DNA of 38,228 nt, taken from NCBI GenBank assembly GCA_029976695.1, contig JARQTN010000004.1, positions 1-38,228 of the forward strand, written 5' to 3'. Source of the DNA: Lewinellaceae bacterium. GTDB lineage: Bacteria > Bacteroidota > Bacteroidia > Chitinophagales > Saprospiraceae. Position numbers and translations under genes: made by a program. The notes under the pieces are model-generated. The model was not told the DNA's origin. It saw only the letters and a program-made list of their open reading frames with translations, and did not search any database. Positions 1 to 38,228 of this stretch are shown here, in pieces (position 1 is the first letter of the stretch; the number at the start of each line of letters is the position of its first letter).

Positions 1-1022
1 ACGAGATGCCAGGCAATGATTGAAAATCTTCCGAATGCCGTTTCTGCATACCGGTAGTTGCCCAGCCCCTGAGTAGGAAACCAGTCCAGCCATTGCCCGT
101 ATTCAGGTGTCGTAAAAAAGACAACCATGATCGTCGCCAACCAGAAGGAGGGAACGGCATACAGCGCGAAAAGACCTGCCCTTGTCCATTGAGCCGTTCT
201 CCTGTGCCTGAACCGGGCTAGCCAGATCCCAATGGGTATCGCTGCTGCAAAAGCCAGGAAAAGTGCTAATCCGTTCAACCACAAGGTCCATTTCAACGCT
301 TCGCTGATCTTGGAGAAGACAGGTTTTGAGTCACGGGATGAAACCCCGAAATCACCTCTCAGCACACCTGAAAACCAGTGATGGAACTGGTTTTCCCTGC
401 CATACCATGAAAAAGCAGGCCACCACAGGAATTTTCTGTCTTTCCCTGAAAGTGAACGGGCTTGTTTTTGCAATTGCAGAAAATCCCGGTACAGGCTCGT
501 TCCTTCCCAACCCGGGTTCGGATTATCCATGATGCCATCAATCCGCTGGAGTACCCGCTCAGGGCTTCCTTCCTCAAGTGCAAACGCCAGTTCATTCTGC
601 CACCTTCGGTAGGGTATGCCTGACTCTTGGCTCCCCGTCTCATCGAGTACACCGATCATCTGGTAAACGTCCTTCCGCAGTTGCTGAACCTTTGCCCAGT
701 TTCCCGATTCAAAAGCGAGTCGCCTTGCGGCTAATCGCTCATCGGGTGGCAGAATCCGGTACAGGGTATCACTGACCACGTGTGAATGAACCGAAAAATA
801 GAAAAGTGGCTTGTCCAGGCCAAGGTTGCGCGCTGTACGTGCATAGGCATCCCGGTGCTTGAAAAAACCGGATGCCGTATTGGCTTGTGGCAATGGCTCC
901 TCAAGGAAGGCAACCACAGGATCCCCGGGTATGGCCCTGCTGAGGAAAAAAGCCAGCACGGATACAAGGAACAATGCCGGTATCATCCATATCAACCTTC
1001 TGATCGCCCCTCCGTATCCCAT
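1..1022 (-). CDS. DppB-type ABC transporter permease, 3' end missing
   Basis: A continuous frame runs from ATG at 1022 to the left edge (340 codons, no stop), so the C-terminus lies outside the window. An in-frame TAG five codons upstream fixes the start. The product is an inner-membrane permease of a peptide/nickel-type importer. TM1 lies at about residues 9-28 and is followed by the family signature IPGDPV (31-36) and LGLDKP (67-72). The usual GVLRGDFGVS segment comes only at 219-228, and TM2 and TM3 at about 243-267 and 282-303. In ordinary DppB proteins LGLDKP and GDLG are about a dozen residues apart; here about 140 residues separate them, so there is a large extracytoplasmic insertion. 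The insertion is charged and looks helical, and I recognise no domain in it. It lies 39 bp downstream of a substrate-binding lipoprotein on the same strand. Family assignment is firm; the substrate is unknown. Confidence 0.88.
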   Translation of the reverse strand, partial: MGYGGAIRRLIWMIPALFLVSVLAFFLSRAIPGDPVVAFLEEPLPQANTASGFFKHRDAYARTARNLGLDKPLFYFSVHSHVVSDTLYRILPPDERLAARRLAFESGNWAKVQQLRKDVYQMIGVLDETGSQESGIPYRRWQNELAFALEEGSPERVLQRIDGIMDNPNPGWEGTSLYRDFLQLQKQARSLSGKDRKFLWWPAFSWYGRENQFHHWFSGVLRGDFGVSSRDSKPVFSKISEALKWTLWLNGLALFLAFAAAIPIGIWLARFRHRRTAQWTRAGLFALYAVPSFWLATIMVVFFTTPEYGQWLDWFPTQGLGNYRYAETAFGRFSIIAWHL

Positions 1023-1036
1023 ATAATCAATGATCT

Positions 1037-1057
1037 AAAACGGGTGCCTTACACCCG
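1037..1057 (-). terminator. Intercistronic terminator-like hairpin between binding protein and permease
   Basis: Read on the minus strand just after the binding-protein stop, CGGGTG (1057-1052), loop TAAGG and CACCCG (1046-1041) form a perfect 6-bp GC-rich stem followed at once by TTTT. This is intrinsic-terminator-like but sits inside a probable operon. It could act as a partial terminator or 3' mRNA stabiliser that makes binding protein more abundant than permease. The structure is seen in the sequence; the role is inferred. Confidence 0.55.
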
Positions 1058-1061
1058 GGCA

Positions 1062-2813
1062 TCATATTGAAGCCTGTTCAAACAAATTTTCAAAATACCC
1101 GGGCCTGCGGGATGAGGGCTGCATCCTGATGCGTTTGTTTGCAATGATCTTCTCTTCGGGCACATACAGGAAGATCACAGGCTGGTCCTTTGCGAGTTCT
1201 TCCTGGAATTCGAGGTACAACCGGTGCACTTCAGCAGGATCCTCCGCCAGGCGGATGCGTTCGATGATCTCGTCCACTTCCTTGTCATGGTATCCGCTCC
1301 GGTTGGAGCCACCCGGCTTATCACTATCACTGTGCCACGTCTGGTAGGGATCATACATGTACGGATTTGATCTGACACGCATAGGCAGGATATCAAAATC
1401 CCTTGTGCGCAATGCAGATAGGATCTGCTGGCCGTCCCGTGTTTCGATCTCAATACCGATACCGACCCTTGCCGCATTCTGTTGCAGGATCAGGGCAATT
1501 TGCTGTCCCTCTTTCCGCTGGCTTACCAGCACGGACAAATCAAGTTCTGTGGGAACTCCGTCAATGACCTTATCAACGGTTCCGTCCCCATTTGTATCCC
1601 GCCAGCCAGCTTCTGCAAGGTATTCCCGGGCAAGTTCAAGATCCTGCCCAGGGGCCATGATCTCGCGGTTATAATAGGGCTTCGAAGGATGGATCGGGCC
1701 GACTGTCCGCTGGGCCAGGCCGGCGGTGAGATTTTCAATGATCGCATCATAATCCAGCAGCGCTGCAAGCGCTTTCCGTACCCTGGCATCAGCCAGCTTC
1801 GGATCGCGGTTATTCAGCTCGAGTGCATGGAACTGCATCAGGGAAGGTGTATAAAAGTTGAACCTGTCTGCATACTGCGGATCATTCTTGAGTTGCAGGA
1901 AAGCTTCAGAACCTACCTCGGAAAAGATATCAAATGCCCCGTCTTTCATCGCTGCCAGAGCGGTATTCTCATCCGGCACAAATGTATATGTGATCCGGGT
2001 CGGGTTCCCTTTCATCATATCTGGTGCATCTTCCACCTGGTCGCCCCACCAGTTTTCCTTTTTCTCAAGGATAATGGATTGTCCTGTACCCCACTCCACA
2101 AACCGGTAGGGGCCTGCCCCGCTGATGGTTTCCCGGTTGTACTGCACACTGCTGAATGCATCAGCAAAAGATTCCAGCTTCGGGTACCAGGAAACCAGCG
2201 TATCCTCGGGCACATCGACCCGAAGCTCATCCAACAGGATATCCCCCATCAGGTTTCCAGCATCATAGATATGAACCGGAAATACAGCGAAGTTGACCAC
2301 AATCAGGTCTGATATCATATTCTTGCCGCTCAGGTAAACTTCACATGATTTTGGATCTTCAGCATCGATCTCTACCGCACGAATCGCATCAAGGAACCCG
2401 CGCCAACTCGGTGCATTCACCCTCGGATTAAAAGCAGCCTTGATGGTAAAGAGATAATCATATGCAGTGACAGGTTTGCCATCATCCCAGGATGCCTCTT
2501 CCCTCATCCTGAAGGAATACCTGTACAGACCTTCAAATTCACCTTCCTCGATGAGTTCTGCTTTGGGCATCTCTTCGATGAGCAAGGGCATCAGTTCCAG
2601 GGTGTATGGGTCAAATTCTGCTAATGGATAAAAGACCAGGTTCTCGATCTGTGTTGCATATGCACTTCGTGAAAACATGGGATGCAGGTTATCCGGCTCA
2701 CTTGCCAGGCGGATCTGGACAAGGAAATCAGCCTGGTCCGTGGCAGTCTTATCCTGACAACCGGTCATCAACAGAATCAGGAATATGGGGAGTGTCAGAA
2801 TTCTTCGTGCCAT
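1062..2813 (-). CDS. ABC transporter substrate-binding lipoprotein (SBP_bac_5, peptide type)
   Basis: This is a 583-residue extracytoplasmic solute-binding protein of the DppA/OppA class, expected to deliver peptides or similar solutes to the permease encoded directly downstream. The N-terminus is a lipoprotein signal with lipobox LMTGC, lipid-modified Cys19. The body follows the family: LASEPDNLHPMFSR near residue 36, an EENTALAAMKDGAFDIF-like stretch in the middle, VRKALAALLDYDAII, and near the C-terminus the HSDSDKPGGSNRSGY and DEIIERIRLAEDPAE segments. Length is usual for the family. The ATG at 2813 precedes the signal peptide and a -7-like TACATTTG lies 30 bp upstream. No domain is missing. 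The substrate cannot be told from the sequence. Confidence 0.92.
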   Translation of the reverse strand: MARRILTLPIFLILLMTGCQDKTATDQADFLVQIRLASEPDNLHPMFSRSAYATQIENLVFYPLAEFDPYTLELMPLLIEEMPKAELIEEGEFEGLYRYSFRMREEASWDDGKPVTAYDYLFTIKAAFNPRVNAPSWRGFLDAIRAVEIDAEDPKSCEVYLSGKNMISDLIVVNFAVFPVHIYDAGNLMGDILLDELRVDVPEDTLVSWYPKLESFADAFSSVQYNRETISGAGPYRFVEWGTGQSIILEKKENWWGDQVEDAPDMMKGNPTRITYTFVPDENTALAAMKDGAFDIFSEVGSEAFLQLKNDPQYADRFNFYTPSLMQFHALELNNRDPKLADARVRKALAALLDYDAIIENLTAGLAQRTVGPIHPSKPYYNREIMAPGQDLELAREYLAEAGWRDTNGDGTVDKVIDGVPTELDLSVLVSQRKEGQQIALILQQNAARVGIGIEIETRDGQQILSALRTRDFDILPMRVRSNPYMYDPYQTWHSDSDKPGGSNRSGYHDKEVDEIIERIRLAEDPAEVHRLYLEFQEELAKDQPVIFLYVPEEKIIANKRIRMQPSSRRPGYFENLFEQASI

Positions 2814-2842
2814 GAAAGCAGGGATCGTTTGATGAATACTTA

Positions 2843-2850
2843 CAAATGTA
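2843..2850 (-). promoter_or_regulatory. Candidate Bacteroidota -7 box for the binding-protein operon
   Basis: The minus strand reads TACATTTG, matching TAnnTTTG, 30 bp before the ATG at 2813. TTTG repeats lie directly upstream, but no -33 TTG is at the usual spacing, so only the -7 element is supported. Confidence 0.4.
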
Positions 2851-2902
2851 CAAACAAAGCATACATCTTGAGGGTTACTAATGCAAGAGTATCATCAAGG
2901 TC

Positions 2903-3820
2903 ATGGAGATGGAAAAAACGGTGATTATCAGTGGAGGGACCGGATTAATCGGTTCCGAGATCAGCAGGCAACTGTCGACTGCCGGGTATCATGTCTATAT
3001 CCTGACACGCACCCCGCAAAGCCAGCCCGGCAACAGGATGACGCAGGTCTACTGGGACCCTATGAAAGGAAAGATAGACACAGAGGCACTGCCGGCAGCG
3101 CCTTTCGTCTACAATTTGGCTGGAGCGCCGATCGTGGGGAAGCGATGGTCACCGGAATATCAGCAGTTGATTATCGAGAGCAGGGTCAGGTCAGCCGAAG
3201 TGCTCAAAAGCTTCTTCGATCAAAAAGGATACAAGCCGGAATGCTACATCGGTGCATCGGCAATCGGGATCTACGGGAACAGCGGACAAGAAAAAGTGAC
3301 TGAGGAGGACGCTGGTAACCCGAACAGGTTTATCGTCCGCAGCGTCATGGAATGGGAAGATGCTCATCAGCAAATTGCGCAAATGGGAATCCGGACGGTT
3401 GTGATTCGGATCGGGCTCGTGCTGGCAAGGGGCAGCCAGCTGATTCGGAACATGCTCCTTCCGGCCAGGTTTGGGATCTATGGCTATTTTGGAGATGGCG
3501 CGCAGGTACAATCCTGGATCCATCTTGATGACCTGGTCAACCTGTTCCTCATGTCTGCACAAGACAGCGGGATGGAAGGGATATACAATGGCGTCGCCCC
3601 GGATCCTGTGTCTGCAAAAGAACTGGCAAAAGCTTTGCGCAGAGCTTTCAGGCCCGGCATCATTTTGCCTGTGCCAACCCTTTTTCTAAAAATTTTACTG
3701 GGGAGAGCCTATCAAATTATGCTCGACAGTTGCAATGCCAGTGCTGGAAAGGCATTGGATGCAGGTGCCACATTTCAATTCGGGAAGATCCGGGAAGCAA
3801 TGGATGATCTGCTCCGTTAG
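2903..3820 (+). CDS. TIGR01777-family NAD(P)-dependent epimerase (SDR39U1/YfcH type)
   Basis: This 305-residue protein is an atypical short-chain dehydrogenase/reductase. The Rossmann glycine motif is GGTGLIGSEI (about residues 11-20), followed by the family pattern YNLAGAPIVGKRWS, the SAIGIYG segment containing the tyrosine, and VVIRIGLVLARG. The C-terminal part of the family (the DUF1731-like tail, here around ILPVPTLFLKILLGRA) is present, and length matches the family. The start is ATG 2903; ATG 2909 would remove only two residues and is equally plausible. The gene converges on the HAD gene with a 5-bp gap. The physiological substrate is not known for this family, so no pathway is given. 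Confidence 0.9.
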   Translation: MEMEKTVIISGGTGLIGSEISRQLSTAGYHVYILTRTPQSQPGNRMTQVYWDPMKGKIDTEALPAAPFVYNLAGAPIVGKRWSPEYQQLIIESRVRSAEVLKSFFDQKGYKPECYIGASAIGIYGNSGQEKVTEEDAGNPNRFIVRSVMEWEDAHQQIAQMGIRTVVIRIGLVLARGSQLIRNMLLPARFGIYGYFGDGAQVQSWIHLDDLVNLFLMSAQDSGMEGIYNGVAPDPVSAKELAKALRRAFRPGIILPVPTLFLKILLGRAYQIMLDSCNASAGKALDAGATFQFGKIREAMDDLLR

Positions 3821-3825
3821 GCGGT

Positions 3826-4251
3826 TCAGTGCTCGAAAACTTCAATTTCAACAAGCTTTTTGACGAGGTCGGTAAATTTCCCCTTGTATCTTGTCGCTTT
3901 CACGAGGTGGTTGTCGATCCAGTGGTAATTCCCCCCCCTGGGTTTGTTTAGCAGGATCCCGTGATACTTGAAGCCGTTTTTGCGCAACCACCTTTCAGTA
4001 ATTTCCCTGTGTTCATCAGTCCTGCTTGTAAAAAAGGTAATGATATGTCCTTCATCATACCACCTGTTTATCGTTTCCCTGGCATCCGGATAAAAGTCAC
4101 ATGTGGCCATCCGCTCCGGTTCTTCATTCGGGATATCATCACAAATTGTCCCGTCTATGTCGATGAGATAGTTCTTGACACCCTCTGGAAGGATCGGGCT
4201 GATCAGGTTGCCATCCGCGTCATACAGGTCTTTTAAAGCTGGATTGCTCAT
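3826..4251 (-). CDS. Small HAD-superfamily phosphatase
   Basis: A 141-residue cytoplasmic HAD hydrolase with all four motifs: DIDGT with nucleophile Asp31 and acid Asp33, FFTSR with Thr75/Ser76, Lys103 in LNKPRG, and WIDNH with Asp113. There is no large cap domain, so it is a compact C0-type phosphatase that may act on a large substrate such as a sugar phosphate. I chose ATG 4251 because a TACCTTTG -7 box (4283-4276) overlaps the longer TTG start at 4278. The gene lies alone between a convergent epimerase and a co-oriented M23 peptidase. Catalytic class is secure; the substrate is unknown. Confidence 0.8.
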   Translation of the reverse strand: MSNPALKDLYDADGNLISPILPEGVKNYLIDIDGTICDDIPNEEPERMATCDFYPDARETINRWYDEGHIITFFTSRTDEHREITERWLRKNGFKYHGILLNKPRGGNYHWIDNHLVKATRYKGKFTDLVKKLVEIEVFEH

Positions 4252-4275
4252 TTGTCCATGTTTACAATATGTGAT

Positions 4276-4283
4276 CAAAGGTA
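4276..4283 (-). promoter_or_regulatory. Candidate -7 box of the HAD gene
   Basis: The minus strand reads TACCTTTG, a TAnnTTTG match, 25 bp before ATG 4251. No clear -33 element was found. The same octamer precedes two other genes in the window. Confidence 0.4.
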
Positions 4284-4332
4284 GTAATATGTTTCTACCT
4301 GTCCCTATTCATGGCCTTCTTTCAGGTTGCGC

Positions 4333-5226
4333 TTACTCAAATTTGATATACCTGGCCGGGTCGACCGGCACTCCATTTTGCCACAATTCAAAATGGAGGT
4401 GCGGTCCAGTGGAGAATTTACCTGTATTTCCAACCAGGGCAATGGCCTCACCGGCGGGCACATAATCCCCTACCTTTTTCAGGAGTACCGCGTTGTGCTT
4501 GTAAAAGGTGACAAGGTCATTCCTATGCTGGATGCCAATCGTATTCCCGGTTTCCAGTGTCCAGTCCGATGTGATCACGTATCCGTCCAGGATTGACTTT
4601 ACAGGGGTATCTTTCGGTGCCAGGATATCCACTCCGAAGTGGCCGATCTCCGCGTTGAACGTACTGCTCAAGGAGCCAGTCACCGGCGGGATGAGGTACA
4701 GGTTGTGCAATGTGTTCGCATTCGAGGTCTGTGCATATACAATTTTCCGGTCAGCGGTATCCGATTGCTCCAACGGAGCCACATCCGCACCTTTCAGGTC
4801 TTCCTCCATTTCTGTCTCGCCTGTTCGCCCGCTTTCGCCGGTACCCACGAGTTCCAGCGGCGGAACAGAGGGCCGTTCGTTTTCAGCGTTGCTCGTGTCA
4901 TAACCCATGATCATCTTGCGAAAATTCGCAGTGTAGATCTGGTATGCGGTGAGTTGCTTTTCCATGTCTTGTACCTTCCTGTACAATTCCATGTATGCCT
5001 TGTCTTCGGAAGGGTCCCCGTACCCGGGCACGAGCTTCTTCAAAGGGGTAAAAAAGATGAGCAGGACCACGATCAGGCTCACCAGTACAAGGATACTCGA
5101 TAGCGCAATATAGATATTGAGCAGTGTCAGCTTATAGGAACTGACTTCCTCAAGGGTATCCTCCCGGAGGATGACCAGCCTGTATAAATCCTTCCATTTA
5201 TTGGTCTTGGCGATTTGCTGGGACAT
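4333..5226 (-). CDS. Membrane-anchored M23 (LytM-type) metallopeptidase
   Basis: This 297-residue protein has a cytoplasmic N-terminal tail, one transmembrane helix at about residues 37-60, a short helical stalk (75-105), an acidic linker (110-160) and a C-terminal M23 domain (175-297). Zinc ligands and catalytic residues are visible: His196 and Asp200 in HFGVD, His244 in FYKHN, and His276/His278 in GPHLHFE. The domain therefore looks active and would cut peptidoglycan cross-bridges in the periplasm. The start is ATG 5226. It is divergent from the porW-type gene 117 bp away, consistent with both being envelope functions. An M23 peptidase near porW/sprE and bactofilin is, from memory, a common Bacteroidota arrangement; I could not check this. 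Confidence 0.9.
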   Translation of the reverse strand: MSQQIAKTNKWKDLYRLVILREDTLEEVSSYKLTLLNIYIALSSILVLVSLIVVLLIFFTPLKKLVPGYGDPSEDKAYMELYRKVQDMEKQLTAYQIYTANFRKMIMGYDTSNAENERPSVPPLELVGTGESGRTGETEMEEDLKGADVAPLEQSDTADRKIVYAQTSNANTLHNLYLIPPVTGSLSSTFNAEIGHFGVDILAPKDTPVKSILDGYVITSDWTLETGNTIGIQHRNDLVTFYKHNAVLLKKVGDYVPAGEAIALVGNTGKFSTGPHLHFELWQNGVPVDPARYIKFE

Positions 5227-5251
5227 GGCTTTACATTAGATAAATTATGGA

Positions 5252-5259
5252 TACATTTG
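5252..5259 (+). promoter_or_regulatory. Candidate -7 box upstream of porW
   Basis: TACATTTG matches TAnnTTTG in the 117-bp divergent region and lies 85 bp before the GTG start. No TTG -33 element is correctly placed, so support is weak. Confidence 0.3.
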
Positions 5260-5343
5260 CAGCCGTGAATGCACCTTAAACCTTGAAAATCATATACTTT
5301 TAACGCATCAGGGTCGTTATCATATGCAACGAATAGGAACATC

Positions 5344-8316
5344 GTGAAAAAATATTCTCTCTACGTATTGCTGATTGTGCTGATCAGTGGTTGCGCAACG
5401 ACCAAAAGCCGCAACGATCAATCAAAATTAGCGCTATTTTACCATAATCTGACGTCCAAATTCAATGGGTACTTCAATGCCAACGAACTCGTTGAGGAAA
5501 GCATCCTGCAACTCAATGAACAGCACGTTGACAATTATAACGAACTTCTCCCTCTCTATGAATATGCAGCTGTAGACAATGCCGATGCCGTAAAGAGCAA
5601 CCTTGACGAGGCGATCAAGAAGGTCTCCGTGGTCGTCACCCTGCACGAATACAGCGACTGGGCCGACGATTGCTACCTCCTGATCGGGCAATCGGAATTC
5701 CTGAAACAGGACTATGAATCTGCCCAGAATGCCCTGGAGTTTTTCATGGATGAATTCAAGCCCAACGGGCAGCGCACGAATATCAAGCCAAGGAAAAAGA
5801 ACGCAAAAAGAGTATCCAAGCAGAAAAGGGCCAAAATTGAAAGCGAGAAGAAGAAACGTTCGGCAAAAGCCGCCAGGGCTTCCAAAAAAGCTGCCAAAGA
5901 GCGCAAACGCTACAACAAAAAGCTGAGGAAACTTCAGAAGCAAAGGCAAAAAGCCCGGAAAAAAGGTAAAAGGATACTTGCTCCAGAGCGGAACAAGCCA
6001 GAAGAAACCAAACCCGGGCAAACAGCACCCGCACCCCCGAAAAAGGATGTGAGTGCACCCAAATCCACGGAGAAAAAGCCTGAAACGGAGAAGGAAAAGA
6101 AACCACAGCCCACTGAAAAGGAAAACGGGATGTTCGGCCACAAGCCGGCTTACCAGGGGGCGATCCTGTGGCTTGCCCGCACGTACATCGAGAGGGAAAA
6201 TTATATCGCGGCAGATTTCAACCTCGTAAAGCTTGAAAAAATGCCTGAGCTGCAGGATGATGTCCTCCGTGAGCTCCCGGTCGTCCGTGCCCAGTACTAC
6301 ATCGAAAGGGGCAATTACGAAGGCGCCATAGAACGGTTGAAGGACGCGGTCGAAATCGCCAACAAGCGAAAAGTAAAGGCCAGGTATACATATATCATGG
6401 GGCAATTGTACCAGATGCTTGGCAACCGGGCTGCCGCCGCCGATGCGTTTGCCGCTGTACTCAAGTTGAGCCCGGATTATGAGATGGAATTCAATGCCAA
6501 CCTGCAAAACCTGATCAGCGGCATTGAAAGTGGGACAATGGCCCATGCTGAAGCGACTTCAAGGCTGAACAAAATGATCAAGGATTTTAAAAACCAGGAG
6601 TACCAGGACCAGTTGTACTTCTCACTTGCCAAAATCGCCCTGAGTGAAAACAACATCCCGCTGGCTATTGAAAACCTGAACCTGAGCATCGAAAGCCCGG
6701 GCCGCAACCCGGCACAAAAGGTAGAGTCCAACTACCTGCTGGCTGAACTGGAATTCAAACGCGAACACTACGTGGAGGCTAAAGCAGCCTTTGACGGAGC
6801 ATTGGGCGGTATGAAGGAAACTGATGAGCGGTACGCCTACACAAAGCTCATGAGTGAGAACCTGACGGATATTGCCCGGCATATCACCACAATCACGGAG
6901 AAAGACAGCCTTCTCCGGATTGCGTTGTTGTCTCCCGGAGAACAGGAAGCATTAGCCAAGGAGATCATCCGCCAACAGGAGGATGCCGCAGACAAGCTTG
7001 CCAAACAATCCGGCTTCAACAAGTCTGCTGCAAAGGGCAGGGGAAATGCGGCGGCCCAGGCCCGTGGCCAGTTCCCAAATGTCCGCAACGTATCATCAGG
7101 TCCGAGTTCATCTTCCTTTTTTGCCTTTGATGAACGGCGTGTTAAAAAAGGAGAACGTGACTTTTCACGCACCTGGGGTGATATCCCTTTGGGCAACCAC
7201 TGGCGGGTACGGAGCAAGGCGCAGGAAATCGCATCTGTAGACGGTGTCGAAGAGGGACTCGTTGTAGAAGAAATCGTGAGTGCAAACGATGTTGAGAACC
7301 TGTTAAAAAATGTTCCCTCTAGCCCCGAGGAAATCGAAGCAGCCCATAGCGATATCCGAAAGGCCATGCTTGCCCTGGGGAGGCTGTACCGGGAAAACCT
7401 TGAGGATTATCCTTCCTCTGCCAAAATCCTGGAGGAACTTGTCACCAACTATCCGGAGGCACCTGAAAAACTGGAGACGTATTATGAGTTGTACCTCACG
7501 TTCACAGCATCCGGCAATATGGCCCGGGCTGAGGTATACAAGCAAAAAATCATAGAAGAATTCCCATCGTCAAAATTTGCAAAGGCCTTATCCGATCCAA
7601 ATTATGCACAGAACCAGCTTTCAGAAAAGCAAAAGCTGACGAACTATTACGATGAGACCTATGCCTATTTCACTTCAGACGACTATCAGAAAGTTAAGGA
7701 GATGATCGATGCCATGCCCGGGCAATTTGGGGCCGGTAACCCGTTGTCTTCAAAATTTGCATTGCTCAACGCATTCAACACGGGTAAATTGGAAGGGCAG
7801 GAAGCTTATACGAACTCCCTCAAGGAGCTCATCGCCAAATTCCCGGGAACCGATGAGGAAAAGAAAGCACGTGACATCCTGCTGCTGTTAGGGGAGTCTA
7901 CGGCAGGAAAAAAATACGGCGCAGAAAACCTCAACAAGGCCAATTTTGTGGCTGATCCGGAAAAACCTCATTTTGTGCTCGTATACATCAAAAACCAGGA
8001 AGAGATCAACCTGAGGGATGCCAAGATCGCGATCGCAAACTATAACAGGCAATATCACAACCTCGACAAAATCCGGATCACGAGCCTGATTTTCAATCCG
8101 GAAACCAAGGAGTCAATCATTTTGCTCAGGTCTTTTCCGGACAAAACCAAAGCCATGGATTACACGGAGGGGATTTCCAGGAAACAAAAGGAATTCTTGC
8201 CCGAGAAGTCTGACTTTATCGCGTATGCAATTACCCAGAACAACTACAGGGAAATCATCAAGGCCAGGTCAATAGACGATTACGAAGACTTTTACAAGCA
8301 GCATTATGGAAAGTAA
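5344..8316 (+). CDS. porW: PorW/SprE-type type IX secretion lipoprotein with TPR repeats
   Basis: A 990-residue periplasmic lipoprotein with lipobox LISGC (Cys17), started by GTG 5344. The segment just after the cysteine, FYHNLTSKFNGYFNANEL, is characteristic of SprE/PorW. Helical tetratricopeptide-like repeats occupy about 80-140, 265-530 and 690-830, and a SPOR-like end follows (about 880-970). In this family the protein connects the type IX secretion motor and ring with the outer-membrane translocon and is needed for secretion and gliding. Residues 149-210 are very rich in Lys and Arg, followed by a Pro/Lys/Glu linker to about 262; this low-complexity insert divides the first TPR block from the rest. 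A PorP/SprF-family gene lies 1.7 kb away. Family call is strong; the exact role here is inferred from the family. Confidence 0.88.
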   Translation: MKKYSLYVLLIVLISGCATTKSRNDQSKLALFYHNLTSKFNGYFNANELVEESILQLNEQHVDNYNELLPLYEYAAVDNADAVKSNLDEAIKKVSVVVTLHEYSDWADDCYLLIGQSEFLKQDYESAQNALEFFMDEFKPNGQRTNIKPRKKNAKRVSKQKRAKIESEKKKRSAKAARASKKAAKERKRYNKKLRKLQKQRQKARKKGKRILAPERNKPEETKPGQTAPAPPKKDVSAPKSTEKKPETEKEKKPQPTEKENGMFGHKPAYQGAILWLARTYIERENYIAADFNLVKLEKMPELQDDVLRELPVVRAQYYIERGNYEGAIERLKDAVEIANKRKVKARYTYIMGQLYQMLGNRAAAADAFAAVLKLSPDYEMEFNANLQNLISGIESGTMAHAEATSRLNKMIKDFKNQEYQDQLYFSLAKIALSENNIPLAIENLNLSIESPGRNPAQKVESNYLLAELEFKREHYVEAKAAFDGALGGMKETDERYAYTKLMSENLTDIARHITTITEKDSLLRIALLSPGEQEALAKEIIRQQEDAADKLAKQSGFNKSAAKGRGNAAAQARGQFPNVRNVSSGPSSSSFFAFDERRVKKGERDFSRTWGDIPLGNHWRVRSKAQEIASVDGVEEGLVVEEIVSANDVENLLKNVPSSPEEIEAAHSDIRKAMLALGRLYRENLEDYPSSAKILEELVTNYPEAPEKLETYYELYLTFTASGNMARAEVYKQKIIEEFPSSKFAKALSDPNYAQNQLSEKQKLTNYYDETYAYFTSDDYQKVKEMIDAMPGQFGAGNPLSSKFALLNAFNTGKLEGQEAYTNSLKELIAKFPGTDEEKKARDILLLLGESTAGKKYGAENLNKANFVADPEKPHFVLVYIKNQEEINLRDAKIAIANYNRQYHNLDKIRITSLIFNPETKESIILLRSFPDKTKAMDYTEGISRKQKEFLPEKSDFIAYAITQNNYREIIKARSIDDYEDFYKQHYGK

Positions 8317-8317
8317 G

Positions 8318-8341
8318 CCGGCCTGAGGCCTCAATCGCCGG
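8318..8341. terminator. Possible bidirectional hairpin between convergent genes
   Basis: CCGGC (8318-8322) and GCCGG (8337-8341) are inverted arms enclosing the palindrome TGAGGCCTCA (8324-8333), between the stop of the porW-type gene and the end of the biotinyl-carrier gene. No T-run follows on either strand, so this is a weak call. Confidence 0.3.
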
Positions 8342-8816
8342 ATAATTTCAGGAGTAATTGTGCTTTCTCGACGGAAGTTCCTTTTTGCACGAAGATTTTT
8401 TCAATCACGGCATCCTGAGCCGCAATGATCACATTTTCCATTTTCATGGCCTCCAGGATAATCAGTGGATCCCCTTTTGACACGTGCCCCCCTTCCTGTA
8501 CTCGGATATCAAGGACGAGGCCGGGCATGGGAGCCTTGATCTCGGAGTCCGCCAGGGCAGCACCCGTTTCATAGCCCATATCATCGATCTGTACCTCAAG
8601 GGGTGTTTTAAGCTGGATCCTGAGCGGATGGCCGTCCACTTCATAGACAAATGTACGCGCAAGATAATCGACCTCGACCAGCCGGATCAGGTGCCCCTTC
8701 CCCCCGACCAGCAAATGGAACTGATCTGCACCTTTCGAAACGATATCGAGCCCATTCAGATCTTCTTCCTCAATGAGGTACTCCTTCTGGTCATTCATGA
8801 TTGCCTTGTACAGCAT
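8331..8816 (-). CDS. Biotinyl carrier protein (biotin/lipoyl domain, acyl-CoA carboxylase subunit type)
   Basis: A 161-residue protein ending in a biotinyl domain with the biotinylation motif EAMKMEN, lysine between the two methionines, preceded by KAPMPG-type APMPGLV. The N-terminal 75 residues match the accessory part of the Bacteroidota carrier subunit of acetyl/propionyl-CoA carboxylase. It carries carboxybiotin between carboxylase and carboxyltransferase subunits, neither of which lies in this window. ATG 8816 gives the YKAxxND opening I expect for this group and overlaps the upstream gene by 26 bp. ATG 8798 would instead give an ATGAATGA overlap with the upstream stop and is possible; a TTG at 8861 is less likely. 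It is last in the bactofilin-atpZ operon. Confidence 0.85.
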   Translation of the reverse strand: MLYKAIMNDQKEYLIEEEDLNGLDIVSKGADQFHLLVGGKGHLIRLVEVDYLARTFVYEVDGHPLRIQLKTPLEVQIDDMGYETGAALADSEIKAPMPGLVLDIRVQEGGHVSKGDPLIILEAMKMENVIIAAQDAVIEKIFVQKGTSVEKAQLLLKLSGD

Positions 8817-9204
8817 CTTCTGGTTCTTCTTTTGCAACTTTCTCGAGGTAATATACCTCAAACACAGTGTAAATCAAATAAATCAGGATAAAAGGCAGTA
8901 CAAATCGCTTGTCAGGCGGTTCAGTCAATTTCATATAGGCCAGGATAGCCAGCAAACTGATCATGATCTTGCCCATGATCACGAGCAACAGTACCTGGAT
9001 AAACCGGTATTTATTCGTGCTTTTCACCGCAGCCTTGCCCATCAAAAAGGCACCTAATGAAAAGACAAAGAAGATGACGATCGTGCTGTACGAAAACCCG
9101 GTATGGACGCCCAAATCCGGGAATAAAAACAGGACACCTGCCATCAGTAGGATGACGATGAGTGTAAGCCCAACCAATAGTGTGAGGAATCTCCTGGTTT
9201 GCAT
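8791..9204 (-). CDS. Four-helix membrane protein, AtpI-like
   Basis: A 137-residue protein with four predicted transmembrane helices (about 8-28, 38-56, 68-88, 98-117) and an acidic C-terminal tail. It begins one base after the stop of the AtpZ gene and its end overlaps the biotinyl-carrier gene. By position and size it resembles the small membrane protein that follows AtpZ in Bacteroidota F-type ATPase loci and may be an AtpI-like assembly factor. Sequence similarity alone does not prove this: AtpI-type proteins are poorly conserved, and no catalytic motif is visible. Coupling to AtpZ is well supported; function is inferred. Confidence 0.65.
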   Translation of the reverse strand: MQTRRFLTLLVGLTLIVILLMAGVLFLFPDLGVHTGFSYSTIVIFFVFSLGAFLMGKAAVKSTNKYRFIQVLLLVIMGKIMISLLAILAYMKLTEPPDKRFVLPFILIYLIYTVFEVYYLEKVAKEEPEDAVQGNHE

Positions 9205-9205
9205 G

Positions 9206-9430
9206 CTATTTGAACAGGTCGATATACAATTTGTAAAAATACCCGCCCGAAAAGAAGAGGATCAGGAAAATCGTGATCAATGGCCTTTCAAGGCCAAAAT
9301 AGGCATCCAGTCTTTTCCCCAATAATGCTCCGATCAGAACCAGCACAAAGAACTGGATCGCAAAACCTGAATACTTCAGGTAATTCTGGACTTTCTTCCT
9401 GTGTTTGGATTTTGGGTCATTTCCCTCCAT
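9206..9430 (-). CDS. atpZ: AtpZ/AtpI-family protein
   Basis: A 74-residue protein with a basic N-terminus, then two helices (about 18-38 and 45-67) in the AtpZ pattern: LKYSGFAIQF, a glycine-rich LIGALLGKRLD turn, and FLILFFSGGYFYKLY. AtpZ acts with AtpI in assembly or magnesium supply of the F-type ATP synthase membrane sector. An ATG at 9436 would add two residues. Here it lies between bactofilin and an AtpI-like gene with no ATPase subunit gene following, so its usual partners must be elsewhere in the genome. Family call is good despite the small size. Confidence 0.8.
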   Translation of the reverse strand: MEGNDPKSKHRKKVQNYLKYSGFAIQFFVLVLIGALLGKRLDAYFGLERPLITIFLILFFSGGYFYKLYIDLFK

Positions 9431-9453
9431 ATACAAAGGGTCGTGGAGGAATC

Positions 9454-9906
9454 TTACGAAATCTTTGAAAGTTTTTCCATCTCGATCGCCTTGGCATCCG
9501 TTTTCGCATGTGAAGATGACTTCATCTTTTGGGATCCCATTTTACAGCTTACGTTAAACGTGGAGCCTGACTGAACGATCAATTTTTTTGTATGGACATC
9601 ACCTTCCACTTTTGCTGTTTCACGCACGTGTAGCAATTCAGTCACAATGACCAGGCCCGAAAATGTACCTTCAATCACCGCGTTTTCACACTGGATATCG
9701 CCATCCACCACACCCGTTGGGCCAATGATGACTTTTCCCTTGCAATCAAGGTTGCCGTGCAGGATCCCGTCTATGCGTATATCTGAACTGGCTTTGATCG
9801 TGCCTTGTATCTCAGTCCCCTGGACAATGCTGTTGCTGCTGCCGGAAACGGCATTCTGGATGTTTGATTTCGCGCTCTTGCTGTCTTTACTTGAATTCCA
9901 CGCCAT
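9454..9906 (-). CDS. Bactofilin (polymer-forming cytoskeletal protein)
   Basis: A 150-residue protein with a Ser/Lys-rich disordered N-terminus (1-30), a right-handed beta-helix core (about 30-125) and a polar C-terminus. The core shows the bactofilin pattern of short repeated strands: IQGTIKASSDIRIDG, HGNLDCKGKVIIGPTG, VVDGDIQCENAVIEG. Bactofilins polymerise without nucleotide and organise envelope growth or motility at the membrane. It is the first gene of a four-gene minus-strand unit and has a recognisable promoter upstream. Start ATG 9906. Confidence 0.9.
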   Translation of the reverse strand: MAWNSSKDSKSAKSNIQNAVSGSSNSIVQGTEIQGTIKASSDIRIDGILHGNLDCKGKVIIGPTGVVDGDIQCENAVIEGTFSGLVIVTELLHVRETAKVEGDVHTKKLIVQSGSTFNVSCKMGSQKMKSSSHAKTDAKAIEMEKLSKIS

Positions 9907-9990
9907 CTGATTCTCAGGTTTATTTGGTCAATTAATTAGATCTCCGCGATCGAGGGGGAAGACTTTGAATATGGACAAGGGGATTATATT

Positions 9991-10018
9991 CAAATATAAG
10001 GAAGACTTGTAAAACAAA
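9991..10018 (-). promoter_or_regulatory. Bacteroidota-type promoter of the bactofilin operon
   Basis: On the minus strand TTTG (10018-10015) is followed after 16 bp by TATATTTG (9998-9991), a TAnnTTTG match. The spacer is slightly short. The leader to ATG 9906 would be about 80 bases. Confidence 0.45.
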
Positions 10019-10031
10019 CCTGAAATTCAGG
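10011..10031 (-). terminator. Possible terminator of the PorP/SprF-family gene
   Basis: On the minus strand, just beyond the stop, CCTGAATTTCAGG (10031-10019) forms a short stem followed by TTTGTTTT (10018-10011). The stem is only about 5 bp, so strength is doubtful. It overlaps the -33 element of the next promoter. Confidence 0.35.
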
Positions 10032-10032
10032 A

Positions 10033-11094
10033 TCAGAATTTCGGACAATACACCCCGCGGTTTTCCTGTCCACAAAAATAGTAGATCATGGAAAACTCGA
10101 ATGAGCCATTTGCATTGCTGCCTTGCCTCAAGCTGGATACATTGATGTCATAGCTGAATCCGATACCCCAGTTTGAAACATCATATCGCGATGAAAGGAT
10201 GATGGCATCAGTCAGGATCGGATCTTCGAAATGGTTGGCCAGCCTGATCCAACCTCCCAACTGGAAGGATTGGTCTGAATACCTGCTGGAACCCAGGTTG
10301 AACCTGAAGCTTGTCCCCCCGTTCAGTTCGAAGGATGGCCCCTGGAAGAAAGTCACGATGCCCGGAACAAGGGTGATGTTCCTCGAGAGTGGAAATTCAC
10401 CACCGGCATGGATCACAGTTTTTGTAAAATAGGACACGAGGTCACCTAAACTTTCCCTGAATGAGGATACATTGGCTTGATTGAGGTGATTGAGTGCGGC
10501 CCCGATATAGAAATTGGTATTGTCGTCTAGTACACTGAACCATAAAACGCCAAGTCCAAGGTCGGCAAAAAGGAACCGATCATCAATCAGGTCGAGGTCT
10601 TCACCGGCACCAAGTGTCGGATCGACATCCGTCCCGTTCCAAAAAGTGGACCATTGCGCCTTGGTCAGGTCAAACCCGCGCTGGGAGATTCCCGCTTCTG
10701 CACCGACACTGATATAATGGGCTTTTTTCCTTGAGCCGCCCACGCGTTTGGAGTAGGCACCCAGGAGTTTTCCGGTCAATGTCCCGAAATCAAGGGTTCC
10801 GGCGCGATCATTCCACACATTTGCGCCAAATCCGAAATAGTCATATCTCCCGACTGGCAGCTTCTGGTCATAGGAAACCGAATAGGTGCTGTACGCATCG
10901 TTCTTCAGGATTGGGGACCACTGGTTCCTGTAATTTGCAATGACCCGAGTATTACAATTCATGACTCCGGTAAGTGCCGGGTTCAGGTTTGCCGGATTCA
11001 TGTAGAACTGTGAAAAATGAATGTCCTGTGCGTTTACCCCACCCCACATCATGGCACCGAGGACAAAAAACAAGATTTTGTAATACTTCTGCAT
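10033..11094 (-). CDS. PorP/SprF-family type IX secretion outer-membrane protein
   Basis: A 353-residue protein with a cleavable signal peptide (about residues 1-22, ending GVNAQ) and the family opening DIHFSQFYMNPANLNPALTG. The rest alternates aromatic/polar beta-strands typical of an outer-membrane barrel, ending in YYFCGQENRGVYCPKF. Members are T9SS accessory outer-membrane proteins; SprF is needed for surface delivery of the SprB adhesin, and PorP belongs to the translocon. Bacteroidota genomes often hold several paralogues, and no partner adhesin is adjacent, so I do not decide between PorP and SprF. Single-gene unit; ATG 11094. Confidence 0.88.
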   Translation of the reverse strand: MQKYYKILFFVLGAMMWGGVNAQDIHFSQFYMNPANLNPALTGVMNCNTRVIANYRNQWSPILKNDAYSTYSVSYDQKLPVGRYDYFGFGANVWNDRAGTLDFGTLTGKLLGAYSKRVGGSRKKAHYISVGAEAGISQRGFDLTKAQWSTFWNGTDVDPTLGAGEDLDLIDDRFLFADLGLGVLWFSVLDDNTNFYIGAALNHLNQANVSSFRESLGDLVSYFTKTVIHAGGEFPLSRNITLVPGIVTFFQGPSFELNGGTSFRFNLGSSRYSDQSFQLGGWIRLANHFEDPILTDAIILSSRYDVSNWGIGFSYDINVSSLRQGSNANGSFEFSMIYYFCGQENRGVYCPKF

Positions 11095-11231
11095 ATCCCT
11101 CTTTTAATCTCTGGGGGGCTAAAATACGAAAATTGAAAAATTATGCTTGCAATAAAGATGACAACAGTGAAAATGTCCACATTCCTTTTTGCACACCTTG
11201 AACGTATTATAGGAGCAAAAATGTTGCCACA

Positions 11232-12323
11232 TTAGGCATTTTCTTCACTTTTCCAGTATGCACCGAATTTTTCAACGAGGACATTGTCATAGGTATCTGC
11301 TTTTTCAAACAGCCTTTCAAATAGCTGTTTCCCGGTTTCGATATTCAGGTACCTGTCATAGATCAGCAGGGAAAGAATGATATCTCTCCCTTTTATGCTG
11401 AATGTCAGTCCCGTAAGTGAAAAATTCTCCCTTAGCAGGAAGGTATAGATTGGCTGGATCTCCTTCCTGGGCAACTGGACAAGGATGGCATCCCCGATGA
11501 TCAACCCGGTCTGTTCGTGGTAGGAGATCCTGATCTGGGCACTTCCCCGATGGACTTCCCATTGGTTTGGGCCCCTCCTGGACAGGTCAACCTCATACCC
11601 AAGCTCTGTCAACAGGTCTTCAATCGTTTTTTTAACTCCTATTGGCTCATAATCCTCCTGCCCTCCAGGTAAAACAAGTTTCGAACCACAATGCGGACAG
11701 TAATTCAATTCGGACTCATACTCAAATACAATATTGGAGCATGATGCACAGCGTGCTCCTTCGGCATTGTTCCCCCTGGAGAAGCCTTTGAGCGTATCAA
11801 GCAAATACTGGTGGGGCAAACTGAACCCGATACTGTTCCCGTCCCTGATAATGAATGTATTGACACCCAGGATCTCGCCCTGGTAATTGATCAGCGGCCC
11901 TCCGCTGTTTCCGGGGTTCAGGGCAGCATCATGCTGGATATAGCGGATATCGTCCTGCTGGTGCAGTGTATTTGAAATAATTCCCTGTGTAGCGGTATAT
12001 TTCAGGCCAAACGGGTGCCCCACAGCCAGTACCTGGTCACCTTCCCGCACCGCCTCCTCCTCAGCAAGGGAAACATCCGGCATTTCATGTTCCCCCGGCG
12101 GCGACAGGAACGCCAGGTCATACTTTTCATCGAGGAATAGTACCCGGGCAAGTTGCTTCTCAAATCCAGCCCCCCCGATCACCACATGCTTGTTCCCCCG
12201 GACCACGTGCTCGTTGGTGATGATCAGGTCATAGCGTGCAAGATAAAAGCCGGTCCCGGTGCTATATGGAGTGGCGATCTGGACAACAACATTCTTGTAT
12301 CTATCTATAACCTGATTCAACAT
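11232..12323 (-). CDS. Trypsin-like serine protease with zinc ribbon and YbjN-like C-terminus, no signal peptide
   Basis: A 363-residue protein. Residues 1-182 are a trypsin-fold protease of the HtrA kind with an apparently complete triad: His39 (TNEHVV), Asp69 (KYDLAF) and Ser140 (NPGNSGGPL). Residues 190-214 hold a zinc ribbon: Cys192, Cys195, Cys209 and Cys212 (CASC, CPHC). The last 140 residues have no PDZ domain and instead resemble the YbjN/CesT chaperone-like fold (pattern around LLRENFSLTGLTFSI). There is no signal peptide or TM helix, so the protein is probably cytoplasmic, unusual for an HtrA-type protease. It starts 3 bp after the stop of the upstream unknown gene, so the two are surely co-transcribed. 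Protease and ribbon are firm; the C-terminal assignment is by eye. Confidence 0.82.
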   Translation of the reverse strand: MLNQVIDRYKNVVVQIATPYSTGTGFYLARYDLIITNEHVVRGNKHVVIGGAGFEKQLARVLFLDEKYDLAFLSPPGEHEMPDVSLAEEEAVREGDQVLAVGHPFGLKYTATQGIISNTLHQQDDIRYIQHDAALNPGNSGGPLINYQGEILGVNTFIIRDGNSIGFSLPHQYLLDTLKGFSRGNNAEGARCASCSNIVFEYESELNYCPHCGSKLVLPGGQEDYEPIGVKKTIEDLLTELGYEVDLSRRGPNQWEVHRGSAQIRISYHEQTGLIIGDAILVQLPRKEIQPIYTFLLRENFSLTGLTFSIKGRDIILSLLIYDRYLNIETGKQLFERLFEKADTYDNVLVEKFGAYWKSEENA

Positions 12324-12326
12324 GGT

Positions 12327-13655
12327 TCAGACTTTTGTGAGATCGAGCTGGCGCAGCATCATCAGGTACGATTTTGCAAATGAATGCCTGGATGAAAAAT
12401 CCAGCAGGGAAAAGTCGGGGCGAAATCTGGGATAGGCCTCCTGATTGTCACGCTGGACCTGGTCAAGTGCCTTTCTGATCGCTTTCCTTTTGAATTTTCC
12501 TGTTTCAGCTTCGTAAAATAGGACTTCGTCACCCAGCAAGCTGAAATAGGCTGATTCCATGACCTGGTAATACAGGTGAAGTAATTGCTTATCCGGCAAT
12601 GGAAGCGCAAAATTGAACAGACAGTATCCGACAATATATCCCGGGATCGAACAGGCGATTTTTTCATACCTGTTCTCCACGTACCAGTCCATATGGTGCA
12701 GTTCGCCGTCTATAAATGCCACAAACTGGTTATGATTTGTCGGGCTGGTGATCCCGAATGTGGAGGAGGTCCGGTACAATTCAGCACTCAGTTCTTCACT
12801 GCTTTTGTTCTTGATCTTCTCCAGTTCCTTCCTGATCTCTGCATTCTTTTCAAGGGTACGCTTATTGCTTTGTGAAAAATACAGCCTGTGGATCCGTTCG
12901 AGTGCCTCCATCGTAGTTCCTTCAGGCTTCACCAGGTAATCCAGTTTGTAACAGGTATCCAGCATGGCATAGGCCACCCCGCCAGCGTATTGCTCATTAT
13001 TGAGTTTGCTCTGGTCAACCGTATCGAACAATTCCTGTATGGCAGCTTGCACAAATGCATATTTGGCATCCTTTTCTTCCACAGGTATTTCCTGGACATG
13101 GCCAATATTCACCGGGTGCAACATGTCAAATTCAGAGATCAGCAAGTCATCCTGCTTGTCCGCATTCACAGCCAGTTCCTTGAAGGCGTAATAGAGTTTG
13201 TAAGGTGACCCGTCCACAAGGTATGAATCGAAAATTAGGGTCAGGTTGTCCTCTCCATCCAGTGCATACCTGCCATACTTCAGGTTGTAATTGAGTTCGA
13301 TCATACGGCGGAGAAAACCGATATTCAGGCTATCAGATGTTGCAATCTTTGCCTCAGCCTTGATCAGGTCATCATTGATGAACCCCGTGATCTTCTTCGA
13401 CCCCTGGAATATTTGAAATGTAAAATGTGCGCCATCCTGTTCCCAGGTGATATTGTCCTGTGCTTCATCATGCAGGTACTGGAAGAACAATGCATAGCTT
13501 TTGGCATAATCACCGGTTTCAAAAGCTTCCAGGCTTTGATCCCACAAGATGTACTTTTCATCTTCCTTGTAAGTATCAGAATATCTCCCAAAAGTTACCG
13601 CCGGATGGGTATCAGATGGCCTGGAAGGACTGAAAAGCTTGTTCAAAAAGTTCAT
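12327..13655 (-). CDS. Protein of unknown function with a YbjN-like domain, partner of the protease
   Basis: A 442-residue soluble protein without signal peptide or TM helix. I do not recognise it as a named family. Residues about 66-172 look like a YbjN/type III chaperone-like domain: strand-rich start, then LRRMIELNYNLKYGRYALD and DNLTLIFDSYL, the pattern in which a helix is followed by a glycine-turn strand pair. A helical middle (180-310) contains a Lys/Glu-rich coiled coil (270-295), and a second mixed region follows (315-440). It is 3 bp upstream of the protease gene and transcribed first. The shared fold and tight linkage suggest the two proteins bind each other or one client. This is inference. 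Confidence 0.7.
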   Translation of the reverse strand: MNFLNKLFSPSRPSDTHPAVTFGRYSDTYKEDEKYILWDQSLEAFETGDYAKSYALFFQYLHDEAQDNITWEQDGAHFTFQIFQGSKKITGFINDDLIKAEAKIATSDSLNIGFLRRMIELNYNLKYGRYALDGEDNLTLIFDSYLVDGSPYKLYYAFKELAVNADKQDDLLISEFDMLHPVNIGHVQEIPVEEKDAKYAFVQAAIQELFDTVDQSKLNNEQYAGGVAYAMLDTCYKLDYLVKPEGTTMEALERIHRLYFSQSNKRTLEKNAEIRKELEKIKNKSSEELSAELYRTSSTFGITSPTNHNQFVAFIDGELHHMDWYVENRYEKIACSIPGYIVGYCLFNFALPLPDKQLLHLYYQVMESAYFSLLGDEVLFYEAETGKFKRKAIRKALDQVQRDNQEAYPRFRPDFSLLDFSSRHSFAKSYLMMLRQLDLTKV

Positions 13656-13683
13656 ATCGACTTTTGCAAGCCCGAAAGATAGG

Positions 13684-13691
13684 CAAAAGTA
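13684..13691 (-). promoter_or_regulatory. Candidate -7 box of the protease/partner unit
   Basis: The minus strand reads TACTTTTG (TAnnTTTG), 29 bp before ATG 13655. No correctly spaced -33 TTG was found. Confidence 0.35.
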
Positions 13692-13763
13692 AACACTTTG
13701 GGGGCTCCGAAAAGGGACGTGACAGAGGCATGAGCTGCACCCAATTCAGTAAATTGTGCCACT

Positions 13764-14753
13764 GTGAAATTCAGGACACATATCGAACCGGAAGAGATCA
13801 GCCCGCAGATTGAATACGGGGATCACGTCGTATGCCTGGGCTCCTGCTTTGCTGAAGAAATGGGAAACAGGCTGGCCGATATCAGGATCTCCGTCGATGT
13901 CAATCCGGCAGGTATCCTGTACAACCCGGTATCCATCTCCCGTGCCATAGAGGGCGCATATCGGAACGGGGAATTGCAGGAAGATCACCTTGTCTTTCAT
14001 GATGGCCTATGGCACAGCTTTATGCACCACGGTGCGTTTTCCGCGCCGGAAAAAAAAGCAGTCATTGAGCAAATCAAAGCTGCCAATGCATTGGTGGCAA
14101 ACGGGATCCGGAAAGCGAAATGGCTGATCCTGACACTGGGCTCAGCCCGTGTATTCAGACACCTGGAGAAGGATATCATCGTGGCGAACTGCCATAAAAT
14201 CCCGGGGTCTGAATTTCAACGGGAGCGCCTATCGGTTGAAGCGTGTTTCCAGGAGTTGTCCAGGATCATCCAAATGGCAAAGGAAATGAACCCCGACATT
14301 AAAGTCTTGTGTACAGTAAGCCCGGTTCGTCATGTCCGGGACGGACTCCATGAAAATCAGCTAAGCAAGGCAACTCTGCTGCTTGCGATCGACAAGGCAT
14401 GTGTCCGGTTTGGACATGTGTCCTACTTTCCGTCCTATGAGATTTGCATGGACGACCTGCGCGATTACCGTTTCTACGGGAATGATTTGATTCACCCTTC
14501 AGATTTGGCCGTAGACTATATCTGGGAGAAATTCTCTGCTTCAGTGTTGTCCGGACCCACCAGGAGTCTCTCGGCAGAGGTCCTGAAGGTCAGGAAGGCC
14601 ATGCGGCATCGCTTCATGCATGGACAAAAGCAGAAAGTGACACGCTTTGCCGAAAAGCAACTGGAAAAAATCAGGGAACTCAGCGCAAGGCTGCCCCAGG
14701 GGGCTCTGGATACTGAATTGGAATACTTCACCGACCTCCTGAGCTCAGATTAG
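13764..14753 (+). CDS. GSCFA-domain protein
   Basis: A 329-residue protein of the GSCFA family, named after the motif found literally here at residues 26-30. Members are predicted SGNH-hydrolase-like proteins; the tail motif with DLIHPS-type NDLIHPSDLA (around residue 240) supplies the likely Asp/His pair and GSCFA the likely nucleophile serine. No signal peptide is visible. The start is GTG 13764, giving the usual opening KFRTHIEP; no in-frame ATG lies nearby. The 3' end overlaps the convergent amidohydrolase gene by 9 bp. Family is certain, substrate unknown. Confidence 0.88.
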   Translation: MKFRTHIEPEEISPQIEYGDHVVCLGSCFAEEMGNRLADIRISVDVNPAGILYNPVSISRAIEGAYRNGELQEDHLVFHDGLWHSFMHHGAFSAPEKKAVIEQIKAANALVANGIRKAKWLILTLGSARVFRHLEKDIIVANCHKIPGSEFQRERLSVEACFQELSRIIQMAKEMNPDIKVLCTVSPVRHVRDGLHENQLSKATLLLAIDKACVRFGHVSYFPSYEICMDDLRDYRFYGNDLIHPSDLAVDYIWEKFSASVLSGPTRSLSAEVLKVRKAMRHRFMHGQKQKVTRFAEKQLEKIRELSARLPQGALDTELEYFTDLLSSD

Positions 14754-15923
14754 GCGTTTTACAGATACCTGCGGGTCATATAGCTTTTGTCGCTCCGGAT
14801 CAAAATCCAGCAGGAGAATACCCGGGCGCTTGCCGACTGCAAGGCTACCAATCTCCCTTTCCATGCCCAGTGCCTCTGCGCCATTGAGCGTAGCCCACTG
14901 CAGGAGTGTCTCAAAAGGAACATAGGATTTGTACCTGGCGATTGTTTTCATTTCCTCAAGCACGGAAAGCTGCCAGTTTGATGTCAGGCTGTCCGTGCCA
15001 ATGGTCATGCGTGCGTCAGTATCCAGGAATGACTGGTAATCGGGTAACTGGTTTTCGATATACAGGTTGGCATTCGGGCAGGTCGCCCAGAACACATTTT
15101 TGTTCCAGGCCTGGGCTGTCCTGATATCATGCCCGGAGGTATGCGTATTGTGGACAAACAAGGTGCGCTTTTGTGGATCGAGGTGCGCGAGGGCATAATG
15201 AATTGATGTCTTTCCTGTGGGCCTGAAATCATCCAGGGAAAACTGAAAAACCCTGTAAAAATCCAGGAAATCACCTTGCTTTTCAAGAAAAAGCTGATTT
15301 TCGGCATTTGTCTCCTGGTTATGGATACTCACGGTTACATCCTTGTCCCGGTTCAGGCTGTTCAGGCGGCGAAACAGGCCAGGAGAAACCGTATAGGGCG
15401 CATGTGGCACCGCAGCAAACAAGCCGGTAGCGGCTTCATGGACACGTACAAAATCGCGGATTATCTCTGCTGACCGGTCCTCCTGGAGAAAATCAAACAT
15501 TTCAATGAACGTATGGTACCGGATCGGACTCCGGTCCTTGCATTCAAAGGTATCTGCCTGGTTTGAAATATCCCCTACCGCCTGGATACCGGCTGCATAC
15601 ATATCCGCATCGGCCCGGTGGATCGCCTGCTGGATCTCGTCTTGTGGGAAATGCCGAAGTTTCACTACTTTTTCCAGGAATGCAAGAAGTCCGATCCCGG
15701 TATCTGTGACACCTTTCATATGGGAAAGTTCGAGGTGGCAATGCGTATTGACAAAACCGGGAACAAGCAGTCCGTGATGGATCTCCAGCTCGGTTTTGTC
15801 AAAATCACCCCGATGGCCGATCGATCTGATAACGCCATTCTCATTCACAACCACAACACCTCTTTCAATTGGCGGCGAGTCAATGCTATATAACCAGTCT
15901 GCCGAAATTTTTCTCATGTGCAC
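14745..15923 (-). CDS. Amidohydrolase-superfamily protein (SsnA/chlorohydrolase-like)
   Basis: A 392-residue cytoplasmic metal-dependent hydrolase of the cytosine-deaminase-like branch. The N-terminal beta-sandwich part is followed by the metal motif NTHCHLE (His61, His63); further ligand motifs are HNQETNAEN, FVHNTHTS and GTDSLTSN. The C-terminal ALGMEREIGSLAVGKRPGILLLD closes the sandwich. Such enzymes deaminate nucleobases or related cyclic amidines, but the substrate cannot be told here. ATG 15917 would shorten it by two residues. It stands alone between a convergent GSCFA gene and the GbsR-type gene. Confidence 0.87.
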   Translation of the reverse strand: MHMRKISADWLYSIDSPPIERGVVVVNENGVIRSIGHRGDFDKTELEIHHGLLVPGFVNTHCHLELSHMKGVTDTGIGLLAFLEKVVKLRHFPQDEIQQAIHRADADMYAAGIQAVGDISNQADTFECKDRSPIRYHTFIEMFDFLQEDRSAEIIRDFVRVHEAATGLFAAVPHAPYTVSPGLFRRLNSLNRDKDVTVSIHNQETNAENQLFLEKQGDFLDFYRVFQFSLDDFRPTGKTSIHYALAHLDPQKRTLFVHNTHTSGHDIRTAQAWNKNVFWATCPNANLYIENQLPDYQSFLDTDARMTIGTDSLTSNWQLSVLEEMKTIARYKSYVPFETLLQWATLNGAEALGMEREIGSLAVGKRPGILLLDFDPERQKLYDPQVSVKRLI

Positions 15924-16068
15924 ATTTTTACCTGTTCTGTTTCTTCCGGCAACGCACTTGCCTGAAAGAAGATGTCTTCATTCTGCAAGAAAATGATTCC
16001 TCAACCGGAATCCAATGATGACTGGCAAATATAAGAGGATTGGATGTTTGGGTAAGGCTCCTTCGGGA

Positions 16069-16596
16069 CTATCGAAGCACTTTGAAGAGCAGGCTATGGA
16101 TCCAGTTGGAATCGGACTCAATAAACCGTTCCAGTGTCTTGTCCACTTTTTCAGTATACAGCTTCAATTCCTTGATGGTATTGCAAAACTCTTGTGATTC
16201 AGGACATTCACTTTCCACACAGGAGATCTCGTCGAGCATCCTGACCATCGGGTCCAGTTCTTTTTGCTTCCTGTGACGGATGATCTGCTTCATCACCCTG
16301 GTCATATCCTTTTCCGCAATGAAGTATTCCTTTCTGTCGCCGGGCTTCAGCTCCTTGTGGGCAAGACCCCAGTCACAAAGGGCACGGATATTCATATTCA
16401 CATTTCCCCTTGAAATCTGAAGTTCATCCATGATCTGGTCTGCACAGATCGCTTTTGGTGTAATCAGAAGTAAAGCATGCAGCTGGGCCATTGTCCTGCT
16501 AATCCCCCAGCTTGAGCCAAGCTTGCCCCAGGATTCAATAAACCTCGCTTTCCCGTCCTTTAATTCCATAGATCTCTTCGAAAAACGTACGTTCAT
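16069..16596 (-). CDS. GbsR/MarR-family transcriptional regulator
   Basis: A 175-residue DNA-binding protein. The winged helix-turn-helix spans about residues 25-95, with the opening FIESWGKLGSSWG seen in the GbsR group and the recognition region DELQISRGNVNMNIRAL. The C-terminal 70 residues are helical and probably dimerise. The start may be ATG 16596 or ATG 16572; the shorter form keeps the whole family core and would leave the perfect palindrome AACGTACGTT (16584-16593) in the leader. Target genes are unknown. It follows gcvT after a terminator-like repeat, so it is likely transcribed separately. Confidence 0.82.
   Translation of the reverse strand: MNVRFSKRSMELKDGKARFIESWGKLGSSWGISRTMAQLHALLLITPKAICADQIMDELQISRGNVNMNIRALCDWGLAHKELKPGDRKEYFIAEKDMTRVMKQIIRHRKQKELDPMVRMLDEISCVESECPESQEFCNTIKELKLYTEKVDKTLERFIESDSNWIHSLLFKVLR
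16584..16593. promoter_or_regulatory. Palindrome at the start of the GbsR-type gene, possible operator
   Basis: AACGTACGTT is a perfect 10-bp palindrome within the first codons (if ATG 16596 is used) or just upstream (if ATG 16572 is used). It could be an autoregulatory operator of the MarR-type product. This rests on position and symmetry only. Confidence 0.25.
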
Positions 16597-16613
16597 TAAA
16601 GAGCAGACAGGAT

Positions 16614-16659
16614 AAAAAGTTTAATTCTACAGGTATTTTATGGCGTTTCCCTGTAGAAT
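16614..16659 (-). terminator. Terminator-like inverted repeat at the gcvT 3' end
   Basis: ATTCTACAGG (16624-16633) and CCTGTAGAAT (16650-16659) are perfect 10-bp arms with a 16-base loop that contains the gcvT stop. On the minus strand the stem is followed within five bases by TTTTT (16619-16615). It probably ends the aroB-to-gcvT transcript. Confidence 0.55.
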
Positions 16660-17750
16660 GGGAGTTTTACAATTTCCGCCTTCAATAATTTACGACCGGC
16701 CACAACGTGAATTTCCTGTCCGGGCCGGGCAATTTCCGCAGGCACATATCCCATCCCGATCGGCATTTGCAGGGAAGGTGAAAGTGTCCCCGATGTGACC
16801 CGGCCAATCACCTTTTCATCGTTGTCCACGATATCATAGCCATGCCTGGGCACCCTCCTGTCCTGAACTGTAAATCCGACAAGTTTCTTTTCCAACCCCT
16901 GCTCTTTTTGCTTCCTGAAATGATCGACGGAGATGAAGTGGTCCTTTTTCAGCTTGGTGATCCAGCCCAGTCCTGCTTCCAGCGGTGAAGTTGCATCATC
17001 GATATCGTTTCCATACAGGCAGTACCCCATTTCGAGCCGCAGGGTATCACGTGCACCCAGGCCAACAGGCACAATACCAGCATGTTCTCCCGCTTTAAAG
17101 ATGGCTTCCCAAATGGTCATCAGGTGCTGGTTATCCACATAGATCTCAAACCCACCCGAGCCGGTATAGCCTGTAGCCGAGACAAGCACATTCTCAACAC
17201 CGGCAAACACGCCTTTTTCAAACGTATAGTACTTCATCTCATGGAGCGGGATACTGGTCAGCGGCTGAAGCACATCTGCCGCATTTGGCCCCTGCACGGC
17301 AAGAAGGCCTGTTCGATCCGAAATATTGATCATCTCGGTGTCAAAACTGTTGTGCCGGGAGATCCATTCCCAGTCCTTCTGAATATTTGAGGCATTCACG
17401 ACGAGCATGAATGCATGTTCTCCCTCGGAACACATTTCTTCTGTCAGGCGATAGACAAGCAAATCATCTACGATCCCAGCCCTGTCATTTGGCAGGCAAG
17501 AATATTGTGCCTGCCCGATTTGAAGCCTGGAGGCATCATTGCTCGTTACAAGCTGGATCAGCTCTAGGGCCTCCTTGCCACGGATAATGAATTCACCCAT
17601 ATGGGACACATCAAAAACACCGACATTTTTTCTGACAGCATGATGCTCTTCCTGGATATTCGTATACACGATAGGCATGTTGTAGCCCGCAAATTCAGCC
17701 ATCTTGGCACCAAGGCCGATATGGACAGGGGTCAGGACTGTTTCTTTCAT
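16638..17750 (-). CDS. gcvT: Aminomethyltransferase, glycine cleavage system T protein
   Basis: A 370-residue enzyme that transfers the methylene group of the aminomethyl-lipoyl H protein to tetrahydrofolate, releasing ammonia. Family signatures are HIGLGAKMAEFAGYNMPI at the N-terminus, FDVSHMGEF, DRTGLLAVQGPNAADVL, YTGSGGFEIYV, GLGARDTLRLEMGYCLYGNDI, and the C-terminal barrel with GRVTSGTLSPSL and IGMGYV. Length is normal and no motif is missing. Start ATG 17750. No gcvH or gcvP lies nearby, so the system is dispersed. It is last in the co-oriented series and sits 15 bp after the HEAT/cyclophilin gene. Confidence 0.96.
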   Translation of the reverse strand: MKETVLTPVHIGLGAKMAEFAGYNMPIVYTNIQEEHHAVRKNVGVFDVSHMGEFIIRGKEALELIQLVTSNDASRLQIGQAQYSCLPNDRAGIVDDLLVYRLTEEMCSEGEHAFMLVVNASNIQKDWEWISRHNSFDTEMINISDRTGLLAVQGPNAADVLQPLTSIPLHEMKYYTFEKGVFAGVENVLVSATGYTGSGGFEIYVDNQHLMTIWEAIFKAGEHAGIVPVGLGARDTLRLEMGYCLYGNDIDDATSPLEAGLGWITKLKKDHFISVDHFRKQKEQGLEKKLVGFTVQDRRVPRHGYDIVDNDEKVIGRVTSGTLSPSLQMPIGMGYVPAEIARPGQEIHVVAGRKLLKAEIVKLPFYRETP

Positions 17751-17765
17751 TTTCGTTGTATTCGG

Positions 17766-19781
17766 TTAGTTCAAAATATGCACTTCCTTGATCAGGTCCC
17801 CGGCCTGAACCTGCTTCACGACATCCATCCCTTTCTTCACCTTGCCAAAGATCGTATACCGGCCGCTCAAATGCGGTGTTGGCGAATGGGTAATGAAAAA
17901 TTGCGTGCATTCCGTATCCTTCCCGGCGGATGCCATGCCGATATAGCCTTCTTCTTCATAGTACAATGGTGCAAATTCCGAGCGGATAGTATAATCCAGG
18001 CTTCCAAATCCATCACCCCGCGGGCAACCTCCCTGGATCACAAAATTCGGTACCACTCTGTGAAATGATTTCCCGTCATAATATTGATCCTGTACCAGCT
18101 GGATAAAATTCGCCACGGTACCCGGGGCCGCATTCGGATAAAGCTCTGCAAGGATCAATCCCCTTGACGTGATCAGTTCGGCGCCGATCGTGTCGGGGCG
18201 GGACCTGATGAGCGACCAGTCAATTGGATGATTGAATGCCGTTTCTTTCTTCTTGAAAGCAACTCCTTTCAGGAAGCTGATTGTTTCAAGCAAGGCGTTG
18301 TAGGTTTCGATTTCACGCGGAAGTTCAAGACTTGCAAGCGCAGATTCCATGGCCTGGATCTCATCGTTTCCGGGTCTGCCGACCTTGCTATCCGGCGATC
18401 TCAACGCCTCAGCGGCAATGGCTGCAGCCCCGGCATCACCGCTTTCAATAGCCTCCATGAGATAACCGCGCAGCGTGCGCGCCGGGCCGCCAGAGGGGCC
18501 ACCGAGGACATTCCTGAATGAGGGATGTTTGCAGATATCCGCCATCACCTGGACCGTTGCGCTCATGATTACCGCCTCATCCGGATCAAATCCAGTATTC
18601 CAGATCGCCTCATAATTGCGAATATCCTCACCCAGGGCTGAAAGGTAGGCGATCCTCTCTTCCTTTGTCCTGGCAAGCTCAAGATACCGCTCTATTTCGT
18701 TGTTAATATTTGTCTTTGTGATCGTATAGTAGTTTGGCAAGTGTCTGTTTGAGGCTGCATATAACGTGGCTTTTACCGGCCACGGATAATTTTGTTTTGA
18801 CTCTGCACGATAATCAAGGGCATCTGTACGTATTCCTTTTTCCAAAAAGTACGCTGCGGCAAGCATCGCAACTTCCGGATGCCTGCTCTTCAGCAAAGGA
18901 TAGATCTCATGCTTCACCCCGGCATAAGGAAAATTCCTGAGGGCGCGCAGAATATTACACTGCACCCTCGGATCATTCTCCAGGGGTAACCTTTCCAGGA
19001 GGATCTTTTGGGTTGATGGAACCGGCACTTTGCCAAATGCGGCAGCAATAGCCATGCGGATATCAGGATTCCTGTCATTCGCAAAAAGGGGAATCAGTTC
19101 CCGGACAAATGTATCCAACTGGATATCCCGCATACGCATCAGGTAATTTGAAGCCATCACCCTTACTTTTTCGGGGTATGCACGGTCTGTCACATAGCTG
19201 ATCATGGTTGCTGTTCCTTCCGGTGCGACCATTCCCCTCAACCCAAACTGATAGATCCCTCTTGTCTGGCCAAGGACAAGCAGGGTATCCCCTGCCCCAT
19301 ACGTTTTCACGGTTGCCAGTGCGACAAGGGATGATGCCGATCCTACCTTGCCAACAGCCTCCAGGATCCTGCTGTTTGACTCAAGATGCTGCTGTGTCGA
19401 ATCGAACTGGTTAAATGCCTTGATCAGTGCTGGTTCAGCACCTGCGTGTCCGATCTGGCCAATTGCATAAGCGGCCATGGCCCGGACTTCCTCAAATGGA
19501 TCATCCAACAGGCGGATCAGATCATCCAGTGCAGCAGTATCCTGGTAGGATGCAAATGCCCTGGTTGCTGCAAGCCGGTAAGAGGGATTTTCATGGGCCA
19601 GAAAAAAAAGGAGGGAATCCAGGACATGGCGATCCTGGTAGTCCAGGATACGGACAGTCTGGGCATCTGAAAGGTCTATCACCGCCTCAGAATAAAAACG
19701 TTCATCATCTACTGGAACGCAGCTCCAAAGATATGCGACGATGAAAATGACCAGGTATGCCCGGGACTGTTTCCACTTCAT
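17766..19781 (-). CDS. Lipoprotein with HEAT repeats fused to a cyclophilin-type peptidyl-prolyl isomerase
   Basis: A 671-residue protein. An N-terminal hydrophobic segment ends in LWSC (Cys21), a plausible though atypical lipobox with Trp at -2, suggesting a periplasm-facing lipoprotein. Residues about 45-500 are HEAT-like helical pairs such as DDLIRLLDDPFEEVRAMAA and AIGQIGHAGAEPALIKAF. Residues about 525-671 form a cyclophilin domain with FHRVVPNFVIQGG (catalytic Arg), GYIGMASAG, TQFFITHSPTPHLSG and YTIFGKV, so cis/trans isomerase activity is expected. The HEAT part would serve as scaffold or client platform. It lies between the class A PBP gene and gcvT; a role in envelope protein folding is inferred. 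Confidence 0.88.
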   Translation of the reverse strand: MKWKQSRAYLVIFIVAYLWSCVPVDDERFYSEAVIDLSDAQTVRILDYQDRHVLDSLLFFLAHENPSYRLAATRAFASYQDTAALDDLIRLLDDPFEEVRAMAAYAIGQIGHAGAEPALIKAFNQFDSTQQHLESNSRILEAVGKVGSASSLVALATVKTYGAGDTLLVLGQTRGIYQFGLRGMVAPEGTATMISYVTDRAYPEKVRVMASNYLMRMRDIQLDTFVRELIPLFANDRNPDIRMAIAAAFGKVPVPSTQKILLERLPLENDPRVQCNILRALRNFPYAGVKHEIYPLLKSRHPEVAMLAAAYFLEKGIRTDALDYRAESKQNYPWPVKATLYAASNRHLPNYYTITKTNINNEIERYLELARTKEERIAYLSALGEDIRNYEAIWNTGFDPDEAVIMSATVQVMADICKHPSFRNVLGGPSGGPARTLRGYLMEAIESGDAGAAAIAAEALRSPDSKVGRPGNDEIQAMESALASLELPREIETYNALLETISFLKGVAFKKKETAFNHPIDWSLIRSRPDTIGAELITSRGLILAELYPNAAPGTVANFIQLVQDQYYDGKSFHRVVPNFVIQGGCPRGDGFGSLDYTIRSEFAPLYYEEEGYIGMASAGKDTECTQFFITHSPTPHLSGRYTIFGKVKKGMDVVKQVQAGDLIKEVHILN

Positions 19782-19789
19782 ATGTAAGA

Positions 19790-19797
19790 CAAAAATA
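19790..19797 (-). promoter_or_regulatory. Possible internal -7 box before the HEAT/cyclophilin gene
   Basis: The minus strand reads TATTTTTG (TAnnTTTG) 9 bp before the ATG, in the 52-bp gap after the penicillin-binding protein gene. No -33 element is spaced correctly. Confidence 0.2.
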
Positions 19798-19833
19798 ATA
19801 AGTTATCCAACGTGTGAAAGGAATTGGCAACCG

Positions 19834-22395
19834 TCAATTGATGTCTTCGATAAAGGAATCCTGGAACGAGTCCTGATCCTGAAACAGATCATAATCGGGA
19901 GTTTCAAACATGCCCCTGTATTTATCGCAGTCCGTTTCAATATCCAGGTCTTCTTCCGGGATGGCAAACCGGGCATCCGGTTCATAATCCACATCTTTCC
20001 TTTTTTCGAGTGCATCAAGAAATGAGATAAAGAATGGCTTGGCCATGACCGAGCCCTGCCCGTTGGCCAATGAGAGGAATCTGATCCACGGATCTTCACC
20101 GCCAACCCATGTACCGACCACAAGAGAAGGTGTTACACCGATGAACCATCCGTCGACATAATCATTGGTTGTCCCGGTCTTTCCTCCTACTTCACTTTCG
20201 TTATCAGAAAAACCGATCCCGCGCGCATATTTGAGCATATCCACCATCACATAATTTGCCTTTGGCGGAAGCGCCACCCGCTGTTCCGGAAACCCCCGAT
20301 AGAGCAACCTGCCATTCTCGTCTTCGATCCGGGCCACAAAAAATGGTTTACTGAAGACCCCGTCATTGGCAAATGTGGTATATGCCCCGGCCATCTCCAT
20401 CACCTTCAGGTCTGCTGAACCCAGGCAAATGGAGGGCACATTTGGCACACGGTACTCGCCATCCGGCCGTTTGGCCGAGCTGTCGATGCCCATATTGTCG
20501 ATCAGCCCGCGTACCACGTTGGCATTCCCCAATTGCTGCATGAGAAAGACGGATACCGTATTTTTTGACTGTTTCAAACCCTCATACAACGTCAGCACAT
20601 CCCCGGTATACTCGCCATCAGCATTCTGCGGAGTCCATGGGTCAAGCAATCCAAAACTGCCATCCCCGGGCGCGATCGTGTAGGCCTCGTCTTTTACAGG
20701 AAAACAGGGAGAGATTCCCTGGAGCGCAATGGCCGTGGCATAGATAAACGGCTTGAAGGTCGAACCCACCTGCCGGGAGCTCTGTACGTGGTCATACTGA
20801 AAATACTTGTGGTTGATGCCGCCTACCCAGGTTTTGATCTCCCCTGTCCTTGGGTCAATGGCAAGAATGCCCGTCTGGAGAAACTGCCTGTGATAGCGGA
20901 TGGAGTCCATCGGGGTCATCACCGTATCCTTCTCCAGCCTGTCATTATAAGCAAATACCTTCATTGGTACCGGCTTGTTAAAAGCCTCATCCACGGCAAT
21001 TTCAAACTGCAGGTAATTTTCCTTGATCGCCTCCCATTCTTTCGATTTGAGGATCGCACTGTATTTTTTTGCCCTGTCCTTGCTGATCACCTCTTCAGAG
21101 CGGAGCCTTGCAATGGTCCCCTTTTTGCTTTCTTCCTCGATCAAATTCTGGATATCCCAGTCCGAAAGGCGAATCCCCTTGTCTTCATCCACCTTGATCA
21201 GCAGGTCACCCAGGTATTTCTCCCGCATGGATATGTAGCGTTCGGAAAAACGGATCAGGTTCTGGAGCCCCCTTTTCCTGATGGAACGCTGTGCCGCATC
21301 GGCGTCATAGGTCCACGGATCCCGGTTTCTCCACACCCGCCAATACCTGTTCTGGACGGTTTCCATATGCTTCAGCATGATTTCCTCTGCAAGGTTTTGC
21401 ATGTTGACATCGATCGTCGTATAGATCTTCAGGCCGTCACGGTAAATATTGTATTTTGAGCCATCCGGTTTCCGGTATTCTTCCCGGTCAAAAAGGCCCC
21501 TGAGCCATTTGGCGAGCTCTGCACGAAAATATGGTGCCGGGCCTTCCGCATGCGACACCCGTTTGAACCTGGACATGTCCAGGGGAAGAACACGCAATGA
21601 ATCATACTCTGCTTTTGTAACCTGTCCTGCTTTCCGCATCTGGTTCAGCACGATCATGCGTCGATAGATCACTGTATCCGGCCTGCGTACAGGATTGAAT
21701 AATGACGGATTCTTCAGCATGCCGACAAGTGTGGCAGATTCCTCTATTTTCAGGTCTCTTTGCGGCTTTCCGAAATAGATCTCAGAAGCAGCACGTATCC
21801 CGTATGCACCATAATTGAATGAAAACTTGTTCAGGTACATGGCCACGATCTCCTCTTTCGTGTAGGACTTCTCAAGTTTTACCGCTGTAATCCATTCCTT
21901 GAACTTCGTCACACCGAGCGTCCATATCCGCTGGAATTTATTCATCCCTGAAAAATCAGGGCGATCGTACAACAGTTTGGCCAACTGCTGTGTAATCGTA
22001 CTCCCGCCCCCCTTGGATCCATTCAGGGTGAGGATACCGAACACAACCCGACCCAGGGCCTGGAAGTCTATCCCGGAATGCTGGTAATAACGCTCATCTT
22101 CCGTGGCAACGAGTGCATCCACGAGATATGGATTCAGGTCATCAAATGTGACCGGCACACGGTTCTGCGTGTAAAAACGTCCAAATTCAAGCCCCTTGTT
22201 GTCATAGATCACGGAAGCGAGCTCAAATTCAGGATTCTCCAACTCCTTGAAATCAGGCAGGTCACTATTCGCCAACATCAGGAAAAACGTGACAATCCCG
22301 ATAAGTGCCAAAAACGCGGCGCCCCAAAGGAAGATCACGTATTTCCTGAAAGCCCCCCGCTTGTTTGTTTCAACCTGCTTTTGCTTTGCACTCAT
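19834..22395 (-). CDS. mrcA: Class A penicillin-binding protein (PBP1A-like transglycosylase/transpeptidase)
   Basis: An 853-residue bifunctional peptidoglycan synthase. A single TM anchor at about residues 18-42 is followed by a GT51 glycosyltransferase domain with Glu99 in ATEDERYYQHSGID, GGSTITQQLAK (130-140) and the KEEIVAMYLNK helix. A linker/OB-like insertion spans about 270-500. The transpeptidase carries Ser545-Thr-Phe-Lys548, Ser610-Lys-Asn612 and Lys739-Thr-Gly741, so both activities look intact. The acidic tail beyond residue 800 is probably unstructured. Start ATG 22395. It follows aroB by 54 bp in the same direction and may have its own promoter. Confidence 0.95.
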   Translation of the reverse strand: MSAKQKQVETNKRGAFRKYVIFLWGAAFLALIGIVTFFLMLANSDLPDFKELENPEFELASVIYDNKGLEFGRFYTQNRVPVTFDDLNPYLVDALVATEDERYYQHSGIDFQALGRVVFGILTLNGSKGGGSTITQQLAKLLYDRPDFSGMNKFQRIWTLGVTKFKEWITAVKLEKSYTKEEIVAMYLNKFSFNYGAYGIRAASEIYFGKPQRDLKIEESATLVGMLKNPSLFNPVRRPDTVIYRRMIVLNQMRKAGQVTKAEYDSLRVLPLDMSRFKRVSHAEGPAPYFRAELAKWLRGLFDREEYRKPDGSKYNIYRDGLKIYTTIDVNMQNLAEEIMLKHMETVQNRYWRVWRNRDPWTYDADAAQRSIRKRGLQNLIRFSERYISMREKYLGDLLIKVDEDKGIRLSDWDIQNLIEEESKKGTIARLRSEEVISKDRAKKYSAILKSKEWEAIKENYLQFEIAVDEAFNKPVPMKVFAYNDRLEKDTVMTPMDSIRYHRQFLQTGILAIDPRTGEIKTWVGGINHKYFQYDHVQSSRQVGSTFKPFIYATAIALQGISPCFPVKDEAYTIAPGDGSFGLLDPWTPQNADGEYTGDVLTLYEGLKQSKNTVSVFLMQQLGNANVVRGLIDNMGIDSSAKRPDGEYRVPNVPSICLGSADLKVMEMAGAYTTFANDGVFSKPFFVARIEDENGRLLYRGFPEQRVALPPKANYVMVDMLKYARGIGFSDNESEVGGKTGTTNDYVDGWFIGVTPSLVVGTWVGGEDPWIRFLSLANGQGSVMAKPFFISFLDALEKRKDVDYEPDARFAIPEEDLDIETDCDKYRGMFETPDYDLFQDQDSFQDSFIEDIN

Positions 22396-22422
22396 CTGCT
22401 GTGGTTGTTTCTATATTCAAAT

Positions 22423-22455
22423 CAAAATTACGAAATGATCAAGGGCGATTTACAA
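22423..22455 (-). promoter_or_regulatory. Possible promoter of the class A PBP gene
   Basis: The minus strand has TTG (22455-22453), a 22-bp spacer and TAATTTTG (22430-22423), 27 bp before the ATG. The -33 part falls inside the 3' end of aroB. The spacer is at the long end of the accepted range. Confidence 0.35.
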
Positions 22456-23520
22456 CTGGATGTAATCATCCATCACCTTGTCAACGAATTCATCAGAAAC
22501 CGGATGGTCTATCACAGCCTTTCCAATTCCCTCGAGTAAAGTATACTTTACGATGCGGCCTTCCTTTTTCTTGTCTTTGCCCAGGTATTTCCTGATGTTT
22601 TCCCTGGACACATCTGCAAGGGGAACCTTTTCAGCGCACTTTAGTAAACCCTGCAAAACAACCTGTAGTTCCTCCTCTTTCAACATTCCTTTTTCCTTCG
22701 AGATCATGGTCTCCATGATCATTCCGGCGAAAATCGCTTCACCGTGGAGCAGGTCATACCCTTCAGCCAGGAAAGCGCTTTCTACTGCATGCCCGATGGT
22801 ATGGCCAAAATTGAGTTTCTTTCGCTCGCCTTTCTCCCGCACGTCCTTTCTGACGATGGTGGATTTAATCTCCGTACTCCGATGAAGCAACTCCAGCCAT
22901 GAGTCCCGGTCAAAATCCCATGATTCATAGCGCGCCAGTCGTTCAAAGAATGTGGCATCTGCAATCAGGCCATGTTTGACGACTTCAGCCATGCCGTTCC
23001 TGATCTGCCTTTCCGGGAGGGTCTGCAGGAAGACAGGATCAATGAACACCCTTTCGGGTTGCTGGAAGAGCCCGATATAATTCTTTGCGTACCTGAAATC
23101 CACGCCGAGCTTCCCTCCCACAGAAGCATCTGCCATTGCCAATACTGTCGTAGGGACCTGGATGAACGGCATGCCACGCATAAATGTGGCCGCACAAAAC
23201 CCGCCCAAATCACCAACCACGCCTCCTCCCAGGTTTACGCACAGGGATTTCCTGTCAGCCCCGATCCTGAGGAATTCTGACCAAACATGTGCACAGGACT
23301 TCAGGGTTTTGTACTGCTCACCGGCTGGTATCTCGATCACTGAAAACGGTCTGACAATATGCGGCTCAAGAACTGGCAGGCACAATGTTTTGGTGTGCGC
23401 ATCCACAATAACGCATATGTGTGAATACTGATCCAGCACAAGGCTTTGATCGATAAGTTCACCGATCCCGCCCAGGTAAACATGCTGGTCCTCCAACTCG
23501 ATGATCCTGTTCCTGTTCAT
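22450..23520 (-). CDS. aroB: 3-Dehydroquinate synthase
   Basis: A 356-residue NAD- and metal-dependent enzyme that cyclises DAHP to 3-dehydroquinate, step two of the shikimate pathway. Signatures: IPAGEQYKTL, GGGVVGDLGGFCAATFMRG (nucleotide binding), PTTVLAMADASVGGKLGVD, the EVVKHGLI helix with metal-ligand Glu, and metal histidines in LNFGHTIGHAVE and LLHGEAI. The GGKLGVD segment differs from the common GGKTGIN but keeps the catalytic lysine. Start ATG 23520. aroA lies 2.3 kb away on the opposite strand, so the two are not one operon. Confidence 0.95.
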   Translation of the reverse strand: MNRNRIIELEDQHVYLGGIGELIDQSLVLDQYSHICVIVDAHTKTLCLPVLEPHIVRPFSVIEIPAGEQYKTLKSCAHVWSEFLRIGADRKSLCVNLGGGVVGDLGGFCAATFMRGMPFIQVPTTVLAMADASVGGKLGVDFRYAKNYIGLFQQPERVFIDPVFLQTLPERQIRNGMAEVVKHGLIADATFFERLARYESWDFDRDSWLELLHRSTEIKSTIVRKDVREKGERKKLNFGHTIGHAVESAFLAEGYDLLHGEAIFAGMIMETMISKEKGMLKEEELQVVLQGLLKCAEKVPLADVSRENIRKYLGKDKKKEGRIVKYTLLEGIGKAVIDHPVSDEFVDKVMDDYIQL

Positions 23521-23541
23521 TGATCTTGATCCATCCCGTTT

Positions 23542-23838
23542 TTACCCGATTTTGGCAATTGATTCCGTAGTCCAGGCTTGTGCTTTGCTGGAAAATAATG
23601 CTTTTGTACGCTGCCAGGTATTTTGAAACAATGTTGAGTTCCTGTAATTATCCAGCGCCCCTTCACTGTCCCATTTGCTGATCGTAAAGAAGGTCGTCCC
23701 CCCGGTATTTCCCCTGAGCAATTCAAGTGAGTGGCATCCTTCAAAACCATTGATCTGCATTTGCACTTCTTCAAATATCTCTAAAAATGCCTGTTCGTTT
23801 CCTTCAAGAAACTCCAGTTTTACGATACGTATGATCAT
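23542..23838 (-). CDS. Antibiotic biosynthesis monooxygenase (ABM) domain protein
   Basis: A 98-residue single-domain protein with the ferredoxin-like ABM fold: opening IIRIVKLEFLEGNEQAFLEIF, central GFEGCHSLELLRG and the FFTISKWDSEGALDNY strand-helix. Proteins of this size are heme-degrading, quinol-oxidising or non-enzymatic; no diagnostic active-site residue can be assigned by eye. It is 12 bp after the SAM hydroxide adenosyltransferase gene and 21 bp before aroB, so probably co-transcribed. Family confidence is good, function unknown. Confidence 0.82.
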   Translation of the reverse strand: MIIRIVKLEFLEGNEQAFLEIFEEVQMQINGFEGCHSLELLRGNTGGTTFFTISKWDSEGALDNYRNSTLFQNTWQRTKALFSSKAQAWTTESIAKIG

Positions 23839-23850
23839 GTCTGGTATGTG

Positions 23851-24612
23851 TTAGTCATAAAAGAGTATTTGTATGGAATCCTGGTGCTTGATCTCCAGGG
23901 CATCCTCGGCTGAACCGAGGTGCTGCGAGATCTGGAAGAAGCCCGCCCCGTTGAACAAGCATAGCATTTCCCCCGGTGCCACATCTGCATAAGATTCGGA
24001 AATACTTGTAAGCGGTTCCATTCCGCGATAAAACACCTTGAAGATCCTTCCGTTGCGGATCCTTTCAAATAGATCCATCCTGAGGTTAAAATAGACATTC
24101 CCAAACCTGTCGGCATACAGGAAGGAAGCCCGGATCTCATTCTTTGAAAATACGGGTTTCAGGGCGATACGCTCCCTGATCTGGCCACTTTCCTCATATT
24201 CGGACAGATCACCTTCGATACAGTCTTCACTCAGACCTGCAATAAACCTGAAAAGCGGGGCCTGGGCCCTGTCCGGAATCGGAACACGCACACATTTCAT
24301 GCTTGCCCGATCCGCCAGCAGGCTGAGGAAGCCGTTGTCCGGAGCGATCATCCAGTGGCCATTCACCCGGGCAATGATCATGTCCTGCACATCCTGGGGA
24401 TAGAGCCACACAATATGAATCGTCCCCGCAGGGAAAAACTTCCAGGCACTCTCAAACAGGAATGCAGCTTCCACAATATCATGTGCTTTCACTTCATGTG
24501 TAATATCCACGATCTGGAAAGTTGTTTTGATCGATCGGTACAGCTGACCTTTCAGGATGGCTAACCGGTGATCCTTTAAACCGAAATCCGTAAGCAATGT
24601 GATCAGTTGCAT
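23851..24612 (-). CDS. SAM hydroxide adenosyltransferase family protein (DUF62)
   Basis: A 253-residue protein of the fluorinase/chlorinase-like family, most of whose members hydrolyse S-adenosylmethionine to adenosine and methionine. Visible signatures: LLTDFGLKD at the N-terminus with the conserved Asp, VDITHEV, and IAPDNGFLSLL; the C-terminal beta-barrel part includes YADRFGNVYFNL. The length is standard. It is the first gene of the minus-strand series that includes aroB and gcvT. The halogenase activity of a few marine actinomycete members should not be assumed. Start ATG 24612. Confidence 0.88.
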   Translation of the reverse strand: MQLITLLTDFGLKDHRLAILKGQLYRSIKTTFQIVDITHEVKAHDIVEAAFLFESAWKFFPAGTIHIVWLYPQDVQDMIIARVNGHWMIAPDNGFLSLLADRASMKCVRVPIPDRAQAPLFRFIAGLSEDCIEGDLSEYEESGQIRERIALKPVFSKNEIRASFLYADRFGNVYFNLRMDLFERIRNGRIFKVFYRGMEPLTSISESYADVAPGEMLCLFNGAGFFQISQHLGSAEDALEIKHQDSIQILFYD

Positions 24613-24764
24613 ATCTGTAAAGAGGTGCTTCGCAGAAAATCTACAAATATTTTAAATTTAAATATGATCCTTCCCTAACGGATTTTCTATATTGCCAGAA
24701 ATTAAATTCATGAGCGATAGGCCAATCAGGTCGCATAAATGCTCAAAAATACGATTTAGCAACT
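24613..24764. other. Divergent intergenic region, no gene seen
   Basis: This is the left part of the 227-bp divergent gap between the SAM hydroxide adenosyltransferase and phoH genes. It is AT-rich, especially 24650-24690. A -7-like TATTTTTG occurs on the minus strand at 24751-24744, without a suitable -33. No open frame of note. Confidence 0.5.
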
Positions 24765-24818
24765 GGAATAATACCCCGGCCCGTTTTGAAACTGTATGTG
24801 CCGGAATCGTGTTATTCC
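24765..24818 (+). promoter_or_regulatory. Stem-loop in the phoH leader
   Basis: GGAATAATAC (24765-24774) pairs with GTGTTATTCC (24809-24818), ten pairs with one G-U, and CCGGC (24776-24780) pairs with GCCGG (24800-24804). A 1 x 4 internal loop lies between the two helices, and the apical loop is 19 bases. The structure ends 21 bases before the TTG start of phoH. It may be an RNA control element or a dyad operator; I match it to no known riboswitch. Confidence 0.5.
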
Positions 24819-24839
24819 CTACAAAACAGATAGAGAATA

Positions 24840-25859
24840 TTGAGTGAAATTGTATTAACTGTAGAGGGTGTTGACCCTCGTGAATTATACGGAGAAAACA
24901 ACAGCAAACTGAATCTCCTCCGGGAAGCTTATCCGGAAGTCAATATCACCTCAAGGGGGAATCAGCTCAAGATCAGTGGCAAAAAGAAGTATACGCAGAA
25001 TGCAAAGGATAAGTTTGAGATGATGGTGCGTATACTGCGGGAGAAAGATGAACTGCCCGTCGAAACGATCGAAAACCTCCTGAAAAATCAGAATGTGTTT
25101 GTCGCCCGGAAACAAAACGGGAACACCCCGGTCATTGTATATGGAAGGAATGGAAAAGCTGTAAAGGCCAAGACGCAGAACCAGATCGCAATGGTCGAGT
25201 TGAGTGAAAAGAATGATATACTGTTTGCCATTGGTCCAGCTGGCACAGGGAAAACCTATACGGCGGTTGCCCTTGCCGTGAGGGCATTAAAAAACCGGAT
25301 GGTAAAAAAGATCATCCTGACACGTCCCGCAGTGGAGGCTGGTGAAAGCCTTGGTTTCCTGCCCGGAGATCTCAAGGAAAAAATTGACCCATACCTGCGG
25401 CCGCTTTATGATGCACTGGAAGACATGATCGAGAGTGAAAAACTGGATTACTTCATGTCAAACCGCACGATCGAGGTTGCACCGCTGGCGTATATGCGGG
25501 GAAGGACACTGGACAATGCCTATATCATCCTCGATGAAGCCCAGAATGCGACAGTGACGCAGATCAAGATGTTCCTGACCAGGCTGGGACCATCGGCAAA
25601 GTGCATTATCACCGGGGACCTTTCGCAAGTGGACCTGCCCCGCAACACAGCATCAGGCCTGCGCAAAGCTGTTCATATCCTGGGTGACCTGAAAGGAATT
25701 GGAAAGATTTTCCTGAGTGCGGAAGATGTTGTCCGGCATCGACTTGTAAAAGACATTATCCTGGCCTTTGGCAAAGAAGCTGAGCGGGAGAGGGAAGCGT
25801 ATCACGGCAAACTTCCCGGAAGGTCTTCCGTTGTACCATCTTCCAGCGAGGAAGAATAA
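24840..25859 (+). CDS. phoH: PhoH family ATPase
   Basis: A 339-residue cytoplasmic P-loop protein. An N-terminal KH-like RNA-binding part (1-90) is followed by Walker A GPAGTGKT (132-139), LTRPAVEAGESLGFLPGD, Walker B IILDEAQN and the GDLSQVDLPR segment typical of PhoH. Members are linked to RNA handling and stress, often acting with YbeY, though the exact reaction is unsettled. The start must be TTG 24840: an in-frame TAG lies at 24831 and the family N-terminus begins directly after. A stem-loop precedes the start. aroA follows after about 20 bp on the same strand. Confidence 0.94.
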   Translation: MSEIVLTVEGVDPRELYGENNSKLNLLREAYPEVNITSRGNQLKISGKKKYTQNAKDKFEMMVRILREKDELPVETIENLLKNQNVFVARKQNGNTPVIVYGRNGKAVKAKTQNQIAMVELSEKNDILFAIGPAGTGKTYTAVALAVRALKNRMVKKIILTRPAVEAGESLGFLPGDLKEKIDPYLRPLYDALEDMIESEKLDYFMSNRTIEVAPLAYMRGRTLDNAYIILDEAQNATVTQIKMFLTRLGPSAKCIITGDLSQVDLPRNTASGLRKAVHILGDLKGIGKIFLSAEDVVRHRLVKDIILAFGKEAEREREAYHGKLPGRSSVVPSSSEEE

Positions 25860-25879
25860 ACCGGTCCCTGTTGCAGTTT

Positions 25880-27139
25880 ATGGATTCAGTCTATCACATT
25901 TCCTGCCAGAAAAAGCATGTGGCTGGTACCATTCGACTGGATGGTTCAAAGAGTATTTCAAACCGGGTGCTGATCATGCAGGCCCTGGCCGGAAAAAGTT
26001 TCCATCTCGAAGGGCTCTCCACAAGCGAGGATTCACGCATCCTTGCAAACATGCTGAAATCAAGTGGAGAAGTCCTTGATGCAGGACATGCAGGCACCAG
26101 TTTCCGGTTTATGACTGCCTTTTCAGCAGTCCGGGGAAAGCCTGTTATACTGACCGGTTCTGACAGGATGAAACAACGTCCGATCGGCCCGCTGGTTGAG
26201 GCGCTGGCGTCTATGGGTGCTGAAATCGATTATCTGGATCAACCGGGCTATCCTCCATTGAGGATACGGCGATCGGATGTCAACCATTGGAAAAATGAAG
26301 TCGCCATACCGGCCAATGTCAGCAGTCAGTATATCAGTGCCCTGATGATGATAGGACCCATCCTTCCCGGGGGCCTGACGATCTATCTTGAAGGGGAAAT
26401 CATTTCCAGGCCGTATATCGAAATGACCCGCAGGCTGATGACCCATTTCGGGATTGATATCATTTGGAATGGTCCTTCACTTGTGGTAAAACACGGCCAT
26501 TACCAGCCAAAACTAATGAGAATTGAAGCTGACTGGTCGGCGGCATCATACTATTATGGTATTGCAGCATGTGCAGATTCAGCTGAAATCAGTCTTGAAG
26601 GACTTTCGGAAAACTCCCTGCAAGGTGACCAAAAGATCATGCAGGTGATGGCAAGGATCGGAATCGAGTCTTCCTTCGAGGGAGGGAAACTTGTGATCTC
26701 TCACTCCGGAAACCTGGATCGTAAGCCAGTGAGCATCGATTTTATGGATTGCCCGGATATCGCACAGACCGTTGCCGTAATTTCAGCAGCTTGCCGTATT
26801 CCAGTCACTTTTTCAGGCCTGCAGACGCTGGCAATCAAGGAAACAGACAGGATTGGAGCTTTACAAAAGGAGTTGTCGAAGATCCGGTGTCTTTTTGAGC
26901 CCCTAAAGGAAGACAATCACTTACCAGCACCTCTCAGGAGATACCTGGTAAGCGGATCCCCTTCATTCGAAGAAATCCCGCAATTTGATACCTACCAGGA
27001 CCACCGGATGGCCATGTCCTTTTCCCCGCTGGGCCTGATCCACCCGATCCGGATCACTTCCCCGGGTGTTGTAGGCAAATCATATCCTGAATTCTGGGAA
27101 GACCTGAAAAAACTTGGATTTGAAATATCCGAGGGATAA
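25880..27139 (+). CDS. aroA: 3-Phosphoshikimate 1-carboxyvinyltransferase (EPSP synthase)
   Basis: A 419-residue enzyme condensing shikimate-3-phosphate with phosphoenolpyruvate, the sixth shikimate-pathway step. Motifs: LDGSKSISNRVLIMQALA, the GHAGTSFRFM segment, SDRMKQRPIGPLVEAL, VSSQYISALMM, ADWSAASYYYG, and IKETDRIGAL with the conserved Lys/Glu/Asp; DTYQDHRMAMSF lies near the C-terminus. Start ATG 25880; a TTG at 25871 would add three residues. It is read with phoH and converges on the OmpA-family gene with a 15-bp gap. Confidence 0.95.
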   Translation: MDSVYHISCQKKHVAGTIRLDGSKSISNRVLIMQALAGKSFHLEGLSTSEDSRILANMLKSSGEVLDAGHAGTSFRFMTAFSAVRGKPVILTGSDRMKQRPIGPLVEALASMGAEIDYLDQPGYPPLRIRRSDVNHWKNEVAIPANVSSQYISALMMIGPILPGGLTIYLEGEIISRPYIEMTRRLMTHFGIDIIWNGPSLVVKHGHYQPKLMRIEADWSAASYYYGIAACADSAEISLEGLSENSLQGDQKIMQVMARIGIESSFEGGKLVISHSGNLDRKPVSIDFMDCPDIAQTVAVISAACRIPVTFSGLQTLAIKETDRIGALQKELSKIRCLFEPLKEDNHLPAPLRRYLVSGSPSFEEIPQFDTYQDHRMAMSFSPLGLIHPIRITSPGVVGKSYPEFWEDLKKLGFEISEG

Positions 27140-27154
27140 GGATATGGTCATTGA

Positions 27155-28399
27155 CTACCCTTCCTTTTCACCGTCCATGGACAATACCTTGATCTCCACA
27201 CGCTGGTTCTTTTGCTGTAACCTCCTGCTGTGCTTGTCGTCTCGCACGATCGGGTGCTGGTTTCCATATCCCTTTGAAGTGACCTGTTCTTCAGGCACGC
27301 CCTGGAATTTCAGGTACTTTGCAACAGCTTCTGCACGTGCACTGGATAATTTCATCCCATACTCGGGAGTCACAAATGAGGCGGTATGCCCCCCGATCTC
27401 GATGATCACATTCGGGTGGTAATTGAGAAATTCCGCAAGTTCATCCAGCACTTCGAAACTTTCCTGTTTGATCCGGCTGGAATCTGCTTCAAAGTACAGG
27501 TTCGGGATCCGTATCTTTTGTCCCTTGATCATTCTCTTCTCATCGAGCTCGGAGAGGATCTTTGGCTTTGGGGCTTCTTTAGGGGCATCAACAATCTCGG
27601 GCTGTTCCTCTTTGTCGGTTGTTTTCTTTTCTATGACAACCTCTTTTTTTGGCTCATCCGGCTTTTCTTCCGGCTCCGTCACAGCCATTGGCTCAACCCG
27701 TTCCGTTTCCTGGAGCTGCATTTCATCCGCAATATCCTCCACCGTCTTGTCGCATTCGATTTCTGTGATCGGTGAACAATTATCCACAAGGATGTGGCCG
27801 TTATACGGCAGCAGCACGGGCGTTTCATAAAAAGCTTCAAAAATGATGTAGCGATGGTCGAATTTTGGTGAAAACTTGAAGTAATTGGGTTTCCAGTTCA
27901 CATTGTCTACTGGTGCACTTTGCCCCAGCAACTCCGCCTTGTCACAAAAACTGTTGCCCCCCCAGATCCGTAAAACAGATGGCGTGGTAAAGTTTTCTTC
28001 CACATCCCGGTTTCGCCATGTCGGACTCAGGTAAACATCTGACATACTGAGGTACACCGAGAACGAATAGCAATTCCCGGCCTCCAGCGGTTTTTCAAGG
28101 GCCTGGCCCAGAGATTCCTGGGTATCATCAAACCTGACTACCATGCCCAGGTATGTTTTACCATCCTGGGGCCTGCTGTCCACACTCCACGCAAAGCCAT
28201 CTGTCGGATGGATGTCCGGGGGTGTTTGGCCCCTGAAAAAATAGGTGCCGCAGTCCCACCATCCTTTTATATCCATTTTAAAAAATGGCTGCCCCCCGGC
28301 CCTGGGGATATCCTCGAAAGAAGGGTTTTTCAAATGAATTACTTCCTGCGAAAACAAGATCCCGGGTAGCAATCCAAAAATGAAAAGGAAGAACCGCAT
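27155..28399 (-). CDS. OmpA-family outer-membrane protein with N-terminal beta domain
   Basis: A 414-residue envelope protein. I start it at ATG 28399, where a clear signal peptide (RFFLFIFGLLPGILFSQ) begins. After it come a beta-rich N-terminal domain (about 20-225) with SFEDIP and GWWDCGTYFF, reminiscent of carbohydrate-binding-like modules, an acidic/Lys/Pro linker (about 235-285) and a C-terminal OmpA domain (about 300-405). The peptidoglycan-binding pattern is visible: LYFEADSSRI, IEIGGHTA, SSARAEAVAKYL and GYGNQHPI. It would tether the outer membrane to the wall. The N-terminal function is not identified. Confidence 0.85.
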   Translation of the reverse strand: MRFFLFIFGLLPGILFSQEVIHLKNPSFEDIPRAGGQPFFKMDIKGWWDCGTYFFRGQTPPDIHPTDGFAWSVDSRPQDGKTYLGMVVRFDDTQESLGQALEKPLEAGNCYSFSVYLSMSDVYLSPTWRNRDVEENFTTPSVLRIWGGNSFCDKAELLGQSAPVDNVNWKPNYFKFSPKFDHRYIIFEAFYETPVLLPYNGHILVDNCSPITEIECDKTVEDIADEMQLQETERVEPMAVTEPEEKPDEPKKEVVIEKKTTDKEEQPEIVDAPKEAPKPKILSELDEKRMIKGQKIRIPNLYFEADSSRIKQESFEVLDELAEFLNYHPNVIIEIGGHTASFVTPEYGMKLSSARAEAVAKYLKFQGVPEEQVTSKGYGNQHPIVRDDKHSRRLQQKNQRVEIKVLSMDGEKEG

Positions 28400-28550
28400 A
28401 TGCTGTTGATTGAAAAACAATGCCTTTATGAATACAATGAATAAAATAAAGCAAAAGTTGTTTGATATCCAGATTGAACCAGCCCAATCAGGTAAAAAAT
28501 AGATAAACACTGCACAAGAACGGATGGAAGTGACCTGATATTTCAGAAAT

Positions 28551-29750
28551 CTATTTGAACGCGTTCAAACCGGTCACATCCATGCCTGTGATCAGCAGAT
28601 GAATATCGTGGGTGCCTTCATAGGTCAGGACCGTCTCCAGGTTCATCATATGCCGCATGATCGGGTATTCATTGGTAATGCCCATCCCACCGTGGATCTG
28701 TCTCGCTTCGCGGGCAATCTGCAAAGCCATGTGCACATTATTCCTTTTGGCCATTGAGATCTGGGCGGGAGTGACACGTCCTTCGTTCGCGAGTTGTCCC
28801 AGGCGCCATGTCAGCAATTGGGCTTTTGTGATCTCGGTGATCATCTCTGCCAGTTTCTTCTGCTGCAGCTGGAATTGTCCGATCGGTTTGCCGAATTGAT
28901 GCCTTTCAAGTGCATATCTCAGCGCACTGTCATAGCAATCCAGTGCCGCACCAATAGCGCCCCAGGCAATTCCGTAGCGTGCCTTTGACAGGCAACTGAG
29001 CGGGCCTTTCAACCCTTTGATCTCAGGGAACACATTGTCTTTTGGCACCCGGACATCCTCAAATACCAGTTCTCCCGTAATACTGGCCCTGAGCGACCAT
29101 TTTCCATGAATCTCGGGAGCGCTATAACCCTCGGTATCGGCTTCCACGATCATGCCGCGTACAACGCCGGCTTCATCCTTCGCCCAGACCACGGCAATGT
29201 CTGCCACTGGCGAATTTGTAATCCACATTTTCGCACCGTTCAGGATATAGGCGTCTCCATCATCCCTGATATTCGTAATCATGCCGCCGGGATTGCTTCC
29301 ATGGTCGGGCTCGGTGAGGCCAAAACAACCAATCAGTTCTCCGGATCCAAGCTTTGGAAGGTATTTTTGCCTGTGCGCTTCTGTTCCATATTTGTAAATC
29401 GGATACATGACCAGTGAGCTTTGTACCGATGCCATTGAGCGTACACCGCTGTCCCCCCGCTCAAGTTCCTGCATAATCACCCCATAAGCCATTTCATCCA
29501 TCCCTCCTCCACCATATTCAACAGGGATGCTTGGACCAAAAGCCCCGATCTCGGCAAGGCCTTTGAAAAGGTGCATCGGGCACTCAGCCTTTTCCGCATA
29601 TTGCTCAATAATGGGGGTCACTTCTCTTTTGACCCAATCCCTGACCGCATCCCTTGCCAACAGGTGATCCTCACTCAACAACTCGTCCATCAGGTAATAA
29701 TCATGGTGCTGATACTTATCAACTTTGCTTGATTTCATTGTGGTTTCCAT
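28551..29750 (-). CDS. Acyl-CoA dehydrogenase, glutaryl-CoA dehydrogenase-like
   Basis: A 399-residue flavoenzyme. The N-terminal helical domain (LLARDAVRDWVKREV), the beta domain with CFGLTEPDHGSNPGGM and WITNSPVADIAVVWAK, and the C-terminal helical domain are all present. The catalytic-base region reads TYEGTHDIH, which is characteristic of glutaryl-CoA dehydrogenase and points to lysine/tryptophan degradation or a related dicarboxylic acyl-CoA. ATG 29750 (or 29738) is chosen because a well-formed promoter lies at 29804-29775, which makes a start further upstream impossible. Substrate remains unproven. Confidence 0.88.
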   Translation of the reverse strand: METTMKSSKVDKYQHHDYYLMDELLSEDHLLARDAVRDWVKREVTPIIEQYAEKAECPMHLFKGLAEIGAFGPSIPVEYGGGGMDEMAYGVIMQELERGDSGVRSMASVQSSLVMYPIYKYGTEAHRQKYLPKLGSGELIGCFGLTEPDHGSNPGGMITNIRDDGDAYILNGAKMWITNSPVADIAVVWAKDEAGVVRGMIVEADTEGYSAPEIHGKWSLRASITGELVFEDVRVPKDNVFPEIKGLKGPLSCLSKARYGIAWGAIGAALDCYDSALRYALERHQFGKPIGQFQLQQKKLAEMITEITKAQLLTWRLGQLANEGRVTPAQISMAKRNNVHMALQIAREARQIHGGMGITNEYPIMRHMMNLETVLTYEGTHDIHLLITGMDVTGLNAFK

Positions 29751-29774
29751 ATGATTTGGTTTTAATGTGCCCAT

Positions 29775-29804
29775 CAAAGGTACACCAAATGCAATGAACA
29801 CAAA
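29775..29804 (-). promoter_or_regulatory. Promoter of the acyl-CoA dehydrogenase gene
   Basis: On the minus strand TTTG (29804-29801), an 18-bp spacer and TACCTTTG (29782-29775) match the Bacteroidota -33/-7 consensus. The start codon at 29750 lies 25 bp after the -7 box. This is the best promoter in the window. Confidence 0.6.
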
Positions 29805-29859
29805 TGTGCTCGCAAGAGAATAAATTGTCTTAATTTGCTCCAAATAAAACTGCTCTGGA

Positions 29860-30222
29860 ATGGGAAGAATTGCACTTGAAGGAATGGAATTTTACGGTCA
29901 CCACGGATATTATGTGGATGAACGCAAAAAAGGAAAAACTTATGTCGTAGACATTATTGCTGAAGCACCGATCCAGGAATCAGGCACATCCGATCTTCTT
30001 GAAGATACTGTGAACTATGAAGTATTTTACAGGATTTGCCGGGAAGAGATGGAACAGCCTCGTCACCTCCTGGAAAAAGTTGCAGGTGAAATAGCAAGGC
30101 GGATATATCAACGATTTCCAGGACTGGATAAACTTGAAGTAAAGGTCCGAAAACTATCTCCAGATCTGGGCGGGCCTGTGCACAACGCACACGTGGTCTT
30201 TCGGATACCGGAAGACCTGTAA
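29860..30222 (+). CDS. folB: Dihydroneopterin aldolase
   Basis: A 120-residue enzyme of tetrahydrofolate biosynthesis that cleaves 7,8-dihydroneopterin to 6-hydroxymethyl-dihydropterin and glycolaldehyde. The opening IALEGMEFYGHHGYYVDERKK fits the family substrate-binding loop, VNYEVFYRICREEM and LLEKVAGEIARRIYQRFPGL the middle, and VKVRKLSPDLGG the C-terminal active-site region. Length is right. Start ATG 29860. It is divergent from the acyl-CoA dehydrogenase and 48 bp before a membrane-protein gene on the same strand. Confidence 0.92.
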   Translation: MGRIALEGMEFYGHHGYYVDERKKGKTYVVDIIAEAPIQESGTSDLLEDTVNYEVFYRICREEMEQPRHLLEKVAGEIARRIYQRFPGLDKLEVKVRKLSPDLGGPVHNAHVVFRIPEDL

Positions 30223-30270
30223 CCGGTCATGGAACGGTGTTTGTAAAATCCTGACCAGACAAAATCGACA

Positions 30271-31623
30271 ATGGCTCAAAGGGTACAAAATTTAGGAGTT
30301 TGGCTCATTGGGATGCTCTTCCTTGCAGGAATTGCCATTTACAACGGATACCCGCTTGTCACTTCTGACACCGGCACCTATATCAATAGTGCCTTCTCCA
30401 TGGAGGTTGCACGGGACCGGCCGTTCGCCTATTCCCTATTGATCCGGGCAACAAGCCTGAAGTTCTCTCTCTGGCTCCCCGTCATTTTCCAGACAATGAT
30501 CCTGCTTTACCTGATCAACCAACTGGTTTCACAATTTCTGGGTGATGGCAAGAACAGAAACTTGTCCAAGGTTGGCATAATTGCTTTCATATCCATTTTT
30601 ACTGGTGCGGGCTGGTACAGTGGCATGATCATGCCCGACATATTTGCCCCGATCGGTGCATTGGCCTTGCTTCTTTTCATCCTCGAGCAGAACCCCGGGA
30701 AGCTGGTTTTCTATGCCCTGCTTCTGTTGTTTGCCGTTGCCACACATACATCGCACCTCCTGATCTTTACACTGCTGGCCATCTTCATCTTTCTTTTCGA
30801 TGGGAAGCAAAGAAAAATGCAACGAGGTAAATACCTGGTCATGGTTGCCATCCCTTTGTCAGCCTGGCTCCTCGTGCCAACACTCCACTGGACTGTCGGG
30901 GGCAAGTTCTCGACCAATGAATCCACGCATGTTTTCCTTACGGGCAGGTTTCTTGAAACCGGGACACTGCACCGGTACCTTGACAATGAGTGTGCAATAG
31001 ACCCGATGCCGCTTTGTGACTACAGATATGAATTGCCTTCAAATGCGATCGGGTTTATATGGTCGCCGGAAAGCCCCCTTTACAAAACAAATGGCTGGGA
31101 GGATCCGGACCATGGATATCGAAACATGGTGCGAAATATCCTGCTGTCGCCAAGGTACAACCTCCAGTTTCTTTACGCCTCGTTTTTTCACAGCCTGACA
31201 CAACTTTTGCAAACCGATGTTGGTGACGGGCTCGGTCCACATGTAGCAGAATCGAATCCGTTTTGGAAAGTGCAGCAGTATTTTCCTGCCGAACTGCCTA
31301 CTTTCCTGCACAGCCGCCAAAACACCAGCAATCTATCCTTCAATATCCAAAACCTGGTTTACAGATGGATCACGTTGCTTTCCGTGCTGTATCTCCTCTG
31401 GCTGCTTTGGAACAAGGCCAGGGCAGAACTCACATCAAGGGACAAACAGGCGATCTGGATCTGCATCGGGGTTGTTGTGCTCAATGCATTTGTGACAGCC
31501 ACCTTCGGCAACATCCTTGCACGGCTTCAATCCAGGATAAGCTGGATCATACCGTTGATTGCCATGATCATGTGGATCAAATATTCCAGGCCGTTTAGTT
31601 CAAGCCTCAGAAAACCCGGATAA
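30271..31623 (+). CDS. Polytopic membrane protein, possible GT-C-like glycosyltransferase
   Basis: A 450-residue integral membrane protein with about ten hydrophobic helices: one at 10-27, a group through about 70-215, and four near 365-440. Between about 215 and 360 lies a large polar extracytoplasmic region with CDYRYELP. The first loop contains SDTGTYINSAF, an acidic motif of the kind seen after TM1 in GT-C enzymes that use lipid-linked sugars, but I cannot place it in a named family. It may be co-transcribed with folB. Start ATG 30271. Gene reality is certain; function is a guess. Confidence 0.7.
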   Translation: MAQRVQNLGVWLIGMLFLAGIAIYNGYPLVTSDTGTYINSAFSMEVARDRPFAYSLLIRATSLKFSLWLPVIFQTMILLYLINQLVSQFLGDGKNRNLSKVGIIAFISIFTGAGWYSGMIMPDIFAPIGALALLLFILEQNPGKLVFYALLLLFAVATHTSHLLIFTLLAIFIFLFDGKQRKMQRGKYLVMVAIPLSAWLLVPTLHWTVGGKFSTNESTHVFLTGRFLETGTLHRYLDNECAIDPMPLCDYRYELPSNAIGFIWSPESPLYKTNGWEDPDHGYRNMVRNILLSPRYNLQFLYASFFHSLTQLLQTDVGDGLGPHVAESNPFWKVQQYFPAELPTFLHSRQNTSNLSFNIQNLVYRWITLLSVLYLLWLLWNKARAELTSRDKQAIWICIGVVVLNAFVTATFGNILARLQSRISWIIPLIAMIMWIKYSRPFSSSLRKPG

Positions 31624-31705
31624 GCGCGATACGCCCTATGGGTATTGGATATCTGCTCAGGTAAATAATGAATTCCTCATCAAGGACGGTATCAAGGATT
31701 TGCAT
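31624..31705. other. Gap between convergent genes, little of note
   Basis: This 82-bp gap lies between the membrane-protein gene and queG. A weak imperfect inverted repeat (ATACGCCC/GGGTAT, about 31629-31646) is visible; no T-run follows. Nothing else recognised. Confidence 0.3.
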
Positions 31706-32668
31706 TCACGGGGCTTTTCCCAAAAAGCGGATGTTCCTTTTGAGCCCCGCGTATTTTGTGCGCTGCACTGCTGATTTGGAAAAAAGGCGGGAAAATGTAT
31801 CCTCAGTCAACTGGTTCCAGTCTTTCCTGGTCATTTCCAGCATCTCTTCAGATGGCTCAAAAGCAGGTTCTTTATGCTTTTTTGAAAATCGGTTCCAGGG
31901 GCAAACATCCTGGCATATATCACATCCAAACATCCACCCTTCCATCTGACCGGCAAAGTGTTCCGGAATCGCATCCTTGAGTTCAATTGTCAGGTAACTG
32001 ATGCATCTGCTCCCATCCATGATGTATCCATGCTCTGAAATCGCATTTGTCGGACACGCCTCAATACATCTTCGGCACGTCCCGCAATAATCTTTGATCG
32101 GTGCATCATATGCCAATTCCACATCAATGATGATCTCGCCAAGGAAGAAAAAACTTCCCTTTCGCGGGTGGATCACCATCGTGTTTTTTCCAATCCAGCC
32201 AACCCCTGATCGCCTTGCCCAGTCCCTTTCGAGGACAGGAGCGGAATCGACAAAAACCCGGCCATTGACCTTCCTTCCGGCAATCTCTTCAATCCATTCA
32301 TACAGTATCCTCATCTTTTCCTTCACTACGGTGTGGTAGTCTCTCCCATATGCGTAGTTGGATATCTTTGGGGCGTCTTCGGATAGCTGCCTTACAGGAG
32401 TATAGTAGTTGTATCCGAGCGAGATCACACTTTTTGCCCCGGGTACTAACCTGGTCGGGTCCACCCGTTTTTCAAAATGGTTGGCCATATACGCCATTTT
32501 CCCATGATATCCCGCGTTTAACCATCCCCTCAACCGTCTTTCCTCCGGTTCCATACGTTCAGCTTTTGCAAACCCGACCGTATAAAACCCAAGCTCCCGG
32601 GCTTTTTCCTTGATTCTCAGAGAATTGTTATATGAAAAGGACTCCAAAAAACTCAAATTATATCTCAA
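31706..32668 (-). CDS. queG: Epoxyqueuosine reductase
   Basis: A 320-residue cytoplasmic cobalamin and iron-sulfur enzyme for the last step of queuosine biosynthesis in tRNA. It has the N-terminal cobalamin-binding domain (NYYTPV and YGRDYHTVVKEKM), the VDSAPVLERDWARRSGVGWIG active-site segment, and two 4Fe-4S motifs, CGTCRRCIEACP and CDICQDVCPWN. Length is typical. No ATG lies near the N-terminus; TTG 32668, 32656 or 32647 are the candidates, and I give the longest. It is divergent from the retropepsin-like gene across an AT-rich gap. Confidence 0.94.
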   Translation of the reverse strand: MRYNLSFLESFSYNNSLRIKEKARELGFYTVGFAKAERMEPEERRLRGWLNAGYHGKMAYMANHFEKRVDPTRLVPGAKSVISLGYNYYTPVRQLSEDAPKISNYAYGRDYHTVVKEKMRILYEWIEEIAGRKVNGRVFVDSAPVLERDWARRSGVGWIGKNTMVIHPRKGSFFFLGEIIIDVELAYDAPIKDYCGTCRRCIEACPTNAISEHGYIMDGSRCISYLTIELKDAIPEHFAGQMEGWMFGCDICQDVCPWNRFSKKHKEPAFEPSEEMLEMTRKDWNQLTEDTFSRLFSKSAVQRTKYAGLKRNIRFLGKAP

Positions 32669-32851
32669 GAATACGAATGATTTTACGCTATTTATTGTTA
32701 ATTTAATGTAAACTCTATATTAATTTTATGTATAGAAAACTTGCTTTAGAATATTAATTAATGTATATTTTATTGATTATAAGTAAGGTTTTAGTTGTTC
32801 AAGCTTTCAAATGACACTCATACAAACACAAACGAAAGAAATGTAAACTTA
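32669..32851. other. AT-rich divergent intergenic region
   Basis: This stretch between queG and the retropepsin-like gene is far richer in A+T than its surroundings and includes the palindrome ATTAATTAAT (about 32753-32762). No exact TAnnTTTG box is found on either strand. It probably holds both promoters. No coding frame is supported. Confidence 0.5.
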
Positions 32852-33733
32852 ATGTTAAAGGTTATTCAGTTCATATTCATTCTTGCTTTTGGCATCCCGG
32901 TTTTACATGCGCTTCCGGTGATCAAGGAGCGGATTGTGCTGGATGTCCGGATCATTGACGGCCTGATCGTCACAGAAGCCAGTGTGGATGGGACGATGGG
33001 GAATTTCATCGTGGACTCAGGTGCGCCTGGTCTTGTTTTAAATACTTCCGATCCCAAAGAAGCCCGGGCGCATTGTGCTTCAATCAATGAATTGTTTTCA
33101 TGCTCAGAGAAAAGAGTGGAAGAATTCAGATGGAATCACATCAGGCGGAGCGGGATAAATGCGTTACTCGTTGACCTTTCTGAGATCGAATCTGCAATTG
33201 GCTTCAAGATCACCGGACTGATCGGTTTTCAACTATTTAAAAAGGAAAAGCTGTTTATCAATTTCAGCCGACAGGAAATCGTATTCCTCCCCAAAAAAGT
33301 TTCAAATGCAGAAGCAACTTTCAAGGAGTTTGCAAACTTTGTCACTCCATTTACGATAGAAGGCACCATTCCTGTAATCGAGTATTGGTTGAACGGTAAA
33401 AAGATCCGATTGGGCATTGACAGTGGCGCAAAATCAAATGTCCTTGACAAAACGGTGGTTTCGAGCCAAACACCGGACATGATCCTCGCCCGCGAACCAA
33501 TCGAGCTCGCCGGTGTCAACGCCACAATCATACTGTCTGAGTTGATTACACTCTATAATGAAGATGCCCTGAATCCATTCATTACGACAAACAAATTTGT
33601 CAGCGCAGACCTTTCGCATATCAGGGAAAGCGGTTATGAGATCGACGGCCTTGTCGGTCCGGCATTCTTTAAAAACTGCCTGCTGTTATTTGATTTTCAG
33701 GACATGAAGATCTATGCGGGATTTGCTGAATAG
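32852..33733 (+). CDS. Two-lobed retropepsin-like aspartic protease
   Basis: A 293-residue protein with a signal peptide (about 1-20). It contains two DSG motifs, Asp55 in FIVDSGAPG and Asp190 in LGIDSGAKS. Each is followed by a family hydrophobic-Gly block, GLIGFQLF (122-129) and GLVGPAFF in the second half, and then by a similar closing strand. It therefore looks like an internal duplication of a retropepsin lobe making a single-chain aspartic protease, probably acting in the periplasm. ATG 32852 is preferred over TTG 32795 because it directly precedes the signal peptide. Its 3' end converges on the helicase gene with a 12-bp gap. Target unknown. Confidence 0.8.
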   Translation: MLKVIQFIFILAFGIPVLHALPVIKERIVLDVRIIDGLIVTEASVDGTMGNFIVDSGAPGLVLNTSDPKEARAHCASINELFSCSEKRVEEFRWNHIRRSGINALLVDLSEIESAIGFKITGLIGFQLFKKEKLFINFSRQEIVFLPKKVSNAEATFKEFANFVTPFTIEGTIPVIEYWLNGKKIRLGIDSGAKSNVLDKTVVSSQTPDMILAREPIELAGVNATIILSELITLYNEDALNPFITTNKFVSADLSHIRESGYEIDGLVGPAFFKNCLLLFDFQDMKIYAGFAE

Positions 33734-33745
33734 TACAGCATCTTC

Positions 33746-36013
33746 CTAAGCCAGAACCTGCAATTTTGCAAAACGCAAAACAATCTTTTTCTCGGGCTGA
33801 TCATCAATTTCAGAAAAATGGATCGTGGCAATTTGCCGACCTTTTGAACCTTCAACTGCCTTCACGGTACCCTTGCCAAATGTCAGGTGGAGCACCTCAG
33901 CCCCCTGTTGTATCGCATCCACCGGGCTCGGAACAAAATTAGCGGGATCTGTTACCGGCTTCCTGCGGACAGTTTTTTTGCGCAATCCGCCAAGGATCTT
34001 TGGTTTTGGAAACGAAGGCCTTTCCCGGATAGAGGAACTTGATTCAAAGAGATCTTCATTGATTTCTTCGAGAAACCGGCTTGGATCGTTATATCTGATC
34101 TGTCCGTACTGGTATCGGCTTTTTGCATACGATAATGTGAGATACTGTTCTGCCCGTGTGATCGCGACATAAAACAGCCTCCTTTCCTCATCGAGCTGAT
34201 CCGGTGAGCCCTGAGAAAGGAAAGAGGGAAACAGGTTTTCCTCAAGACCGACCACAAACACTGCCTTGAACTCAAGGCCTTTTGCAGCGTGAGCTGACAT
34301 CAGGGAGATGTAATCCTGGCCACTCGTTTCTTCATCGAGGTCAGTAAGGAGTGCAATATTCTGGATATAGCTGGCAAGTGATTTATCCGGTGCATTTTCA
34401 GTCTGGGGAGATAATTCATCATCCTCGATAAATGCCTTGATCCCATCCAGCAAAGCATTTACATTTTCCATCCGTGCCCTTCCCTCGATTGTATTATCTT
34501 CTTTCAGCAGATCATAGATCCCGGACTTCTTTGCTATGAAAATGGCAGCGTCATATGCTGATGAACCGGAAGCCCTGGATTGCACTTGTCGCATCAACCT
34601 GAGGAATTCTTCCAGGGATTGCGCAGCTCTTGAGGGAACGTTGCCTTCATTCACCACTTCCCAGATCGACTTCCCTTCACTGTTCGCACGATCCGTGATT
34701 TTATTGATCGTGGTTTTTCCAATGCCCCGCCGTGGATAATTGACAATCCTTTTGAATGCCTCATCATCCTTTGGATTCACTGCCAGCCGCATGTAAGCAA
34801 GCAAATCTTTTACTTCCTTGCGTTGGTAAAAGGAGAGTCCGCCAAAAACACGATAGTGCAGGTTATTGCGCCTCAGGCTCTCCTCAAATACGCGCGACTG
34901 TGCATTGGTCCTGTACAGGATCGCAATATCCCGGTTTGCCAGGTGATACCTGTTCTTATATTCCACAATGGCATTGGAGACCAGCCTGCCCTCATCGGAA
35001 TCAGAAATTGCCTTGAGTAGCCTGATCTTGTGCTCGCCTTCTTCCTCTGTCCAGATCTCTTTCTGGATCTGCTTTTTGTTAAAGGTGATCACCTGGTTTG
35101 CGGCACTCACAATAGGTTTCGTGGAGCGATAATTCTGTTCCAGTTTGTAGGTCGCTGTTTGTGCGAAGTCCTGCTCAAACTGGAGGATATTCTCGATCGT
35201 GGCCCCGCGAAATGAATAGATACTTTGTGCATCATCGCCGACAACACATACATTTTCCGCACTGCCGGGATATCTTACCAGCAGTTTGATGATCTGGTAC
35301 TGCAAATGGTTTGTATCCTGAAACTCATCCACTAGCACATGCCTGAACTTTTGCTGGTATTTTTCACGCACATTCTCCACATTGGTATAGAGCAATCTGA
35401 ACATCTGCAGCAAGAGATCGTCAAAATCCATGGCTCCAGCAGCATAGCAACGTTCGGTATATCTTTTATAGACCAGGTGTGTGAGTGGCCGCTGGCTGGC
35501 TTTGTCATACTCCAGCAATTCTTCATCCTGCAGGTATCTTTCCGGGGTGATCAGGTTTGATTTGGCAGATGAGATCCGGGAAATCAGCGCTCCGATATTG
35601 TATTTCTTCTTGTCCAGTTTCAAATCCCGGATAATATCAGAGAGCAAGCTTCTCGAGTCATCCCTGTCATAAATTGTAAAAGCAGAAGGGTACCCGATTT
35701 TTTCAGCTTCCACCCTGAGGATGCGGGCAAAAATCGAATGGAATGTGCCTGCCCAAACCCTGTCAGAGGCTTCACCTACAAGTTTCCCGATCCTTTCTTT
35801 CATTTCACGTGCAGCCTTGTTTGTGAACGTCAGGGCCAGGATTTGATATGGAGGGATCTGGTTTTGGAGCAAATAGGCGATCCGGTAGGTCAAAACCCTT
35901 GTCTTTCCCGATCCGGGGCCAGCAATGACCATGACAGGCCCATCGATGTGCTGGACAGCCTTTCGCTGGACAGAATTCAGATTTTGAAGATATGATTGGT
36001 CCGGACTCATCAT
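33746..36013 (-). CDS. pcrA: ATP-dependent DNA helicase, UvrD/PcrA type
   Basis: A superfamily 1A 3'-5' helicase of 755 residues for repair and replication restart. Motifs in order: Q-like region LNSVQRKAVQHI, Walker A AGPGSGKT, LTFTNKAAREM (Ia), VDEFQDTN (II), VGDDAQSIYSFRGA (III), QNYRSTKPI (IV), SAHAAKGLEF (V) and YVAITRAE (VI). The C-terminal tail VLHLTFGKGTVKAVEG is the Tudor-like region of PcrA/UvrD. ATG 36013 (or 36010) is chosen; a TTG at 36034 overlaps a -7-like box and adds nothing conserved. Confidence 0.94.
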   Translation of the reverse strand: MMSPDQSYLQNLNSVQRKAVQHIDGPVMVIAGPGSGKTRVLTYRIAYLLQNQIPPYQILALTFTNKAAREMKERIGKLVGEASDRVWAGTFHSIFARILRVEAEKIGYPSAFTIYDRDDSRSLLSDIIRDLKLDKKKYNIGALISRISSAKSNLITPERYLQDEELLEYDKASQRPLTHLVYKRYTERCYAAGAMDFDDLLLQMFRLLYTNVENVREKYQQKFRHVLVDEFQDTNHLQYQIIKLLVRYPGSAENVCVVGDDAQSIYSFRGATIENILQFEQDFAQTATYKLEQNYRSTKPIVSAANQVITFNKKQIQKEIWTEEEGEHKIRLLKAISDSDEGRLVSNAIVEYKNRYHLANRDIAILYRTNAQSRVFEESLRRNNLHYRVFGGLSFYQRKEVKDLLAYMRLAVNPKDDEAFKRIVNYPRRGIGKTTINKITDRANSEGKSIWEVVNEGNVPSRAAQSLEEFLRLMRQVQSRASGSSAYDAAIFIAKKSGIYDLLKEDNTIEGRARMENVNALLDGIKAFIEDDELSPQTENAPDKSLASYIQNIALLTDLDEETSGQDYISLMSAHAAKGLEFKAVFVVGLEENLFPSFLSQGSPDQLDEERRLFYVAITRAEQYLTLSYAKSRYQYGQIRYNDPSRFLEEINEDLFESSSSIRERPSFPKPKILGGLRKKTVRRKPVTDPANFVPSPVDAIQQGAEVLHLTFGKGTVKAVEGSKGRQIATIHFSEIDDQPEKKIVLRFAKLQVLA

Positions 36014-36031
36014 GGCAGTTTTAGGGAACTT

Positions 36032-36039
36032 CAAAAATA
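36032..36039 (-). promoter_or_regulatory. Candidate -7 box of the helicase gene
   Basis: The minus strand reads TATTTTTG (TAnnTTTG), 19 bp before ATG 36013. No -33 element at the expected spacing. Confidence 0.3.
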
Positions 36040-36139
36040 TAGAAATAACTGATATATGAGCATCTTTCCGGCAGGGAAAAAGGAATGGAAAGGCACGCTC
36101 CCCGGCAAACTGCGGAACTCCTTTCTCCCTTCTTTCACC

Positions 36140-36147
36140 TATTTTTG
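36140..36147 (+). promoter_or_regulatory. Candidate -7 box of the glycosyltransferase gene
   Basis: TATTTTTG (TAnnTTTG) ends 11 bp before the ATG at 36159, so the leader would be very short. No -33 TTG is present. Confidence 0.3.
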
Positions 36148-36158
36148 CTATCGTTTAT

Positions 36159-36890
36159 ATGGCAAAACAGATCGTCAAGAAGAATATTCATATTGTGTTA
36201 CCCGTATTCAACCCGATCGATGGTTGGGCTGAGAATGTCATTTCCAGGTTCAATGAACTCAAATCCGAATGCCGGCACCTTGGAAAACTGTCAATGATCA
36301 TCGTCAATGACGGATCCACATCAGCAAACATGCGCACTGGCTGCGATTACCTCAGAACAAACCTCCCCGAGATCCAATGGATCGAATACAAGAAAAACAG
36401 GGGCAAGGGATATGCCCTGAGAAAAGGAGTTGAAGCTGCAGACTCAGATTTTATCGTCTACACAGACATCGATTTCCCCTATACAAACGAAAGTGTTGTG
36501 GCCATCATTGAAAAACTGGTTACAGGCCGTTACGATGCCGTTATCGGCTCAAGGGACGAATCATACTACAGCAGCCTCCCGGCTTCAAGACGATGGATAT
36601 CCCATTTCCTGAAAAGACTGAATGCGATCCTTTTGGGCCTGAAAATTTCTGATACCCAGGGAGGACTAAAAGGATTTACGAAAGCGATTAAACCCGTCTT
36701 TCTGCAGACACAAATAGACAGGTATCTTTTCGACCTTGAATTTATTTATCTGTTAAGCAGGATGAAAAACGCTCGAATTCTACCGGTAAAGGTGAAGCTC
36801 CGTGAAGGTGTTGAATTTTCCAAGGTCAGGGTTCACATCCTCACAGGGGAATTCAGGAATTTCCTGAAAGTCCTGTTCACCATCAAATAG
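36159..36890 (+). CDS. Family 2 glycosyltransferase (dolichyl-phosphate-sugar synthase-like)
   Basis: A 243-residue GT-A enzyme. The opening strand HIVLPVFNP, the IIVNDGST motif, the NRGKGYALRKGV segment, the metal-binding YTDIDFPY (DxD variant) and the DTQGGLKGF acceptor motif are all present. No C-terminal membrane helices follow, so it is a soluble or peripheral enzyme that probably transfers a sugar from a nucleotide donor to a polyprenyl phosphate. Start ATG 36159. Its 3' end overlaps the AhpD-like gene on the other strand by 8 bp. Donor and acceptor unknown. Confidence 0.9.
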   Translation: MAKQIVKKNIHIVLPVFNPIDGWAENVISRFNELKSECRHLGKLSMIIVNDGSTSANMRTGCDYLRTNLPEIQWIEYKKNRGKGYALRKGVEAADSDFIVYTDIDFPYTNESVVAIIEKLVTGRYDAVIGSRDESYYSSLPASRRWISHFLKRLNAILLGLKISDTQGGLKGFTKAIKPVFLQTQIDRYLFDLEFIYLLSRMKNARILPVKVKLREGVEFSKVRVHILTGEFRNFLKVLFTIK

Positions 36891-37236
36891 GAGGTTCATT
36901 CCCTGACAAGGCTTCCCAGTACTCTGCAGCCCTTCTTGTATGCGGGATGCAGATCGACCCCCCAACAAGATTTGCGATTGCAAAAACCTCGTAAACCTCT
37001 TCCTTTGATACACCCAGTTCATGACAAGTGCCCAGGTGATATTTGATACAATCATCGCACCGCAAAACCATGCTTGCAACAAGTCCCAACAATTCCTTTG
37101 TCTTCCGATCGAGTGCCCCATCACCGTAGGCCTGGTGATCAAGGCTGAAAAAGCGCTTTAACACCTTGTTCTCCTCGGAAAGGATCACATCATTCATTTT
37201 TTCGCGATACGCATTGAATTCATTGACTATAGACAT
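36883..37236 (-). CDS. Carboxymuconolactone decarboxylase / AhpD-like protein
   Basis: A 117-residue all-helical protein with the AhpD-type redox motif CDDCIKYHL (Cys-x-x-Cys with following His), preceded by LGLVASMVLR and followed by the VYEVFAIANLVGG helix. Such small proteins usually form oligomers with peroxidase or disulfide-reductase activity. ATG 37236 places a normal family N-terminus. It lies 25 bp after the four-helix membrane-protein gene and is probably co-transcribed. Family is firm; the reaction is inferred. Confidence 0.87.
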   Translation of the reverse strand: MSIVNEFNAYREKMNDVILSEENKVLKRFFSLDHQAYGDGALDRKTKELLGLVASMVLRCDDCIKYHLGTCHELGVSKEEVYEVFAIANLVGGSICIPHTRRAAEYWEALSGNEPPI

Positions 37237-37261
37237 TGGATGTAGGTTTTTCTTTGGTGAA

Positions 37262-37741
37262 TCAGACTTTATTGGTATTTCGGGTACGCCATAATGAAAT
37301 GACAAGACGAATGGGTAAAAATATCGCACCTAAAACGGCGAATACACCAAAAAAGATCATTTCATTCTTCATATACCTCAGCATGGACAATTGTTGGTCG
37401 AAAGGAAGGTGATCGAGCAAGCCCTGCAAACCCTCCTCCTTCAAATAACTATTAAAATTACCGATACTGGTTATCAGGGTGAATACAAGGATTGTACTGA
37501 TTGCAATCACAACCATTTTCCATTTTGATTTGCGGGCAATCAAGCTATGTTTCAGGAGAAAAATATAGCGTGCAAAAGTGACCCCGATAATGATTAAAAG
37601 TGCATTCAGCCTGATAAATGGAAATGCCGGCACATTGCGCAAGATGGGGAAGATCACCGCGAAGGCAAGGATGATTGTAAAGCTCCACCAGAGAAGTTCT
37701 AGCTGGATTTTGGTATTTCTTTCTCTTACTGGTTCTGACAT
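37262..37741 (-). CDS. Four-helix membrane protein, function unknown
   Basis: A 159-residue integral membrane protein. Four helices are seen at about 12-34, 38-62, 71-92 and 119-144, with positively charged loops (KHSLIARKSKWK) on the likely cytoplasmic side. No catalytic or binding motif is recognised. The ATG at 37741 directly follows a TACCTTTG box at 37754-37747, so the transcript may be nearly leaderless. It is followed by the AhpD-like gene. The gene is credible by frame, start and promoter, but has no assigned family. Confidence 0.68.
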   Translation of the reverse strand: MSEPVRERNTKIQLELLWWSFTIILAFAVIFPILRNVPAFPFIRLNALLIIIGVTFARYIFLLKHSLIARKSKWKMVVIAISTILVFTLITSIGNFNSYLKEEGLQGLLDHLPFDQQLSMLRYMKNEMIFFGVFAVLGAIFLPIRLVISLWRTRNTNKV

Positions 37742-37746
37742 GATTG

Positions 37747-37754
37747 CAAAGGTA
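37747..37754 (-). promoter_or_regulatory. Candidate -7 box of the four-helix membrane protein gene
   Basis: The minus strand reads TACCTTTG, only 5 bp before the ATG. The same octamer lies before the HAD and acyl-CoA dehydrogenase genes. No -33 element. Confidence 0.4.
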
Positions 37755-37988
37755 TTTGAAATTTAAGTTTCGGCACTGAAATCCAGTTGAAAGGCAGGAC
37801 AATTTTACTGAGGAGAAAGGATGCTCTTATCTGCTGATCATGCCAGGATGTAGATCTTCTTTAACCAGCCAGTCGGATAAAAAGGAACAAGGTACAATTC
37901 CTGAAGGATCCAATTAAGTTCCAAATGGCAATTGATCAATAACCAGAAAGCTCTAAAGCTAATGTACCTGTAATCAATGCAAGGAAAT
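37755..37988. other. Non-coding region, no gene seen
   Basis: No supported gene or recognisable RNA is present. A 74-codon frame on the minus strand (38062-37838) crosses this stretch and a REP-like element and shows no protein-like features. Confidence 0.5.
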
Positions 37989-38049
37989 GGGCTGAAAGCC
38001 CGATCTTTTGGGCGGCCAGGGTTCCGTTGGTTGAAACCGATAGCTATCG
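37989..38049. repeat. REP-like palindromic element
   Basis: GGGCT-GAA-AGCCC (37989-38001) is a tight hairpin. It is followed by GGTT...AACC arms around 38020-38038 and a perfect 12-bp palindrome CGATAGCTATCG (38038-38049). From memory, similar GGCTGAAAGCC-type palindromes are interspersed in many Bacteroidota genomes and may relate to REP-associated transposases; none is encoded here. Confidence 0.45.
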
Positions 38050-38109
38050 CGAGGGCAATCATTCCTGAATAAAAGAGGAAAGATCAAAGAATCCAAGCAT
38101 AAGGGAATC

Positions 38110-38138
38110 CATCAGGATCAATCAGGATCGACAGGATC
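38110..38138. repeat. Short direct repeats of about 10 bp
   Basis: ATCAGGATC occurs at 38111-38119 and 38121-38129, then GACAGGATC at 38130-38138. The small tandem repeat lies in non-coding DNA between a REP-like element and the 30-bp repeats. Confidence 0.5.
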
Positions 38139-38173
38139 AAAAGATTACAGGCAGTCGCTCCAGATGGAAGCCT

Positions 38174-38228
38174 ACTGACGATGCATCAGCATGTCAGCAT
38201 TCAACTGACGATGCATCAGCATGTCAGC
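38174..38228. repeat. Tandem 30-bp repeat of a perfect hairpin, truncated by the right edge
   Basis: Two identical 25-base copies (38174-38198 and 38204-38228) are separated by 5 bases, a period of 30. Within each copy CTGAC-G-ATGC-ATCA-GCAT-GTCAG folds into a 9-bp stem with one bulged G and a 4-base loop (38175-38197 and 38205-38227). The window stops exactly at the end of the second copy, which suggests that an assembly ended inside a longer array. Coding is not excluded, because some frames stay open through the unit. Confidence 0.75.

Follow-up and report, generated by a model that had tools for sequence, protein, structure and literature searches.

A conserved bacterial gene pair joins a PDZ-free HtrA-like protease and a partner protein with a related chaperone-like domain

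A trypsin-like protease gene and a partner gene located directly upstream of it, both on the minus strand of a 38,228-nt stretch of DNA from a Lewinellaceae bacterium (contig JARQTN010000004.1, hereafter the window), form a real and conserved pair which is undescribed in the literature searched. The protease gene (11232..12323) encodes a 363-aa protein, P0001, with a trypsin domain (residues ~1–183), a ribbon (~189–215) and a C-terminal domain (CTD, ~225–358). The partner gene (12327..13655) encodes the 442-aa protein P0002, which has the short motif MNFLNKLFS, a helical hairpin (~32–61), a TY-Chap/YbjN-like domain (~66–182) and a helical half (~190–437). Only 3 bases separate the two genes, and both open reading frames lie where an earlier note, made from the sequence of this region, had placed a two-gene unit. 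The pair hints that proteins may be selected for cleavage inside the cell by a route not yet described, and we infer, in line with that note, that it is most likely a protein quality-control or signalling module.

The N-terminus of P0001 starts straight into an HtrA-type trypsin domain (residues 1–183, 11775..12323, minus strand), which was identified by a Pfam scan (Trypsin_2, residues 23–154, E 1.8e-27), by alignments and by a structural match. The predicted structure, calculated with a 37-row alignment, had a mean pLDDT of 89.5 and a pTM of 0.86, and residues 1–197 of the model matched DegQ/DegP in a fold search with a Z of about 24. The catalytic residues H39, D69 and S140 were invariant both in a set of 37 close protease sequences (A3, 37/37) and in a set of 19 sequences from two clades, down to 28% identity (A7, 19/19). 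The same was observed for C192, C195, C209 and C212 (37/37 and 19/19), the cysteines of the ribbon (residues 189–215, 11679..11759, minus strand), which was recognized from the sequence and the alignments. Judged from the invariance of the triad and the cysteines, P0001 is probably catalytically active, and the four cysteines suggest that the ribbon binds zinc.

HtrA proteases are the textbook example of PDZ-controlled proteolysis, and in bacteria they act outside the cytoplasm. No PDZ match was obtained for P0001 at E ≤ 1 (14 Pfam families matched, none of them PDZ), and PDZ was absent among the 25 of 59 families listed for all 19 CTD-bearing members (Pfam, E ≤ 1). Export was judged by a Kyte-Doolittle scan with a 19-residue window and a threshold of 1.6. 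The highest mean in P0001 was 1.27 and none of the 37 A3 proteases reached the threshold, the N-terminal 40 residues giving at most 1.02. Among the 19 A7 proteases one did (L068, 1.82), from residue 95, within the trypsin domain. The complete triad, the four-cysteine ribbon and the missing PDZ domain recognized at the outset were all recovered, and the protease, also described as lacking a signal peptide, had no N-terminal hydrophobic segment or other export signal by hydropathy. P0001 shares the trypsin domain and the triad with the Do-family HtrA proteases (DegP, DegQ, DegS, HtrA1/2), but those have a C-terminal PDZ and are exported, whereas P0001 has the ribbon and a TY-Chap domain and no detectable export signal. 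Its match to the Do-family model TIGR02037 (E 2.6e-43) scored 148.5 bits, below the cut-off of 416.2. With no PDZ match, no export signal and a score under the cut-off, P0001 is not, by membership, a Do-family HtrA as judged at this level, although it likely works like one.

At the place of PDZ, P0001 carries the CTD (residues 225–358, 11250..11651, minus strand), which was shown by profiles and modelling to have the predicted fold of class I secretion chaperones and YbjN proteins ("TY-Chap"). A profile of 33 CTDs matched the PDB entry 2plg with an E of 6e-8; this is Tll0839, termed a YbjN protein in the available text of PMC5398634 and PMC3575483. HHalign joined the CTD with residues ~67–177 of the partner (P 4.1e-8) and found nothing for partner residues 200–442. 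The order of elements in the CTD of the P0001 model was consistent with the TY-chaperone fold. The assignment rests on profiles and element order because fold searches with the whole protease gave HtrA-type matches only, among those listed. At E ≤ 1, the Pfam model TY-Chap1 (PF22551) matched 3 of the 19 CTD-bearing proteins (best 1.7e-4) and 19 of 30 partners (best 2.1e-6). Neither P0001 nor P0002, searched singly, matched a YbjN or TY-Chap model at this threshold or reached the curated TY-Chap1 cut-off of 27 bits, and the link of the window proteins to these families emerges only through relatives or structure. The CTD also occurs as a stand-alone protein at two loci, L028, where it scored 21.7 bits with TY-Chap1, and L033, where it had no match; four stand-alone relatives of 143–170 aa exceeded the cut-off. 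By predicted fold and profile, the CTD and the partner domain are members of the TY-chaperone superfamily, though below the Pfam cut-off.

The corresponding domain of the partner (residues 66–182, 13110..13460, minus strand) was identified by HHalign, by Pfam matches of relatives, by the model and by a fold search. The P0002 model (80-row alignment, mean pLDDT 88.8, pTM 0.85) matched 2plg over residues 43–177 with a Z of 14.1, and ExsC (3kxy, Z 12.6), chain C of 1xkp (the YopN/SycN-YscB complex, Z 11.1), CesT (Z 10.4) and YbjN (Z 8.8) were matched as well. All these chaperone-fold alignments fell inside residues ~43–185, and the element order in the model agrees with the topology stated in the available text of PMC3575483. 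The structure prediction and the comparison with YbjN and CesT, proposed in the earlier note as a check, thus bear out both the YbjN-like region at the C-terminus of the protease and the same fold suspected at residues 66–172 of the upstream protein; the folds agree, rather than being unrelated. For the C-terminal half of the partner, the whole-protein model gave no convincing relative among the matches listed, which does not prove a new fold. A match of P0002 to AbiQ (PADLOC, 9.2e-6), limited to residues 342–419 in the helical half and lacking Pfam support, was set aside, and matches to an arginyltransferase (NCBIfam, E 0.048) and to VpsR (E 0.43) were taken as chance.

A 19-residue hydropathy window of at least 1.6 was found in 21 of 80 partners. 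The top window of P0002 (1.59, from residue 333) falls, in the model, on a confidently predicted helix within the helical half, and this hydrophobic stretch leaves room for a membrane role. The second feature of the partner is its N-terminal short motif (MNFLNKLFS in P0002, 13629..13655, minus strand), detected by pattern in 78 of 80 close partners (e.g., MGLFDRLFG). In a distant clade a similar motif (KKGFFSKLFG), judged by eye, was located at the C-terminus of nine out of ten partners. When the 1347 ORFs of 120 neighbour loci were searched, one of these loci being a duplicate (L036 and L181 share the same partner), the strict N-terminal pattern gave 77 matches, that is, 76 of the 120 partners and one other ORF, and the nine matches to the C-terminal pattern were all partners. 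A terminal motif was present in 18 of 30 partners of the order sample, and it was missing at the start of three inspected partners from other families (L190, L192 and L193). The aromatic-basic motif might serve to anchor the partner at a membrane or to dock it, and FtsY-like membrane targeting was considered for it.

The distribution of the two genes was analysed in a phylum sample of 395 genomes, with the four or five best first-look candidates scored per genome and a protease threshold of E ≤ 1e-30. Among the candidates scored and the matches listed, the partner and the full-length protease were found in the same 14 genomes. The full proteases matched over nearly the whole length with E ≤ 7.6e-84, and the next matches listed, with E values of at least 1e-44, covered the trypsin part only. 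Four further partner matches were stand-alone TY-Chap proteins (143–170 aa). In the order sample of 149 genomes, the partner was detected in 45, the CTD in 44 and both in 43. One mismatch came from a weak query (G100, where the protease is present, at 5.8e-151, and adjoins the partner), in another the contig ends within the protease (G124), and in a third the CTD begins at the contig start and the full partner was not found elsewhere in the genome (G118). Coordinates read by hand placed the genes next to each other in 31 of the 43 genomes and apart in 12, either on separate contigs or, in G147, at a distance of 55 kb. Linkage alone therefore cannot account for the co-occurrence. The family of the organism carries the pair in 17 of 19 sampled genomes, its own included.

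An alignment-based scan of contigs revealed 410 relatives, the best 80 of which were kept and were titled Saprospiraceae or other Bacteroidota, with one plain 'bacterium'; the scan with the single P0001 sequence gave no confirmed relative. Downstream genes were inspected at the 77 named loci with at least 1.2 kb of downstream sequence, three loci with less being dropped, among them L154, in which the beginning of a trypsin ORF is visible. The protease directly followed the partner in 36 of the 77, with a 4-base overlap in 11 of those (starts called mechanically), and at the remaining 41 no protease adjoined the partner within the locus itself. The relatives with a partner include two cultured species, Phaeodactylibacter xiamenensis and Flavilitoribacter nigricans, and at their loci the partner had no adjoining protease. 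Ten of 12 loci with distant partners carried the protease, adjacent in each case (10/10), and the partner stood alone at L073 and at L070, a locus truncated where its contig ends. The pairing is conserved beyond the window genome, and the adjacency, which might have been restricted to it, recurs in other genomes.

Co-divergence was evaluated as partial distance correlation over 28 loci, some of them near-identical, with GSCFA as the single control gene. L154, whose protease is truncated at 104 aa, and L056, the G134 locus with a stand-alone CTD, were left out by the length floors; the 28 loci include five pairs of close partners, the duplicate L036/L181 not being among them. The partial correlation between the partner TY-Chap domain and the CTD was 0.68, and none of 1000 permutations was as high. 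A value of 0.51 was obtained for the partner C-terminus and the CTD, and the trypsin domain gave 0.40 with the partner TY-Chap domain, 0.14 with the partner C-terminus and 0.24 with the partner. The raw correlation of the partner with GSCFA (0.77) exceeded that with the protease (0.57), and the CTD correlated with GSCFA at 0.71, the trypsin domain only at 0.19. Since the trypsin domain tracks the control poorly, the low values it gives with the partner cannot be taken to mark the CTD as the contact. Because of this poor tracking and the close partner pairs among the loci, co-divergence does not pinpoint a contact between the CTD and the partner domain. The data support a link between both chaperone domains beyond shared descent, which is not specific and leaves their contact unproven.

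The two proteins may constitute a cytoplasmic, ATP-independent and PDZ-free HtrA-like proteolysis module in which the paired chaperone domains take the clients, a reading we favour tentatively. The CTD and the TY-Chap domain of the partner would associate, perhaps in a heterodimer resembling that of SycN-YscB on YopN, and would together bind an extended segment of the client. The client would then be brought to the trypsin domain, or the trypsin domain would be unlocked, all this in the cytoplasm and on or close to the membrane, and the aromatic-basic terminus of the partner could dock the pair, possibly at the membrane's inner face. The explanation is favoured because the partner and the protease co-occur and adjoin in most genomes of the order that have both, their domains are homologous, G134 retains the partner together with a stand-alone CTD, the TY-Chap domain and the CTD are correlated and the triad and cysteines are invariant. 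It is weakened because 12 of 43 genomes split the genes, G134 lacks the protease domain, co-divergence gives weak evidence, TY-Chap1 is matched at E ≤ 1 by no more than 3 of the 19 proteins with a CTD, no protease adjoins the partner in 41 of 77 named loci (within the locus) and the hydrophobic stretch of the partner leaves a membrane role possible. A stronger version would make the pair the prototype of a distinct class of cytoplasmic HtrA-type protease, in which clients or activating peptides are recognized by a heterodimer of chaperone domains instead of PDZ and the terminal motif acts as an inner-membrane anchor or a tethered ligand; this version is conceivable but doubtful.

TY-Chap1, YbjN and class I T3SS chaperones (PF22551, PF10722; 2plg, ExsC, YbjN, AmyR and DR1245) have the same fold as the partner domain and a profile match to the CTD, but the solved ones among these are small, whereas the window proteins have the domain joined to a protease (P0001) or to a helical scaffold (P0002). 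In the available text of the respective papers, TY-Chap1 was proposed as a peptide-binding chaperone (PMC9503650) and AmyR and DR1245 were described as dimers of the YbjN-like fold (PMC5398634, PMC3575483), which are precedents for the favoured explanation; YbjN proteins were described as acting via protein-protein interaction, with functions other than secretion suggested (PMC5398634), and this point weakens it. Homologues of DR1245 are often encoded beside peptidase genes and a joint role in protein degradation was proposed, again in the text available (PMC3575483). DR1245 of Deinococcus resembles the window pair in its fold and its peptidase neighbours, but these peptidases, given there as Xaa-Pro dipeptidase and oligoendopeptidase F, are encoded by separate genes, whereas here there is a fusion and a paralogous partner. 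A trypsin or HtrA protease with a YbjN/TY-Chap domain was not found described in the open-licence literature searched.

T3SS chaperones such as ExsC-ExsE run anti-activator cascades, and the partner could similarly be a regulator or inhibitor that occupies the CTD and keeps the trypsin domain inactive until a signal frees it. The match of the partner fold to ExsC (3kxy, Z 12.6) fits such a role, and the strict co-occurrence would fit any obligate pair; however, G134 keeps the partner and a stand-alone CTD without a full protease, which leaves nothing to inhibit. None of the commonest neighbour clusters around the partner is an obvious target either: GSCFA in 53 of 120 loci, PorP/SprF in 41, and bactofilin and a small membrane protein in 34 each are window neighbours too, cluster names being taken from window members and most clusters having no name. 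Four loci from another family (L021, L022, L025 and L034) share one gene type upstream of the partner, which we take to be threonine-aldolase-like. The context of GSCFA, PorP/SprF, bactofilin and the small membrane protein looks like the synteny of one lineage. Regulation by the partner is considered a possible, if questionable, alternative.

Absence of the protease domain points to another arrangement, in which the CTD and the partner together do the actual work, as a chaperone that helps to assemble a membrane or envelope complex, and the attached protease domain serves for clean-up and can be lost. In G134 (L028), the gene after the partner encodes the CTD alone, as a protein of ~140 aa that has no trypsin domain, and no other full-length protease of the P0001 type was found in that genome; likewise, of the three copies in G117, one (L033) has the partner and a stand-alone CTD of ~140 aa. 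Therefore, the partner and the CTD can persist without the protease in G134. The aromatic-basic terminal motif, the occurrence of PorP/SprF around the partner at 41 of the 120 loci and the CesT/Tir-like chaperones which pair with PspA and were proposed, in the available text of PMC11237479, to act at the inner membrane are all consistent with this role. However, neighbours differ between lineages and PorP/SprF therefore looks like lineage synteny, and the full triad in all aligned proteases (37/37 and 19/19) means that catalysis is under selection almost everywhere. An assembly chaperone with a dispensable protease is thus regarded as unlikely.

A defence or conflict system with a cytoplasmic trypsin, like Trypco-trypsin/VMAP or the RT-protease fusions, is improbable. 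The trypsin domain matched PADLOC RT-Protease_XI (4e-17) and LmuA (8.9e-6), and conflict systems hold trypsins with frequent small neighbour proteins, as stated in the available text of PMC7159879; a trypsin with a frequent neighbour protein is what the Trypco-trypsin pairs of VMAP systems, as described there, have in common with the window pair. However, the RT-Protease matches were limited to the trypsin part, the best one spanning positions 339–483 of the 506 in the profile, with the reverse transcriptase part absent. Pfam gave no matches to Trypco1/2, MoxR, vWA or VMAP in the pair, in 30 partners or in 16 window neighbours. As for the ADPr (ARG-centred) TY-Chap1 systems, no ARG/Macro-type neighbours were seen among the 16 window ORFs scanned, the neighbour clusters of other genomes being mostly without names. 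The scanned window neighbours were mostly of housekeeping types, which makes a defence role unlikely, and the recurrence of housekeeping neighbours together with the presence of the pair in 17 of 19 sampled family genomes suggests vertical inheritance.

A wrong start or a frameshift might have hidden the signal peptide or PDZ of a conventional exported HtrA, but this account of P0001 is scarcely tenable and is refuted as far as sequence allows: the Do-family model was the closest among the NCBIfam matches, but its score lies under the cut-off, the same CTD occurs throughout the 37 A3 sequences, the N-terminal hydrophobic segment is absent, and four other trypsin-domain genes (frames of 402–606 aa) are present in the same genome.

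If the tentatively favoured module of protease and paired chaperone domains is true, proteases that work without ATP could be controlled in a second manner, by a chaperone domain in exchange for PDZ, and cleavage would offer a direct biochemical readout for YbjN/TY-chaperone domains. Because one genome naturally lacks the protease domain, it can be tested how the work is divided within the pair.

The pair of genes encoding the trypsin-like protease and its partner was present three times in one of the sampled genomes, G117 (loci L033, L206 and L210), with the protease domain found in two of the copies and absent from one. Directly after the partner gene in L033, as well as in L028 from another genome, the C-terminal chaperone domain of the protease stood alone (L033:2800-3207 and L028:1088-1513), with no protease domain. 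Stand-alone TY-Chap1 proteins of 143-170 aa, originating from other families of the phylum, were identified in loci L198-L201. Locus L177 carried an additional ORF of 403 aa (7427-8635), situated on the upstream side of the partner gene at a distance of about 0.4 kb and distinct from the pair's own protease, and its similarity was limited to the trypsin domain.

The partner proteins possessed a short aromatic-basic motif, placed at the N-terminus in the close clade (window 13629-13655), whereas in the distant clade it was located at the C-terminus (partners in L066-L074, L196 and L197).

Among other genes of the window, the one at 5344-8316 (+ strand) encodes a TPR protein of 990 aa, which begins like a lipoprotein and is reminiscent of PorW/SprE of the T9SS. 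Genes encoding a bactofilin (9454-9906) and PorP/SprF (10033-11094) were located near it. A HEAT-repeat protein fused with a cyclophilin-type prolyl isomerase is encoded at 17766-19781 (- strand).

In the set of 28 loci, the distances of the C-terminal chaperone domain tracked those of the partner and the control gene, GSCFA, well, unlike the distances of the trypsin domain (protease residues 3-183), which followed both poorly. This could be explained by recombination or by the presence of a few fast-evolving trypsin domains.
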